Positions 1-64,000 of a stretch of 64,000 nucleotides of DNA are shown piece by piece. Position 1 is the first letter of the stretch. Each line of letters starts with the position of its first letter. The stretch is from [Leptolyngbya] sp. PCC 7376 (GTDB lineage: Bacteria > Cyanobacteriota > Cyanobacteriia > Cyanobacteriales > MRBY01), in assembly GCF_000316605.1 (NCBI RefSeq), contig NC_019683.1:3580036-3644035 (forward strand), written 5' to 3'. The notes beneath the pieces are model-generated. The model was not told the DNA's origin, did not search any database, and saw nothing but the letters and a program-made list of their open reading frames with translations. The position numbers and the translations under genes are program-made.

Positions 1-173
1 ACATTTTCATCTGTTGGCACATGCTCCCAGCCACTTGTCTGTACCCGAAAATAATGCGTATAGAGCCATTCCCACACAGGTAACCATTGCTCAATAACCT
101 TCGGATCACGACCATCTAACGACCAACCATCGAAAGGGGACTCTAGCCGTGGAAATGGGGGAAAAAGCTGCAT
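1..173 (-). CDS. Lysophospholipid acyltransferase family protein, N-terminal part
   Basis: Reading leftward from an ATG at 173 gives 57 codons that run off the window edge. The stretch contains YFRV, then SGWEHVP. That resembles the lead-in to the PlsC-type acyltransferase domain, where a phrase like YFRVEVRGLENIP comes just before the glycine-and-asparagine rich NHS motif. The catalytic HX4D box would lie outside the window, so the enzyme class is an inference from the N-terminus alone. Members transfer acyl groups to glycerol lipids at the membrane. No neighbour on the same strand is visible. Confidence 0.55.
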   Translation of the reverse strand, partial: MQLFPPFPRLESPFDGWSLDGRDPKVIEQWLPVWEWLYTHYFRVQTSGWEHVPTDEN

Positions 174-367
174 ATTGACTAGAATTAAGCGTTACATATC
201 TTCAAAGTATGACATGCCTTACTTCTTGAAAGGTTGTGAAGGCGCTGTAAAGCTAGATTCAAAGGCTTTCGACTGAGGCGTTTGAGAATGAGTTTGACCT
301 CAAAATATCTTGCGAGATTATTAATTTTTTGAATGATCCGTAAAAAGTCCCGCCACAATTGGAGTTA

Positions 368-1012
368 ATGACGACGTTACGTTGTGCTTTTGACATTATG
401 AATATTAGACCAATTCACCGGGCGATTACGCCACTTCTCTTAACCGTCTTTTTGCTAACGGCTTGTGGCACGTCAGCGCCACCTCCGGTTAGCACAGGTG
501 GCTCAGGTAGCTCTACGACGACAACGACAACCACAACTTCTAATACGCCAGACTCGACAGCACCAACTGCAACACAGGAATCGACAAGCGAAGTTGCTGT
601 AACGGAAGAGGCGGCTCCCGCTTCCTCGCTGAAGGATATTGCGGGTTTGCCTCCCCAGAAAGGTAGTGCGTTTAATAAGTATTTTCCTGATGGGAAGGGG
701 TCAGAATTTGATGTGACCTTTACACAGGAAAAGGAAGGGTTTGCTGAGGTCAAACTCTCGATGAAAGGGAAAGAAATGGCAAAAATTTCGATCTCTGACA
801 CCGTCACAAATTTGACGGCACGGAGCAAGTTTGAGGATGCAAAGGACAAGGTCTCTGGTTTCCCAATGGTTGCTCAGGGCAAGAAAGCTCATGCGACCCT
901 CGTCGGCGATCGCTACCAAGTAAAGGTAATGTCCCGAGATGCATCATTTACGGATGCAGATCGTAAGGCATGGCTCGGCAAGGTCGATTTGAAAGGACTT
1001 TCCAGCTTATAA
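368..1012 (+). CDS. Putative lipoprotein with Thr/Ser-rich linker
   Basis: A short positive N-terminus is followed by a hydrophobic run (LLLTVFLLTAC) ending in a lipobox cysteine at about residue 33, so export and lipid anchoring are likely. Residues 35-75 form a low-complexity linker of Ser, Thr and Pro, including eight consecutive Thr. The C-terminal 110 residues are a compact charged domain that I do not recognise. I chose ATG 368 because GGAG sits 3 bases upstream. ATG 398 is an in-frame alternative that gives a more standard 23-residue signal but has no clear ribosome site. Function unknown. Confidence 0.75.
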   Translation: MTTLRCAFDIMNIRPIHRAITPLLLTVFLLTACGTSAPPPVSTGGSGSSTTTTTTTTSNTPDSTAPTATQESTSEVAVTEEAAPASSLKDIAGLPPQKGSAFNKYFPDGKGSEFDVTFTQEKEGFAEVKLSMKGKEMAKISISDTVTNLTARSKFEDAKDKVSGFPMVAQGKKAHATLVGDRYQVKVMSRDASFTDADRKAWLGKVDLKGLSSL

Positions 1013-1092
1013 AATTCTCGGCTTTCTCTTTAAGAGAATTGCATCTGCCATAGCTAACTACATTTTTTATTGACAACAATTTAGGAGTTTGT

Positions 1093-1983
1093 ATGAGTGA
1101 ATCCATCGTTGAGTTAATGGACGATCTACCCCAACGTAATCTCACCACAATGATGCTTAACAGCCTTGATTTTGTGGTGCCGGGAGAATGGAACAATATC
1201 GTTGGCTTTGACAAGATGGTTACCGAAGTCACCGGCGAAGATGATCCAGAAATGATTCAGCAAATCCGCGATCGTGCCATTGTGCTCTATACGGATAAGG
1301 ATCAAGGTTATCAACGGGCAATGTGGATTTATCAAACCGTAGATAATGCGGATAAAGCCCTTGCTGCTGCTGCTTTGGCGAATAAAGTAGGCGATAAAAT
1401 CCCTCTCGTTGGCGGCTTTATGAAAAAAGTCACCCCTAGTGCCGATAAAGCGCAGGCGATCGATCTCAGCATTAAACTTGTTGCGGAAATCACAGCTTAT
1501 TGCAAAATTAATGGCATTCCCGGTGACAGTATCGGCGACTTTATGGGGGCTGTTGGTAGCTATAGTGGCGAAGAAATTATGCGCTTGGCGACCCTCGTCT
1601 GTGTTGATGGCTTAATTCCCCTTGGCCCAGATTTTCTGCGGAAGATTCAAGACACTATTCACAGCATCTCTAGTGGTGAATTGTCTGAAAATGCAGCGTT
1701 TAAGCGGATCAGTAATTTCATTCCTGGTGATGGTGCTGATGGCAAACTCGGTTTCATCAACAATAGTTTCGACTCGATGAAAGATTGGATGGAAGGCTTT
1801 GTCACTGATCGTGGTCTAACTCCTGACAAGGTGATGGATAGTATCAGTGACATCATTGATGTTTCTGATAACAAGCTGGATTATGTGGCGGCTTTCATTG
1901 ATGTCAGCACTAACTACTATGAGCACACTGGCACTCAAACGATTGCCCGTAGCTTGATTGACCGTGCCTATGGCGAAATCTAA
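1093..1983 (+). CDS. Conserved hypothetical protein, 296 aa
   Basis: The protein is soluble and acidic and has no signal peptide. It is rich in helix-forming segments such as ADKALAAAALANKVGDKIP around residues 95-115. The ATG at 1093 follows AGGAG by 6 bases, a good ribosome site. I do not recognise a named domain. Repeated short phrases such as GDGADGK and SDIIDVSDN suggest a helical bundle with acidic loops, but no catalytic motif stands out. It lies alone between the lipoprotein and the phytase-like gene, and is followed by a clear terminator. Confidence 0.75.
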   Translation: MSESIVELMDDLPQRNLTTMMLNSLDFVVPGEWNNIVGFDKMVTEVTGEDDPEMIQQIRDRAIVLYTDKDQGYQRAMWIYQTVDNADKALAAAALANKVGDKIPLVGGFMKKVTPSADKAQAIDLSIKLVAEITAYCKINGIPGDSIGDFMGAVGSYSGEEIMRLATLVCVDGLIPLGPDFLRKIQDTIHSISSGELSENAAFKRISNFIPGDGADGKLGFINNSFDSMKDWMEGFVTDRGLTPDKVMDSISDIIDVSDNKLDYVAAFIDVSTNYYEHTGTQTIARSLIDRAYGEI

Positions 1984-2054
1984 ATTTGACAATTAATTCG
2001 CTCTAGATTTGCGGCGATCGCCGCCCAAGATCGAGGGTATTTGTTAACTTTATT

Positions 2055-2075
2055 GGGGGACTATCCCCCTTTTTT
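2055..2075 (+). terminator. Rho-independent terminator
   Basis: A perfect 6-bp GGGGGA/TCCCCC stem with a CTA loop is followed by six T. It lies 71 bases after the stop of the 296-aa gene. Confidence 0.8.
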
Positions 2076-2116
2076 CTTGTCAATTTTTGCTCTATTCAGT
2101 TTGTAAGGTTGTGATC

Positions 2117-3295
2117 ATGTTTAGCCGCAATGGGCGATCGCCACGCATTTTGCCCCTTTTTTGTTGCCTCTGCCTTCTGTTTCTCTCAGGCTGTGCCGAT
2201 AGTGTTTCTCCACAACCGAACTCAACCAATCCCCGCACATTTCTCAATAATCTATCTGTCGAATTTCTAGACGAATATCACATCCTAGATAGCCGCTTTG
2301 AAAACACAAAAATTGGCGGTTTGTCTGCCATTGATTACGATCCTAAAAAAGATCTTTTTTATGCTCTTAGTGATGATCGCTCTAACTTTTCGCCAGCACG
2401 TTTTTATGACTTAAAAATTGAACTAGATGAATCTGGTGTTATTCCACAAATCGATGATGTTGATTTCCAAAAAGTGACATTTCTCACTGATGAAAACGGC
2501 AACCAATTTACCAATGGCAGCATTGATCCAGAAGGCCTTAATATTTCGCCTCGTAATAGCTTCTTTATTTCCAGTGAAGGTGTAACTAAAAAACAGATTG
2601 AGCCTTTCATTAAAGAATTTACTTTCGATGGTCAAGAAATTGAAAATATTCAGATTCCCGATCGATTCTTGCCACTCACTCCTGAACAAGGCGTGCAAAA
2701 TAATCTCGGCTTTGAAGCTCTCAGCCTGAGTACACCATCCATCGCTCCGGATGACCCATTTCGATTATTTGTCGCTCCAGAATCAGCCTTAACTCAAGAC
2801 CAAGGCGATCGCCTTTCCGAACCAATACGCTTCTTGCACTATGTCATCAATCCCATTGGCAACCCAGTCTTAGTTGGCGAGCACCTTTATCCTTTAGAAC
2901 CCTCTGCTGAAGGTGTGATTGCCAATGGCTTAGTTGAGATGATTGCCCTACCAGAGGAAGGCTATTTTCTAACCTTAGAACGCACCTATGGTGTTGGCGG
3001 TGCAGGAGCTAAACTCTTCCAGGCGACAATTGGCAATGCCACCGATACATCACGCATCGAATCCTTCACTGAAATTGCGGACACCACCACACCTATGCAA
3101 AAAACTTTGCTTTTTGATCTTAGAACCATTGGTATTGGTTTAGATAATCTCGAAGGTATGACCTTAGGGCCAAGGTTGGCAGATGGAAGTCAAAGTTTAA
3201 TTTTAGTTAGTGATAACAATTTCAATGAAGATCAAGTCAATCAAGTATTACTTTTCCGACTTAATAGATCTGCTGCCAAATCCACATCAAAGTAG
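2117..3295 (+). CDS. Esterase-like activity of phytase family lipoprotein
   Basis: The N-terminus from ATG 2117 carries a hydrophobic signal ending in LSGC at residue 26, a lipobox. The body matches the phytase-like beta-propeller family (PF13449) in style: GGLSAIDYD, FYALSDDR, then DPEGLNI, later NNLGFEALSL and a final LEGMTLGPRLADG. Members are secreted or surface-bound six-bladed propellers, often called esterase-like, with no agreed substrate. The 3' end overlaps the convergent HAD gene by 55 bases. An upstream GTG/TTG-type start at 2087 is possible but would put extra polar residues before the signal, so I prefer 2117. Confidence 0.8.
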   Translation: MFSRNGRSPRILPLFCCLCLLFLSGCADSVSPQPNSTNPRTFLNNLSVEFLDEYHILDSRFENTKIGGLSAIDYDPKKDLFYALSDDRSNFSPARFYDLKIELDESGVIPQIDDVDFQKVTFLTDENGNQFTNGSIDPEGLNISPRNSFFISSEGVTKKQIEPFIKEFTFDGQEIENIQIPDRFLPLTPEQGVQNNLGFEALSLSTPSIAPDDPFRLFVAPESALTQDQGDRLSEPIRFLHYVINPIGNPVLVGEHLYPLEPSAEGVIANGLVEMIALPEEGYFLTLERTYGVGGAGAKLFQATIGNATDTSRIESFTEIADTTTPMQKTLLFDLRTIGIGLDNLEGMTLGPRLADGSQSLILVSDNNFNEDQVNQVLLFRLNRSAAKSTSK

Positions 3296-4014
3296 CTCTT
3301 TTCTCCAACATCACCAGATACAATATTAAACGGCTGATCAGGTTCACCAAGATTACTAAGGATTAGATCTGCGCCGCTAAAATCTTGATTTTCAGTGTAA
3401 TTATTGACCGTTACAACTGTTGTCAAACCTGAATCTCTTGCGGATAACCAGCCATTACCAGAATCTTCAAAGGCAACACATTGATCTGCCGACAGATTCA
3501 TTTTTTCAAGAGCATAAAGGAAAATGTCTGGTGCAGGTTTTTTCTGGGGAACCATATCGCCTGCTGCAATGACCTCAAACCAATCCATTGCATCTGGTGC
3601 AAGGGAATGGGTCACTAAAGCTGTCACATTTGCAGGAGTCGTAGTCGTGGCGATCGCTAACCGAATTCCTTTTTCTCGCGCTTCGTCAATTAAACGTCGA
3701 ACACCGGGACGTAATGGCAAAACCTCATTCGCTAAAAGATCACAGTAATGCTTCGTTTTACTCGCATGTAAACCTTTAATAAATTCTGTCAGGTCTTCGA
3801 TTTCCGGCATTTTAGGCTTCCAGTCATTGATATAAAATCGAATTCTCTCCTTACCACCCGCAACCTTCAGCAGCTTTCCATAGAGTTCAACAGACCATTC
3901 CCAGCCTAAATCTGCATCCGCGAACGCTCGATTAAACGCAACTCGATGGGCATCCTTTTCTGTATTAGCAAGAGTGCCGTCTACATCAAAAATCAAAGCC
4001 TCTAATTTCGCCAT
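3241..4014 (-). CDS. cbbY: HAD-superfamily hydrolase, CbbY-like
   Basis: The N-terminus has the HAD motif I DVDGT with nucleophile D10 and acid/base D12. Motif II threonines lie near residues 122-125 (IATTTT), motif III is the KKPAPD lysine pair at 158-159, and motif IV is FEDS (E183, D184). The helical cap between residues 20 and 100 fits the CbbY/beta-phosphoglucomutase subgroup. CbbY of photosynthetic organisms dephosphorylates xylulose-1,5-bisphosphate, a Rubisco inhibitor; that role here is inferred from the family and the photosynthetic host. The last 18 codons overlap the convergent lipoprotein gene. Confidence 0.85.
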   Translation of the reverse strand: MAKLEALIFDVDGTLANTEKDAHRVAFNRAFADADLGWEWSVELYGKLLKVAGGKERIRFYINDWKPKMPEIEDLTEFIKGLHASKTKHYCDLLANEVLPLRPGVRRLIDEAREKGIRLAIATTTTPANVTALVTHSLAPDAMDWFEVIAAGDMVPQKKPAPDIFLYALEKMNLSADQCVAFEDSGNGWLSARDSGLTTVVTVNNYTENQDFSGADLILSNLGEPDQPFNIVSGDVGEKSYFDVDLAADLLSRKSNT

Positions 4015-4107
4015 AACCTTCCTGCAAAATATTTGTGACTTGATTAATATACTGGCAAATCTTGCAAACTCAAAGTTATTTCAAGTATTAAAAAACAATC
4101 ACTTTCT

Positions 4108-5154
4108 TTAGCCGCAATCAATTTGCTCTGCATCACATTTCATCAGAATCTCAGAGAGTTCTTCTTCTGCTTTTTCCTGGACAGAATTCTCATACTGCTC
4201 ATCGTTTTTGACTAACTCTAAAAAATTCACGGCATCTCTTGTGATAGGCGTATTATCTGTCGTATTGCTGCGCCCTACATCTGCAATATTTATCAGTAAA
4301 TCCTCCTGCTCATTTATCTCATCAACATTACGGAAAACGTCGATATATCCGTCTAAAACTTTTTGCTTCAATTCAGGGTTATCTTGTACTTCTTCTGTCT
4401 CAGTTAGAGTGGCGATCGCCTCTTTACTTTCTTCTCGTAAAGCTGCATTTTTGACAACTAGATCTTCTTCTTTAACCTTTAGCTCTTCTACCTCTTTTTG
4501 TTGAGTTTCGATAGTGATCTGGCTATCTAAATTTTGCTTCATTAACTGAATACTGGACGGAAAAAATAATCCAAATAAAATAGCACTGGCCAAACAGCGT
4601 CGCCGATTATCAATACGGGTTGAAATACCACCCATGCTAATCAAAATAAAACCAGATAGAGCTCCCAGAAAAATGCTCATCATCAGATAAAGTAAAAATT
4701 CAACACCCAAACCAAAAGAAACCTGTGAAAGCTCTCCGGGTAACCAATCAATTTCTGGGTTTTGCGTCTCCGAAGTTTGGATAACTTCATTAGTAAGATT
4801 GTCTTCACCGATCAGCTTGATACAAACACTACCGACACCACCAACTGCGCCAGCGATAAAAATCGATTTATTTGAAACATATAGAGATTCTTCTTGCTTT
4901 AATCTCTTCTGTTTCTCTTTGATATATTCTGTCTCTTCTTCTTGACGCTTTTTCTTTTGAGTTGCCAAATCATACCTGACTCTTTCGTTTTGTACTAAGT
5001 CCTGCTGTTCCTTACTCTCAGCACCCTCATTCTTAAGATTTTTTACTATGATTTGTTCTTCATGACTAGTTTCGAACCCTTCATTATCTTGATGGCCATT
5101 GCCATTTCCCTTTCGGGTGATCGCCTGTACTTCGTCCTTTGTAGAATCCATCAT
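4108..5154 (-). CDS. Hypothetical membrane protein with coiled-coil flanks
   Basis: The order is a charged, Glu/Lys/Gln-rich N-terminal helix (residues 30-92), a membrane span at about 97-116, a short polar loop, spans at about 149-176 and 187-205, then a long heptad-like coiled coil (residues 208-260) and an acidic tail ending in CDAEQIDCG. No catalytic motif is visible. The design resembles membrane-tethered scaffold or mechanosensing proteins, but I cannot name a family. It stands alone between the HAD gene and psbA. Confidence 0.7.
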   Translation of the reverse strand: MMDSTKDEVQAITRKGNGNGHQDNEGFETSHEEQIIVKNLKNEGAESKEQQDLVQNERVRYDLATQKKKRQEEETEYIKEKQKRLKQEESLYVSNKSIFIAGAVGGVGSVCIKLIGEDNLTNEVIQTSETQNPEIDWLPGELSQVSFGLGVEFLLYLMMSIFLGALSGFILISMGGISTRIDNRRRCLASAILFGLFFPSSIQLMKQNLDSQITIETQQKEVEELKVKEEDLVVKNAALREESKEAIATLTETEEVQDNPELKQKVLDGYIDVFRNVDEINEQEDLLINIADVGRSNTTDNTPITRDAVNFLELVKNDEQYENSVQEKAEEELSEILMKCDAEQIDCG

Positions 5155-5273
5155 TGAATCACATCACCATTACTTAAGGGCTTGCCTCCACAGTAAATTC
5201 CAAAAGAGCAAATACACTAGAAACATTAAGAACTTGCAATCATATTTTTTCTATTCATAAAAACCCACCAAAG

Positions 5274-5303
5274 CAAAAACCCCCATCGTTACGGATGAGG
5301 GTT
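5274..5303 (-). terminator. psbA terminator
   Basis: On the minus strand CCCTCATC pairs with GATGGGGG (one G-T pair) around a 6-base loop, followed by TTTTTG. It lies about 100 bases beyond the psbA stop. Confidence 0.75.
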
Positions 5304-5398
5304 CTTGCTTAGCAAAAGTATTCTATTGTCTTTTCAGAGCAATCAAATTAATTTGCATTTCAACTAAGCCTTTCGACTAGATTAAATCCTTGCGGATA

Positions 5399-6481
5399 TT
5401 AACCGTTGATAGCGGGAGCTTGAAGAGCAACAGGAGCTTGCTCGCCAGCAGCCAAATCGAGAGGGAAGTTGTGAGCGTTACGCTCGTGCATTACTTCAAA
5501 ACCGAGGTTTGCACGGTTAAGAATGTCAGCCCAAGTGTTGATTACACGACCTTGGCTGTCAAGAACAGACTGGTTGAAGTTGAAACCATTGAGGTTGAAT
5601 GCCATGGTGGATACACCAAGAGCAGTGAACCAGATTCCAACTACAGGCCATGCACCAAGCAAGAAGTGCAAGGAGCGGCTGTTGTTGAAGGAAGCGTATT
5701 GGAAGATCAAACGACCGAAGTAGCCGTGAGCTGCAACGATGTTGTAAGTCTCTTCCTCTTGACCAAACTTGTAACCGTAGTTCAAGGACTCAGTCTCAGT
5801 TGTTTCACGAACGAGAGAAGAAGTAACGAGAGAACCGTGCATAGCGGAGAACAAAGAACCACCAAAGACACCAGCCACACCGAGCATGTGGAAGGGGTGC
5901 ATGAGGATGTTGTGCTCAGCTTGGAATACGATCATGAAGTTGAACGTACCAGAGATACCCAAAGGCATACCATCAGAGAAAGAACCCTGACCGATGGGGT
6001 AAATCATGAAGACTGCAGTTGCAGCTGCTACGGGAGCAGAGAAAGCAACACAGATCCAAGGACGCATACCGAGACGGTAGGAAAGTTCCCACTCACGACC
6101 CATGTAGCAGAAAACGCCAATGAGGAAGTGGAAGATTACCAACTGGTAAGGGCCACCGTTGTACAACCACTCATCAAGAGAAGCAGCTTCCCAGATGGGG
6201 TAGAAGTGGAGACCAATTGCATTGGAAGAAGGAACAACAGCACCAGAAACGATGTTGTTACCGTAAAGAAGAGAACCTGCTACGGGCTCACGAATACCGT
6301 CGATGTCAACGGGAGGAGCTGCGATGAACGCAATGATGAAGCAAGTTGTTGCAGTGAGAAGAGTAGGGATCATGAGAACGCCGAACCAACCAACATAAAT
6401 GCGGTTCTCGGTGCTAGTGATCCACTGACAGAACTTCTCCCACAAAGAAGCATTGCTGCTTTGCTGGATAGTAGTAGTCAT
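5399..6481 (-). CDS. psbA: Photosystem II reaction-centre protein D1
   Basis: This is a full-length 360-residue D1. It has the five-helix core, the H198/H215 region motifs ([22 protein letters not shown]), the Tyr-Z helix (FSDGMPLGI region) and the Mn-cluster C-terminus ending HNFPLDLA at A344. A 16-residue extension after A344 is the part removed by CtpA. Residue 130 is Glu (YMGREWE), the form associated with the high-light D1:2 isoform in cyanobacteria with several psbA genes. D1 is the fast-turnover core subunit that carries P680, pheophytin and QB ligands in the thylakoid membrane. It is divergent from cofG and has its own promoter and terminator. Confidence 0.98.
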
Positions 6482-6560
6482 GTGTTTATGATTGCTATGA
6501 ATTTATCAAGGTGCAAAACCTATGAGTTAATACTAACCAATTTATTTAGTTTTGTAAAGC

Positions 6561-6588
6561 AAAATAAGTAAGCTCATGGTTATGTCAA
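6561..6588 (-). promoter_or_regulatory. Candidate psbA promoter
   Basis: On the minus strand TTGACA (6588-6583) is followed after 16 bases by TATTTT (6566-6561). This is a sigma70-type pair about 80 bases upstream of the psbA ATG, leaving an untranslated leader of usual psbA length. No transcript data were available. Confidence 0.6.
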
Positions 6589-6638
6589 GGATAGATTCCC
6601 CTTATTATTAGTGTGGCAATCGCTCCCTTCAGACAAAC

Positions 6639-7577
6639 GTGAAGAAAATCACCTATAGTCCGGCTTTCACGCTGGTTCCGACCTATGAATGTTTTAATCG
6701 CTGCACCTACTGTAATTTTCGGGTAGATCCCCATAAGGACATTTGGCTAAGTCTTAGCGAGGCAGAAGAGCGACTTAAATGCTTAAAGAAACGCAATATT
6801 TATGAGATTCTGATTTTAAGTGGTGAAATACATCCAGACTCAAATCGCCGTAATGCTTGGATAGATAGGATTAAAGATATATGCAGCCTGGCATTAAAAC
6901 AGGGTTTTATTCCCCATGCTAATGTTGGTCCTCTCAGTTTTGAGGAGATGAAATATTTGCGAAATGTAAACGGTTCCATGGGGCTGATGTTGGAGCAAAT
7001 GAGTTCTTTAGCCGTGCATCGGAATGCACCGAGTAAATCGCCGGAACTACGTTTGCAGCAGTTGAACTGGGCAGGTCAGCTCAAAATTCCATTTACGACA
7101 GGTTTACTTTTGGGGATTGGAGAAACTGAAGAGGATTGGGTGAAAACATTGGAGGCGATCGCCATGAGCCATCGCAAATGGGGTCATATCCAAGAAGTGA
7201 TTTTGCAACCTCACAGTCCAGGACAAACTCAAACTTTTGATGGTTTAGGGTTTGAGACTCAGCGTTTACCAGAGGTAATTGGTTTAGCGCGTGAAATATT
7301 ACCTGAGGCGATCGCCATTCAAATCCCTCCCAATCTTGTCTCAGATCTTCAATGGTTATTGCGTTGTATTGAAGCTGGTGCGTCAGATTTAGGCGGGATT
7401 GTGCCGAAGGATGAAGTGAATCCAGATTATGAGCATCTCAATTTGATGCAACTAAAAACATTTTTAGGAGAGCATGGATGGCAATTAGAACCGCGTTTGG
7501 CTGTATATCCACAATACGATCAATGGTTGACTATGCCAGTGCGCTCCGTGGTTGATAGCTACCGTCAATCCTTATAG
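6639..7577 (+). CDS. cofG: 7,8-didemethyl-8-hydroxy-5-deazariboflavin synthase subunit CofG
   Basis: The radical-SAM cysteines are C18, C22 and C25 in YECFNRCTYC, the CX3CX2C pattern that binds the 4Fe-4S cluster. The start PAFTLVPTYECFNRC and later phrases LLLGIGETEEDW, QPHSPGQTQ and GGIVPKDEVNPDYEH fit CofG closely. With CofH it makes F0 from tyrosine and a ribityl pyrimidine; in cyanobacteria F0 is the antenna of class I photolyase rather than a precursor of F420. The start is GTG at 6639. No cofH is in the window. The 5' end faces psbA across about 157 bases, so the two upstream regions overlap. Confidence 0.92.
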   Translation: MKKITYSPAFTLVPTYECFNRCTYCNFRVDPHKDIWLSLSEAEERLKCLKKRNIYEILILSGEIHPDSNRRNAWIDRIKDICSLALKQGFIPHANVGPLSFEEMKYLRNVNGSMGLMLEQMSSLAVHRNAPSKSPELRLQQLNWAGQLKIPFTTGLLLGIGETEEDWVKTLEAIAMSHRKWGHIQEVILQPHSPGQTQTFDGLGFETQRLPEVIGLAREILPEAIAIQIPPNLVSDLQWLLRCIEAGASDLGGIVPKDEVNPDYEHLNLMQLKTFLGEHGWQLEPRLAVYPQYDQWLTMPVRSVVDSYRQSL

Positions 7578-7584
7578 CAGCAAA

Positions 7585-10500
7585 TTATTCTGGGACGGAC
7601 TCTGTATCCTGATAATTCGCTTGTATTGGCCACTGCAACATTGGATCTTTGGCTAACTGTCGTGCGACTTGAGATGCTCCAAAACGGTTCAGGTGACTAG
7701 GGTCAGAGAAATATTTATAGCGCTGTTGCCAATTTTCTTTACTGACAAAATCTAGAAAAGCTAGATTTTTCTGAGTTGAAATTTGATCCATGTAATTCCG
7801 GAAAGTTGCTTCGTATTCTTCGCGGACTGGGTCAAGGTATTGATCCGTTAGAGGCTGATTAATGACGACCAAATTGACTTGATGTGCTGCTAAATAACGC
7901 AATAACTCGGTAAAGGCTTGGTGCTGTTCACCTTCGAGGTTGAATTCTGAATAATCGTTATCGTAATAGCCTGTCACTCGAGGATGATAACGATAGTAAT
8001 AATCAGGTTCAAACTGACGAGATAAAGCAAGGAAGCCATCGAGGTTAATGGTTTCGCCTTGAACTTCGAGAGTACGAACTTCATTTTCGATCGAGTCTCC
8101 TTCCGGTAATTCCACAGCATTTAGCGGCTCAAGGGCGTCAAATTGCGGGAAGACTTGCTCGATGAGATTTGTTTTTAACGTTTCTTTTTGTTCGTAAACA
8201 ACGGAGAGTTCCGCTAAAAATTGGTTTGCTTCTCGATCCAGGTCAAACGGTTCTTGTGCTTCAGCTTCCGTATCAGTGGCGATCGCCTCATCTTTTCGAA
8301 TAAAGAGATTAGGGAAAGTGCCATCTTGTAATTTTTGGAAGCCCTCGGACTGGGTGATGATGTCAAAGGTAATATCTTTGCGACCACTATTGAAGGCACG
8401 GGAGCCATCAGCCCAAATAATCATTTGAGGGAGCTGATCGGCGGGGATAATTTGTCGCAACAATAAGTCAAAAACCTGGACAGTCGCACCATTTAATCCA
8501 AAGTTAAAAATATCGAGCTTTGGATAACCCTGTTTTACCAGCGCTGTCTGTAATGCAAAGGGATCGAGTCCCCGCAATGCCCGAGAACTTCCAACAATCA
8601 AAATATCCGGCACACCATTTTCTTGTACCCGTTTTTGGTAGAGGGCCAGTTTTTCATCCAACATCGGACTATTAAAAGACGGATGCTCAGCTTTATCTGG
8701 TGGGGCGATCGCCTTGGGTGCTGTTGTTAGTTTTGCAAGTTCTGTTTTCGGAGCCAAAGTCAATTCTGTTGTGCCAGCAGCCGTAAACCCAGCTGTCTCT
8801 TGGTCTAGAAACTCTGATTTCTGGAGCGACAAATCAGGAAACTCAACCTCTTCAAAGTCAATGGGTTGGCTGAGAGCAATATCCAATTCGGAAGCGGCCG
8901 CAAAATCAGGTTCTTCTGGAGCATTATTTTGCAACCATTGTCCTGTTAGCCAATCGATTTGGACGGTGAGAAGCAATCCTAGGAAACCCCAAACTAATGC
9001 AACTCGAACACCTTTATCCGTTAATAAAGGGACGTTTGAAGGTTGTTGATATTGCTTACTCAGTACAGGGCTAGAAATATTTTGTTCTGGTGTCCAGAGC
9101 TTTGTTGCACAGAGAACTGTTCGGAGCGTTTGGCTTAGCTCTTCAAGAACAGTAGGCGCGTATTGCTGTTGGCGTAATTCTTCTGGGCTAATGGCAGTTG
9201 TACTATCCAACAACTCATCTTCAGTAATACCCTCACCAAGATTTTCCTTAAAGGCAGCTGGTACTTCGACTAAATCAATGCGGTGTTGCCAAACGGCTTT
9301 AACCTGACCGGAACGACGGCCATAGAGACGAATCCCCTCGATCTGCGGACTGTCTAATTCCTTAAAGAAGGGGATCAAGGTTTCAACAACTTGATCTTTC
9401 GTTGGGCAGGCGATCGCCTCGGTCATTACATGGAGGATTTTGCCCTTCGTAAAGAGTTTGACGCGAATGCCACCAGTGGCCAAACGGTCAGAAAGATGAG
9501 GATTGAGCAACCGTTGCATTAAGAACAACAGCGCATCTAAATTGCCTTGTTTTGCAAGATCTTGAGGGGAGGTCTGTAACTTCTCAATATCCTGAGCGGC
9601 GAGAGGTAACCATTCAACCCATAGCGGCTTGGTATCATCGCTGAGCGTGCCGTAAATCGTCGCGGACATTTGCCCCTGAGGAGCTAAATCTTCCAGGATC
9701 GGAATTGCAACTTGCAGGGCTGTTTGTTTATTAAGTCCTTCGTCTTCTAGGGGATCAATTGGGTAACAAAAAACATGGAGGGTTTCGTTTTTCTGGGAAA
9801 CTTTGACCGCAATGCCATGGGCAACCATTCCCTGATTTAAGAGGTGGGCGATCGCCTGGGTATCCCCCCAACGTCCCCAGTCCCGCAGCATCGTTTGGGG
9901 TGGCGTTAGATCAACCCAGAGTAACCATTCTGGTTTTTGTTCACCACGAATTTGACAGCGAATAACGCCATCCCGAAAACCATCGATTTGGAGTTCTCGC
10001 AGCTCCTGCACCAAAGGCTCTGTGAGCAGCGCATATTCCGGACTGTAATCACACTGACAAGTAATCCACAGACGTTTTGATTCAGGCTCAGATTTTGTTG
10101 CGGGATAGGTCTGCACATCAGCCTGAATTCCCACACCCAAATGGCTAAAACAATCGCTCAAATACCGGGCGATCGCCTCCGGAGCCCCAGAACGCGCCAA
10201 ACTTTGATAGGTAACAAGAAGCTGTTCAGTATCGTTGGGCGCAATAATTTGCGGTTCTTCGAGCAGCTCTAAAATATTGATCGAATTTACCCAGAGACTA
10301 TTTTCTGTCCCTTCCAGCCGACCATAAACAATGAGTCGATAAATTGGGTCACTGGGTTCTGGCGTTAATAAAACCAGGGGCGGTTTACTTGATCGAATTG
10401 CCTGCATAATTGCCCCAGCAATCTCTTCCTTTTCCGTGGGGCAATTCGTTTCGCAGAGCAAATGCAGCGTATTTCCCCGCAACCGTACCCGGAGATGAAC

Positions 10501-10593
10501 ATGACTACCGAGGGGAATCGCTTGACGCACTGCCTCGTGGAGCCACGGGGCAAGACGGGGGCGACTGGTTTTTCGGCGTGACACATTCACCAT
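7585..10593 (-). CDS. Large membrane-anchored SGNH-like protein (DUF1574-type)
   Basis: The first half has four related 70-80 residue units at about 34-106, 155-231, 260-331 and 375-444. Each is a strand-rich unit with a phrase such as LHLLCET, LWITCQC, LHVFCYP or LHVMTEA, then a helix, then a strand ending in an (I/V)YGR-like motif and a Trp-containing strand. A single membrane span lies at about 545-570. The C-terminal region (about 650-1004) starts with ILIVGSSRALRG and FNFGLNGAT and ends with a DPSHLNRFGA box, resembling SGNH-hydrolase-like DUF1574 proteins. That pattern suggests carbohydrate or acyl-ester chemistry outside the membrane; this is inference. The ATG at 10593 is preferred over the GTG two codons upstream. 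Confidence 0.75.
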   Translation of the reverse strand: MVNVSRRKTSRPRLAPWLHEAVRQAIPLGSHVHLRVRLRGNTLHLLCETNCPTEKEEIAGAIMQAIRSSKPPLVLLTPEPSDPIYRLIVYGRLEGTENSLWVNSINILELLEEPQIIAPNDTEQLLVTYQSLARSGAPEAIARYLSDCFSHLGVGIQADVQTYPATKSEPESKRLWITCQCDYSPEYALLTEPLVQELRELQIDGFRDGVIRCQIRGEQKPEWLLWVDLTPPQTMLRDWGRWGDTQAIAHLLNQGMVAHGIAVKVSQKNETLHVFCYPIDPLEDEGLNKQTALQVAIPILEDLAPQGQMSATIYGTLSDDTKPLWVEWLPLAAQDIEKLQTSPQDLAKQGNLDALLFLMQRLLNPHLSDRLATGGIRVKLFTKGKILHVMTEAIACPTKDQVVETLIPFFKELDSPQIEGIRLYGRRSGQVKAVWQHRIDLVEVPAAFKENLGEGITEDELLDSTTAISPEELRQQQYAPTVLEELSQTLRTVLCATKLWTPEQNISSPVLSKQYQQPSNVPLLTDKGVRVALVWGFLGLLLTVQIDWLTGQWLQNNAPEEPDFAAASELDIALSQPIDFEEVEFPDLSLQKSEFLDQETAGFTAAGTTELTLAPKTELAKLTTAPKAIAPPDKAEHPSFNSPMLDEKLALYQKRVQENGVPDILIVGSSRALRGLDPFALQTALVKQGYPKLDIFNFGLNGATVQVFDLLLRQIIPADQLPQMIIWADGSRAFNSGRKDITFDIITQSEGFQKLQDGTFPNLFIRKDEAIATDTEAEAQEPFDLDREANQFLAELSVVYEQKETLKTNLIEQVFPQFDALEPLNAVELPEGDSIENEVRTLEVQGETINLDGFLALSRQFEPDYYYRYHPRVTGYYDNDYSEFNLEGEQHQAFTELLRYLAAHQVNLVVINQPLTDQYLDPVREEYEATFRNYMDQISTQKNLAFLDFVSKENWQQRYKYFSDPSHLNRFGASQVARQLAKDPMLQWPIQANYQDTESVPE

Positions 10594-10715
10594 AAGCACT
10601 AGGGGTTAAAAATCTAGGGTGAGTCGATAACAACAAAGATAAACGAAAGCGTCAAAAAATTGTCCTAAAAGGATTCCGCTTGTAGGATGGACATGGCTTA
10701 CAGACTAGAGTGCAG

Positions 10716-10925
10716 ATGAACCTTCAATCGCCAATTCCATCCCAATTTGTTTTGAGTATACTCGCTCCGTCTTATCTCATTACCCACCAGTGGGGGGAAA
10801 GTTTAGCCCAATCTCTGGTGAGCGTTGGCTGCTGGAGTGAAGAAATTCTACGGGGTGATCGCCTACCAACCCTTCCATTTCCTGAGCCGGAAGATCCGGA
10901 CAACAGCGCAACTCCAGACGCGTAA
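10716..10925 (+). CDS. Small hypothetical protein, about 69 aa
   Basis: A short open frame in the spacer before ppc encodes a protein with a hydrophobic N-terminal half (FVLSILAPSYLI) and an acidic Pro-rich tail (FPEPEDPDNS). There is a HIP1-like site in the coding region and a possible GTG start at 10710, two codons before the ATG. No strong ribosome site is visible. It could be a real small cyanobacterial protein or a chance frame. Confidence 0.4.
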   Translation: MNLQSPIPSQFVLSILAPSYLITHQWGESLAQSLVSVGCWSEEILRGDRLPTLPFPEPEDPDNSATPDA

Positions 10926-11085
10926 CACCGAAAATTAGCACAATGCGTCAAAGCGGAAAGTCGATCCCTGCCCAGCGGAGTATCCTGCTGCACTACCCCC
11001 AGAGAGCCTTTCCCATTACAATCGATTAGATTTGCCAGATTGTTATCTAACGCACAGATCATCCTAGCCATAGACTGCCAAAACC

Positions 11086-14076
11086 ATGAATCAGATCATG
11101 CAACCTCCCAGCGCCGAAGCCGATATTCTCTCCTCATCACAATCCCTCCTGCGGCATCGTCTCTCGATGGTAGAAGACCTTTGGCAAGCTGTCTTAGAAA
11201 AGGAGTGTGATCCGCAGCTCGTTAAGCGCCTAAAACGATTACGGGAGAGTCGTTCAGAGGATGGTCGTATTGGTGATTTTCTCCCCGAAGAAATTTCCCG
11301 ACTGATCGAAAGTTTGAGTCTAGAGGATGCGATTAGTGCAGCCCGTGCTTTTGCGCTTTATTTCCAACTAATTAATAGTGTCGAGCAACATTACGAACAA
11401 CGGGAACAGCAACTTTCCCGCCGGACGATTGGCAATGGCGATAGCAGTGGCAATGGTAAAGCGACAGAAGAGATTGAAGAAATTGCACCAACTCAAGCTG
11501 GAACGTTTAATTGGCTCTTCCCTTATTTGAAGCGTCAAAATATGCCGCCCCAAAAAATCCAGCGGCTGCTCAACCAAATGGATATTCGTCTCGTTTTTAC
11601 TGCACACCCTACGGAAATTGTGCGCCACACGATTCGGAATAAGCAGCGACGTATTGCTGGAATTTTGCGTGAACTCGATCGGATGCGAGAAGGAGAAGCT
11701 GCTACAGATCCGACGATGTCTTGGGAAGTAGACGAGATCAAGCAAAAATTGACGGAAGAGATTCGCCTTTGGTGGCGAACTGATGAGCTACACCAATTCA
11801 AACCTAAGGTGTTAGATGAAGTGGACTATGCACTGCACTATTTTGAGGAAGTGTTGTTTGAGGCATTGCCTGAGCTTTCTGTACGGTTACAGCAAGCTGT
11901 GAAATTATCTTTTCCTCACACTGAAGTCCCTCTGAAAAATTTCTGTAATTTTGGATCCTGGGTCGGAGGCGATCGCGATGGTAATCCCTCTGTTACCCCT
12001 GATGTCACTTGGCGAACTGCTTGTTATCAACGGGGACTTGTTTTAGAGAGGTATATCGAATCCATCGATCAGCTAGCAGACATTTTAAGTTTGTCTTTGC
12101 ACTGGAGTAATGTGTTGCCAGAGATTTTGGATTCTCTAGAGCAAGAGCAAACAATCTTCCCAGATATTTATGACAAGCTAGCAATCCGCTATCGTCAAGA
12201 GCCTTATCGTTTGAAATTGGCTTACATTAAGCGTCGCTTGGAAAATACGCTAGATCGAAATCGTCGTTTAGCGAATATGCCTGCTTGGCAAAACAAGGTA
12301 GAAGTTGCTGATGAGCGTGTCTATGCGTCTGGTCTTGATTTTCTCGCAGATCTTCAGCTATTGAAAGATAGCCTTGTGCAAACGGAAATCCACTGTGCTG
12401 CTCTCGATAAATTGATTTGCCAAGTGGAAATTTTCGGGTTTGTATTAACCCGCCTTGATTTCCGTCAAGAATCTACGCGCCATTCTGATGCGATCGCCGA
12501 AATCGTTGATTACCTTGGCGTAATGGATAAGTCCTACAACGACTTAACGGATTCCGAAAAGGTTGATTGGCTTGTTCAAGAACTCAAAACTCGTCGCCCG
12601 CTAATTCCAAAGGAAATGGATTTTTCGGAGAAGGCGATTGAAACGATTCAAACTTTGCAAGTTCTAAAACGTCTACAACAGGAATTCGGCCTCGGTATTT
12701 GCCAAACTTACATTATTAGTATGACCAACGAGGCGAGTGATGTCCTCGAAGTCTTATTGCTTGCCCAGGAAGCTGGTTTATACGACCCTGTGGCTGGCAC
12801 CACCACTATTCGGATAGCACCGCTATTTGAAACGGTGGATGACCTGCGAAATGCGCCAGGCATTATGAAGAGCTTGTTCGATATTCCGCTCTATCGATCT
12901 TGTCTCTCGGGTGGTTACAATCCCCCTGAAAGTGGCAATTTTGATGAAGTGTTTGGCGATCGCCTGTCTCCAGATCTTCAAGAGATTATGTTGGGCTATT
13001 CCGACAGTAATAAAGACTCTGGTTTCCTCAGTAGTAACTGGGAAATTCACAAAGCCCAAAAGAATCTCCAGCAAGTCGCTGATCCTTATGGTATTGACCT
13101 CCGAATTTTCCATGGTCGTGGTGGTTCCGTTGGTCGTGGTGGTGGCCCCGCTTATGCCGCGATTTTGGCGCAACCACCCCACACCATTAATGGTCGCATC
13201 AAAATTACAGAACAAGGGGAAGTCCTTGCATCGAAATACTCCCTTCCAGATCTCGCGTTATATCACCTCGAAAGTGTCTCTACAGCAGTCATTCAGTCCA
13301 GTCTGCTTGTGAGTGGATTTGATGATATTCAACCCTGGAATCGCATCATGGAGAAGCTCTCTCAGCAGTCCCGGGCGGCGTATCGTTCTTTGGTTTATGA
13401 GGAGCCTGACTTCCTTGATTTCTTTATGTCAGTAACGCCACTGCCAGAAATTAGTCAGCTCCAAATTAGTTCTCGTCCTGCTCGCCGGAAGTCTGGCAAA
13501 AAGGATTTGAGTAGTCTACGAGCAATTCCTTGGGTATTTAGTTGGACGCAGAGTCGTTTCCTTTTGCCTGCTTGGTATGGCGTGGGTACTGCTTTACAGG
13601 AATTCTTTGAGCAAGATCCCGAAGAAAACCTCAAGTTGATGCGCTATTTCTATTCGAAGTGGCCCTTCTTCCGCATGGTGATTTCGAAAGTTGAGATGAC
13701 GCTATCGAAGGTGGATCTCCAAATGGCAAGTCATTATGTCCATGAGCTAGCGGATCCTGCTGATCATGAGCGTTTCCAACCGATTTTTGACAAGATTTCG
13801 GAGGAGTATAAGCTCACGGAAAAACTAGTACTCCAAATTACTGAAAATGAGACACTACTCGATGGCGATCGCCCTCTCCAGCGTTCGGTTCAGTTGAGAA
13901 ATGGCACTATTGTTCCTCTCGGCTTTTTGCAGGTTTCTCTCCTAAAACGCTTGCGCCAATATACCCGCGAAACCAAAGCAAGTATTGTCCACTTCCGTTA
14001 CAGCAAAGAAGAGTTATTACGAGGTGCTTTGTTAACTATTAACGGTATTGCGGCTGGTATGAGAAATACAGGCTGA
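11086..14076 (+). CDS. ppc: Phosphoenolpyruvate carboxylase
   Basis: All family signatures are present: VFTAHPTE with catalytic H174, [22 protein letters not shown], the [10 protein letters not shown] loop, [14 protein letters not shown] with a second essential His near residue 676, [14 protein letters not shown], and the C-terminal RNTG that closes the allosteric site. The length of 996 aa is normal for cyanobacteria. The enzyme adds bicarbonate to PEP to give oxaloacetate, feeding the TCA cycle and aspartate-family amino acids. A cyanobacterial insertion (residues 113-140, Gly/Glu-rich) sits before the PEP-binding core. It is monocistronic and ends at a strong hairpin. Confidence 0.98.
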
Positions 14077-14108
14077 TTTATCGGTCATTTGTCCACGTTA
14101 AAAAGACA

Positions 14109-14143
14109 TAAAAAAAGACCCCATCAAAATGGTGGGGTTTTCT
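14109..14143. terminator. Terminator between ppc and nfu
   Basis: ACCCCATCA pairs with TGGTGGGGT around AAA. An A-run lies to the left and TTTT to the right, so the hairpin can serve ppc (+) and the convergent nfu gene (-). Confidence 0.75.
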
Positions 14144-14185
14144 CAAGGTTTGTAATTCACGAATGTACGAGTACTAAACCGTCAT

Positions 14186-14422
14186 TTAGAAAACTTGTTC
14201 GATTTCAGCGATTTCAGGAATCACCTCGCGGAGCTTACGCTCAATACCCATACGCAAAGTCATGGCAGAGCTAGGACAGGAACCGCAAGCACCTTGTAAG
14301 CGCAGTTTGACGATGGGGCCATCGATTTCGACAAGTTCAACGTTACCGCCGTCAGCCATGAGGTAAGGGCGTAATTCATCGAGGGTCGTTTCGACATTTT
14401 CTGTGGTGAGTGCTAATGCCAT
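14186..14422 (-). CDS. nfu: NifU C-terminal-type Fe-S scaffold protein
   Basis: This 78-residue protein is a stand-alone NifU C-terminal domain. The cluster-binding cysteines are C46 and C49 in GACGSCPSS, and [14 protein letters not shown] at the N-terminus is the family signature. Such proteins assemble and hand over 4Fe-4S clusters; in cyanobacteria the Nfu scaffold supplies photosystem I and is usually essential. It is convergent with ppc and divergent from the HEAT-repeat gene. Confidence 0.95.
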
Positions 14423-14605
14423 AGTTTTGGTTTATTACTAATGTTCTGACTCTATTATAAAGTTTCCAACTCCCTCTTTTGCCATCGTCAATCCTCCGAC
14501 ATTATCTCGGAGAAGATAGTGGACGATATTTGCCCAAATTGTCTCGTAATTCATTGAAATACAACTGTTGCCTGAGCGATATCAGGGATAGTAGGGTATT
14601 AAATT

Positions 14606-15346
14606 ATGCCAAGTCCTAACGATCTAGATTTACTTAATGAAACCTTCGGTACTCCAGGAGAGGATGCCGAGGTCACTGCGTCTCAACCTGATGCGACTGA
14701 TATGGTTGAGTCCCTTCGTGCTGAAGATAAAACGAAGCGTATGATCGCGGCGCGGTATTTCTGTGATCATCGCGATGAACGGGCGATCGCCCCATTAATC
14801 AATATTATTGCGACGAATGATTGTCCATTAACGCGGGTGAGTGCAGCCTATGCGCTCGGTCGTAATCCTTCTGCAGAGGCTGTCCCCACGCTGATCGAGC
14901 TTCTAGAGAATGATTGGAATGGCTATGTCCGAAAAGGGGTTGTCTGGGCGCTCGGAAATTGTGGCGATCGCCGCGCTGTAGAGCCTCTAATTCATGCTCT
15001 CAAAACCGATATTTCAGCCGTTAGACTCTGGGCTGCGAGTAGCGTCGCCCAAGTCGCAAAACTTGAATATGACGACATTATCCAATCCATTCCACCTCTT
15101 ATTGCAGGATTACGCCGCGACAAGATGGCCGCAGTCCGCAGTAATTGCGCTTGGTCTCTCGGACAACTTTGCCGCGAAATGCCTTCTAACGTTATCTATG
15201 CGACGGCGATCGACGCATTAATCGAATCTCTGGTAGAAGATGAAGATATTGGTGTGAAAGAAGATGCCCGTGCAGCATTATTACGAGTCGGCGATCCTAA
15301 CGGACTCCAAATGATCGAAGAACTCGAAGCAGAAGGCTTAATTTAG
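14606..15346 (+). CDS. HEAT-repeat protein, phycobilisome-lyase-like
   Basis: After a 30-residue acidic N-terminus the protein is made of about five HEAT-like repeats, visible as ERAIAPLINII, AEAVPTLIELL, RRAVEPLIHAL, IQSIPPLIAGL and ATAIDALIESL, each followed by a helix such as VRSNCAWSLGQL. The fold is the one used by CpcE/CpcF-type bilin lyases, but the family also includes cyanobacterial HEAT proteins with other roles (for example the IaiH-like group), so lyase activity is not established. It sits immediately before the insert that carries a phycobiliprotein-protease fusion, which may be coincidence. Confidence 0.85.
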   Translation: MPSPNDLDLLNETFGTPGEDAEVTASQPDATDMVESLRAEDKTKRMIAARYFCDHRDERAIAPLINIIATNDCPLTRVSAAYALGRNPSAEAVPTLIELLENDWNGYVRKGVVWALGNCGDRRAVEPLIHALKTDISAVRLWAASSVAQVAKLEYDDIIQSIPPLIAGLRRDKMAAVRSNCAWSLGQLCREMPSNVIYATAIDALIESLVEDEDIGVKEDARAALLRVGDPNGLQMIEELEAEGLI

Positions 15347-15388
15347 AATCTGAGCATAATAAGATTTTCACAAAAATTTCTTTGATTT

Positions 15389-15850
15389 ATGAATAGCCTA
15401 GATTTTGGAACAGATCTTTTCACCCTGGTAGAACAACTAGAAAAAAATATATCTGAGCTAGACCGTGAAGAAAAAGAATCTGGCATCACACCTTTTTCTG
15501 GTTCAGACCCTTTGAGAAATTTAAAAAGAAGTGTGGCTTACAAAATAGCCTCTAAAACTGGCCGTACTGTTCGTGATTGTGAACAGGAAGCTAATGAACT
15601 TGTAGATAAAATCCAACAAGAATTAACAAAACCAAACTCTAAAAAGCGAATTTGTGCAGCTCTTCGCCTTCTATCAAATGACATAAGTGGAATTTCTGTC
15701 GGTACTGTTTCTGCCGTGATTGCTACTCTATTATCAGGTGGTTTAATTACTCTCTCTTTTTCTTCACCTATTATGATTGCGGCTATAGGCGGATTTGTTT
15801 TTATACGCTCTAGCATTGAGCTAATCTGTTTTGACAATCAAAATGATTGA
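15389..15850 (+). CDS. Hypothetical small membrane protein, 153 aa
   Basis: Residues 1-105 are soluble, charged and mostly helical. Two closely spaced hydrophobic spans follow (about 108-128 and 133-150: SVGTVSAVIATLLSGGLI, then IMIAAIGGFVFI), leaving a short polar tail. No family is recognised. The gene is more AT-rich than its neighbours and lacks HIP1 sites, and it is convergent with the biliprotein-protease gene at a distance of 41 bases. It begins 42 bases after the HEAT gene on the same strand. A helical head plus membrane hairpin resembles small membrane-active partner proteins, but that is only an architectural remark. Confidence 0.65.
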   Translation: MNSLDFGTDLFTLVEQLEKNISELDREEKESGITPFSGSDPLRNLKRSVAYKIASKTGRTVRDCEQEANELVDKIQQELTKPNSKKRICAALRLLSNDISGISVGTVSAVIATLLSGGLITLSFSSPIMIAAIGGFVFIRSSIELICFDNQND

Positions 15851-15891
15851 CTATAAACAAGATGAGTGATGTCAAATATCTTTCATAAGGG

Positions 15892-17619
15892 TTATTTTGG
15901 AATGCTCATCTTTAAAGCAGAAACAATACTCAACATTGGTCTAAATAATACTTCCTTTGGATGTCCAATGATATTAGACGATGAAATTAAAATGCCACAT
16001 GCAGAACAGGTCACGCTTTCGCGCCATTCTCTGCTGTAATGTTCTTCAAGATGTTTTGGAATAGGATATTGATCGTGATGACCTCCTACTAAAAGTGCTC
16101 CTGAATCACCAGGAGCAGCTTCTATATCAACGCTAAATGAGGGGATTATTGAAGGATTATAACCAGCAGTCAAAACACCACTATTGCGAACATAGCCTAC
16201 TTGATGCTTGCTAGTTGCACCAAACATTTGTACCGGCATATTAGCAAATATAGGAACTATCTTTTTTGGTATCTGATCAACCCACTTCAAATTAAGATCA
16301 ATTTTAGATTTGAGACTTTCATCTAATTTTATGAGACTTATATCTAAATTTTTGATTTTTTCTTGGTAAGAATGACTTTCTTTGGAGAAAATAGTACCTA
16401 TCTGAGGAGAAGTAAAAGTATCTCTATGGGAATGAATACTCTGTGTATTAACTTCAAATCCATGACCAACTGTTAAAGCATAAATATTTTCTTGGAACTT
16501 AGAATCGCAAGAATCAATGATTTTTTTTTCTGCCAGAAAAGTACTCAAAGTCACTTTCTTTCCAAAGGTGCCAACACTACTCTTTCCGACAATTGCATCT
16601 CCACTCTGTATCTTCACAACCGACGTAGATTGCTTCATATCATCCTTTATTTCAAGGGGAGTTTTAAAATTTAGTGGAATTGGCCTATTGGCCAATTCTA
16701 TAACTATCGGGACTTTCGAAGGAAATTTTGATAGAGCATTGATTGATGATTCAACTTGAATGTAATCAGGTATAGAAAACTTGGATTTTATTTCCTTTTC
16801 TGGAAGAAAAGTTGTGAACACAACCTTTCCAACTAAAACTTGCTTTTTATCAATTTCCTTTTCTCCAACAGCAATTGAGACAAATCCTGGCTTATCCTCA
16901 AAGTTAGACATTTTTTCATAAAGTGTAGTCATTACTTCGCGTTCCCACCATACTTTTTTTCTTAATGGGTATGGCATCAGTTGCAAAGACTCAAAAAAGA
17001 CTTTTGCTTCTTCTTCAATTAGAGAATTCGGATAATTTTTCAAAATATATTGTGCTAATCTATCCATTTTGAGCCATTCATGATAGCTTTGTGGCTCCCA
17101 ACTAGCGTTGTTGCTTGATAGTAATTGAGTATCTTTGTTCAGCCCATTAATAAGATAATCCAGGCAATCAGTCACTATTTCCAAATTGTCTTCATCAATG
17201 AGTTCTATTAATACTCTCTTCATTGACTGTAATGCTTCTAATACTCTGCTTATTGGTATATCTAGGCTAGTATATGTCTCTGCCAATCCATTCAATACTC
17301 GTTTGTCTAAGATCGAGTAATCTCCAGCGATCATTGTGTATGTTGAATACCGAAGGAAAAAGTCTAGATCGCGAAGACAAGCAGTATATTGACCGGAAGA
17401 AACCTTTTCAAACTCAGATGTATCCCAAAAATTCGATATTGTCTGCTTTAAAATTTGGTCATGTTTTCTAGCAATTTTTTCTGCTATAGCAGTTAAACGA
17501 GTGTTTTCTTCTAGATACTTAGCTAGAGACTTCAAAGTATCAGAACTGATATATCGCCCTTGAGAATCAGCTGAGTTAATAACGGAAGTCACGACATCAT
17601 TCTGCTTGTTTATACTCAT
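15892..17619 (-). CDS. Allophycocyanin-beta-like domain fused to a trypsin-like serine protease
   Basis: Residues 8-161 read as an ApcB/ApcF-type phycobiliprotein. SVINSADSQGRYIS matches the ApcB N-terminus, and from YTACLRDLDFFLRYSTY through AGD, SILDKRVLNGL, ETYTSLDIP and QSMK the match to recalled ApcB runs without gaps. C81, R83 and D84, the chromophore cysteine and its neighbours, are kept. The RPGGN loop before it, with methyl-Asn71, is missing by about five residues. A helical linker (175-240) and a strand-rich middle (245-365) follow. Residues about 376-575 form a trypsin-like domain with H386 (ALTVGHG), D426 (NLDISLI) and S506 (APGDSGALL). There is no signal peptide, so it is probably cytoplasmic. 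Known phycobiliproteins are about 160-180 aa and have no protease. The ATG has no obvious ribosome site. Domain calls are strong; function is unknown. Confidence 0.88.
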   Translation of the reverse strand: MSINKQNDVVTSVINSADSQGRYISSDTLKSLAKYLEENTRLTAIAEKIARKHDQILKQTISNFWDTSEFEKVSSGQYTACLRDLDFFLRYSTYTMIAGDYSILDKRVLNGLAETYTSLDIPISRVLEALQSMKRVLIELIDEDNLEIVTDCLDYLINGLNKDTQLLSSNNASWEPQSYHEWLKMDRLAQYILKNYPNSLIEEEAKVFFESLQLMPYPLRKKVWWEREVMTTLYEKMSNFEDKPGFVSIAVGEKEIDKKQVLVGKVVFTTFLPEKEIKSKFSIPDYIQVESSINALSKFPSKVPIVIELANRPIPLNFKTPLEIKDDMKQSTSVVKIQSGDAIVGKSSVGTFGKKVTLSTFLAEKKIIDSCDSKFQENIYALTVGHGFEVNTQSIHSHRDTFTSPQIGTIFSKESHSYQEKIKNLDISLIKLDESLKSKIDLNLKWVDQIPKKIVPIFANMPVQMFGATSKHQVGYVRNSGVLTAGYNPSIIPSFSVDIEAAPGDSGALLVGGHHDQYPIPKHLEEHYSREWRESVTCSACGILISSSNIIGHPKEVLFRPMLSIVSALKMSIPK

Positions 17620-17750
17620 GAAAACGTTTTTAAAGCTCTTTGATTTGTAGTTTTTCTTACAAAAAAAAATAATTAATTTTGGTTATGCATAAGCATTAGA
17701 AAAGCTACGTTATTTATTCTAGCCATGGAAATAAAATATCTCCATAATTA

Positions 17751-17782
17751 CAAAATCCCTCTGAAATCACTTTCAGAGGGAT
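17751..17782 (-). terminator. groL terminator
   Basis: ATCCCTCTGAAA pairs perfectly with TTTCAGAGGGAT (12 bp) around a 4-base loop, followed on the minus strand by TTTTG. It lies about 40 bases beyond groL. Confidence 0.85.
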
Positions 17783-17823
17783 CAAAACTTAGACTAAGTT
17801 CGTTTTTTGACTAGCGATAAGGC

Positions 17824-19476
<1,653 letters not shown>

Positions 19477-19537
19477 TTACGAGAAAAAATAAAAAGAATC
19501 TAATTTTGGTGATTTCGCAAACTAATTGCGGGAATCA

Positions 19538-19849
19538 TTACGCAACTGTTGCGAGGATGTCCTTTTCGGAGAGGAGAACATAATCATCGCCACCGAACTT
19601 GATGTCAGTGCCAGCGTACTTAGAATAGAGAACCTGATCGCCAACTTTTACATCAACAGCAGAGCGGCTACCATCATCGTTGCGCTTGCCTTCGCCCACT
19701 GCAACAACTTCACCGATTTGAGGCTTTTCCTTTGCACTATCGGGAAGAAGGATGCCACCAGCAGTTTTTTCTTCGGACTCACTTACCTTGACGAAGACGC
19801 GATCGCCGAGGGGCTTGAGGGTAGAAACATTGATGCTAATTGCTGCCAT
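19538..19849 (-). CDS. groS: Co-chaperonin GroES
   Basis: The 103-residue protein has [14 protein letters not shown], the mobile loop with [17 protein letters not shown], and the closing [18 protein letters not shown] and [11 protein letters not shown] segments of Cpn10. It is the lid of the GroEL cage and the first gene of the groS-groL operon. The leader between the CIRCE element and the ATG is about 50 bases. Confidence 0.98.
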
Positions 19850-19901
19850 GGATAAAATCTCCAGATTTTTGAAATGACTAAATTGGTTGCGAGTTCAGAG
19901 C

Positions 19902-19928
19902 TTAGCACTCTCGATCTCTGAGTGCTAA
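19902..19928 (-). promoter_or_regulatory. CIRCE operator of groSL
   Basis: TTAGCACTC, nine bases, then GAGTGCTAA: a perfect match to the CIRCE inverted repeat bound by the HrcA repressor. It lies 53 bases upstream of groS. A possible sigma70 pair (TTGTAT, 18 bases, TAAATT) overlaps its upstream edge on the minus strand, so HrcA binding would block initiation. Confidence 0.95.
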
Positions 19929-19985
19929 TTTAGCGGAGATGTTTCTATACATACAACACCCTGCAATGTACGGGTTCCCGAACTA

Positions 19986-20744
19986 TCAATTTTTGGGCGG
20001 CTGATGTTGCTGGGTACGGTAGTCATCTTTGGCCTTTTTGCGAGCTTTACGGGTCTTTTTGATTTTGTCTTTTTTATTCTGATCAGATTGTTTCTGATTG
20101 GTCTTTGGTCGCCAATACAATGCTTTTTGCCATGGCTTTTTAATGACCTCAAAATTACAGATGATCGGATACAGTACTGGATAAAATTTATCGGAGCCAT
20201 ATTCTGAACACCGGATCATCAGTGTTACTTCAAAATCGAGGTCTTCATCTCTAGCTGTTTTGAGGAGATCGGACGAAAAAATCGGCTGGGTAATGTCGTA
20301 GATAAGTTTGTCTTCGTCTTTTAGGGTGAGGCTTGATTCGATAGTGAGTTTGTCGTTGAGGATTTCGCGGGGAGAAATGATGCTACTGGCCTGGGCTTGA
20401 AATAGATCGATATTGAGAGCGGGTGGCAATCGGATAATCCGTTGGGATTTGCCATCAAAATCCATCAAACTGCTTCGGTTCCAGTGGATCTCAAAGTATT
20501 GTTCAAAGGTTTTGTTTTCGAGGCTGATACTAAAACTATTCAGGGTATCGGTGAGGGGCGATCGCCCAAAATCAAAGCTAAATGATAGTTTTTCGTCGAG
20601 ACCAAATTTTGTGAGCTGTGCTGAGAGAAAGTCTTTATTGAGGCGAACCTCTGTCAGCTTATCGATTTCGTCCACGATGCTTTGATAGACATACCAGAGC
20701 ACGATGGCATAAACGAACAAAATTAGGATATCAAAACCATTCAT
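19986..20744 (-). CDS. Hypothetical single-span membrane protein with basic tail
   Basis: An N-terminal membrane span (FDILILFVYAIVLWYVY, residues 4-20) is followed by a soluble region with many beta-like segments (residues 40-205) and a strongly basic C-terminus rich in Lys and Arg (residues 215-242). No domain is recognised. The basic tail could bind nucleic acid or acidic lipid; that is inference. It lies on the same strand upstream of groS, but the CIRCE promoter separates them. Confidence 0.65.
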   Translation of the reverse strand: MNGFDILILFVYAIVLWYVYQSIVDEIDKLTEVRLNKDFLSAQLTKFGLDEKLSFSFDFGRSPLTDTLNSFSISLENKTFEQYFEIHWNRSSLMDFDGKSQRIIRLPPALNIDLFQAQASSIISPREILNDKLTIESSLTLKDEDKLIYDITQPIFSSDLLKTARDEDLDFEVTLMIRCSEYGSDKFYPVLYPIICNFEVIKKPWQKALYWRPKTNQKQSDQNKKDKIKKTRKARKKAKDDYRTQQHQPPKN

Positions 20745-20996
20745 GATCGATCTCAGAGCGGGCTTTGGGTAAGTGTGTTTTTATCCTAATTGAGATTTCT
20801 GTTGAATTCATCCCCTGTGGCGATCGCCTAATTTATGGTTGTTGTCGTCATCAAAAAACGATATTAAACGAGTCGTCGATAAGCCTTATAAACAATCACG
20901 TGCATTACCGGGGCGATCGCCGACTTCTCCTGTATGATTTGACCAATATTTTCAAAACCCTTTAAACACACTTGCGAAGTAGGAATTTTTTACATC

Positions 20997-21362
20997 ATGG
21001 CTAAATCAAAGGTTGCCAGCACGTCAGAAGTCAGCGGAGATAAGGTGCTCAAGGCAAAGGTCAACGGTCAACCAGTGCTCGTCTCGAAGTCTGGTGACAG
21101 CTATTGTGCGATCGCCGGGAAATGTCCCCACCTCAATTTACCCATGTCAAAAGGCAAGGTTGAGAACGGCACTATCACTTGCCCTTTCCACGGCTCTAAA
21201 TTTGATCTATGCAGCGGCAAAAACGTTGAATGGGTAGATTCTTTCGTTGGTATTCCCCTCCCCGGCGTGGCTAAAAAGATGGTTGCAATGGGTAAAGAGC
21301 CCACTGATGTTGCAAGTTTTGCTGTTTCTCAAGAAGGCGAAGATCTCTACATCGACGCATAG
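20997..21362 (+). CDS. Rieske [2Fe-2S] domain protein
   Basis: The cluster ligands are C43 and H45 (GKCPHLN) and C62 and H65 (TCPFHGSKFD), the Rieske-type pair. At 121 residues with no membrane anchor it is a soluble Rieske ferredoxin, like those that serve dioxygenases or nitrite reductase small subunits. There is no oxygenase partner next to it. ATG 20997 opens the frame at a normal Rieske N-terminus. Confidence 0.9.
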   Translation: MAKSKVASTSEVSGDKVLKAKVNGQPVLVSKSGDSYCAIAGKCPHLNLPMSKGKVENGTITCPFHGSKFDLCSGKNVEWVDSFVGIPLPGVAKKMVAMGKEPTDVASFAVSQEGEDLYIDA

Positions 21363-21414
21363 AAATACCAAGTGAATACAGTCATTTTGAATAAGTTTTA
21401 AGGAAAGCATACAT

Positions 21415-21522
21415 CCTTCCTCGGGGAAGGTGGCCGAAGGTCGGAAGGGGTTTCAGAAAGTTTTACAACCCATGGAAAACCTACCCCTAACCCCTCCCAA
21501 GAGGGGAACTTTCAAGACTAAT
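21415..21522. repeat. Dispersed-repeat-like intergenic element
   Basis: The spacer holds G-rich and C-rich blocks in opposite order (CTCGGGGAAGGTGGCCGAAGG, then CCCCTAACCCCTCCCAAGAG) and can form local hairpins such as CCTTCC/GGAAGG. The CCCCTAACCCCTCCC style is one that recurs between genes in many cyanobacterial genomes. Only one copy is seen in this window, so repeat status rests on recall. Confidence 0.45.
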
Positions 21523-21539
21523 TATTCAAACAAAACCGT

Positions 21540-22004
21540 TTAAGCGGGAGGAATGTCGAAATGCATGACATCTTCCCGCTTTCCTAATTTTGAATAGAGA
21601 TTTATCGCCGGGTCGTCGCCATAATCAGCCTGCACAAAAATGACATAGGCTCCCCGCTCAGCCGCAATTTCTTGAACTTTCTCGATGCAAGCAGTGGCAA
21701 TACCTTGGCGGCGGTGCTCAGAGAGAACGGCAAGGTCATAAATATAAATTTCACTGCGGGCTTGCTCGAATTTCTGGAGTTCATAGGCGACTAGTCCTCC
21801 CACCACTTGTCCAGACTTCAGCGCTGCAACAGCAATAAAATAATCCCGGTTTAACAAATTCTGTAAGTACTCATCGGTGGGCTGGTTCTGGCAATAGGAT
21901 TCTTTGTCCTCAAAGGCATCACCAAAAACAGTAAGCAACTGACGCATCAACTCAATGTCAGTAGCCGCAAGCTGTCGGATTTCTATCGACGGGATCAAAC
22001 TCAT
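21540..22004 (-). CDS. GNAT acetyltransferase, AAC(3)-I-like
   Basis: This 154-residue protein matches recalled AAC(3)-I enzymes very well in its C-terminal half: KFEQARSEIYIYDLAV, EHRRQGIATA (the acetyl-CoA loop, R/Q-X-X-G-X-A), GAYVIFVQADYGDDPA and EVMHFDI-like VMHFDI. AAC(3)-I acetylates the 3-amino group of gentamicin-type aminoglycosides. Chromosomal cyanobacterial homologues probably have another natural substrate. The start codon overlaps the upstream stop as ATGA, so translation is likely coupled to the truncated pentapeptide gene. No attC site or integron feature is seen. Confidence 0.88.
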   Translation of the reverse strand: MSLIPSIEIRQLAATDIELMRQLLTVFGDAFEDKESYCQNQPTDEYLQNLLNRDYFIAVAALKSGQVVGGLVAYELQKFEQARSEIYIYDLAVLSEHRRQGIATACIEKVQEIAAERGAYVIFVQADYGDDPAINLYSKLGKREDVMHFDIPPA

Positions 22005-22378
22005 TTTGGACGACGCTCCTCAACCCATTTTTCTGCTTCTTCGAGCGTATTAAAATCTTCTGGATATCGCTCATGTAAAACCAGAGCTAAACGATCCCAA
22101 TCGCGGTCTGGGTCAAGACCTAAACCTTCTGGTAGTAAAGCTCCACAAAGTAATGGCGGAGAATCTTCGCTACTGAGTTGACTCGATGTCAAATTTCGAG
22201 CATGACGAAAATCTGTTTTCAACAAAATTGAATTGTTGAGGTTGGCGTCTTCGAGGTTGGCGTCTTCGAGGTAGGCGTTAGAGAGGTTGGCGCGAAAAAG
22301 ATGCTTGCCAACTTGCTTTGTGAAAGTCTCAACTCCTAGAGAATCAGCATAGAGAATAATATTTAGCAATCGATTTTG
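22001..22378 (-). pseudogene. Pentapeptide-repeat protein, 5' end lost to IS1
   Basis: The remaining frame has pentapeptide repeats (ANLSNAYLEDANLEDANLNN, the A(D/N)LXX pattern) whose DNA shows 15-bp tandem units at about 22238-22299, and an acidic C-terminal part ending EEAEKWVEERRPK. The open frame extends to an ATG at 22429, but its first 17 codons are IS1 DNA, so the native start and promoter have been removed. The function of the original protein is unknown. It overlaps the acetyltransferase start by ATGA. Confidence 0.75.
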
Positions 22379-23139
22379 GGCGTTGGTGAATAGAGGTATG
22401 AATCTATGAGGGTCGAGGGATAGGGACATCCCAGAACTTGAGATAGTGAATCAGCAATCGAATCGAATGCTTTAACATCTCTAAAGACTTGGAATAACAT
22501 AAGGTCTTTCGATGGAGTCGAGCGAGATAATGCCGCAATCGAGTGTTCTCTCCTTCGACACGAGTCATGTAGGTCTTACTGATAATCTGGTCACCATCGG
22601 GTACAAACATGGGATAAACATGCCAGCCATCTGTGATGTAGAAGAAGCATCTCCAGAGACTAACCATTGCCCATAATGGTTTGAATGTCTCTGCGCTTCT
22701 GTCACCAACAGTCCAAGCGAGAATACCTGGTTGAAAGTGGTCTACGGCAGTCCAGAGCCAGACCTTATTTTTTTAGCACCGACGAATGTTTGAAGTTCAT
22801 CGAGTTCGCCAACCTGAGGCACCTGCTCAGGTGCATAAGCATCAGGTAGTAATTCAGCGACTTGTTTGACCCAAGTGATGACGGTAGTGTGGTGCACTCC
22901 TTTCACCCGTTCAATGGCTCGAAAGCCCATACCGTTGACATACATTTTGAGGCATTCACGTTTGAAGGACTTTGAGTAGCCGAGCTGGCTGTAGCGGTCG
23001 ATAAACTGACGACCGCAATCTACACAGATGTGATTCTGTTTGCCTTTTTTCTTTCCATTCTTACGGATATGAGTAGATTGGTATTCTGGACATTCCATTG
23101 CGTCAACAACCTCCATTCATACCTCTATTCTGCAACGCC
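22379..23139 (-). mobile_element. IS1-family insertion sequence, 761 bp
   Basis: The ends are 25-bp inverted repeats with two mismatches (left 22379-22403, right 23115-23139), sharing GAATAGAGGTATGAAT. The size matches IS1. The 8-9 bases beside each end do not repeat. The left flank is a broken pentapeptide gene and the right flank a broken IS256 gene, so a deletion or rearrangement followed insertion. Confidence 0.88.
22404..23098 (-). CDS. IS1-family transposase made by -1 frameshift (InsAB')
   Basis: The first frame (from ATG 23098) encodes a zinc-finger InsA-like part (CPEYQSTHIRKNG, CVDCGRQF) followed by a helix-turn-helix-like region, and stops at 22742. At 22768-22774 a run of seven A on the minus strand allows a -1 slip. 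The new frame continues WLWTAVDHFQPGIL, YFYITDGW-like FYITDGWHVYP and KTYMTRVEGENTRLRHYL to the stop at 22404. The fused product would be about 231 aa, the length of IS1 InsAB'. I treat the frame change as programmed rather than a defect because the slip site is in the usual place and both frames are otherwise intact. Confidence 0.85.
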
Positions 23140-23653
23140 GAAGCGGTGTTCCCAAAAACGAGAGTGCAATTATGTATCGTTCATCTGATACGAAATAGCC
23201 TGAAATTCGTTTCTTGGAAAGACCGTAAGTCCGTGGTGTCAGACCTCAAGCCCATTTATCTGGCCGCCACAGTTGCCAAGGCAGAATCTGCCTTAACTGC
23301 TTTTGCGGAGCGTTGGGACGGCATCTACCCCACTATTTCCCAGACATGGCTGAATCATTGGGACAACATCATTCCATTATTTGATTATCCAGCTCCCATC
23401 CGCCGCATCATTTACACCACCAATGCCATTGAGGCAGTCAATCGCTCTTTGGGCAAGGTGTTAAAAACCAAGAGCATGTTCCCCCATGCAGATGCTGCCC
23501 TGAAATTGCTGTATTTAGCCCTGAAGAATTTGATGAAGAGATGGACGATACCAATACCCCATTGGAAAAGGGCCTTAAGCTATTTTGCCATTGATCATCC
23601 AGAGTATTTTCTTCACTAATTTTCTTGGCTTACACAAAATTCTTGACACTCCC
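23140..23653 (+). pseudogene. IS256-family transposase, 3' half only
   Basis: The frame from 23140 to 23619 reads EAVFPKTRVQLCIVHLIRNS and then SWKDRK, YTTNAIEAVNRSLGKVLKTK and a C-terminus HPEYFLH, the second half of an IS256/mutator transposase. The N-terminal half with the first catalytic Asp residues is missing; the open frame borrows 14 codons from IS1. After the stop, GGCTTACACAAAATTC and TTGACACTCCC (to 23653) look like the IS256 right-end repeat. It cannot move by itself. Confidence 0.85.
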
Positions 23654-23796
23654 GTCTACTCTTGAGGCGATTAGCCTAAAGCTAGGCTTTTCAAACACCC
23701 TCTTAACTGAAATTTTATAATCTTCCTTTAAACTTGCATTGTTTATTTAAATAAAGGCTTAAGATCTGGTTAATGTATTTAACCGGTGATTAAGTG

Positions 23797-24522
23797 ATGA
23801 TTACTGAGCAAGGCAAAGTTCGGTTGACGACATACTTTCTGGGGGGGATAGCGGGAAGTCTAGTGATGGCAAGTATCATTGGTCAAGCAATGTACTATTT
23901 GCCCCACCACAACTCGATTCAATACATTTTATCCACGATGTTCTATGTTGACCGTGAACATAATGTTCCGACTACATTTGCGAGCTTACTGTTGTTGTTT
24001 GCGGCAATTCTCTTATTCACAATTGCTCTTAATCAGGTTAAGAAAAAATTAGCTGCTAGTCATTGGTTTGTGCTTGCATGTGGATTCGCATTTATGTCAA
24101 TTGATGAGATGTTCTCGCTACATGAACGTTTAATTCAGCCAACACATAATCTTTTGACTGGTTTGTTAAATGTTGAGCATTTAGGACTTTTTCGTTTTGC
24201 GTGGGTTATTCCAGGAATTGTATTGGTGATGTTGTTGATCCCTTATTTCTGGAATTTTGTGATGGAGTTACCGCGTCATACTCGCCGAAATTTTATAATG
24301 TCTGCTGCAATTTTTCTTGCTGGGGCGATTGGAACAGAGTTGATTGGCGGTTATTTTTTCGAGCTATATGGTGTTGATAATTTTGCTTATAGTATGATTG
24401 CGACAGTTGAAGAAAGTCTGGAGATGACGGGTGTCATTTTGTTCATTCATGGATTGATGAGCTTTATTGCTGAATCTAAGAGTGAGGCGATCGCCGAGAA
24501 TTCCCTTCCTGAGGCTTTTTAA
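23797..24522 (+). CDS. Hypothetical six-span membrane protein
   Basis: About six hydrophobic spans are visible (near residues 11-31, 60-79, 88-104, 133-154, 168-188 and 200-222 from ATG 23797). Conserved-looking polar residues lie inside or next to the spans: IDEMFSLHE around residue 107 and VEESLEMTG near 206. Paired acidic and His residues in membrane helices recall metal-dependent membrane hydrolases, but I cannot assign a family. GTG 23794 is one codon upstream and equally possible. Confidence 0.7.
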   Translation: MITEQGKVRLTTYFLGGIAGSLVMASIIGQAMYYLPHHNSIQYILSTMFYVDREHNVPTTFASLLLLFAAILLFTIALNQVKKKLAASHWFVLACGFAFMSIDEMFSLHERLIQPTHNLLTGLLNVEHLGLFRFAWVIPGIVLVMLLIPYFWNFVMELPRHTRRNFIMSAAIFLAGAIGTELIGGYFFELYGVDNFAYSMIATVEESLEMTGVILFIHGLMSFIAESKSEAIAENSLPEAF

Positions 24523-24693
24523 TTAGATGTAATAAGGATTGGCCAGTAGTTATTGTCTCTAGTTTTGGCTGATTTTTGCTAGTTTGAACATGGATAAGGT
24601 GCGACTAAGCAGGAACTTGTCGCTCAATCGCATAGTCAATAAAGCAAGTATTTGCACATTAAATTTCAGCTGGAGCGTTAAGAGAAGGTCGAT

Positions 24694-26544
24694 ATGAGCA
24701 AAGGTCAATGGTGGAGCCCGCAATCTGTCGGAACAATGATTGGGGCGATCGCCTTGGTGATAGGCTCTAGCTCTGCGGCGATCGCCGCAGATACCTTGAG
24801 ATTACGGATTGGCCCATTGCAGCAAACCTTGGCTGTTGATGATTTAGAAAATTTTGCAGAGACTGGCGATATCCCCACAAAACTGCTGCCCTACAAAAGT
24901 TTTCTCAGCGGGAATATGCGGGGCTTTCTCCAGAAAAGTTTGAATGTGCAGCCTGAAGTCGCAACCCAATTTTTAGATGAATTGTGGGAGTCACCTACCG
25001 GAAAAATTGTCCTAGATCAATTGCAAATTGCGCTACCTGATACTTCTGTCGATGGACTGAAAACTGCGTTAAATGCTGTAGCGGGTCAAGAGCTCAATAT
25101 CAGTGCTTTAAATGTTTTAAGAGCTTATCCTGCGAAAGAATTAACGGTTGATTTAACGGCGGTGGCAGGATTGCTGTTACAAACGAATTTGCCGAATTTA
25201 CAAAGCCAAATCCTGAGCCCTAGGATTACAGATGATCTAGAGGTGGAACCAGAAGAAGTTGCAATTATTCCGTCAAGTTTAGACCCCACAGCAGCTGGTG
25301 AGCAGTCAGTGCGTCGTCAAACTGTAGTGCTGCGAGATTCTGATCGTGATCGCACAATTCCAGTGGATATCTACGATAGTCCTTCCGCGAAAAATCAACT
25401 GATTGTTTTGTCCCATGGTTTTGCTGCCAATCGTCGTTTTTTAGACTATTTGGCCTATCATCTGGCATCTCATGGTTATACCGTGGTTACACCGGATCAT
25501 CCCGGTAGTAATGTGCAATCGCTGTTTGATTCTGGTCTGAATTTTGAAAATTTATTGCCAGCTGATGAATTTATTGAGCGTCCAAAAGATATTAGTTTTG
25601 TTTTGGATGAGCTGGAAACCCTGAATGTATCAAAGGAATATCCAGGACAGTTTGCAACGACGAATGTCACGGTGATTGGTCACTCCTTTGGTGGGTTTAC
25701 GGCGCTGGCTCTGGCGGGAGGAGTTGTCGATCCGCCTGCGATTCGCAACCACTGTAATCAATCGAATCCTTTGATGCGTGCGCCCGGAGATTGGCTGCAA
25801 TGTGCGGCTTCGGAGTTGCCCTATGGTCGTCTTAATTTAAAGGATGACCGCATTAAACAGGCGATCGCCCTGAATCCGATTATTGGGGAAGTTTTTGGGA
25901 CGGATGGCTTAAGTGAAATTGATATTCCGACTATGGTGCTTACGGGTACAAAAGATGCCATTACTCCAAGTTTGACTCACCAACTTTTGCCATTTAAAGA
26001 GTTGGGTGGTGAAAAATATTTAGTGGTGGCTGATGGCGCAACCCACATGAGTGTGACGGATTTGAGTAATCGAGATAATCTCTTGTCGCAAAGTACTTTG
26101 GTGCCGGAAGTGATGGGCGCTGAAGCTGAACCCGTACGGGAAATGTTAAAGGCTTTGAGTTTAAGTTTTGTCGAACGTCATGATGAAGCTGGAGAAACTT
26201 ATGGTGACTTTTTATCCGCTGGCTATGTGCAATCTTTGTCGAGTGACGCCATTCAACTACGTTTAACCCAAGAAATTTCTACAGAGCTGGAGCAATTTCT
26301 GAGCCATTTGCCCCAAACTAAAATTACAGCGGCGCGTGCTCAACAACCATCATCTTCTGATCAAAAACAGTTTTTTTTTAGCTTCTGGCGATCTCCCAAA
26401 AAACCTAAGTTACAAACTTACCCCACAGGAATTTTAAGAGCGAACCTAGACCCTTTTTTCCAAACAGCTCTCAATGTTGATGCCGCAGATTTATATTCGG
26501 TAGCCCATTTGAACGATGATCAGTCAACGCAGCAATGGAATTAG
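24694..26544 (+). CDS. Secreted alpha/beta hydrolase with DUF1400 domain
   Basis: A signal peptide (residues 1-32, ending AAIAADTL) leads into a DUF1400 region (about 33-150, LRIGPLQQTLAVDDLENFA and PLLP-like segments), a module found in cyanobacterial hydrolases. The alpha/beta hydrolase domain follows: VLSHGFAANRRFLDYLA (oxyanion region), VVTPDHPGS, and the nucleophile elbow GHSFGG with S331. A likely acid is in LTGTKDAITP and the His in DGATHMS. Members are lipase- or dienelactone-hydrolase-like; the substrate is unknown. It is probably periplasmic. Confidence 0.88.
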   Translation: MSKGQWWSPQSVGTMIGAIALVIGSSSAAIAADTLRLRIGPLQQTLAVDDLENFAETGDIPTKLLPYKSFLSGNMRGFLQKSLNVQPEVATQFLDELWESPTGKIVLDQLQIALPDTSVDGLKTALNAVAGQELNISALNVLRAYPAKELTVDLTAVAGLLLQTNLPNLQSQILSPRITDDLEVEPEEVAIIPSSLDPTAAGEQSVRRQTVVLRDSDRDRTIPVDIYDSPSAKNQLIVLSHGFAANRRFLDYLAYHLASHGYTVVTPDHPGSNVQSLFDSGLNFENLLPADEFIERPKDISFVLDELETLNVSKEYPGQFATTNVTVIGHSFGGFTALALAGGVVDPPAIRNHCNQSNPLMRAPGDWLQCAASELPYGRLNLKDDRIKQAIALNPIIGEVFGTDGLSEIDIPTMVLTGTKDAITPSLTHQLLPFKELGGEKYLVVADGATHMSVTDLSNRDNLLSQSTLVPEVMGAEAEPVREMLKALSLSFVERHDEAGETYGDFLSAGYVQSLSSDAIQLRLTQEISTELEQFLSHLPQTKITAARAQQPSSSDQKQFFFSFWRSPKKPKLQTYPTGILRANLDPFFQTALNVDAADLYSVAHLNDDQSTQQWN

Positions 26545-26618
26545 AGTTTTAGTTTTATTTTCGGCATGTGAACTTTGGCTGAAAAGGTAAGATAGAGCAA
26601 TTCAATTGACCCCTTAGT

Positions 26619-27896
26619 GTGATGTCCCAGACTCCCCAGCTTTCGAAATTTGGTACGCAGATGTCTCGTTTAACCGGGGTGCGCGCCATTATGAAGGATA
26701 TTATCGATACCCTAAAAGCGGGAGCAGGACAAGAATTCATTAATCTCAGTGCGGGTAATCCAGTAATTATTCCCGAGGTGGAACAGCTCTGGCGTGATTG
26801 CACAGCAGATTTATTGGCGAGTGCAGAATACGGTGAAGTGGTTTGTCGATATGGTTCATCTCAGGGTTATGAGCCACTCATCGAGGCGATCGCCACAGAC
26901 TTTAATAAGCGTTATGGGTTGAACCTTACTAGCGACAATATTGTTATTACCCCCGGCTCTCAATCGCTTTATTTTCTCGCGGCAAATGCTTTCGGAGGAT
27001 ATGATGCGGGCGATCGCCTCAAAGAAATTATTTTGCCTCTGAGCCCTGATTACACAGGCTATGGTGGCGTAAGTTTGTATCCCGAAGCAGTTAAAGCTTT
27101 TAAGCCAAGTCTCGATATTGATAGAGCCAGCCATCGTTTTAAATATCGTCCAGACTTTAGCCAACTGAAAATCGATGAAACGTCTGGTTGCGTTATTTTT
27201 TCGCGTCCTTGTAATCCGACAGGTAATGTTCTCAGTAATGATGAAACCAAAAAAATTGCAGACCTTGCCGCAACTTATGATGTACCTGTTTTAATTGATT
27301 CGGCTTATGCACCGCCTTTTCCAGCTCTGAATTTTACGGAAATGAAACCGTTATTTGGTGGCAACATTATTCACTGTATGAGTTTATCGAAGGCTGGTCT
27401 GCCCGGTGAACGAGTGGGTATTGCCATCGGTGAGCCAAAATTTGTAAGTATTTTGCAAGCATTTCTCACGAATGCCTGTATCCATTCCTCTCGATATGGC
27501 CAGGCGATCGCCACCCGCGCGATTCAGTCGGGAGCCTTAGCCGAAATTGCGCTAAATGTGATTCGACCTTATTACCAAAATAAAATCCAGATTCTCACGG
27601 CTAAACTAGACCAATGTATGTCGGATGATATTCCGTGGTATCTTCACCGTGCAGAAGGCGCAATTTTCGCGTGGCTTTGGTTTGATGAACTGCCAATGAC
27701 CGACTGGGAACTCTATCAAGAATTGAAAAAAGTTGGTGTGATTGTCGTGCCTGGTGGTCCATTTTTCCCCGGTTTACAAGAGCCTTGGGAGCATAAACAA
27801 CAATGTTTGCGCATTAGTTTGACAGCTAGTGATCAAGATATCGAGACTGCTGTAGAAAGGCTCGCGGCGATCGCCCAGCAGATTTATGCGAAATAA
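26619..27896 (+). CDS. avtA: Valine-pyruvate aminotransferase-like PLP enzyme
   Basis: A fold-type I aminotransferase with NLSAGNPVIIPEVE at the N-terminus, the Asn of SRPCNPTGN, the Asp of LIDSAYAPPFP and the PLP-binding K258 in SLSKAGLPGERVG. The order and wording match AvtA-type valine-pyruvate transaminases, which form alanine and 2-oxoisovalerate. Close relatives include other class I enzymes, so substrate use is inferred. The gene starts 74 bases after the hydrolase on the same strand. Confidence 0.85.
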   Translation: MMSQTPQLSKFGTQMSRLTGVRAIMKDIIDTLKAGAGQEFINLSAGNPVIIPEVEQLWRDCTADLLASAEYGEVVCRYGSSQGYEPLIEAIATDFNKRYGLNLTSDNIVITPGSQSLYFLAANAFGGYDAGDRLKEIILPLSPDYTGYGGVSLYPEAVKAFKPSLDIDRASHRFKYRPDFSQLKIDETSGCVIFSRPCNPTGNVLSNDETKKIADLAATYDVPVLIDSAYAPPFPALNFTEMKPLFGGNIIHCMSLSKAGLPGERVGIAIGEPKFVSILQAFLTNACIHSSRYGQAIATRAIQSGALAEIALNVIRPYYQNKIQILTAKLDQCMSDDIPWYLHRAEGAIFAWLWFDELPMTDWELYQELKKVGVIVVPGGPFFPGLQEPWEHKQQCLRISLTASDQDIETAVERLAAIAQQIYAK

Positions 27897-27911
27897 TGGC
27901 TTCTCAATGGG

Positions 27912-28505
27912 TTAGAAAATGTTGAGTTGTTTCGGTTCTGAGGCTGCTGCAATGAGGCGATCGCAACCAGAATCTGGATATGCCCAGCGATAATGGCATT
28001 CCTTGGGATTGCCCCAACAGAGGGCGAGATAAACTTCATCGCGACCAATATCAATTTCTGCCCATTCAGCTAGCTGACCCGCCAGGCGAATTTTCTCCGC
28101 TGTCAGTGGGTGAGTTTCGTGATTTTTTAATTCCCAGAAATTTAGGCCTGCGGTAATTTTCCACCAGAATTGCATCACAGTTTCTTTTGCATTTTGCAGA
28201 ACTGTTTTATCTGAGTCAATCGCAATTAGTTGATGATGAATTTCTGGAAGTTTAAGCTCGTACTCACCGACCTTAAGATCACGCCAAATAATACCTGACA
28301 CTTGCTGCTCAAGCTGGTAATTATGGATTTGTTGGGTGAAATCTTTGCAAGCAAAAACCTTCCCAACCTGTTCTAGATCTAAGGCCATACTCACAATTGG
28401 TACACCCACTCGATCTTCGGAGGAGAGCAAGAGGCGATCACCTCGCCATGCAGCTTTCAGCTCTTGGTCAAGGATACGAATTAGATCTTCGGTGCTGTAG
28501 GTCAT
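27912..28505 (-). CDS. Conserved hypothetical protein, 197 aa
   Basis: The protein is soluble, without signal or membrane span. It has several Trp-rich segments (MQFWWKITAGLNFWELKNHE, YRWAYPDSG) and looks like a single alpha/beta domain. I do not recognise a family. It is 24 bases downstream of the DUF4335 gene on the same strand, so the three minus-strand genes from 30.6 to 27.9 kb probably form one operon. Confidence 0.7.
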   Translation of the reverse strand: MTYSTEDLIRILDQELKAAWRGDRLLLSSEDRVGVPIVSMALDLEQVGKVFACKDFTQQIHNYQLEQQVSGIIWRDLKVGEYELKLPEIHHQLIAIDSDKTVLQNAKETVMQFWWKITAGLNFWELKNHETHPLTAEKIRLAGQLAEWAEIDIGRDEVYLALCWGNPKECHYRWAYPDSGCDRLIAAASEPKQLNIF

Positions 28506-28529
28506 GACGTTCGAGTCAGTCCATCATTT

Positions 28530-29948
28530 CTAACGATACCCTGCCCAAGGACTGACTTCCACTACCCCATTGGGTTGGAAAACAACATTAACCTGTGTGA
28601 GTGGTTCTTGAGGAAGAATACTAGTGCCAGGGATAATCCCTGCGGCTTCTGGCTGGATGAGAGCTGGTAAAGGCGTTTCTATGACTGCGGCTTCTGCTGA
28701 TGCGCTTTCTGAAATGTAGAAGGCGATCGCCCCGTCATCAGTAACGCCAATGCTATATCGCAATGGTTTATCGGTAGCAACACTTTTTGTTTCTAAAGCA
28801 CCTGCAATGTCACGGCGAACACCCGATACAAGCTCTCGTAGTGCATTACCGCGCACTTCACTTGTATCAAAGGAAATATCACCCGCAGTGCCATTCCAAG
28901 GACTAACCTCTAAAACTTTGTCATCAAAGACGACTTTAAACTGACCCACTTCTTCAGAACTGGCGATCGCCTCATCAACGGAAGAATAAGCTAGCTGTGG
29001 CAATGGCGTTGAATTCACCAAATCTTCTGGCGTATCTTCAATGGCTTGATAACCAACAATTGCACCATCTGTCGCAACAGAAAGACGATAAGCGGCAGTT
29101 TGATCTTCCTGGCGATCTGTCCAAGCTTCATTCAAGGTTTGATAAAGGTAAGTCTGCATCATCGCCAAACTTAAACTGTCATCAATTTCAGGGACGGTAT
29201 TTAAAAGCTCGTCCAATTCTGCATCAGAAATAGACGCTTCCTCTGGGACTGTTGCATTGGAGATAGCCTCTTCCTCTGTCGAAATGCCAGGTTCAGTTTC
29301 TTCTCCCGTATTCTCCGTTGTTTGCTCGATTGTCTCAGAACCGTTATTGTTGGCGGCTTCTTCTATTGGTCGAGTGGCTTCTGGTACCGGTGCAAAGAAC
29401 AGTGCAAAAGCTGTCAGCGCAAAACTACTCACACCAATCAGAGGGGGGGTCACTCGCTCTGCCAAGGACTGCTCAGGAATACTGTAGCGCTTACTGAGTG
29501 GGGTTAAAGGAAGAACAAAATTTGGGAGCGTTAATCCGTCAGCCAAGAACTGATCGATTGCCTCTGTGAGATCAAAGAGTTCGGCAGTGGTTAGGTGCAC
29601 TTCACTATTCGACTGATCCGAAGGAGTTGTTTCACCCTGCTGCCAAAGAACACGGTGGACATTGCTAGGTTCGATCGTTTCGATCAGAACTTGACCGTTC
29701 TCGATTGTGCCTTCGGGATCAATGGGGTGCTGCATGCCACTGAGTAATCCTTGGGCATACTCACTGACTGCTTGAACGAGGTGATCGAAAAAAACCTTTC
29801 CGCCATTCAAGACTTGTCGAGATGAGAGAAATCGACATTCGACATTGGAGAGTACTGCGAGGGTTTGGAGAGAATCACCAGTGCCATCATCGAAGCCTTC
29901 GAGGATGAGGGTGCAATTTGGGAGGCTGTATTGTCTGAGAATATTCAT
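28530..29948 (-). CDS. DUF4335 family protein
   Basis: The N-terminus (NILRQYSLPNCTLILEGFDD) is the signature of the cyanobacterial DUF4335 family. After about 170 residues a single membrane span follows (GVSSFALTAFALFFAP), then a Glu/Thr-rich acidic linker (195-260) and two similar C-terminal units, each ending in a VEVSPW-type motif (KVVFDDKVLEVSPW and VVFQPNGVVEVSPW). The second half therefore seems to be an internal duplication. Function unknown. It lies 7 bases downstream of the DUF3038 gene. Confidence 0.85.
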   Translation of the reverse strand: MNILRQYSLPNCTLILEGFDDGTGDSLQTLAVLSNVECRFLSSRQVLNGGKVFFDHLVQAVSEYAQGLLSGMQHPIDPEGTIENGQVLIETIEPSNVHRVLWQQGETTPSDQSNSEVHLTTAELFDLTEAIDQFLADGLTLPNFVLPLTPLSKRYSIPEQSLAERVTPPLIGVSSFALTAFALFFAPVPEATRPIEEAANNNGSETIEQTTENTGEETEPGISTEEEAISNATVPEEASISDAELDELLNTVPEIDDSLSLAMMQTYLYQTLNEAWTDRQEDQTAAYRLSVATDGAIVGYQAIEDTPEDLVNSTPLPQLAYSSVDEAIASSEEVGQFKVVFDDKVLEVSPWNGTAGDISFDTSEVRGNALRELVSGVRRDIAGALETKSVATDKPLRYSIGVTDDGAIAFYISESASAEAAVIETPLPALIQPEAAGIIPGTSILPQEPLTQVNVVFQPNGVVEVSPWAGYR

Positions 29949-29955
29949 CGGTTAT

Positions 29956-30573
29956 CTAGCTGACTTCTCCATCAAATAAGCTAACCCAAAGCCGTTGTGC
30001 GCCAACGGTTCCGGTACAAAATAGTAGTTTCTGAAGTAGATCTAAAGCAAGTTCGTTAAGGTCTTGCTTGGATTGGTTATAGAGCATCACGCGGACACGA
30101 CGGTTATTCATGCGACTTTTAAAGTGGGCACGAAAGCGCTCTAGGTATTCGGATAAACGGAAATGGTTATCAAACGGGAGTTGTCGGCTGCGTACCTGTT
30201 GTTCTGCGAGGAGTAGCTGACGTAATAATGCGGTGAGCTGTTTCGCGCGATCGCCAACAATAAGAACAAGGGCTTTCGCTTGAGTGGGCGTCAAATCCTG
30301 GTGGGTGTGCGATCGCCGCCAAGGATTACTACATCGTAACCGCCAAAATGCGACCCGATTCGTCACAATACTGTCGAGCTCAAGGCGTTTGGCGGAAGCA
30401 AGCATGAGTTCCGAACCACCAAGTTCGAGCGCTTCGAGAGCCAATAAAAGTAAATCGATTTGCTGCTGAGCGCGCCGAGGAAAAGCTTTCCCCTCCGGTA
30501 AAATATCCGGCAAATTTCGCAACAGATAAGGTTGATCTGATGCTGAAGGTTGGGATGTACTAGGGTTGGGCAT
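29956..30573 (-). CDS. DUF3038 family protein
   Basis: The body LPDILPEGKAFPRRAQQQID followed by a long helical region (ALEALELGGSE, LLRQLLLAEQQVR) fits the cyanobacterial DUF3038 family. It is soluble and basic. I place the start at ATG 30573 because the preceding codons (from 30618 or 30594) are less conserved in style; the choice is uncertain. In cyanobacteria DUF3038 and DUF4335 genes are typically adjacent, which suggests a joint role, but no function is known to me. Confidence 0.82.
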   Translation of the reverse strand: MPNPSTSQPSASDQPYLLRNLPDILPEGKAFPRRAQQQIDLLLLALEALELGGSELMLASAKRLELDSIVTNRVAFWRLRCSNPWRRSHTHQDLTPTQAKALVLIVGDRAKQLTALLRQLLLAEQQVRSRQLPFDNHFRLSEYLERFRAHFKSRMNNRRVRVMLYNQSKQDLNELALDLLQKLLFCTGTVGAQRLWVSLFDGEVS

Positions 30574-30808
30574 TACGCTCACGGTCTCATTCATACTCAC
30601 ATGCAAAATTAATTGCACAGTTTCGATTAATTACTGTACTGTTCAGCACTTCAGGACGTTAATCCGAAGGAAATTAGGCGATTACGCCGTTCAAATCATA
30701 GGACATGATGCCCTGATCCACACAAGGATGGGCGGATCTATTCGATCAGTTTAGCGCATGGTGCTGAGAAAACTTTGTGCTTCAGATGAAGATAATAAAT
30801 ACGTAAGT

Positions 30809-31108
30809 TTAGTCTTCTACCCTGTCGTAGTTAACCAGAACAAAAGGTTGCACAATTAATGTTGGGAATTTTTGCCCCTTTGCTTTACTCCAATCAGTCA
30901 ATTCTTCCTTGGTTGGCTTGCGCACCAGAGTTCCTTCCATCCACTGGCTCACAAGGGCTGTATTGTCCGTGGCGATCGCCTCACCCACCATTAATAGATC
31001 AAGAGAAGGATGGACAACAATAATCGCATCTCGACCCGCGTGGGGAGCGAGATCTTCCCATTCACTTTCCCCGAAACCCGTTTTTAACTGTTCGCGCAGA
31101 TCTGACAT
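30809..31108 (-). CDS. DUF2288 family protein
   Basis: From ATG 31108 the protein reads SDLREQLKTGFGESEWEDL, then VVHPSLDLLMVGEAIA and KFPTLIVQPFVLV, the DUF2288 pattern. It is a 99-residue soluble protein of unknown function. An upstream in-frame ATG at 31162 would add 18 residues without family similarity. Confidence 0.88.
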   Translation of the reverse strand: MSDLREQLKTGFGESEWEDLAPHAGRDAIIVVHPSLDLLMVGEAIATDNTALVSQWMEGTLVRKPTKEELTDWSKAKGQKFPTLIVQPFVLVNYDRVED

Positions 31109-31280
31109 CAGAAATATTGAGAGCAACTGTAATGGTGTACTGGATTTTCGAACTTTTGACAATAAAATCTACAGTCACATCGAAACATTTTACGCCTGAA
31201 AAAAAATCCGTTTGTCCCTTGACAATCCAATTTTGTCTGGATATAGTAGTTAAGGCTTAAGCAAACAAAGTTTAATGCTT

Positions 31281-31352
<72 letters not shown>

Positions 31353-31385
31353 TTTGAATCAAAGAATACAGATGGAAGTGTGTCT

Positions 31386-31715
31386 CTAGTTTCCGAGAGT
31401 CACGGCAGTACCTGTCGCAGTGATCAATAGTAATGCCCCTTTCTCATCGACGTTAATAGTTCCGGTGTCGATACTGATTCCGATTACAGCATTTGCACCT
31501 TGTTTTTTTGCATTTCGTTCTAGCTCTTTAAGGGCATCTTGGTGTCCTTTCTGAAAAACTTTTTCATAGCTACCAGTTCTGCCACCAATCATGTCTCGGA
31601 TGCCTGCAAAAAAGTCGCGAAGTGCATTCGTTCCATAAACCACTTCTGCTGTCACAATGCCTTGGTAAGACTCAATTGTTTTGCCTTGGATAGTACTTGT
31701 TGTCGTTAGAATCAT
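31386..31715 (-). CDS. YbjQ/UPF0145 family protein
   Basis: A 109-residue protein with MILTTTSTIQGKTIESYQGI, VYGTNALRDFFAGIRDMIGG and the closing GANAVIGISIDTGTIN, all typical of YbjQ (putative heavy-metal-binding). The family forms pentameric beta-barrel rings; its biological role is unsettled. It is monocistronic, convergent with the tRNA-Gln gene. Confidence 0.93.
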   Translation of the reverse strand: MILTTTSTIQGKTIESYQGIVTAEVVYGTNALRDFFAGIRDMIGGRTGSYEKVFQKGHQDALKELERNAKKQGANAVIGISIDTGTINVDEKGALLLITATGTAVTLGN

Positions 31716-32178
31716 GAATTAAATCTCAGCTTTTTTTTAGTATAGCGAGTAGTTTGAGGGAGAGAGTTCGTGTCTATGTATCTCCGCAATCTGGCTGGCT
31801 TGATTTTGATTGCTATCGATAAAACTTTATATTTTAGAAGTGTGATAAAAGTCTAGGAATTCCTCTTTATATATTGATTTCTCTGCCACTACTACAGAAC
31901 TTTTGTGTTTAACAATGCACTGAAAAGATTGAGACAATGATCTTGTGATAAGAAACTATTTCAGCGCTTTAGCCGATGATGATTTCGTCGATGAAAAGTA
32001 CTATTTAAACAGGTTGTTTGTTCATTGTTGTAAATCTAATGAGATAGCAACACACAATAATTGCTCACATTGATACTGGAGAATTCAAGGTGCTCTCACT
32101 CCGTGTTACTAATGAGCTTAGGTTGAATATTGACCTTTATTGATCAAGAAAATCTGGACTTTAAAAAGGAAGATGGCG
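31716..32178. other. AT-rich spacer without detected gene
   Basis: This 463-base stretch separates the divergent YbjQ-family and histidine kinase genes. I see no open frame with a convincing start, no HIP1 site and no strong hairpin. Promoters for both genes are expected here, but none stands out. Confidence 0.5.
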
Positions 32179-33606
32179 ATGACTGCAATGAATCAGTTAG
32201 AGAACAATATATTTCCTATCCCGAGTAATGAAGCAGAGCGCTTGGATGCCCTTGAGGAGTACCAAATTCTCGACTCTTTGCCTGAGCAGAGCTTTGATGA
32301 TTTGACGGCGATCGCCGCCCAGATTTGCGGAACACCCATTGCCTTAATTAGCTTGGTTGATAAAGAGCGACAATGGTTTAAATCTCGCCAAGGCATTGAC
32401 GCAACTGAGACACCCCGTGGTCATTCATTTTGTACCCATGCCATTATGGATCCTGAAGAAGTACTGGTTGTACCAAACGCTTTAGAGGATCCACGTTTTT
32501 TAGTCAGTCCACTTGTTAAGGCGGCCCCACATATTCGTTTTTATGCTGGTGCGCCTTTGGTTAATCCTGACGGCTATGCTTTAGGGACATTGTGTGTCAT
32601 TGATGATCAACCTCGTAATTTAAGTGACGCTCAAAAAACAGCTTTAGAAGCACTCAGCCGTCAAGTTGTAAGTCAACTGGAACTGTTTAAACAGACAAAT
32701 CAACTGCAGCACCAGGTCGAAGTCTCACAGCAAAAACAAGAAGTTTTAGAAGACACCTTAGAGCAACTGAAACAAACTCAAACTAGTTTGATTCATGCTG
32801 AAAAAATGTCTACTCTGGGGCATTTAGTGAGAGGCATTGCCCATGAAGTGAATAACCCGGTGAATTTTATTTTTGGCAATTTGAAAAGTCTAGAGGATTA
32901 TGCCACAGATTTGTTTGAACTCTTGGATCAATATCAGAATGATGTGAAAGTTGAGTCACCGGAGTTGGCTGAATTAAAAGAAGAGATTGACTTGGAATAT
33001 CTCCGGCAAGATTTCCCGAATTTGTTTGATTCGATGCTGAACGGAGCTGAGCGTATCCGGAATATTGTGAAATCCCTCAGACTCTTTTCACGTCTTGGTG
33101 AGGAAGGGAATAAAAATATAAATCTGAATGAAAATCTTGATGCAACGCTTGACCTCTTAAAGGCCCAGCTTGATGAGCAAGGCTCTGCGATTGAGCTAGT
33201 GCGAGATTATGACGAAAATCTACCGAGTGTTATTTGTAATATTGGGTCGATTAATCATGTTGTGATGCTAATGTTGCACAATGCGATTGATGCCCTGGCA
33301 CAAGGTGTTGGTGCTGAGCATGAGAGCCCTCATCAAGCGACGATTAGTGTTTCTACGAAGCAATGTGATGGAGAATATATTTATATTTGCATTTCAGATA
33401 ATGCTGCGGGAATTTCTGAAGCTCTACAAGAGAAGATTTTTGAACCATTTTTTAGTACGAAACCCATCGGTGAAGGTACAGGTTTAGGTCTTGCGATTTG
33501 TCAGCAAGTGGTGGCTCAGCATAATGGCAAATTGTTGTGTAAGTCAGAGATTGATGTTGGGACAACGTTTGAAATTATTTTGCCAACAAATACGACTTCA
33601 TTTTAA
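32179..33606 (+). CDS. GAF-domain sensor histidine kinase
   Basis: Residues 15-170 form a GAF domain ([17 protein letters not shown] and [40 protein letters not shown]). A coiled coil (175-210) leads to the kinase core with phosphoacceptor H222 in [12 protein letters not shown], an N box ([10 protein letters not shown]), and G boxes ([16 protein letters not shown]). No membrane span or receiver is present, so it is a cytoplasmic orphan kinase. The GAF has GHSFCTHAI but not a bilin-binding CH/DIP set that I can confirm. Start ATG 32179 follows AGGAAG by about 6 bases; ATG 32173 is too close to it. Confidence 0.93.
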
Positions 33607-33630
33607 GAAACTCAGACCTGAATACTTCAT

Positions 33631-33674
33631 AAAAAAGCCCCCAACAAAAAATGACTTGTTGGGGGCTTTTTTTA
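33631..33674. terminator. Bidirectional terminator
   Basis: AAAAAAGCCCCCAACAA pairs perfectly with TTGTTGGGGGCTTTTTT around an 8-base loop. It serves the histidine kinase gene on + and the convergent 69-aa gene on -. Confidence 0.92.
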
Positions 33675-33697
33675 TGCTTGCTTTTATGGAAAAAAGA

Positions 33698-33907
33698 TTA
33701 GATTTCTTTCGTCACATCGACTTTACCGCGATTAACAGAGCGAAGGATGCGATTTACTGCGCGTCGTTCGTCTTCTGACAAATGCTCGTCTAGGGACGCA
33801 GCCATCAAACCGTAGCGATCGCCCAAAGTTAACTTCCCTGATATCGACACTGAGACGAGCATCTCAGCGACAGCTCCAGGTAGAAGTGTAATGTTCGGGC
33901 AAGGCAT
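33698..33907 (-). CDS. Small conserved cyanobacterial protein, 69 aa
   Basis: From ATG 33907 the protein has SGKLTLGDRYGLMAASLDE, then LSEDERRAVNRILRSVNRGK, a pattern I recall from short conserved cyanobacterial proteins of unknown function. Two helices with a basic second helix are likely. An ATG three codons upstream is possible. Confidence 0.75.
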   Translation of the reverse strand: MPCPNITLLPGAVAEMLVSVSISGKLTLGDRYGLMAASLDEHLSEDERRAVNRILRSVNRGKVDVTKEI

Positions 33908-34030
33908 TATGATCATCGAAACTTTATATTTGACTACTTCTATAGTCCTTAAAAGTTTTGATTTTTTGGGTGATCCCCACAGTAATTAAGACGTGATTTT
34001 CAACCCACTTTTTTGTGAGCTAGGTCACAT

Positions 34031-34513
34031 TTATTGGGCAATGCCTAGGTCTTGTAGGGCTAAGCGAATTTGCTCAATGCGACGTTGATTAACGCCAAGA
34101 TCGGATTCGCCAAGGCGAGAAGCGGAACGGAGCTGAATTGTGGAGTCATTTTCAGGGAAATAAAACTCGACATCATCAACAAAACCTAATAGACGGCTGC
34201 TGGATTCGGCATGGATATAGTTATCTGTTGACTCGACAATTTTTGTGCGGGGAACAACGGATAAAACTTGCTCAAGGGCTTGGCGTACTGTCTGGCGATC
34301 GCCGACATAGGCAATGGGCTCAATGGTATGGGTGTCATCCGCATCTTCGCTGGCGACGCAATTCGGGCTGTCGGGACAAGGGGCGAGATGATTAGCTTCG
34401 ATACCGATATTTGTGGGGGAAGCACCAGGGAAAAGCGAGGCGGCGGAGCTAACAGCAGGGGTTAGACACCAGAAGAGACAGACAAGGATGATGGCGTAGA
34501 AGCGGGACAACAT
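34031..34513 (-). CDS. DUF1499 family exported protein
   Basis: A signal peptide (residues 1-24, ending VSSAAS) precedes LAPCPDSPNCVASED, the DUF1499 hallmark, and later YIHAESSSRLLGFVDDVEFY and RSASRLGESDLGVNQRRIE. These are the family's standard blocks. The protein is likely periplasmic or lumenal. Its role is unknown. Confidence 0.93.
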   Translation of the reverse strand: MLSRFYAIILVCLFWCLTPAVSSAASLFPGASPTNIGIEANHLAPCPDSPNCVASEDADDTHTIEPIAYVGDRQTVRQALEQVLSVVPRTKIVESTDNYIHAESSSRLLGFVDDVEFYFPENDSTIQLRSASRLGESDLGVNQRRIEQIRLALQDLGIAQ

Positions 34514-34561
34514 AAAGACGTTTCACCAAACGAAAAACAATGTTCTCTATGCTAAACAACT

Positions 34562-36352
34562 TTAGCCATCGGCATCTGCTTTTATCTCGATTGGTTTCCG
34601 AGAATTGTCTTGGTGAAGGGTCTCATGGTGTTCCTGCAAATAGGCGATCGCCCGTTTAAAGTATTGTGGTTCGTCGGTCTGAAATATTTGCTTGTTGAGG
34701 TTCACTTTTCGGAGGCGATCGCCCACCCCTTGTCGATAGGCCGTATTATCCACGAGCTTGAGAGCGAGTTTGACATAATCATTTGCGTTGGTTGCAACCA
34801 GTTCCGCCATTCCCACCTGACGCAGTAATTGAGGGCCGATGCGATTTGCCCATTTTTTCCCCTCATAACCAACGATCGGTTTGCGGAGATATAGATTGTC
34901 CAACATCACGTTTGATCCCCCAAAAGGATAGGAGTCCAAACTAAAATCTCCTTCCTCCAGCAGTGCCATATAGTCTGAATAGGGTTTGCCAAGAATTACT
35001 TCAAATGATTCTGAAGGCAATATTTGTGCAAGATCCCGCGAGAAGGGAATTAAACCATTTTTGCGGAGAGAGTGGCTGGGGAAAAATCGGAAAAATACTT
35101 TTTTAGTGGCTTTTTTGTGGATAAATCCCAGCAGTTTGACCAACGGCTCATTGATTTTTTGACCAAGCCACGGGCAGTTAATCACAATTTCTGAGCGAGA
35201 TTTTTTCGGGTTCTGTAATTCGTAGTTGGGGCAATCATGAACCGCGCCATTACCAGGCAATAAAACCAGGCGTTCGTCATAATGCTTTGTCGCTAGTGAT
35301 CTCACCTCCACCGTGCCACCGGAAATTATGTAATCAATATTTGATCCATAAGTGCTGACAGGGTGACCTGTTCCCGCAATTTGGATAGATGCAATGCGTA
35401 AATTTGAGAGCAAAATACTTTCTGGACTCATGCCCACATCTGGAAAATAGGCGATCGCGAAATCGTTTTGGCGAATGGGATCGAGATTTAAAGCACCATC
35501 AACCACTTCTAATGAAATGACATCTTTAAACAAAGTTTGATCAACGGTGTCGAGATTCGAGCCGAGATAAATCAGGGTGAGATCATAGTCTGGAATTAAG
35601 GCTTCGAGGAAAATGTGGAGAGTTCGATAAACGGAATGATTTTGTTGCCAGAAGGCTGTAATGATGGCAATTTTGCGGGGATTCGGGTTGATATTTTGGA
35701 TATTCGCCGTTTGACAAAAGGTATTGTCGCGGATGGCTTGGTTTAAGCGCTGTTTAATTGGGCGATCGCCTTCGTGATTAATATAAGTTGCCCCGAAATA
35801 GACATCAGCAATATTGGCAAATTCAATCAAACGTTCATCATCGGTATAAGCGATGTGGCGACGAAGATTTTTGCGGGCGATTGGATTCACCTGTGCTGAA
35901 AGATAGAGTTCGATGTAATAGGAATACCAGCGTGCAGCGAGGGCAGCATTTGTAGAAAATAGCAGAGGATAATCGACTTCTGTTTTGCAGCGGGGGTTCA
36001 GGAGAGTCAGAATTTTAATGAAATTCTGCGGCTGTTTTTGCAGGATATGCAGGTAATAGTCGGTGGTTTTTTGATGGGAAATAGCGGTGAGATTGGCAAT
36101 GATGGGGTTGAGCTGGATAAATCTCAATGCATGGCGATCGCCCAAAACATAATCCGCTTGGGAAAATAAATACAGAAAATTTTTAATAAAAACGTCAATA
36201 AAATATTGCAGCTCTGGCGTGATCTCGGTGTAGAGCACCGTTTCAAAATGTGCCAGCATCTCGATAAATGCGACAGACAACTGGTCATAGTCGCCGTCGA
36301 GATAGAGCTGTAGATAGGTTCTGGGGTTAAAGGTCGGCTGGGAATCTTGCAC
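34562..36352 (-). CDS. GT41/SPINDLY-like glycosyltransferase
   Basis: The first 220 residues are helical, TPR-like but irregular. From about residue 225 a Rossmann-type domain starts (RKIAIITAFW). The C-terminal part has SLDSYPFGGSNVMLDNLYLR, KPIVGYEGKKWANRIGPQLL and VGMAELVA, the UDP-sugar site pattern of OGT C-terminal (GT41-type) enzymes. These are used in cyanobacteria for glycosylating proteins or surface polymers. No signal peptide is present. The gene is 87 bases downstream of the M50 protease gene on the same strand. Confidence 0.83.
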   Translation of the reverse strand: MQDSQPTFNPRTYLQLYLDGDYDQLSVAFIEMLAHFETVLYTEITPELQYFIDVFIKNFLYLFSQADYVLGDRHALRFIQLNPIIANLTAISHQKTTDYYLHILQKQPQNFIKILTLLNPRCKTEVDYPLLFSTNAALAARWYSYYIELYLSAQVNPIARKNLRRHIAYTDDERLIEFANIADVYFGATYINHEGDRPIKQRLNQAIRDNTFCQTANIQNINPNPRKIAIITAFWQQNHSVYRTLHIFLEALIPDYDLTLIYLGSNLDTVDQTLFKDVISLEVVDGALNLDPIRQNDFAIAYFPDVGMSPESILLSNLRIASIQIAGTGHPVSTYGSNIDYIISGGTVEVRSLATKHYDERLVLLPGNGAVHDCPNYELQNPKKSRSEIVINCPWLGQKINEPLVKLLGFIHKKATKKVFFRFFPSHSLRKNGLIPFSRDLAQILPSESFEVILGKPYSDYMALLEEGDFSLDSYPFGGSNVMLDNLYLRKPIVGYEGKKWANRIGPQLLRQVGMAELVATNANDYVKLALKLVDNTAYRQGVGDRLRKVNLNKQIFQTDEPQYFKRAIAYLQEHHETLHQDNSRKPIEIKADADG

Positions 36353-36439
36353 AATAAAACTTGTCAGCTCGTAGTGAAGCGATCACGGGTCAAATCAAGG
36401 TTCCTCAGCATTATAAATCCCGTGAAAGTTACTGGCAGA

Positions 36440-37669
36440 TTAATTATCTTCCTGAAGCTGTGCCGCAATTTCGACGACGGGAAATCCTTTTGGATAAATC
36501 CGCTCATTACGCATTTTTTTGATTTCATCGGAGGACATCTCAAGGCCATATTCATGGGCGATCGCCAGAATGATTTGCGCCCGATCCACGATCCCCGCCA
36601 CAGCACCAGCAGGTGATAAAACGGTAATAAAGTTGTCGTTGAGTGTCTCTAATTTACAAATCACCTGTACTAAACTCGAGCTCTCCGAAACCGATTCAAT
36701 CTGGTCGAGAGCGATCGCAATATCTTTTAGCTCCAAAGTATTCCAACGGCTTCGTTCAATACTTTGCAATGCGTCTGGTCGGATTAAGCCGCGATAACGT
36801 CCTTCTGAACTCGCAAAAATTGCTTTTTTCGGGGCGATCGCCATCTGGGGCAAAATATATTTTTCAGCAAAAGCCAGCAATGTTAAATGGGCATCTACAA
36901 CCCGAAAATCGCGATTCATGACCTTGTGGGCTGTCAGGGACAATAGAATGGTTTGTAGATCAGAGAATCGCTCATAAGCACTGGCATTCCGCAGAATAAA
37001 CCAGCCGAGTAATGAGACCCATAGCCCCATCACTTCGCCAGCCAATAGAGTTACTAAGAGCCCCACTGCAATACCAAAACTTCCCAGAACCTTGCCACTT
37101 GTCGCGGCATAACGAACACCCTTGAGGCGATCGCCTGTTAATTTCCAGATAATTGCTTTAAACATTTGACCACCATCGAGTGGTAGCCCAGGCACCAAAT
37201 TGAAGAGCGCCAAAATTAAATTAATGCGGGAAATATCCCGCGCAAAGAAATGAATCAGACTCATCTTCGGCGTATACATCAGTAGAACACTGCATAGTCC
37301 GAAAATAATGAAACTGACTAGTGGCCCGGCGATCGCCACCGCGAAAGCCTCAAGCGGCGTTTTTGATTCCCGTTCGATCGAAGCCAACCCACCAAACAAA
37401 AATAAGGTGATCGATTTCACCTGAATGCCCTGGGCTTGCGCCATTAAACTATGGCCTAGCTCATGGAGCAACACTGATAAAAATAAGAGCAAAGCCATCG
37501 TTAATCCCGTTAGCCATGATAGCCACGTTGACCCGGCGATCGCCCTGACCGCTACGTCATTAGCATCGACACTCGTAATCAAAAGGAGTATCAAAAACCA
37601 AGAACGATCAATAAAAAGCGGGATACCAAATACAGCCCCTACCTGCCAAGTCTTCTGCATAACCCACAA
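36440..37669 (-). CDS. Site-2 (M50) metalloprotease with CBS-like C-terminus
   Basis: The zinc site is H69-E70-H73 in VLLHELGHSLMAQ and the third ligand is the Asp in NLVPGLPLDGGQ. Five or six membrane spans surround it (residues 10-30, 55-70, 105-130, 150-170, 195-235). The C-terminal 170 residues look like a pair of CBS domains (HKVMNRDFRVVDAHLTLLAF, then GRYRGLIR, AGAVAGIVDRAQI). The fold cleaves transmembrane substrates within the membrane, and the CBS pair may sense nucleotides. The architecture is common in cyanobacteria. Confidence 0.92.
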   Translation of the reverse strand: MWVMQKTWQVGAVFGIPLFIDRSWFLILLLITSVDANDVAVRAIAGSTWLSWLTGLTMALLLFLSVLLHELGHSLMAQAQGIQVKSITLFLFGGLASIERESKTPLEAFAVAIAGPLVSFIIFGLCSVLLMYTPKMSLIHFFARDISRINLILALFNLVPGLPLDGGQMFKAIIWKLTGDRLKGVRYAATSGKVLGSFGIAVGLLVTLLAGEVMGLWVSLLGWFILRNASAYERFSDLQTILLSLTAHKVMNRDFRVVDAHLTLLAFAEKYILPQMAIAPKKAIFASSEGRYRGLIRPDALQSIERSRWNTLELKDIAIALDQIESVSESSSLVQVICKLETLNDNFITVLSPAGAVAGIVDRAQIILAIAHEYGLEMSSDEIKKMRNERIYPKGFPVVEIAAQLQEDN

Positions 37670-37787
37670 ACTACCAAGAAAAAGAAACAGCCCGATGCAC
37701 AGATATCATAACAATTACTCAATTTTTCAGTGAAAAAAACTTGCCATTTCTAAAATATGCGTTTAGAATGTAAAACTGTTGAGAAAA

Positions 37788-37861
37788 CGGGGCGTAGCGC
37801 AGCTTGGTAGCGCACCACTTTGGGGTAGTGGGGGTCGTGGGTTCAAATCCCGCCGCTCCGA
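37788..37861 (+). tRNA. tRNA-Pro (GGG)
   Basis: Acceptor CGGGGCG/CGCTCCG, D arm GCGCAGCTTGGTAGCGC, anticodon stem CCACT/AGTGG with loop TTGGGGT (anticodon GGG), and T arm GTGGG-TTCAAAT-CCCGC. CCA is not encoded. Confidence 0.95.
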
Positions 37862-37892
37862 CTCAATGAGAAAAAGAAAAAAATCCCCCATT

Positions 37893-37927
37893 AAAAAAAC
37901 TTCCAGTCTAGTTCTGGGAGTTTTTTT
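37893..37927 (+). terminator. Terminator after tRNA-Pro
   Basis: AAAAACTTCCAG pairs with CTGGGAGTTTTT (one G-T pair), followed by further T. It lies 32 bases after the tRNA. Confidence 0.85.
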
Positions 37928-38000
37928 AATGGCTATTTTTATGAGAGTGAACTCCAACTAAAAACCTACGGCCATTATCCATTTTGACTATTCAACTTGA

Positions 38001-38075
38001 AATATAGGTGATTGCCTATATTTATCTGAATGCTTGCCTTTGAAAACGCAAAAACTGTGATGACTTGCATCACAG
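38001..38075. repeat. Two perfect hairpins in the tRNA-Pro/hup spacer
   Basis: AATATAGG pairs with CCTATATT (38001-38022), and CTGTGATG pairs with CATCACAG around ACTTG (38055-38075). Neither has a T-run. The spacer (37928-38208) holds no other gene that I can see. Confidence 0.5.
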
Positions 38076-38208
38076 CTCAACCTTCTGAGGCAAAAAACAC
38101 GAAATTTCAAACTTATAACTAATGATTAGTTACAAAAAAGCTCAGAAAGTCACCATCTCGACAATCTAAGCCTCCACAAAACGAGTCTGAAATTTTTGCC
38201 AGCTAACC

Positions 38209-38493
38209 CTATTTTTTCTTAGGAGCGACCATTTCCTTGAACTGTTTACCAGCAGAAAATGCAGGTACAACAGTTGCAGGGATCTGCATCTTCTCGTTTG
38301 TCTTAGGGTTACGGCCTTCTCTTGCTTTGCGTTGACGAGGCTCGAAAGAACCAAAACCAACAAGGGTAACTTTGTCACCATTAGCGACAGCTTCCATGAT
38401 GGCTTCTACGGTAGCACTAACAACAGCATCCGCTTGCTTTTTGCTGATACTTGCCTTAGATGCGACCAAATCGACTAATTCGCCCTTATTCAT
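38209..38493 (-). CDS. hup: HU-family DNA-binding protein
   Basis: A 94-residue HU: MNKGELVDLVASKA, the GFGSFEPRQRKAREGRNPKT beta-arm with RNPKTNEK, and the closing VPAFSAGKQFKE. HU bends and compacts DNA as a dimer in the nucleoid. ATG 38493 follows AGGAG by 8 bases. The C-terminus has an added basic tail APKKK. Confidence 0.97.
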   Translation of the reverse strand: MNKGELVDLVASKASISKKQADAVVSATVEAIMEAVANGDKVTLVGFGSFEPRQRKAREGRNPKTNEKMQIPATVVPAFSAGKQFKEMVAPKKK

Positions 38494-38775
38494 CAAGAAT
38501 CTCCTAAATATTGAGTAATTGTGAGCAGTATATGTAAAAAAATCAGGGAAAACAAGAACTGTGCTGGCGCATTCGGAACGACTAACGGCCCAAAGACAGC
38601 TATTCTGATGTTTTCCTGCATTATTCTAAGCGCTCTTTAGGTAAAAAGGATCGCTGAAAGCATTAATTTACATAGATTTCAACAATTTTTTTTGTTTCAA
38701 AACTTCAAATCTACTTTTTTTGCTGAAAATATCCCCCTTAGATAGAGGACAAAGGGGGAGAATCGCTACAATACC

Positions 38776-39879
38776 CTAGTTTTTCTGGGATGTGAGCTTA
38801 TTGAAGGGAGATGCAATTTTTAAAGGGGTGTCAGCTTTTTGTTTGAGATAGAGGTTGTCAAGTAGAACAGCAGCTCCAGCAACCCAAGGGGGCACAATAA
38901 CAGCGCCTAAAATGCCAAGGACTTGGGCACCCCCCAATACGGCTAACAATTGGTATAGAGGGTTAACTTTGACGGAGGAGCCAACCAGTAATGGATCTAG
39001 GACATAGCTTTCTAGATTTTGGATGAAGAGGAAAAGCAGAAAGACCCAGAGGAATGTCCAACCACCTTGGGCGATCGCCACGATTAGAGCCGGCACAGCA
39101 CCAATTACTGGGCCAAAAAACGGAATGAGATTTGTACCACCTGCAATTACCCCAAGACCGAGAGCAAGATCTGAGATGCCGAGTAAACGTAATCCAATCG
39201 TAATTACAACACCTAAAATTCCTGATACCAAAAATCGGCCTTGGATATAACCACCCATCCGTTCGCTCATAGGCTCAGCTTGTGCCAGTAATTGTTTGTC
39301 CCAGGGTTCTGGAAAGATGCTAGTAAATCCTTTGAGGAGTTTGTCTGAGCCTGAAAGCATATAGGCAGAGAGAAAGAACGCCAATACTAAACTAAGGATT
39401 CCACCGATTACTCCGCGTGTGATGCCATAGGAACGAATTAGGACTTCCTGCGATGAACGAAATGCCCAAGCTGTTAAGGATTGGAGATCAAAAAGTTGGC
39501 TGAGTTTATCGAGTAAATCTGGTTCTGTCATTCCCAATCGCACAAGGAGTGACTGTGCTAAGACGCCGAGGATTTCGAGATAGAGCGGTAGTTTGCGAGC
39601 CAGTTTTTGAAGTTGGTCGGCTAAGGTTGGCCCCATCAAAACAACAAAACTGATAAAAATAGAAATTAATCCGAGATAAACACCGATGACAGCTAACCAA
39701 CGAGGAACTTTAAAAGATTCGGCGGTGCGAATGACTGGCGCAAGGGTCGCAGCAATCACTACAGCAATCATCAATACGACCAATAGGCTTCGTAGCTGCC
39801 AGAGTAAAAACAGTAGCAGCACTGAACCAACAATCAGCAATAAGGTCGACAGAGAAACGGTAACTTTCCGCTCAGACAT
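38776..39879 (-). CDS. AI-2E/PerM family membrane transporter
   Basis: Eight or so hydrophobic spans, the duplicated N-terminal pair (LLLIVGSVLLLFLLWQL, VVLMIAVVIAATLAP), and the conserved motif PFFGPVIGAVPALIVA and a final YVLDPLLVGSSVKVNPL region. This is the AI-2E (PerM/YdiK) family, proposed exporters of signals or Na+/H+ antiporters; the substrate here is unknown. It is a single gene. Confidence 0.93.
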   Translation of the reverse strand: MSERKVTVSLSTLLLIVGSVLLLFLLWQLRSLLVVLMIAVVIAATLAPVIRTAESFKVPRWLAVIGVYLGLISIFISFVVLMGPTLADQLQKLARKLPLYLEILGVLAQSLLVRLGMTEPDLLDKLSQLFDLQSLTAWAFRSSQEVLIRSYGITRGVIGGILSLVLAFFLSAYMLSGSDKLLKGFTSIFPEPWDKQLLAQAEPMSERMGGYIQGRFLVSGILGVVITIGLRLLGISDLALGLGVIAGGTNLIPFFGPVIGAVPALIVAIAQGGWTFLWVFLLFLFIQNLESYVLDPLLVGSSVKVNPLYQLLAVLGGAQVLGILGAVIVPPWVAGAAVLLDNLYLKQKADTPLKIASPFNKLTSQKN

Positions 39880-39976
39880 AGGGATTTAGAAAAGAGTCTC
39901 GGTTGATGGTTATTGTAGTTATTTTCAAACCTCAGCATCGTAATTGATGATGCTAGGTCTGTGATGGCTGGCGTAT

Positions 39977-42181
39977 TTAGGTGCTATTTCGATTAGAGCC
40001 AATCACTTCCGCAAAAGCATAATTCGGAGCAGCGAGGACAAAAACGGTACTGGGTAAACGTTGCATCCGTTCTTGCAGGGTGGTGTAGTAATGGAAAAAG
40101 TCAGGATGTTCGGTGGGACGTGCCATGCCAAGAAAAACTAAATCGGCATGGGTAGAGGATTCATGCAGAATCTGATCGAAGGGGCGATCGCCCGCAACGA
40201 TGACAATGGGTTCTGCTTTGATACGGGACGTTGTGATTAAATCTTCTAGGTTTTGCCTTGCTGCCTGGGCACCAGCTTCGTCATGGACAACGAGCTTGAG
40301 ATAGATCTGAGCATTGCGCCATTCAATATCGGTACGCAAAAGGTAGGCCAGCATCAACATCAAACCACCATTGGTCTGGACACCACCCCACCAAATATCG
40401 ATGCGTCGTCGTTTTCCAAAAACAAGCTCAGGATTTTCCCTGAAAATGACAACATTCCGTTCGGCAATGTGGATATTTTTGATGAGATTGCAATAGGGTT
40501 CTAATCGTTCTGGAGACTCACTGGCTCCGAGCAAAATTGTATTGGGAATCAGATCGCCAAGGCCATAGGTTTCAATGAGATTCATTGCTCCAGTAAAGGG
40601 CTCTTCTGCTGTACTCACCCGCACTAATGCTCGAATACCTCGCTTGCTGATGTAGTCGCGAATGGTGGTTTCGAGTTTGACTTGTTGTCCGGCATCGCGA
40701 GAGCCTGCTGGCAAAATACTGGCAACGGTCATTAAAGCGCGGTTATGGCTAAAGGTATCGGCGAGTTCGATCAATGACCAACGTTTGCGGGGCGTTCCAG
40801 ATAAAACAAGGATATGAGGTCGCCAATTTTTACTGTCGTCTGTGCCAAGCACTTGGTAGATTGCTTTACTGATCAGCGCCATCCATAATCCACGTCGCAC
40901 ATCTCCCCATGCAGTTTCGAGTTCGCGGCGTTGTAACCAAATATAGATGCAAAGGACGATTAAGGCCGCAACGATTGTGGCGATCGCATTAATCAGAAAC
41001 ATGACGCCGAGACAACCTAATGCGCCGAGTAGGGATAATGCCCAGTGGACTCGGAAGGTTGGTCGGAAGGAAGGACTTTGCAAAAAGGTTTCGATCCCGG
41101 CGGAGACATTGAGGACGAAATAAGTCGTCAAAAAGAACATCGTTAAGACTGGAGCAATCAGGTTTAAATCCCCAATACAAACGGCGGCGATCGCCACCCC
41201 GAGAGTGACAATGGTGCCAATGCGTGGCTCATCATCACGACCACTACCCGACCCGAGAAATCCTAACCAACTGGGAAGTACGCCATCCCTTGCCAAAGCT
41301 TGTAGTACCCTAGGTGCGCCGAGAATACTACCAATTGCACTACTGAGGGTTGCGCCCCAGACCCCCAGCAAAATAGCCGGTGCCCAGAGAGAAATTTTTT
41401 GCATGACGAGTGGATCATTGATCAGACTGGCTGTGTTTCCCCGTTGAAAAAGAAATAGGGGAATGATCATATAGATCAAATAGCCTGTTGCGACGGCCGC
41501 CAATGTGCCAAAGGGGATTGATTTTATTGGGTCTTTTAGATCGCCGGACATATTCACGCCGGACATAATGCCTGTTACTGCCGGAAAAAAGACTGCAAAT
41601 ACTGTCCAAAAGGGAATCGGTGTTTCTGCCGTTGATCCCCACATGGCAATATCTCCAGCCTCAGCCATTGGTTTGCCAAAGAAAAAAGAAATGAGCGATA
41701 GGGCGATCGCCGCCATGATGAAATACTGCGCTTTAATCGCAATGCTGGCAGAAGTGATTGCCAGAATTCCCACTAAGACTGTCACAATTAATGCGACATA
41801 AAGCTGACTGAGATTGGGGAAGACCCGCACCACACTCTCCGCGAAACCGATGGTGTAGAGGGCTACAGAAAATGCTTGGGCAAAATATAACGGAATGCCG
41901 ACAGCTCCACCCGTTTCGAGGCCAAGGGAACGACTAATCATGTAATAAGCGCCCCCCACCCGTACCACTTTATCCGTGGCGATCGCACAGATTGAGAGAG
42001 CTGTCAGGAAGGTGATGACATTGGCGAGGGTGACAATTGCCAGCGTGCCTAACAGACCCGCATTTCCCACCACCCAACCAAATCGGAGGTACATAATGAC
42101 CCCCAAAATAGTCAAAATAGAAGGGGTATACACCCCTCCAAACATCCCTAAACCGGATTTTTTTTCCTTGGCATTAGTCAT
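39977..42181 (-). CDS. Cation-chloride cotransporter (SLC12-like) family protein
   Basis: About 12 membrane spans start with GVYTPSILTILGVIMYLRFGWVVG, the phrase that marks SLC12 transporters (NKCC/KCC), followed by VRVGGAYYMISRSLGLETGG and TGIMSGVNMSGDLKDP. The C-terminal 270 residues are cytoplasmic and resemble the SLC12 regulatory domain and a UspA-like fold (IVIVAGDRPFDQILHESS). These transporters move Na/K with Cl in eukaryotes and are rare in bacteria. I prefer ATG 42181 (MTNAKEKKSG) over an ATG at 42238; the extra residues have no family similarity. Confidence 0.87.
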   Translation of the reverse strand: MTNAKEKKSGLGMFGGVYTPSILTILGVIMYLRFGWVVGNAGLLGTLAIVTLANVITFLTALSICAIATDKVVRVGGAYYMISRSLGLETGGAVGIPLYFAQAFSVALYTIGFAESVVRVFPNLSQLYVALIVTVLVGILAITSASIAIKAQYFIMAAIALSLISFFFGKPMAEAGDIAMWGSTAETPIPFWTVFAVFFPAVTGIMSGVNMSGDLKDPIKSIPFGTLAAVATGYLIYMIIPLFLFQRGNTASLINDPLVMQKISLWAPAILLGVWGATLSSAIGSILGAPRVLQALARDGVLPSWLGFLGSGSGRDDEPRIGTIVTLGVAIAAVCIGDLNLIAPVLTMFFLTTYFVLNVSAGIETFLQSPSFRPTFRVHWALSLLGALGCLGVMFLINAIATIVAALIVLCIYIWLQRRELETAWGDVRRGLWMALISKAIYQVLGTDDSKNWRPHILVLSGTPRKRWSLIELADTFSHNRALMTVASILPAGSRDAGQQVKLETTIRDYISKRGIRALVRVSTAEEPFTGAMNLIETYGLGDLIPNTILLGASESPERLEPYCNLIKNIHIAERNVVIFRENPELVFGKRRRIDIWWGGVQTNGGLMLMLAYLLRTDIEWRNAQIYLKLVVHDEAGAQAARQNLEDLITTSRIKAEPIVIVAGDRPFDQILHESSTHADLVFLGMARPTEHPDFFHYYTTLQERMQRLPSTVFVLAAPNYAFAEVIGSNRNST

Positions 42182-42287
42182 AAAATGAGCCAGTCCCAAT
42201 GATTTTCTTTCAGCATCGTCCCATAGATCGCCGATCATGGGCAGAATTTAGCTTTACTTCGCTCTCCTTACCTTATCCGACAAATAT

Positions 42288-44159
42288 CTAAGTCACATCG
42301 ATTAGGTTCGTCGGCAAAATAACTTGGAAGGTTGTGCCTTGATTTGGCTTGGATTCTAGCTTGATTTGTCCATCATGTTTTTCCACAATCTGATACACAA
42401 TCGATAAGCCTAATCCTGTACCTTGGCCAATCGGTTTTGTTGTGAAAAAGGGATCAAAAATTTTCTGTTGGGTCGAGTTATTAAACCCGATACCGTTGTC
42501 GGCGATCGCCACGCAAATGTACTCATCATTCAAAATCTGTGTGGCGATCGTTAGTTGCGGTTGAAAATCTGGATTTTCCTCCAGCACACTGTCCATTGCA
42601 TCAATGGCATTACTAATCAAATTCATCCAAACCTGATTTAACTGTGCTGGATAGCAATTAATTAGTGGTAGGTCTTCGTACCGCTTGAGTACCTGGATTT
42701 TATTTTTTATTCGGCTATTGAGAATGATCAGAGTGCTTTCTATACCTTCAACAAGATCAATCTGTTTGATATCCGCTTCATCCAATCGCGAAAAATTACG
42801 TAACGATAAAACCATTTCTCGAATGCGATTTGAACCTAGTTTCATCGAGCTGAGGATCTTCGGCATATCCTTCTTCAAAAAATCTAATTCGATGTCTTCG
42901 ATCAGCTCGGCAATCTCTCCATCCTCTTGGGGATATTCATCATTGTAGAGATCGATTAATTCCATCAAATCATCAAAATTCTGTCGTATATGGGTTAAAT
43001 TGCCATGAATAAAATTCACCGGATTATTAATCTCATGGGCAATTCCAGCCACCATTTGCCCTAAGGAAGACATTTTTTCCGTTTGGATTAATTGCGTTTG
43101 GGTTTCTTGCAACGAGGAAAATGCGTCTTCTAATTCTTGATTTTTTGTGAGGAGTAAATTTTCTGAATCCAGTAGAGCCGCAGCAGTTTCTTCTTGGGCT
43201 TGTATTCTAAGATTTAGGTCGCGATTGACGGAATCAACTTCTTTGTAAGTCCAATAATAATCACAAATTAGACCAGCGAGAGGCACAACATAAGTAATGA
43301 TTTTGAGGAAGTGGGCGATATTAAAATGATTATCAAATAGTGCTGTAGACCCAAATGACATATGCAATTGCGTCATTGTGTTGGGAATCGTACTAATGAT
43401 CAGGGAGTGGGAGAAAATACTGGGATATTGTTGGTAAAAACGAGGGTAAATAAAAACCCCAGCAAACAGAAATAGGTATAGAGGGACGACATCCCAAGGC
43501 CTAGTAAACAGCGCATCAGGATAAGTCGTTTTTGGTAAATGTTGACTCGTTGCGGCGAGGTCGATTACACCATAGGAAAGCACACAAAATAAGACACTAA
43601 TTCCTAAAATTATATAAATACTGCGTTGCCATTTTTCTGGCTTTAAGATTAGGAAAATACTGACACCCAGCAAAGTTAGTAGGATATTTGCCATCCGACA
43701 AATTGCCCAGGTGAAAGGAATCAAGTCTTGGTTATCGGCAACTGCTTCAACGAGGCGACTTGCTGCAAGGGTATGGAAAGCGTCCATCACACCAGAGCAA
43801 AGCAGTGCAACACCAATTACTGGGGTGGTGACGTCTCTCTGGAGTCGAAAATGGATAAAGGCGAGGATGACGGTAAATATTGCGGCGCAAACGGCACTCC
43901 ATTCGAGGATGGTGTGGGTGAAACTTCCGGTAAGGGTAAAGTACAGCACGTCAATCGGAGTTTGTGCTGTAAATTGCTCGGGTTGATAGGGCAGTTGCTC
44001 GGAGGCAAAGCTAACGCCCAATAGGTTGAGAAGGGAGGGTATTAGACAGATACTCCAAACCGCCCAAATAAGAAATTTTGGGAGTCTAACTTTTTTGCTC
44101 AAGGGATCGACTGCTTTAATCGCGAGCCAATCACCTAGGGAAAAGGGGCGAATGTTCAT
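42288..44159 (-). CDS. Membrane sensor histidine kinase (MASE3-type input)
   Basis: Eight or so spans in residues 20-310 form a membrane input domain of MASE3 style (LLCSGVMDAFHTLAASR and FTWAICRMANILL are recalled landmarks). A coiled coil (315-365) leads to the kinase core with H375 in GIAHEINNPVNF, the N box (NLISNAIDAM) and G boxes (DNGIGF, GQGTGLGLSI). The kinase half is closely similar to that of the GAF kinase at 32.2 kb. There is no response regulator nearby. Confidence 0.92.
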   Translation of the reverse strand: MNIRPFSLGDWLAIKAVDPLSKKVRLPKFLIWAVWSICLIPSLLNLLGVSFASEQLPYQPEQFTAQTPIDVLYFTLTGSFTHTILEWSAVCAAIFTVILAFIHFRLQRDVTTPVIGVALLCSGVMDAFHTLAASRLVEAVADNQDLIPFTWAICRMANILLTLLGVSIFLILKPEKWQRSIYIILGISVLFCVLSYGVIDLAATSQHLPKTTYPDALFTRPWDVVPLYLFLFAGVFIYPRFYQQYPSIFSHSLIISTIPNTMTQLHMSFGSTALFDNHFNIAHFLKIITYVVPLAGLICDYYWTYKEVDSVNRDLNLRIQAQEETAAALLDSENLLLTKNQELEDAFSSLQETQTQLIQTEKMSSLGQMVAGIAHEINNPVNFIHGNLTHIRQNFDDLMELIDLYNDEYPQEDGEIAELIEDIELDFLKKDMPKILSSMKLGSNRIREMVLSLRNFSRLDEADIKQIDLVEGIESTLIILNSRIKNKIQVLKRYEDLPLINCYPAQLNQVWMNLISNAIDAMDSVLEENPDFQPQLTIATQILNDEYICVAIADNGIGFNNSTQQKIFDPFFTTKPIGQGTGLGLSIVYQIVEKHDGQIKLESKPNQGTTFQVILPTNLIDVT

Positions 44160-44203
44160 GCGTTTGGGTGCGTTGCGTACCTACCAACATTTTATTTTAG
44201 GTT

Positions 44204-46033
44204 TTAGTTGGTGGCAGATAATTGGCGATCGCCGTAGTTTAGAAGCTGGTCGATGCTGTCGAGGCGATGTTGCCAAACTTCGGCTTGGTAGGGGTTTTGT
44301 TTGGCGTAGGTTTCTAGATGGGGCTTAAAGGCAACTTTAAAGTCTGCCCAGTAGCTTTGTGTTAATAATACGTTTTTTTGATTGAAGCTGCGTTGGGTTT
44401 GTTGCAAATTGTCGAGAAAAGTATCTGCGGTGGGTTGCCATGGAGTCTCGGTAAAGCTGATGAACCATTCTTGTTGCAAGGTTTGGAAGCGTTGAGCGAT
44501 CGCCTCTAGCGGTTCGCGGTGGGGCAAAATTGCGGGAGTTGTCCCCAGTTTTGTCACCAAATCTCGATTTAGATCTGAGGCCGCAAAAAACGAATTGCCA
44601 ACAGTGGGTAGCTGCCGCAGGAGTTGGCGTTGGTCGAGAGCTAGGCCAGAGTCCAAATCCAGTAGTCGGATACTCGGTAACAGCAATGTACTGCGATTGG
44701 GGAAAGATGTCAGGAGATTTTCGGTGAGAGCCGCTAGGTCAGGGGATGTCTCGGCATAGGTCATCGGCACCAACATATCGAGATAATCATTCTCGATCCA
44801 AGCTTCCCAATTTTGTTGAATTTGTTCGAGGCGTTGAGCGCGAGGAATGGCGAAGATGGCGGCGGAAAGGGTTAAATCTGGTCGTTTTTGTTTAAGGGTT
44901 TGGCTGGCTTTGGCGACAAATTGATCCACTTGTTCGATCCGAAAGTCTTGCCATTCCTGCCAGTGGCGATCGCCGATGCGCAGATAAGTGGGATCACGGT
45001 AGCCTTTCATCCGAAACTGCTCGCGGGCGGCTTCCCCAAAACCATAGGCTTCGTTGCGAATCACTTCATGGAAAGGGTAGCGAATATAGTCGAGTTGAAT
45101 GCCATCAACGTCGTAGTCTGTGGCAATTTCTGTGAGCAAATCGAGCAGATATTTTTGGACTTCGGGATTGGCTGGATCAAAAAAGGCTTTGCGACTGCGG
45201 TATTGGAACGGGTCTCCCCGGCGATCGCCTGCCCCCCAGTCTGGATTTTGACTTAAAACAGGCCCCAAATAATATCGAGGCTGTCCCATGATTTCGTTAT
45301 GGCGTTGGTTTGCCGCCGCAAAAATCCAAGTCCAAGCGTGTAATTCCATCCCCCGGGCATGGGCAAGCTTAATCCCACTGGCGAGGGCATCCCAACCATT
45401 CAGAGCTGGATTTTGTGCTGGTGCGACCTTACTCGGAAAAATCGGATAGCTTGCATTGACCGTCTCCATAAACACCACATTGATGCCCGCCGTTGCAAAC
45501 CGATCAAAAACCTTCGCTAAACCTGCTTCATTTTGAGCATCGACAATGGTGCCACGATCTAACCAAACCGCTCTAATTTCAGCAGATTCGGTAGGAGCAT
45601 TATTTTGATAAGCCGCCCCAATCATCTGACCAATATCGGTTGCTTCTGCTGCTGCTAGGGAAAATTCCCTCGCCTCTAGAAAATAGTAATAGGCATCAAT
45701 TCTGCGCTGAACTTTGTTGAGAAAATCCTGTTGTGTGACAGTATTACTCTTCTGGAAATCGGCACTGCTTTGGGCTGATGATTGTTGGCTCTGGGCGGTG
45801 AGCTGGCTGCTCTGCCAACGGTATTTCATCGCTTCGAGCTGTTTCCCTAGACGAATATATTCTTGAGGAATGGGCTGATAGCGCTCGGGTAAACGGAAAT
45901 CAGTGCCATAGGTGTTCGTCGGAAAAATGTCCGTTTCTGACCATGTTTGGGCGATCGCCCCTTGCGTTATCCCACAAATGCCCAGCGAGGCGAGAAAAAA
46001 ACTATTTACCTTAAACAACCGTTGCCAGCCCAT
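44204..46033 (-). CDS. GH10-like (GHL10/PF02638) secreted glycoside hydrolase
   Basis: A signal peptide (1-28, ending GAIAQ) precedes a Gln/Ser-rich helical region (60-110). From residue about 150 the PF02638 domain reads EIRAVWLDRGT, NVVFMETVNASYPIFPS, ELHAWTWIFAA, and DGIQLDYIRYPF, followed by LSAAIFAIPRA and MLVPMTYAE. The pattern is a TIM barrel with acidic residues at strand ends. Members act on surface polysaccharide or peptidoglycan; the substrate is unknown. Confidence 0.92.
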   Translation of the reverse strand: MGWQRLFKVNSFFLASLGICGITQGAIAQTWSETDIFPTNTYGTDFRLPERYQPIPQEYIRLGKQLEAMKYRWQSSQLTAQSQQSSAQSSADFQKSNTVTQQDFLNKVQRRIDAYYYFLEAREFSLAAAEATDIGQMIGAAYQNNAPTESAEIRAVWLDRGTIVDAQNEAGLAKVFDRFATAGINVVFMETVNASYPIFPSKVAPAQNPALNGWDALASGIKLAHARGMELHAWTWIFAAANQRHNEIMGQPRYYLGPVLSQNPDWGAGDRRGDPFQYRSRKAFFDPANPEVQKYLLDLLTEIATDYDVDGIQLDYIRYPFHEVIRNEAYGFGEAAREQFRMKGYRDPTYLRIGDRHWQEWQDFRIEQVDQFVAKASQTLKQKRPDLTLSAAIFAIPRAQRLEQIQQNWEAWIENDYLDMLVPMTYAETSPDLAALTENLLTSFPNRSTLLLPSIRLLDLDSGLALDQRQLLRQLPTVGNSFFAASDLNRDLVTKLGTTPAILPHREPLEAIAQRFQTLQQEWFISFTETPWQPTADTFLDNLQQTQRSFNQKNVLLTQSYWADFKVAFKPHLETYAKQNPYQAEVWQHRLDSIDQLLNYGDRQLSATN

Positions 46034-46204
46034 ACGTTGCCATTACACCGTAAATTTTTCCCAATCATAATCGACAATCACAAGAAAAAATCTTCCTAAC
46101 GTTGTGGCGATCGCCCAAAAGATAGTTTCTGTCCAATAATTTAAAGAGTAAAACTGTAGGATAGTGAAAACGATCCGCTCACAATTCCGCACAGCAGGCT
46201 ATTA

Positions 46205-47833
46205 ATGGTTTTTTCCCTTACCAAAAGCAGTTCCCGCCAACGAGAGATTATTGAAGTTGTCCTCGGTAATGGTTGGGACTTTATGAAAAGCTTGCTTACT
46301 GGCGGCAAAGCAGATAAACCTCAGATCCCTCCCCCAGAAGTTTTTCGGAATATCCTCGTCGAACTGGGCCCGTTTTACGTCAAACTCGGTCAACTCCTGA
46401 GCACTCGTCCCGACCTGCTACCACCAAAATATATTGAAACTCTGACTGACCTGCAGGCAAAAGTCCCGACTGTACCCTGGTTCGAAATTGAGCAAACCAT
46501 TAGCCAAGAATTAGGGAAGCCCCTCAGCGAAGTCTTTCAGGAAATTAATCCCAACCCAGTTGCCGCTGGTTCTATTGCCCAAATTCATCGTGCTGTCCTC
46601 AGAAATGGCAAAGCTGTCGCTCTCAAGGTCCAACGTCCCGGCATTGATCAAATCGTTTCGCAAGACACTGTCCTTATTACAGGTATCGCTGAACTAGCTG
46701 CCCTTACAGAAATCGGCCAAGACTATGATGTGGTTGCTTTAGCTAAAGATTTCACGAAAGCTGTTAATGCCGAATTAGACTTTCGAACTGAGGCAGGCTA
46801 TACCGATCAGCTACGTCGAAATTTGTCCAAAAGTCGTTGGTTTGATCAGCAGCAGCTGGCAATCCCTGAAATTAATTGGGATTTAACGACCCGCAAACTC
46901 CTGGTGATGGAATGGCTCGACGGTAAACCTTTACTGGAAGGAGACGTGCCGTCGAAAAAACAACGACAAGCAATCACCACGATTCTGTTTCGTGCCTTTT
47001 TTCAACAAATTTTTGTGGATGGTTTTTTCCATGCGGATCCCCATCCCGGCAATATTTTTTACCTAGATAATGGTCGCGTTGCCCTCATCGATTGTGGCAT
47101 GGTGGGACGTTTGGATCCCCGCACCCAAAAGCTGCTTACGGAAATGTTGTTGGCGATCGTTGATATTGATGCCCAGAGCTGTGCACAACTGACTTTGGAG
47201 CTGTCAGAAGACTCTACTAATGTGAACCTTGCTCGCCTCGAAGCCAACTATGACAAGCTTTTGCGGAAATATTATGACCGCAGTTTAACGCAGCTTAATT
47301 TTAGTGAGGTCTTTTATGAAATTCTTCAAGTTGCTCGAAATAATAAAGTAAAGCTTCCCGGTAATTTGGGTCTTTATGCCAAGAGTCTCGCAAACTTAGA
47401 AGGGGTTGCGCGTAATTTCAATCCAGAGGTGAATCTACTCGATGAGATTAAGCCACTGATCACTGATATTTTCCGGCGTCAGCTAATCGGAGATACGCCG
47501 TTTCAAACGATGTTCCGCACTGTGCTCGATCTGAAAACATTTTCGCTGCGATCGCCCCGCCAGATTGATGTCATTCTAGACCGCCTCAGTTCAGAGACAT
47601 TGCAGTGGAACCTAAAGGTACAAGACCTTGATGGTTTGCGACGTAGCATCGATGATTCAGCGAATCGCTTGTCATTTAGTGTGGTGGTGGGTTCATTGAT
47701 TATGGGGGCGGCGATCGTTAGTACCTCTCCAAATCGCCAAGTGCTGATTTTGAATGATATTTTGTTTACCTTTGCAACCCTGCTGGGACTCTGGTTGATT
47801 ATTAGTATCTTGCGGTCAGGACGATTAAAATAG
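46205..47833 (+). CDS. ABC1/AarF (UbiB-like) atypical kinase
   Basis: The ABC1 signatures are present: FYVKLGQLLSTRPDLLPP (KxGQ motif), VAAGSIAQIHRA (Ala-rich nucleotide loop), ALKVQRPG (ATP lysine), GFFHADPHPGNIF (catalytic loop) and ALIDCGMVG (Mg-binding). Two C-terminal spans (residues 500-540) anchor it in the membrane. The family supports quinone synthesis (plastoquinone, tocopherol) and stress responses. Several paralogues are usual in cyanobacteria, so the exact subgroup is not assigned. Confidence 0.95.
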   Translation: MVFSLTKSSSRQREIIEVVLGNGWDFMKSLLTGGKADKPQIPPPEVFRNILVELGPFYVKLGQLLSTRPDLLPPKYIETLTDLQAKVPTVPWFEIEQTISQELGKPLSEVFQEINPNPVAAGSIAQIHRAVLRNGKAVALKVQRPGIDQIVSQDTVLITGIAELAALTEIGQDYDVVALAKDFTKAVNAELDFRTEAGYTDQLRRNLSKSRWFDQQQLAIPEINWDLTTRKLLVMEWLDGKPLLEGDVPSKKQRQAITTILFRAFFQQIFVDGFFHADPHPGNIFYLDNGRVALIDCGMVGRLDPRTQKLLTEMLLAIVDIDAQSCAQLTLELSEDSTNVNLARLEANYDKLLRKYYDRSLTQLNFSEVFYEILQVARNNKVKLPGNLGLYAKSLANLEGVARNFNPEVNLLDEIKPLITDIFRRQLIGDTPFQTMFRTVLDLKTFSLRSPRQIDVILDRLSSETLQWNLKVQDLDGLRRSIDDSANRLSFSVVVGSLIMGAAIVSTSPNRQVLILNDILFTFATLLGLWLIISILRSGRLK

Positions 47834-48000
47834 CATTTATTCCATCGCAATGAACTCGCTGGACAGCAGCCAATATTTAACATTACGGTGATGAAATTAC
47901 TAAACTGAATTGCTACCAGTGTCGCCATTCAGCGGATAGTATAGAAACGGTTTCGTCATTTTACTCAGCTGTCTGCCGAATTTATCTCCCCAAAACCGCT

Positions 48001-48753
48001 ATGCTCTCCACTCTCCTTGCTGATTTTCGCATTATTTTTGAGAGAGATCCCGCTGCCCGTAACTGGCTTGAGGTCTTATTTTGCTACCCAGGTCTACAGG
48101 CACTTTTATTTCATCGCGTTTCCCACGCACTTTTTAAGTCAGGTCTCCCATTTTTCCCTCGGTTTTTATCTCACATTGCACGATTTTTAACTGGGATTGA
48201 GATTCACCCCGGCGCTCAGATTGGTCATGGTGTGTTTATTGACCACGGTATGGGAGTGGTCATTGGCGAAACAGCAATTATTGGTGATTACTGTTTGATT
48301 TATCAGGGCGTTACTCTCGGTGGTACAGGTAAAGAGAGCGGTAAACGTCACCCCACTCTTGGCGAAAATGTCGTTGTTGGCGGCGGCGCAAAAGTACTCG
48401 GTAATATTGAAATTGGCAATAATGTGCGGATTGGCGCAGGCTCAGTAGTGCTGCGTAACGTACCTTCTGATTGTACTGTTGTTGGGATTCCCGGACGGAT
48501 TGTCTATCGTTCTGGCGCGAAAGTTAGTCCCCTCGAACATGGCCGTTTACCCGACTCGGAAGCAACAGTCATTCGGGCATTGGTCGATCGTATTGAAGCG
48601 CTTGAAGAACAGTTACAAGAAATAGACGAGAAATCTTCTTCTGATCGAGTGACAGTGAATGTTGTTACTCCTTCTGGTGAAGTTGATCGGACTCAATCTT
48701 GTCGCATCGCAAATAAAGAGATTCAACAATATTTAGATGGTTCTGGTATCTGA
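48001..48753 (+). CDS. cysE: Serine O-acetyltransferase
   Basis: A 250-residue CysE: the N-terminal helical part with RDPAARNWLEVLFCYPGLQAL, then left-handed beta-helix hexapeptides (IHPGAQIGHGVFIDHGMGVV, GVTLGGTGKESGKRHPTLGE, NVRIGAGSVVL). It acetylates serine for cysteine synthesis. The C-terminus is longer than the minimum family form, with an acidic coiled segment (EALEEQLQEIDEKSS) where the cysteine-synthase-binding tail would be. Confidence 0.97.
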   Translation: MLSTLLADFRIIFERDPAARNWLEVLFCYPGLQALLFHRVSHALFKSGLPFFPRFLSHIARFLTGIEIHPGAQIGHGVFIDHGMGVVIGETAIIGDYCLIYQGVTLGGTGKESGKRHPTLGENVVVGGGAKVLGNIEIGNNVRIGAGSVVLRNVPSDCTVVGIPGRIVYRSGAKVSPLEHGRLPDSEATVIRALVDRIEALEEQLQEIDEKSSSDRVTVNVVTPSGEVDRTQSCRIANKEIQQYLDGSGI

Positions 48754-48806
48754 TCTATTGTTTTGAATTTTAATATTTTGAGTTGAAATTGTTGGGCGAT
48801 CGCCAT

Positions 48807-49289
48807 TTACTCTCTCGGCAATTTCCCAAACTCTCGGATTTGACGAATCAGAACTTTCGTTCGTTTATTTTTGTCCTCAAGTTTTTCTACTTCTTTCTCA
48901 AGGAAAAAGTTTAGGAAGGTTCGGATTGCCGCAACTACAGCTAATTTCCCAAGAGCTTCCCATGAAGGAGCGACTGCTGTTGCTGCAATATCGGCGGCAA
49001 GCAAAAATTCTAGAGATAAAGCTAGAGATAGTCCAAATTCGAGACGGACAACTTCGTTGTAATCAATAAGTTGTTGATGTTTTAAATATCGCAAAACAAG
49101 TCTTTGTAAGGCTTTGAGCGAAGCTAGAATAATAATGATTAGAGCTGCAATTTCTAAAAAAGTCTCAATAATGAAAATGCATTGATCTAGGAATTCGAGT
49201 CGGTTACCCCCATGAGCAAGTTCTTCACTATTCGCTATTAAAAAATTTAAATTAAGATAATCAGTAATGGTAAACGTCTCGATTATCAT
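48807..49289 (-). CDS. DUF1622 family membrane protein
   Basis: Two or three hydrophobic segments (residues 38-60, 85-105, 108-128) with RLEFGLSLALSLEFLLAADI and AAIRTFLNFFLEKEVE, the DUF1622 signature. Function unknown. The gene is short and AT-rich, convergent with cysE. Confidence 0.87.
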   Translation of the reverse strand: MIIETFTITDYLNLNFLIANSEELAHGGNRLEFLDQCIFIIETFLEIAALIIIILASLKALQRLVLRYLKHQQLIDYNEVVRLEFGLSLALSLEFLLAADIAATAVAPSWEALGKLAVVAAIRTFLNFFLEKEVEKLEDKNKRTKVLIRQIREFGKLPRE

Positions 49290-49439
49290 TCGGTAAAAGC
49301 AGGTTTTCTTATAAATATCTGCTTTTTATCTTGAGTCATTCTGCTTATTGATTGGCGCTAAAAAAACAAAAATTATTGCTCTAGTTAATTGTGTTAATTC
49401 AGCTTTTAATGTGAGTTCAACTATCTATCTCTACTAAAA

Positions 49440-50453
49440 CTAAAATAGGTTCCAAGCTTTTGTAGATAAAGATCTTAAGCGCTCAAGTCTCTTTGTGAAA
49501 TAGTGTCGGTCTAATTGACTATTATTAAACAAAAGAATATTTTGTAAGCTGATACGCCATGACCAAATATAGGCAAGTTGTGTCAAACTTTGTAAGGCTA
49601 TTTCTTCAGCTTCAGTAAACACAGTTTGGGATTGATAACCGGTCACAAATGCCTCGCGTACCTTGCGGCACAATCCGGTTGTGAGGGCTGCTTGGTAAAA
49701 TTTCCCAATTTCAAAGGCACGCCAGCCATAACCACATTGGTCGAAATCGAACATCGTGATTTCTTGATCTTTAGTGAAATGCACATTACCGCTGTGAGCA
49801 TCGCCCCAGCAGACTGTCCAAAAAGGTTTTGCTTTGGAAAAATCTCCAAGTTTGTCTCGAATATCCTCAGCCGTCTTTTGGACGAAATGCCAGTCGTGGG
49901 GGCGATCGCCGAAAAACGGCAAAATATAAGACAGTGATTCGTCGAGGAGATAGTCTAAATTTAGTGCTTGGCGGGAATGATCGCAGCTAAATTCTGTACT
50001 GATTTGATGGATATGTGCAACGACTTTTCCTAGCCTCTGACTCTGCTCAACTGTCCAGCCACCCATGGAAATTTCACCAGGTGCAAAGGGAAATAAGGTT
50101 GCATATCTCATCCCTTCTGGTGCGCCTACTTCCACGACATAATCTCCTTCAACAGTCGCTATAGGAGCGGCAACAGGAATTTGATGTTTGGCCAGAAAGT
50201 TTAAAAAATCGACTTCGAAATTGATATCTGTGCGCGATCGCCAATGGTGATGGGAAACTCTTAAGACCCTTAGTCCTCTAGGCGTTTGCACGAGATAAAT
50301 ATCACTCAAGCCACGATGCCAGAGTTCACACCGCTCCACATTCGCTAAACCAAAGAGAGGTAACACTCTCTCCACTATGGCGATCGCCGACAACGTGGAA
50401 TAAATAACAGGAAAATCGGCGCAGATCACCACTGAACTCCTAGAGATAATCAC
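49440..50453 (-). CDS. APH-type phosphotransferase family protein
   Basis: The kinase-like fold is shown by the N-lobe (LVQTPRGLRVLRVS) and the catalytic CWGDAHSGNVHF plus FDFDQCGYGWRAFEIGKF, the Brenner and DFD-like motifs of aminoglycoside and homoserine kinase relatives. The phrase FPVIYSTLSA near the N-terminus recurs in cyanobacterial members. The start may be a GTG several codons inside the listed frame. The substrate is unknown; the family phosphorylates small hydroxyl compounds. Confidence 0.85.
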   Translation of the reverse strand: MIISRSSVVICADFPVIYSTLSAIAIVERVLPLFGLANVERCELWHRGLSDIYLVQTPRGLRVLRVSHHHWRSRTDINFEVDFLNFLAKHQIPVAAPIATVEGDYVVEVGAPEGMRYATLFPFAPGEISMGGWTVEQSQRLGKVVAHIHQISTEFSCDHSRQALNLDYLLDESLSYILPFFGDRPHDWHFVQKTAEDIRDKLGDFSKAKPFWTVCWGDAHSGNVHFTKDQEITMFDFDQCGYGWRAFEIGKFYQAALTTGLCRKVREAFVTGYQSQTVFTEAEEIALQSLTQLAYIWSWRISLQNILLFNNSQLDRHYFTKRLERLRSLSTKAWNLF

Positions 50454-50586
50454 AGGCTCTACTTAACCTAAAAAAAGACCCGACTAGACTTCTGTAACAG
50501 ACAACACGATTGGGCTGTTTAACCAATTTTTATCCCTCTAAAACCATTGGATTTCCTCGACAAATTCTTTAGCGATAATTTGCACT

Positions 50587-50611
50587 AAAAAATCCCCCAT
50601 GTTGTGAGGGA
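50587..50611 (-). terminator. grxC terminator
   Basis: On the minus strand TCCCTCA pairs with TGGGGGA (one G-T pair) around 5 bases, followed by TTTTTT. It lies about 60 bases beyond grxC. Confidence 0.75.
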
Positions 50612-50669
50612 CGAAATCAGTACTTTTATTTAGAAAAGCAAAAAGTAACAGTGAAGCGAACTAACTCAT

Positions 50670-50927
50670 TTAAACGAGCAATGCCTCTAGCTTGCCTTGA
50701 CGATCTAAAGCATGAATATCATCGCAGCCACCAACATGCTGATCGTTGATGAAAATCTGAGGTAAGCTGCTGCTGCCATTTGCACGATCTGTCATTTCTT
50801 CACGGGCTTGGCGATCGCCATCAATACAATATTCCGTATACTCAACCCCCTTGTTATCCAGCAGACGCTTCGCGCGGATACAAAATGGACAAGTACTCCA
50901 AGTGTAAACTTCGACTTTTGCTGTCAT
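50670..50927 (-). CDS. grxC: Glutaredoxin 3
   Basis: An 85-residue dithiol glutaredoxin with C13-P-F-C16, the GSH-binding SLPQIFINDQHVGGCDDI (TVP-loop equivalent SLPQ and GGCDD). It reduces protein disulfides and glutathione adducts in the cytoplasm. Confidence 0.97.
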   Translation of the reverse strand: MTAKVEVYTWSTCPFCIRAKRLLDNKGVEYTEYCIDGDRQAREEMTDRANGSSSLPQIFINDQHVGGCDDIHALDRQGKLEALLV

Positions 50928-51105
50928 GATTCTTAATCCTCTCCGTGCTGTAACAGCATATTATAACCTTAGCGTTTTTACATTTATAAAAAATCAGTTT
51001 TTTTCTACAAATAGGTAAGGACATTAATCGCTATATCAAATTTCTGTTCATCATTACCTATTACTTGCCTTTTATATTCTGAAAGTGACTTTAGAGAAAA
51101 TAATC

Positions 51106-52134
51106 ATGGCTCAGCACGATACTAGAGACAGAAGAATAGATTTACTTCGATTTATAGGAATAACTCTGATTATTCTTGCCCATGTGAATCCTCCAGAGAT
51201 TATTTTTCAGTTTCGAAACTTTGATGTCCCTTTGATGATTTTAATTTCAGGAAGTTCGTTTTGTCTTTCTTACAAAAATCAACCCTTTTTATTCTATTTC
51301 TGGAAGAGAGTCAAAAGATTAGTATTTTCAACTTGGCTATTCTTAAGTATTTACTTCCTTTTCCTAAGATTTTATTATCATTCTTTTCCTCCGATAACTA
51401 AAGTATTGGAGAGCTATGTTCTTGATGACGGTATTGGTTTTGTCTGGATTATACGAGTTTTTCTAATGGTTGGATTATGTGCTCCACTTATCAAGAAGCT
51501 ATTCACCAATAGGATATCAGACAGGCAATATATTGTAATTCTATTTATGGTCCTAATGCTGAATGAAGGTATTCGATACTTTTCTTTGATCTACTTGCCA
51601 GAGGCAATAGCAGGACTTTTTAACTCCACTGTTCTCTACTTGATTCCCTATGCAATAGTATTTGCCTTCGGTCTTTTATTGCCAACTTCAGATATCAAAA
51701 AACTTTGTCAAATAGCATTGCTTTCATTGCTCACCTTTTGCTTTATGTCGTCTTTGCTATACATTAAATATGGTGAATTTGTCCCGACTCAGGCATTTAA
51801 ATATCCTCCATCAATATACTATTTGTCTTATGCGATGTTCGTTTCTATATTGTTATGGATCAACAGTCCAAGAGTACTAAAAGTAATAAATAGAGTTACT
51901 TACTTACAGTCATTTATTTTGTTTGTTGCTCAAAATTCAATGTGGATATATTTATGGCATATCCTTTTTATGAGAGTAACTCCAAGATATTTTTTTGTTG
52001 TCGAATTTTTAATTGTTTATTTTTCTTCGGTGATAATAACATACATGCAAGTATGGATACTTAACGCAAAAATACTGCCGCTTATTAAAAGCTCATCTCT
52101 TCAAAAGAGTATACGGATTATTCTTACTGGGTAG
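51106..52134 (+). CDS. Acyltransferase-3 family membrane protein
   Basis: About ten membrane spans with the family start RRIDLLRFIGITLIILAHVNPP, including the conserved R and H of the acyltransferase-3 (OafA/NodX) motif, and a central FDVPLMILISGSSF. Members add acetyl or other acyl groups to sugars of exopolysaccharide or lipids. The gene is clearly AT-richer than its neighbours and has no HIP1 site, suggesting foreign origin. Start ATG 51106 is preferred; a GTG at 51085 is in frame. Confidence 0.87.
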   Translation: MAQHDTRDRRIDLLRFIGITLIILAHVNPPEIIFQFRNFDVPLMILISGSSFCLSYKNQPFLFYFWKRVKRLVFSTWLFLSIYFLFLRFYYHSFPPITKVLESYVLDDGIGFVWIIRVFLMVGLCAPLIKKLFTNRISDRQYIVILFMVLMLNEGIRYFSLIYLPEAIAGLFNSTVLYLIPYAIVFAFGLLLPTSDIKKLCQIALLSLLTFCFMSSLLYIKYGEFVPTQAFKYPPSIYYLSYAMFVSILLWINSPRVLKVINRVTYLQSFILFVAQNSMWIYLWHILFMRVTPRYFFVVEFLIVYFSSVIITYMQVWILNAKILPLIKSSSLQKSIRIILTG

Positions 52135-52328
52135 CAATTTAGATTAACGTAATCAGTCTAGACAGAGTATTCAGAAGCGATTTGAATTCTTGGTTAATAT
52201 TTCGAATTCAAGGAGTTGGATTGCTTGTGTTTTTGATTGTTTCTCTCCGCTTCATTTCCTTCTTATTAAAGATATGATTGTTAAATATTTGATGGTGTTT
52301 GGCATCTTGTAAAACAAGATATTTTTGT

Positions 52329-52358
52329 AAAAAAACGAGGAAAGCATAACTTCCCCCG
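52329..52358 (-). terminator. thrC-moaD operon terminator
   Basis: On the minus strand CGGGGGAA pairs with TTTCCTCG (two G-T pairs) around 7 bases, followed by TTTTTTT. Confidence 0.75.
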
Positions 52359-52389
52359 TATCAAGCATTCATGGTTATTGCTTGAATCC

Positions 52390-52665
52390 TTAGCCGCCAG
52401 CTACCGCAGGCACAATGCTTACTTCGTCACCATCATTTAAAGCAGTATCTACATTATCGAGGAAGCGAATATCTTCTTCGTTAACGTAAATATTGAGGAA
52501 ACGACGAGGGTTACCTTGGTCATCACAAAGACGAGCTTTGATACCAGGGCAATTTGCTTCTAAGGAATCGAGCAATTCTTTAACGGAAGAACCATCACAG
52601 TCAACGGTGGGTTCGTTCTTCGTAAACTTTTGGAGAGGAGTCGGGATTAAAACTTTAACGGCCAT
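52390..52665 (-). CDS. MoaD/ThiS-like sulfur carrier protein
   Basis: From ATG 52665 the 91-residue product is a ubiquitin-like MoaD fold ending in VPAVAGG, the exposed Gly-Gly needed for adenylation and thiocarboxylation. It lies 80 bases downstream of thrC on the same strand, and the pair shares one terminator. Together the two genes look like an operon. A longer in-frame start at 52767 overlaps the end of thrC and is less likely. Confidence 0.9.
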
Positions 52666-52745
52666 TGCAACAGGACAGATTTTTAATAAATAAACAATAG
52701 AAAACTGGGCAAGCGAGAAAACACTCACCCAATTCAGACAAGCAA

Positions 52746-54056
52746 TTATACAGAAGTTTCTTGCCAATCTAAGCGCTCAAGGGTGCGGGCACGGTCAAGA
52801 GCAGCCTCGAAGGAATCAAGGTTCGCATCGATTGTGTAAGGCTCACCTGCTGCATTTTGAACTGCTTCCTGAGTTTTGAGACCGTTACCTGTGATGTACA
52901 CAACAGTCTTTTCGTCAGGATTAATTTTGCCAGCTTCAACGAGCTTCTTGAGCACTGCGATTGTTGTACCGCCAGCAGTCTCAGTGAAGATGCCCTCAGT
53001 TTCAGCGAGGAGCTTCATGCCTTCAACGATTTCTGCATCAGTAACGTCTTCGATGTTGCCGTTAGTCTTGCGAGCAATTTCAAGAGCGTAGATACCGTCA
53101 GCAGGATTACCGATTGCAATGGATTTTGCGATGGTGTTGGGCTTCTGAGGTTGGATGAAGTCGCGACCTTCTTTAAATGCTGTCGAGATAGGAGAACATC
53201 CTTCTGCCTGGGCACCACTGAAGCGGACATCCTTGTCTTCGACGAGGCCAGTTTTAACGAATTCATTAAAGCCTTTGTAAATCTTGCCGAAGAGTGAACC
53301 GGAAGCTAGAGGCGCAACGATGTGGTCGGGGAGTTCCCAGCCGAGTTGCTCAATGACTTCGTAACCGAGGGTCTTGGAACCTTCGGAGTAGTAGGGGCGG
53401 AGGTTAATGTTCACAAAGCCCCAACCTTTGGAGTTCGCAACTTCAGAGCAGAGACGGTTTACTTGGTCGTAGTTGCCGTGAACCGCCATCAAAATGGGGT
53501 TGTAGATCAACGTTCCGAGGACTTTTCCGGATTCAAGGTCGGAAGGGATAAAGACGCAGCAGTCTAGGCCAGCGTGGGCAGCGATCGCCGCAGTGGAGTT
53601 GGCAAGGTTACCAGTACTTGCACAGGAAACGGTAGAGAAACCAAGTTCTTGGGCACGGGTGAGAGCAACGGATACAACGCGATCCTTAAAGCTCAACGTG
53701 GGCATATTTACCGCATCATTCTTGATGTAAAGCTCTTTGATACCGAGGCGACGAGCTAAGCGGTTTGCCTTGAGGAGAGGAGTCATGCCTGTGCCGACAT
53801 CGATGGGTGTGTCAGTTTCGACGGGCAAAAATTCTTTGTAGCGCCAGATGGAGTTAGGGCCAGCTTCAATCGTTTCGCGGCTAACCTTTTGCTTAATCTT
53901 CTCGTAGTCGTATGTAACTTCGAGGGGGCCAAAACAGAGTTCGCAAACGTGCTTGGCTTCTGCTTCGTATGTGGCACCACATTCCTTACAAGTGAGTTGT
54001 GAGAAGTTAGCGGTGTCTAAAGACTTAATGGCGGTATCTATGGGTGCTTGAACCAT
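52746..54056 (-). CDS. thrC: Threonine synthase
   Basis: An N-terminal zinc-ribbon-like cysteine set (C23, C26, C38, C41) precedes the fold-type II PLP core. The PLP lysine is K124 in LSFKDR, followed by [10 protein letters not shown] (phosphate cradle) and SGSLFGK, and [12 protein letters not shown] near the end. The enzyme converts O-phosphohomoserine to threonine. The 436-aa length and the N-terminal ribbon are usual in cyanobacteria and plants. Confidence 0.96.
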
Positions 54057-54275
54057 GATGTGTTTTCTCCGTTTCCATGAATGCTGAATGCTTGAAAATC
54101 ATAGTAGTCAGTAAAAAAGCCTACGTCAACAATACCCGATAAAAATAGTCGGGATTGAGCTATTCGATTGTGCTGTAAGGGATTGGCCGTATTTTGGGCA
54201 GAATATTAGGGGTGAGTTAAAAAAGAAGTTTTACAATTGAGCTTGTGTTGTGGCGCAGCTTTGGTGAAGTAGGAG

Positions 54276-55646
54276 ATGACTATGAATCGGTTTTTGAGTA
54301 ATGGCTTAATGGGTGGTTTCGCTACTGTTTTGGCGACATCGATGGCAACTCCGGCGATCGCCTCCTATTTCTATGACGGTGGTTGGGCAAACTCCGTGAG
54401 CCTCGCTCAAGAGCAGATTGATTTATTGACCGAAGTAGAACAATCTCTCTACAGCACAAAATATGGCTTTGTTCAGGGGAGCTACCGCAAGCTGTTTTTT
54501 CACATTGGCGAGCTTGATCGTTATCTAGATCGCTTTGGTGATCCCATCGCGACTGACTGTTCCGCGCAATCCTTCGATAATCCCGAATTATCTATTTACT
54601 GCTCATTATTAAATTCCCGCCCACTCCTATTCCAACTGCTTGCTGCGACAGAACAACGGCAGCTGCGTTTGAGTACGGCAGAGTCTAGTTTCTTGACTCC
54701 GGGAAGTATTGCGTTGCTCTCTCCAGAACTTGATCCTCAGGAGAGTTGGCAAAGCGAGCAAGATACATTCGATGTTCTCGTGATTGGCGATGCGAAACCA
54801 ACCCAAAACCAAGGGGATATTACCCGTCCAGCGATCGCCCCTCTACCTGAAACGAAAAAGGCGATCGCCAATCAAAAATCAGCCTTACTAGCCTTAAATC
54901 CCAGTCTGCCCAATGGCTTTTTGTTAGAAGAAGACACGACATTCACCACAACCACAACTCGCTATCAATATGTCCCCGTTGCCAAAGAATATGAATGGCA
55001 CACTGACTTTTTAGCGCAACCCAACACAGGTTTAACCCGCTTACTGCCCCGCGAAGCCTACGAAGAAAACTACACGGCCAGCAGTCTAAAGCCCGAATTA
55101 GTTGAAAAATTTCCCTTCCCAAAGTTAGGCGAAACCGCACCATTCCCCAATTTGCCATTGCTCGTTGAGGATAATGTGCTGAAATTTGTCCCCGAATCCT
55201 TCAACCTAGGACTCATTACAGATCTGGGTGAAACAGACTTTGGCAATATCCAAGATTTAGACACCGCAACACCTGTAACTGAATACGAATCCCCTACTAC
55301 GTTCGCTGGTCTTCAACAAGAACAACGCCGTTTACTGTTCCAAAAAGATGGGCGATCGCCAAGCACAGCTCTTTTAGAACTTGACCATCTCTACTTAGTA
55401 CGTCTTGTCCAGTATGATTTTGCCGAAGAAATCCTCACTGGCGAACCTCTCCCACGCTATCGCTTTAAAGAATTGAATTTACTGGCTGACCCTGACAGTT
55501 ACGACGTTTTAATAGCTATCAAACCCGTAAAAGAATGGTTGGATGGCGGTTATACATTGCTCTGGCAAATCATCGATCAATCTGAAGCTACAGCTCTAGA
55601 GGATCTTGCGGACTATATTGTTGTGGATTCCCCGATTCAGCCCTGA
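54276..55646 (+). CDS. Exported hypothetical protein, 456 aa
   Basis: A signal peptide (MNRFLSNGLMGGFATVLAT, ending PAIASYFYD near residue 30) suggests export. The mature part has a helical N-terminal third and strand-rich remainder with repeated PLP/FPxL phrases (EKFPFPKLGE, PFPNLPLLVED). No family is recognised. A six-base gap separates it from the convergent CHASE2 kinase gene end. Confidence 0.7.
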   Translation: MTMNRFLSNGLMGGFATVLATSMATPAIASYFYDGGWANSVSLAQEQIDLLTEVEQSLYSTKYGFVQGSYRKLFFHIGELDRYLDRFGDPIATDCSAQSFDNPELSIYCSLLNSRPLLFQLLAATEQRQLRLSTAESSFLTPGSIALLSPELDPQESWQSEQDTFDVLVIGDAKPTQNQGDITRPAIAPLPETKKAIANQKSALLALNPSLPNGFLLEEDTTFTTTTTRYQYVPVAKEYEWHTDFLAQPNTGLTRLLPREAYEENYTASSLKPELVEKFPFPKLGETAPFPNLPLLVEDNVLKFVPESFNLGLITDLGETDFGNIQDLDTATPVTEYESPTTFAGLQQEQRRLLFQKDGRSPSTALLELDHLYLVRLVQYDFAEEILTGEPLPRYRFKELNLLADPDSYDVLIAIKPVKEWLDGGYTLLWQIIDQSEATALEDLADYIVVDSPIQP

Positions 55647-55648
55647 TT

Positions 55649-57970
55649 TTAGCTGCTACAAATGGCTTCTAAAGTATCAAAAGCATAATTTTGAGCAAGC
55701 TCTTTTAAGACCTCTTTAAATGCCTGATGTTCATCGGGTAATTGTTCAATTAAAAAACGAATTTGTTTGCCATTGAGGCTAGCGATCGCCTGCTGCATTT
55801 GCGTCTGCCATGCTGAATCCATTTGCTGAAAATATTGCTGTGCTTTTTCTGCCGTTAAAACGTCTCGCATTACAACATTCGGATCGGCGATCGCCTCAAC
55901 AACAGACACTGGAATCTCGTCTGCTTTGGGAGATGTTTCTTCCAAGTCTTGGACTGGTTCGAGAGGGATAGAGAAAAAGAAGGTCGTTCCTTTACCGACT
56001 TCGCTGGTCACTTGGAGTTCGCCGCCCATCAATTGTACGAGCTGATAACTAATCGCCAATCCCAGTCCTGTCCCTTTCCCCAGGGATTTGCCGCTGGCTG
56101 TCTGCTCAAAAGCGACAAATAATTTTTTGATTTCATCAGGGTGAATACCACTACCGCTATCGGCAACGGAGAATTTAAGCATCCCTCGATCTGGCTCGAT
56201 ATTAAGGACAATAGAGCCAGACTCGGTGAATTTTAAAGCATTACCTAAAAGATTAATTAAAATCTGTTCGAGTTTCGGGCGATCGCCAATCCAGCTCGCA
56301 GGGCAATCATCAGCAAATTGACAGATAAATCGAATTCCCTTTTGTTCGATGCGGAGGCGAAAAATGGCATCTAATGTTGCGAAGATTTCCCTTAAATGAA
56401 AAGGCTGTAGATTTAAATCTTGTTTGTCAGATTCGACCTTCGCTAAATCCAAAATATTATTAATGAGTGTCAAAAGATGAGAGCCACTCCGATAAATCAT
56501 CTGTACTCTGTCTTGGTTCTGGGATTGGAGGTCTTCCTCTTTTTGTAGCAGTTGACTAAACCCCAAAATCGAATTTAGAGGAGTACGCAGTTCGTGACTT
56601 ATATGGGCAAGGAAATTGGATTTGGCTAGGCTTGATGCCTCCGCAAATTCCTTTGCTTGTTTTAATTCGGCGGTACGTTGAGTGACTTTACTTTCGAGAA
56701 TTTCATTGTTGACCTCCAGCAAGGCGATCGCCTGTTCTTGCATATGAATGCGGAGTTTTTGGTTGCGAGCATGTTCATGAAATGCCGTTAAACCATAGCC
56801 ATTCAGACCAAGCAGTAACAAACTAGGCACGAGAGGAAGCCACCAACCAAGTAGAAATGCTCCATAACAAAATGCACAAAAGATTAGTCCCGTGATAGAT
56901 GTCCATAGCACCGTCCTTACAGGGGATTTTTCTAACGCCGCAAATAAAAAACCGAGTAACCCGAAGCTGAAAATCCAAACATACTCAATCCCTTCAGTCG
57001 GACTGCGTAACAAAGGACGTTGATCCAAAATCCCACTGAGTAATTGACTGAGGACATGGGCTTGTAATTCAACACCGTAGATTAGTTCATTGTCAGGATT
57101 AAAGCTGGAAATTGGTGGCGCATTAAAGTAATCGGAAATGCTGGGGCTAGCCACGCCGATTAGAATAATTTGCCCTGTTAAAGCATCTGCGGGAATTTCT
57201 CCATCTAGCAACATTTGGGCAGAGTAGGTATTGAAAGGTTTTTGCCCACGTCGAAAATGGATTAACGTTTCGATTGCACCTGCCCTCGTTGATTGCACAT
57301 ATCCACCAGTGCGCCCGTAGAAACGCGGAATTTCGACCTCTCCCAACTGCATCGCTGTCTCATCGCGATCGCCATTATCGAGAGAGATATCGTATTGTGC
57401 TAAATAGTCTTGGGCCAACAGCATCACCAAAGAAAATCGAAAACCATCTTCAGTTTGTGTACCCAGAATCGTGCGCCGCAGCATTCCGTCATTGTCGATA
57501 AAAGCATCCGTAAACCCAAGTCGTTTAGCTGGAAAACCAGGGGGAGGATCTACGGTGATAGGGAGTACTTTATCAATAGCAAAGAGATTTTTTTGAGTCG
57601 CAATAAATTCCTGAAAAGCTTTAGTATCAGGTGGTATTGGCAAATCTCGAAATAGGTCGAGGGCAATACTGTGGGGCTTTTGAGCTTGGATTTTTTGCAG
57701 CAGTTCTAGAAGTTGGCGATCGCTGAGAGGGTATTGTCCAGCACCTTGGATTGTCGGTTCATCGATAGCAATAATCGTAATGCGAGAATCTGTTTCTTCT
57801 GGTTGTCCCCAATGAATAAATGCATCAAGTACAGAAAATTCTAAAGATTGCAAAGCGCCGAACCATCGTCCGCAAATGATCAAGAGTGTCAGCATCAAAC
57901 TAGGCCACAGACCGATTTTTAGATCCTGGAAAGCGAGACTGAGTTTATATTTGAAGCCCTGCTGGAACAT
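55649..57970 (-). CDS. CHASE2-domain sensor histidine kinase
   Basis: After a first span (residues 18-36), a CHASE2 domain occupies about 45-320 (FSVLDAFIHWG, ITIIAIDEPTIQ, KPHSIALDLFRD, GQIILIGVASPSISDYFNAP). Three spans follow (333-395), then a coiled coil and the kinase core with H459 in FLAHISHELRTPLNS, the N box, and [10 protein letters not shown]. The last 80 residues, after an acidic linker, form a helical piece (DEHQAFKEVLKELAQNY) that may be an HPt-like or regulatory domain but lacks a clear His. No cognate regulator is adjacent. CHASE2 senses unknown extracellular or lumenal signals. Confidence 0.93.
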   Translation of the reverse strand: MFQQGFKYKLSLAFQDLKIGLWPSLMLTLLIICGRWFGALQSLEFSVLDAFIHWGQPEETDSRITIIAIDEPTIQGAGQYPLSDRQLLELLQKIQAQKPHSIALDLFRDLPIPPDTKAFQEFIATQKNLFAIDKVLPITVDPPPGFPAKRLGFTDAFIDNDGMLRRTILGTQTEDGFRFSLVMLLAQDYLAQYDISLDNGDRDETAMQLGEVEIPRFYGRTGGYVQSTRAGAIETLIHFRRGQKPFNTYSAQMLLDGEIPADALTGQIILIGVASPSISDYFNAPPISSFNPDNELIYGVELQAHVLSQLLSGILDQRPLLRSPTEGIEYVWIFSFGLLGFLFAALEKSPVRTVLWTSITGLIFCAFCYGAFLLGWWLPLVPSLLLLGLNGYGLTAFHEHARNQKLRIHMQEQAIALLEVNNEILESKVTQRTAELKQAKEFAEASSLAKSNFLAHISHELRTPLNSILGFSQLLQKEEDLQSQNQDRVQMIYRSGSHLLTLINNILDLAKVESDKQDLNLQPFHLREIFATLDAIFRLRIEQKGIRFICQFADDCPASWIGDRPKLEQILINLLGNALKFTESGSIVLNIEPDRGMLKFSVADSGSGIHPDEIKKLFVAFEQTASGKSLGKGTGLGLAISYQLVQLMGGELQVTSEVGKGTTFFFSIPLEPVQDLEETSPKADEIPVSVVEAIADPNVVMRDVLTAEKAQQYFQQMDSAWQTQMQQAIASLNGKQIRFLIEQLPDEHQAFKEVLKELAQNYAFDTLEAICSS

Positions 57971-58218
57971 AGATTGAACAAAAAAATTAGGATGTCATGA
58001 ACGAGATTGAAGAGACTTTTATGGTGATATTCTCGTTACAAGGTATCTAAATTAGATCCGTAGCTTTATTTAAACAATAATCCAGCCGTGGAAATTTTAC
58101 TGTGATGGCTGGCAAATGCAAACATTGTCGAAATTTGCGGCGATCGCCCAATCATCCTTCTCACCAAAAATCTTCAAAAATAAAAGGGCTATTGGGGAAG
58201 CGATCACTCTATCGAGAC
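57971..58218. other. Spacer between two minus-strand genes
   Basis: Together with the terminator and 3' leader beyond it, this makes a gene-free stretch of 335 bases. It contains one HIP1-like site near 58140 and AT-rich DNA that should hold the CHASE2 kinase promoter. No open frame is supported. Confidence 0.5.
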
Positions 58219-58250
58219 GCAAAAAAAATTGCCTCCCTATGAGAAGCAAT
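58219..58250 (-). terminator. Terminator of the RTX-like gene
   Basis: On the minus strand ATTGCTTCTC pairs with GGGAGGCAAT (two G-T pairs) around ATA, followed by eight T. Confidence 0.88.
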
Positions 58251-58305
58251 TAGTATCGGCAAATCTAAACAATCATCATTGAGAGTATCAGCACCTATTA
58301 CTCTC

Positions 58306-59415
58306 CTAGATTGCAAAACCTCTTAAAGAACCACCGCCGCCATTGAAAGCAAGGTAAGAAACAGCTTCATTGGCGTGATCAAGCTCAGTATCCAAAGACA
58401 AATCTTCCTGAACGAATGCATCAAAACCAGTACTCGAAATACTGCTGCTACCGAGTCGTAAGGTCGCGGTATCGATACCATTCAAAGAACCGAGTTTTGC
58501 TATGACGATGGGAGTGGCATCAAAACTTTCACCAAAGGTAATTGTCTCTACACCTTCATCACCATGGGCTTCGCGAGCACTGTTAATGATGTAGTCATCA
58601 TCATCGCCATCATAGGCAACATCTGCATTTTTTATATAGTCGTCACCACTTTCACCTTTGGCAGTATTAGAGATATTAGTGATATAGTCATCGCCCTTAC
58701 CACCCCAAGCATTATTCGCATCTTTGATTTGATCATTACCATCTTCTCCGTAAGCCTTATCCACATTGGCAATGTAATCATGACCGCCGCCGCCATACAC
58801 CGTGAACTTTTGCAGAAAACTAGAAGCATCATGTTTCCGCTTGTCCATGTCTAGATAGTCATTGCCACCTCCTTCTCTGAAGATGTATTCATCGGCGTTC
58901 CAAATCTTAGCCTCTTCTTTTTTCTCATCGTGGGTCAGTCGAGGCAGTTCGCCGTTAATGGAATTTTTTAAGGTCTCTTCTAAGCTGCCCAAATCAAAAC
59001 CTTTAATCACAAGGTCAACAGTGGATTGGATGCCCATTAATGTGTCATAGGCCGCTTGAATGACGGATTCACCGAGGTCGTCATACCACGCATCACCCCA
59101 GTCCATTTCCATGTCATAGTCATTACCAAAGTAGCTCGCGGCTTCACCTTGCCCATTGCGTTCGAGCATTTCACTGATGAATTCGCCGACAAACATAACC
59201 GCATAATAAGCAACGTAGCTCTGCATCGTACTGAGTCGAATGGCAGAGGGAACGACATTTGCGGTTAGCATCCAAGTCAACGCAAAGTTAGCGCTGTTGA
59301 AGTAGATGGAATTGGACATGTCACTACCAGAATCTTCAGCAGTCTGTTCAATTTCTCGGTTCAAATCTAAGTATTCTTGAACGTCATAGCTGTCTTGGTA
59401 GGAATTGTTGCTCAT
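58306..59415 (-). CDS. RTX-like repeat protein with lectin-like C-terminus
   Basis: The N-terminal 160 residues are helical (ALTWMLTANVVPSAIR, FVGEFISEMLERNGQG). From about residue 181 come Gly/Asp-rich segments with the calcium-binding style GGxGxD. Between 208 and 283 five units of about 15 residues repeat: GGGGHDYIANVDKAY, GEDGNDQIKDANNAW, and three more. The last 75 residues (SFDATPIVIAKLGSLNGIDT, TGFDAFVQEDLSLD, EAVSYLAF) resemble an extracellular H-type-lectin-like domain found in bacterial secreted proteins. No signal peptide is seen, which suits type I export of RTX proteins. The gene has no HIP1 site and sits beside a cluster of mobile elements. Confidence 0.78.
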   Translation of the reverse strand: MSNNSYQDSYDVQEYLDLNREIEQTAEDSGSDMSNSIYFNSANFALTWMLTANVVPSAIRLSTMQSYVAYYAVMFVGEFISEMLERNGQGEAASYFGNDYDMEMDWGDAWYDDLGESVIQAAYDTLMGIQSTVDLVIKGFDLGSLEETLKNSINGELPRLTHDEKKEEAKIWNADEYIFREGGGNDYLDMDKRKHDASSFLQKFTVYGGGGHDYIANVDKAYGEDGNDQIKDANNAWGGKGDDYITNISNTAKGESGDDYIKNADVAYDGDDDDYIINSAREAHGDEGVETITFGESFDATPIVIAKLGSLNGIDTATLRLGSSSISSTGFDAFVQEDLSLDTELDHANEAVSYLAFNGGGGSLRGFAI

Positions 59416-59724
59416 GTTCCGCGCCTTCTGGGATAAGTGGCTTATGGTGGCGGTGCCGTTGGTTTCACTATCGCCAATTTCCTCGGTAGAAAAAATACAG
59501 GTTTAGTCATGTTTAGTCATGTCTTTTGAGGGCATTGTCAACTTAAGTGAAAGGTTTTCACGACAAGGACTTTGTCAGATGAGTCAATGAATCATTTCTA
59601 CAAAAGACATCGCTACCCAAGCGAGATAATCTGCCATTGCATCTGGCTCTACTACACATTTCCCTTGAGCTACCGCGATGTCCAAAAGATGATGCAATAC
59701 CGCGGCATTAATATCCCTTATGAA

Positions 59725-60687
59725 ACGTGAGTTCTGGATAAGGAATGATAGGTCTAACCAAGCTGTAAAGAAGGTTTTTTGGGTTGATGGCAGTAAGCAA
59801 TCAGCCCACACAGCAAGTTCACACAAAAGTTTGTGGGACTGCGATGTCGGGAATGTTCAATCTGTGAGATGTTCTTCAGTTGGTCAATAACTGTCTCAAT
59901 CAAAGCCCGCTTACGAGCAAAAAGTTTATCTTGATAAACCATCAAATGATGCTTCATATTTCGACGAGGTTTAGCCATTAGGGTCACCTCATGTTCCTCT
60001 TGAAGATGCTGGGCTAAAGATTGTGAGACATAGCCTTTATCGGCAAAGACTTTACCCCATAAGTCTTGCCATAACTCCACTACAGGTTGGCGGTCATCGG
60101 TATTTCCGGGCGTCACTTGGACGTTGAGTAATTCTCCTCGCTCATTGATGACCAGGTGTAGTTTGAAGCCGAAGAACCATCCCACCGAAGTCTTGCCCCT
60201 TGCCGCGCAACCTTCAAAAACACGGTGTTGAGAGATACGGCGATTATGGCAAACCTTGATGCTGGTGGCATCAATGAAGCTAATACCAGTGCATTGTCCG
60301 AAGCATCGTCGCAGATATGTACAGAGAGGAATCAAGCTCGAAAGTATCCATGTCACAAAGCGTTGATAGCTCACAGCTAGAGGAAACTCTTGTTGCCAAT
60401 CGCATTTCACCTTGATGAGATAGAAATGCTTGAAATTTCGATAGTGAGATTGATGGAAAGCAATGAGAATAGTCATCACCTCACTCAGACTGAGGCTTCT
60501 CTGACGGCGACGGTATTTTTTGCCAGAGCTGAGTAACGCTTGATGCCATAAGGGTTCAAAGATTCGACAGAAATCATCAACATGGCAAAACAGAGCCTCT
60601 AGACTGGACATGGGAGAAAGCCGTGGATTCGTTACAACTTCCACGATATGGGCTTTCTCCTTTTCTTTCCTTATCCAGAACTCACGT
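59725..60687 (-). mobile_element. IS982-family insertion sequence, 963 bp
   Basis: The ends are perfect 20-bp inverted repeats (ACGTGAGTTCTGGATAAGGA at 59725-59744; its complement at 60668-60687). A 6-bp target repeat TATGAA flanks it on both sides (59719-59724 and 60688-60693). The intact ends, repeat and gene suggest a recent insertion. Confidence 0.93.
59754..60611 (-). CDS. IS982-family transposase
   Basis: The protein carries the likely DDE residues D125 (SFIDATSIKV), D202 (FADKGY) and E250 (ALIETVIDQ), counted from the longer frame starting at 60644. A start at ATG 60611 gives the usual IS982 beginning MSSLEALFCHVDDFC. The frame is uninterrupted and the 285-residue length is normal, so the enzyme may be active. 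Confidence 0.92.
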   Translation of the reverse strand: MSSLEALFCHVDDFCRIFEPLWHQALLSSGKKYRRRQRSLSLSEVMTILIAFHQSHYRNFKHFYLIKVKCDWQQEFPLAVSYQRFVTWILSSLIPLCTYLRRCFGQCTGISFIDATSIKVCHNRRISQHRVFEGCAARGKTSVGWFFGFKLHLVINERGELLNVQVTPGNTDDRQPVVELWQDLWGKVFADKGYVSQSLAQHLQEEHEVTLMAKPRRNMKHHLMVYQDKLFARKRALIETVIDQLKNISQIEHSRHRSPTNFCVNLLCGLIAYCHQPKKPSLQLG

Positions 60688-60770
60688 TATGAAACTATCC
60701 GCCAATGGTGTCATAAGTTTGCTCAAACCTCTGCCAACCACCTTCGTCGTAAGCGAGTTAAGCCAGCAGA

Positions 60771-60872
60771 TATAGCAGTAGCCATTTAGTTTGATATGTC
60801 ATGTGAATCTCAATTCTGAGCCTGTCTGCAAAACCATTATGGAGTGTCTTAATCTATCTGGCGACTGCTATA
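60771..60872. repeat. 102-bp MITE, TA target
   Basis: The ends TATAGCAGTAGCCA and TGGCGACTGCTATA are a 14-bp inverted repeat with one mismatch. Taking out the element with one TA joins codons GAT and AAA in frame (PAD-KWHLDEV of the IS6 transposase). A TA target and these ends fit an IS630/Tc1-mariner-type miniature element. It has no coding capacity. Confidence 0.87.
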
Positions 60873-61541
60873 AATGGCATCTAGACGAAGTCGTGCTCAA
60901 AATAAAAGGCAAATATTACTACCTTTGACGAGCCGTGGATAAAGAAGGTCAAACCCTAGATATTCTTCTGCAATCCAGACGAAATAGGGCAGCAGCAGAG
61001 AAGTTCTTCAAGAGATTGCTCAAGGGAGAAGGGACAGTTCCTAGAGTGATAGTCACCGATAAACTCAAGAGTTATGGAGCCGCTAAAAAGAACATACTCA
61101 AAGGGGTAGAGCATAGATAGCATAGAGGCTTGAATAATCGAGCATAGAATTCCCATCGACCGACGAGGGTGAGGGAAAGGCGAATGGGCAGATTCAAGTC
61201 CTCTGGTCATGCCCAACGATTTTTATCAGCATTTGAACCGATACGAGGATACTTCCATCCACATCAACACCAGCATCCAGCCAAAGAATATCGGGAGATA
61301 ATGAGCCAACGAATAGAGAGTTGGCAGAAACTCACATCTCTAGAGAAAGCTTTCTAAATCAGGAACAGCCGTTCTTGTAGAAAAATGGCGACTAAATTTC
61401 TAATATCTTCAGTTAAGTTGACAATACCATGTGATATCAACAACCTGAAAAAGATACGGATATCCAGCACTGATGGGGCTAGGGAGATTTGGTATTCTGA
61501 AATGGAGAAACCCATGACCAGCATCCGGAGGAATCCCTGCG

Positions 61542-62543
61542 ATGGCAGCAGACTTCAAAGATTACTATTCCATTCTTGGAGTGAGCAAAAGCGCTTCTGC
61601 CGACGAGATCAAGAAAAAGTTTCGGAAACTTGCTCTCAAATACCACCCCGATCGCAACCCTGGAGACACTGTCGCGGAAGAAAAATTCAAAGAAATTAGC
61701 GAAGCTTACGAAGTTTTATCCGATGCAGAGAAACGCAAAAAATACGACCAATTTGGTCAATATTGGCAACAAGCAGCGCGTCCGGGTGGCGGTGGTAATC
61801 CCTACGGTGCAGGGGCTGGCGTCAATGTCGATTTTAATAACTTCGATTTTGGTGATTTTGGTAGCTTCGAAGAATTTATTAGTGAATTATTAGGTCGTGG
61901 TGGCGGAAGAACATCAAGCTCCTATTCCAGTTCCAGTAGTTCGAGCAGTAGCTACTACAGTGACTTTGGGTTTAATACAGGCACAGCAGGGGCAAGATCC
62001 ACCGCCGGCGCTAATCGAGAAGCAAATATCAAACTCACCTTCGGGGAAGCATTTCGGGGAGTCGAAAAACGCCTTAGCCTTGGTTCAGAAAACATTAATG
62101 TCAAAATTCCCGCAGGGGTCACCACAGGAAAAAAGATTCGCGTTAAAGGCAAAGGTATGCCGAGTAATACAGGCGGACAACCTGGCGATTTGTATTTAAT
62201 CGTGCAAGTAACGCCTCACAGCTTTTTCCAGTTTGACGGCGATAATCTCGTCTGTACTGTGCCCATCACGCCTGACGAAGCGGTTTTGGGAACGTCTATC
62301 GATGTGCCGACTCCAGATGGCTCTGTCACAATGCGTCTCCCTGCCGGAATCAAAGCGGGTCAGTCTCTTCGTCTACGAGGTAAAGGGTGGGTGAAACCAA
62401 AAGGCGATCGCACAGATCAGTTGGTAAAAATCGAGATCGCAGTACCAAAAAATCCCACCGCAGCTGAAAAGGAATGCTACCAGAAGCTACAGAGCATCGG
62501 GGATTTTAAACCCCGCAAAAATTTAGCAAATATTCGACTCTAG
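61542..62543 (+). CDS. DnaJ-family chaperone (type II, no zinc finger)
   Basis: The J domain (1-70) has [18 protein letters not shown] and the HPD motif at H35-P36-D37. A Gly-rich region (80-150) with a run of Ser follows. Two beta-barrel client domains (155-320) carry [19 protein letters not shown] and [19 protein letters not shown]-type blocks. There is no CXXCXGXG zinc region, so this is a CbpA/type II DnaJ that works with DnaK on unfolded clients. The gene starts 113 bases after the right end of the IS6 element. Confidence 0.94.
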
Positions 62544-62620
62544 CTCTGGGGCGATCGCCATGTTTTTTGATAAGAGTTGAGCTCCTAATTCGATAGCTTA
62601 GCGACTCTTACCAAAACGAT

Positions 62621-63226
62621 CTATTTTATGGGCGTAAACATCTTGCTATTGTTCTTAATGCCATCGAATTGCCACGCTAACTTTTCTGGATCTTTTGCCT
62701 TCGACCATTGCGCAAAGTGAGACTCACCTTTCTTTTGGTGTCGGCTTAATGTGGAAGGATTTGAGCTGAGGCGACGGGACAGATCAGCCTGATTTAAAAT
62801 CAATTTTGTTTCTGCTTTTGGTGCAGGTTCAGAGGCCTCTGGTGTGACATCAGCCTCTGATTTATCAGTATTATCCGTCTTCTCCTCTGTTACAGTTTCA
62901 TCGGTCGCAAGCTCAGATTTGAGGGCGGCGATCGCCTGTTGAATTTCCGCTTTCACCCAATCTTCAGTGGGTACATTACTTGGCAAAGTTTTCGAGATAA
63001 TTTTTTGGATCTCTTTTTTATCGATGACAGTCCCTGCGACATTACCATTCATCTCTGTCCCGAAAAAAGTCCGCAATACCTCAATAATCCCTGTACCGAG
63101 AGCAGGCTTTTCTTTACCGCTCTTCTTCCCTTGGCGAGATAGACCATGCTCTAAACAATATTCAGCGAGTCGTATTTCGATATCAGCTGGCAGGTAAGCC
63201 GTTACTGCCTTATTTTTTGTACCCAT
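62621..63226 (-). CDS. Hypothetical protein with basic N-terminus and acidic linker
   Basis: From ATG 63226 the N-terminus (GTKNKAVTAYLPADIEIRLA) resembles a ribbon-helix-helix-like start (TAYLPADI). A central acidic Thr/Glu/Asp/Pro linker (about 115-160) leads to a C-terminal segment NQADLSRRLSSNPSTLSRHQ that looks like a helix-turn-helix. The family is not recognised; DNA binding is an inference from these two pieces. A longer start at 63280 adds 18 residues. Confidence 0.65.
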   Translation of the reverse strand: MGTKNKAVTAYLPADIEIRLAEYCLEHGLSRQGKKSGKEKPALGTGIIEVLRTFFGTEMNGNVAGTVIDKKEIQKIISKTLPSNVPTEDWVKAEIQQAIAALKSELATDETVTEEKTDNTDKSEADVTPEASEPAPKAETKLILNQADLSRRLSSNPSTLSRHQKKGESHFAQWSKAKDPEKLAWQFDGIKNNSKMFTPIK

Positions 63227-63365
63227 GATTTCATAGTCCATTACTTCTTCCACCGATTTTAGGGAAGGATGAAAAGACAAGTAAAGACTTTACTCATTAA
63301 AATTTACGAAATACGTTGCAAAATTTTGCCCTAATTCCATAAAAGAGCAGTGGGCGATCGCCTCA

Positions 63366-64000
63366 ATGAAACAGATAAAACACCTTTCCGATTTGCGTGA
63401 ACCTGAGATATTGAAGGTGTTGCAGAGATTTTGTCCAGCAGAAATTATCGGGGATGATGGAGCCGTCTTAGCGTGGCAAAACAATAAAGATCTCGTTGTT
63501 ACAACCGATGTATTGGTGGATACCGTCCATTTCAGTGATCGCACAACTCCAGCGAAAATGGCAGGGTGGCGAGCCGTGGCCGCAAACTTATCAGATTTGG
63601 CTGCGATGGGCGCAACACCAGTGAGCATAACAGTGGGATTATCATTGCCACCAAAAACTGAATTACGTTGGCTAGAGGATTTGTACGCAGGAATTGGAGC
63701 TTGTTTGCAAACTTATGACACGCCTTTAGTGGGGGGAGATATCACGCGATCGCCCGTGAAAACGATTGCAATTACAGCATTGGGAGCAGTGTCAAAAAAA
63801 AATGTTATCCGACGGAATACCGCGCAGGTGGGAGATGTCATTATTGCAACTGGATTTCATGGGGATTCTCGGGCTGGTTTAGAGCTACTCCTCAATCCTG
63901 AAACTGGTCGGAATTTAACGGTGGGCGATCGCCAATACCTCATCCTTGCGCACCAAAAGCCGCTACCTCGTTTAGATGTGTCAGCTTATTTAAATGACAT
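63366..64000 (+). CDS. thiL: Thiamine-monophosphate kinase, N-terminal part
   Basis: The frame from ATG 63366 runs off the window at 64000. It shows IIGDDGAV (the Mg-ATP Asp motif), TTDVLVDTVHF, AANLSDLAAMGATPV and LVGGDITRSP, in the order and spacing of ThiL. It phosphorylates thiamine monophosphate to the diphosphate cofactor. The C-terminal third is outside the window. Confidence 0.95.
   Translation, partial: MKQIKHLSDLREPEILKVLQRFCPAEIIGDDGAVLAWQNNKDLVVTTDVLVDTVHFSDRTTPAKMAGWRAVAANLSDLAAMGATPVSITVGLSLPPKTELRWLEDLYAGIGACLQTYDTPLVGGDITRSPVKTIAITALGAVSKKNVIRRNTAQVGDVIIATGFHGDSRAGLELLLNPETGRNLTVGDRQYLILAHQKPLPRLDVSAYLND

What the first reader, a model, noticed from the sequence alone, without database searches (positions are those of the whole stretch)
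15892..17619. Phycobiliprotein-protease fusion: an allophycocyanin-like domain carrying a serine protease
One intact 575-residue frame joins an ApcB/ApcF-like antenna domain (residues 8-161) to a trypsin-like domain with H386, D426 and S506. Phycobiliproteins are, in established knowledge, light-harvesting subunits with no enzymatic partner on the chain. I know of no described protein of this architecture. It could be a light-gated protease, a protease targeted to phycobilisomes or photosystems by an antenna-like tag, or a sensor of antenna state. The frame is continuous and both domains keep key residues, so it is not a chance join of fragments.
Basis: partly seen in the sequence, partly recalled or inferred. 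Interest (0 to 1): 0.95.

Follow-up and report, generated by a model that had tools for sequence, protein, structure and literature searches.

The report
Antenna-protein domain fused to serine protease
A cyanobacterium carries a gene, apparently acquired from elsewhere, that joins a light-antenna-like protein domain to what looks like a serine protease; it may let the cell react when its light antenna is attacked, but this is untested and no close copy was found.

Summary
Window 15892-17619, minus strand, is one 575-aa frame. Residues 13-160 match Pfam Phycobilisome (E=1.8e-38) and model onto allophycocyanin beta. H386, D426 and S506 sit in trypsin-like motifs. The protease half matches no Pfam or PHROGs family; an 18-member NAL1-like profile ranks it first of 1270 (E=0.0019), but other profile tests were weaker and its structure prediction failed. 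So 'divergent NAL1-like/trypsin-like protease' is likely, not proven.

The antenna half keeps Cys81 and 30 of 40 ApcB-invariant residues at 81-125, but 4 of 17 in the bilin-pocket loop. The gene and a convergent neighbour form a low-GC islet absent from 5 sister genomes. No orthologue was found. One other genome has an ApcB-like domain fused to an antitoxin-like part beside a RES gene.

Best reading: an antenna-derived docking or bait domain controlling a protease, paralleling published GUN4-trypsin fusions. Light gating is not excluded, not favoured. Function is inferred only.

The parts
15892..17619 (-). Whole fusion gene, 575 aa, ATG start at 17619
17125..17598 (-). Phycobiliprotein (ApcB-like) domain, residues 8-165; Cys81, Arg83, Asp84 kept; loop before Cys81 5 residues shorter and degenerate
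   Evidence: PF00502 E=1.8e-38; ApcB closest; fold match to 1all_B, probability 1.00; residue count
16888..17124 (-). Helical connector, about residues 166-244, no known family
   Evidence: low-confidence helices in AF2; no Pfam hit
15895..16887 (-). Putative NAL1-like/PA-clan serine protease, residues 245-575, with H386, D426, S506
   Evidence: 18-member profile rank 1 of 1270, E=0.0019; C half rank 1 of 2492, N half rank 5 of 2877 and not significant; 8-member profile E=1.8; AF2 failed
15389..15850 (+). Convergent 153-aa protein with a hydrophobic C-terminal part (about residues 98-148, probably two segments); possible partner or substrate, inferred from position and composition only
   Evidence: only sub-cut-off family hits, E 0.016 and above; no credible relative in 291 order genomes, own included, viral contigs or plasmids

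Best explanation
It is a horizontally acquired two-domain protein: an allophycocyanin-beta-like domain used as a docking or bait module, joined to a divergent NAL1-like serine protease. I think it works as a guard protease. The antenna-like domain binds old partners of ApcB (probably ApcA or the phycobilisome core) or itself and keeps the protease quiet or in place; when the phycobilisome is dismantled or attacked, for example by phage NblA, or in starvation, the protease is released or activated and cleaves a target, possibly the hydrophobic protein encoded next door. Shown: the fusion, the phycobiliprotein fold, the triad residues, the foreign composition, the islet's absence from 5 sister genomes. 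Supported but not proven: protease family and activity. Inferred: docking, the trigger, the target and the defence role.
For: Antenna domain certain. It keeps 30 of 40 ApcB-invariant residues at 81-125 (with Arg90 and Tyr94) and 12 of 20 at 1-30 (with Asp13); I recall these three as alpha-beta contact residues. Only 4 of 17 are kept in the loop 63-80, as if binding were kept and light-harvesting relaxed. Low-GC islet of two convergent genes, absent from 5 of 5 sister genomes both beside the HEAT gene and elsewhere; one sister has a leucine-rich-repeat Roco-like gene at that spot (named by reading). A second ApcB-like domain is fused to an antitoxin-like part beside a RES gene (PF08808 E=9.8e-9). 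The NAL1-like bait matched 13 plasmid records, 5 of them under genes annotated DNA/RNA non-specific endonuclease (two translated), the make-up of the published NucA-trypsin conflict systems (PMC7159879, passages). The same paper reports GUN4 on chains with trypsin and suggests that GUN4 senses photosynthetic status. Cyanophage Ma-LMM01 transcribes nblA early and strongly (PMC4103541).
Against: No orthologue, so no conserved neighbourhood to argue from. No NTPase, nuclease or recognised effector-associated domain in the two islet genes; PADLOC finds nothing in the fusion. The antenna domain also lost most invariant residues at 31-62 (4 of 25 kept) and 126-161 (9 of 29 kept), which weakens the idea that its contacts were kept. 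The 8-member profile gave only E=1.8; in the pairwise profile test 2 of 269 unrelated proteins scored as high glocally and 5 of 269 locally; the N-terminal module alone is not significant; AF2 gave pLDDT 31. PMC4103541 says there is no direct evidence that the Ma-LMM01 NblA degrades the antenna, though it reports degradation by a PaV-LD nblA in Synechocystis, and one model there has NblA acting on rods, whereas this domain is core-type. Binding, trigger and target were not tested.
Confidence: 0.4

Rival explanations
1. A housekeeping-type antenna protease: the ApcB-like domain targets the protease to phycobilisomes, which it helps to degrade or trim during acclimation.
For: ApcB-like domain with 59 of 131 ApcB-invariant residues kept; phycobilisome degradation is a marked stress response (PMC4103541, section 7).
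Against: Sporadic, foreign-looking gene with no orthologue found; [quoted passage not shown]
Confidence: 0.25
2. A light- or bilin-gated protease: a bilin on Cys81 changes state and switches the protease.
For: Cys81, Arg83 and Asp84 kept; phycobiliprotein paralogues outside the antenna (BBAGs) bind bilins (PMC10151467, passages).
Against: The loop before Cys81 lost the PGGN and paired-arginine stretch and 5 residues. Phycobiliproteins are not known as photoswitches (recalled).
Confidence: 0.15
3. A non-functional or decaying chimera, or a catalytically dead protease-like domain used only for binding.
For: Singleton; protease half unrecognised by standard libraries; [quoted passage not shown]
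Against: Intact 575-codon frame; triad residues and the GDSG motif kept.
Confidence: 0.15

Closest known systems
Allophycocyanin beta subunit (ApcB), PF00502 Phycobilisome
   Same: Same fold and family; about 40% identity; bilin cysteine kept
   Different: Fused to a protease-like half; shortened loop before Cys81; below the NCBIfam apcB cut-off (124 vs 228 bits)
ApcE core-membrane linker
   Same: An antenna domain inside a longer chain
   Different: ApcE's other domains are linkers, not enzymes (recalled; the long frames were taken for ApcE by length, not profiled)
NAL1-like serine proteases (PF25608 NAL1_N, PF25819 Nal1_C) and the trypsin of NucA-trypsin systems
   Same: Co-linear motifs and triad order in the glocal alignment; Asp and GDSG columns shared with 15 members
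   Different: No Pfam match; N-terminal module not significant on its own; MAFFT did not align the His; no nuclease partner
GUN4-trypsin chains of cyanobacterial conflict systems (PMC7159879)
   Same: Tetrapyrrole-binding photosynthesis-related domain on a chain with a trypsin-like protease (passages)
   Different: GUN4 and phycobiliproteins are different families (recalled); no sequence comparison was made here; PMC10156173 on GUN4 does not mention trypsin in its main text
ApcB-antitoxin-like fusion of genome G036 (L062:5861-7057)
   Same: ApcB-like domain at the N-terminus of a conflict-type gene
   Different: Different partner; 72% identical to ApcB and placed among ApcB rows in the tree, though that fork has support of only 82/92; probably a separate capture

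Membership tests
Phycobiliprotein (PF00502) | Profile match above curated cut-off | tested here: met
   132.4 bits vs 22.2
Phycobiliprotein (PF00502) | Phycobiliprotein (globin-like) fold | tested here: met
   AF2 ten-residue blocks 56-90 pLDDT over residues 1-160, lowest at 71-80; Foldseek to 1all_B probability 1.00, target TM 0.72; the alignment used held ApcB and ApcA rows
Phycobiliprotein (PF00502) | Bilin-binding cysteine | tested here: met
   Cys81 in ACLRD, invariant in the 27-row alignment
Phycobiliprotein (PF00502) | Intact bilin-pocket loop | tested here: not met
   4 of 17 ApcB-invariant residues kept at 63-80, 5 residues deleted; that this loop shapes the pocket is recalled
Phycobiliprotein (PF00502) | Carries a bilin and harvests light | not testable with these tools
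   needs expression and spectroscopy
Allophycocyanin beta (apcB equivalog) | TIGR01337 curated cut-off | tested here: not met
   124.2 vs 228.15 bits
NAL1-like/PA-clan serine protease | Curated Pfam match | tested here: not met
   0 families at E=10
NAL1-like/PA-clan serine protease | His-Asp-Ser triad in order with GDSG | tested here: met
   H386, D426, S506; all three aligned; in MAFFT alignment A9 Asp and GDSG are invariant over 16 rows but the His is not aligned
NAL1-like/PA-clan serine protease | Profile similarity to family members | tested here: inconclusive
   E=0.0019, rank 1 of 1270 with 18 members; E=1.8 with 8 members; halves E=0.0096 and 0.2
NAL1-like/PA-clan serine protease | Chymotrypsin-like fold | tested here: inconclusive
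   AF2 mean pLDDT 31.3
NucA-trypsin / EAD conflict system | NucA nuclease partner on chain or in operon | tested here: not met
   none in the fusion, the 153-aa gene, or the HEAT and GroEL neighbours by Pfam; wider surroundings not profiled
NucA-trypsin / EAD conflict system | Recognised effector-associated domain | tested here: not met
   no other domain in the fusion by Pfam, NCBIfam or PADLOC; whether these libraries hold all published EADs was not checked
RES toxin-antitoxin (L062) | RES toxin gene beside antitoxin | tested here: met
   PF08808 35.8 bits vs 23.2
RES toxin-antitoxin (L062) | Recognised antitoxin domain on the fusion | tested here: inconclusive
   HTH_17, HTH_7 and Rv2175c_C all below cut-off; no NCBIfam antitoxin model

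The most novel reading that the evidence does not exclude
Cyanobacteria turn copies of their own light antenna into immune bait: an antenna-derived domain wired directly to a protease (here) or to an antitoxin-like protein (genome G036), so that an attack on the phycobilisome, for instance by phage NblA, sets off a defence or cell-death response.
Probability: 0.25. Interest if true: 0.88.

Novelty: new variant of a known kind. Interest (0 to 1): 0.62.

Why it matters
Phycobiliproteins are known as antenna subunits and bilin-binding relatives. A chain that couples one to a protease would make the antenna a signal input rather than only a light collector, and would link antenna breakdown, which some cyanophages are thought to provoke, to a cellular response. 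It can be tested in a lab strain with one gene and a handful of point mutants. A second antenna capture beside a toxin gene suggests that the theme may be wider than one oddity.

Tried and rejected
Orthologue hunting: weak hits of the C-terminal part. Of 4, I read the loci of 3 (L032, L033, L034): unrelated proteins; L035 was not read. Of 2, L158 held a protein that I read as GGDEF/EAL; L159 was not read. Relatives of the 153-aa protein: 3 weak hits, all read (L056 also), none convincing, though L056 too ends in a hydrophobic stretch. Its sub-cut-off family hits (TraC 0.016, a xenorhabdolysin-A-like model 0.024, PADLOC PDC-M14B 0.033) I take for chance.

Pfam NAL1_N: 0 of 120 relatives, own included. 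Profile A9, which contains the window's own sequence, in 292 phylum genomes, own included: 9 of 292 matched; besides the own one, two strong (G294, G269) and six weak. Of these eight I read three loci, L188, L191, L192; no antenna domain was seen in them by eye.

One search found only G036 in full length among 388 order genomes, own included. These capped listings are topped by ordinary ApcB, so rarer fusions could be hidden. PBP searches of phages and viral contigs found nothing; plasmids gave 6 records, not opened.

Profile members: of 13 plasmid records I fetched 9 and used 8 (one has no annotation); of 19 viral loci I used 10, dropping near-identical ones and two whose frame lacked GDSG in my filter.

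Flawed control: the decoy set included the window's own protein through locus L053; removed. The tree has weak forks and a long branch for the fusion, so only 'the ApcB side' is claimed. Promoter-like sites were fewer than in shuffles (4 vs 9.6) and terminator-like sites 3 vs 1.2: not used.

Full report
OBSERVATION. The frame at 15892-17619 is on the minus strand: ATG at 17619, 575 aa, no stop. Pfam finds one family, PF00502 Phycobilisome, E=1.8e-38 at residues 13-160. NCBIfam's best model is apcB with 124 bits, below its 228-bit cut-off. PADLOC and PHROGs find nothing in it. PDB sequence search puts allophycocyanin beta first at 3e-31. The stated catalytic residues are correct: H386 (VGHGF), D426 (LDISLIK), S506 (PGDSGALL).

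ANTENNA HALF. AlphaFold2 with a 27-row alignment gave ten-residue block means of 56-90 pLDDT over residues 1-160, lowest at 71-80, and below 60 beyond; the alignment held ApcB and ApcA rows, so some of this is expected. The 50 PDB matches shown by Foldseek are phycobiliproteins, best 1all_B (E=2.1e-9, probability 1.00, TM 0.72 by target length). Against 131 columns invariant in 14 ApcB rows, this domain keeps 59: 12 of 20 at positions 1-30, 4 of 25 at 31-62, 4 of 17 at 63-80, 14 of 19 at 81-100, 16 of 21 at 101-125, 9 of 29 at 126-161. Cys81, Arg83 and Asp84 stay; the loop before Cys81 lost five residues. From general knowledge, the N-terminal hairpin and Asp13, Arg90 and Tyr94 serve alpha-beta pairing and the loop shapes the bilin pocket. 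That binding was kept and light-harvesting relaxed is inference, and the losses at 31-62 and 126-161 speak against it. In a 20-row tree the domain falls with ApcB and an own-genome paralogue (L068, ApcF by my label) on a long branch with weak forks.

PROTEASE HALF. No Pfam family at E=10 and no credible PDB sequence hit. I noticed by eye a module like the N-terminus of NAL1-like proteases. Of 13 plasmid records, 5 have the match under a gene annotated DNA/RNA non-specific endonuclease; two of these, L167 and L168, were translated, 632 and 626 aa; the nuclease part was not profiled. Tests: hhalign with 8 members P=0.0036; HMM of 8 members E=1.8, rank 3 of 571, where rank 2 was the window's own protein leaked into the decoys; profile alignment glocal z=4.5, 0 of 300 shuffles and 2 of 269 decoys as high, local z=4.0, 0 of 300 and 5 of 269; the two higher glocal decoys do not look like proteases, the next three look like HtrA; HMM of 18 members E=0.0019, rank 1 of 1270, rank 2 the leaked own protein at 0.0037 and rank 3 a shuffle at 0.2, with two stretches in order, and hhalign P=0.00046; C half alone rank 1 of 2492, E=0.0096; N half alone rank 5 of 2877, E=0.2, four shuffles above it. 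AlphaFold2 on residues 222-575 with 6 relatives failed, mean pLDDT 31.3. I conclude that a divergent NAL1-like or at least trypsin-like protease is likely, not proven; activity is untested.

SETTING. GC is 0.35-0.39 in the 1-kb windows over the islet (starts 15000-17000) and 0.44-0.51 in most others between 8 and 26 kb, though 0.386 at 23500. Third-position GC is 0.269 for the fusion and 0.214 for the convergent 153-aa gene, against 0.417-0.465 for the PEPC, HEAT and GroEL genes. The 153-aa protein has a hydrophobic C-terminal part and no credible relative found. In 5 of 5 sister genomes the HEAT gene is next to PEPC without the islet genes nearby, and the same five have no match to the C-terminal part or the 153-aa protein anywhere. 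Four (G001-G004) have a UbiX-like gene after HEAT, and G005 has a 944-aa leucine-rich-repeat Roco-like protein there (names by my reading). The spot is variable. The own genome has 13 PF00502 matches, two of them in one frame, including this one.

DISTRIBUTION. All 60 relatives, own included, have phycobiliprotein matches; only the own genome gives a full-length match (capped listing, best first). Residues 168-575 have no credible relative in 386 phylum genomes or 388 order genomes, own included; the sets overlap. The full protein found nothing in genome contigs or viral contigs, the C-terminal part nothing in plasmids or phages. One other fusion emerged: G036 has a 398-aa protein with an ApcB-like domain (PF00502 E=3e-55) and an antitoxin-like C-terminus (HTH_17, HTH_7 and Rv2175c_C, all below cut-off), directly beside a RES gene (PF08808 E=9.8e-9). 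It was the only full-length match among 388 order genomes. Its domain is 72% identical to ApcB and groups among ApcB rows with moderate support, so it is probably a separate capture.

LITERATURE. PMC7159879 (passages) describes conflict systems with trypsin effectors, NucA-trypsin systems, and cyanobacterial GUN4 on chains with kinases, caspases, trypsin and TIR, read there as a sensor of photosynthetic status; 'phycobili' and 'allophycocyanin' do not occur in its main text. PMC8195603 (passages) and PMC10907252 (passages) also have no 'phycobili'; PMC10156173 on GUN4 (passages) has no 'trypsin'. PMC4103541 (abstract and section 7) reports early, strong transcription of phage nblA, states that direct evidence of its action is lacking, and cites degradation by a PaV-LD nblA in Synechocystis. 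PMC10151467 (passages) describes bilin-binding globins related to phycobiliproteins. Nine full-text searches were made, of which some were aimed at a phycobiliprotein with a protease or defence part; none listed a paper that by title or abstract describes such a chain. Only the listings were seen for all but the six papers named. Most subscription papers and bioRxiv are absent from that library.

MECHANISM AND VERDICT. The anatomy suggests a sensor or docking domain plus an effector. The sporadic foreign islet, the second antenna capture beside a toxin gene, and the GUN4-trypsin precedent favour a conflict-type guard over a housekeeping antenna protease, but only modestly. The light-gated idea is disfavoured by the damaged loop. 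From memory, the 5,125,950-base chromosome resembles that of Leptolyngbya sp. PCC 7376; this was not tested. Interest 0.62: a real architecture that I found nowhere described, with a plausible, testable role, held back by its singleton status and an unconfirmed protease fold.

Noticed in passing
L062:5228-7057: ApcB-like domain fused to an antitoxin-like C-terminus, directly beside a RES-domain gene, in genome G036.
   Followed up: partly
window 15389-15850: Convergent 153-aa protein with a hydrophobic C-terminal part, same low GC as the fusion gene, only sub-cut-off family hits.
   Followed up: partly
L073:1480-2055 (own genome): Divergent phycobiliprotein paralogue of 191 aa next to what look like bilin reductase genes (names by reading).
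   Followed up: no
L075:1465-1935 (own genome): 156-aa phycobiliprotein relative beside proteins that look like V4R proteins, resembling the BBAG-V4R clusters of PMC10151467 (names by reading).
   Followed up: no
L057:106-2940: At the same spot after the HEAT gene, sister genome G005 carries a 944-aa leucine-rich-repeat Roco-like protein; the spot may be a hot spot for insertions.
   Followed up: no
window 22376-23619: Two transposase-like fragments and an 89% complementary inverted repeat (22376-22403, 23115-23142), a likely insertion-sequence remnant.
   Followed up: no
L064:7241-17894: Coiled-coil-like protein with a hydrophobic end, in a region with a reverse transcriptase and two FGS-like proteins, perhaps a diversity-generating element (by reading).
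   Followed up: no
L169-L187: NAL1-like proteases occur on 19 IMG/VR viral contigs, several of them near-identical, in frames of up to 654 aa.
   Followed up: no
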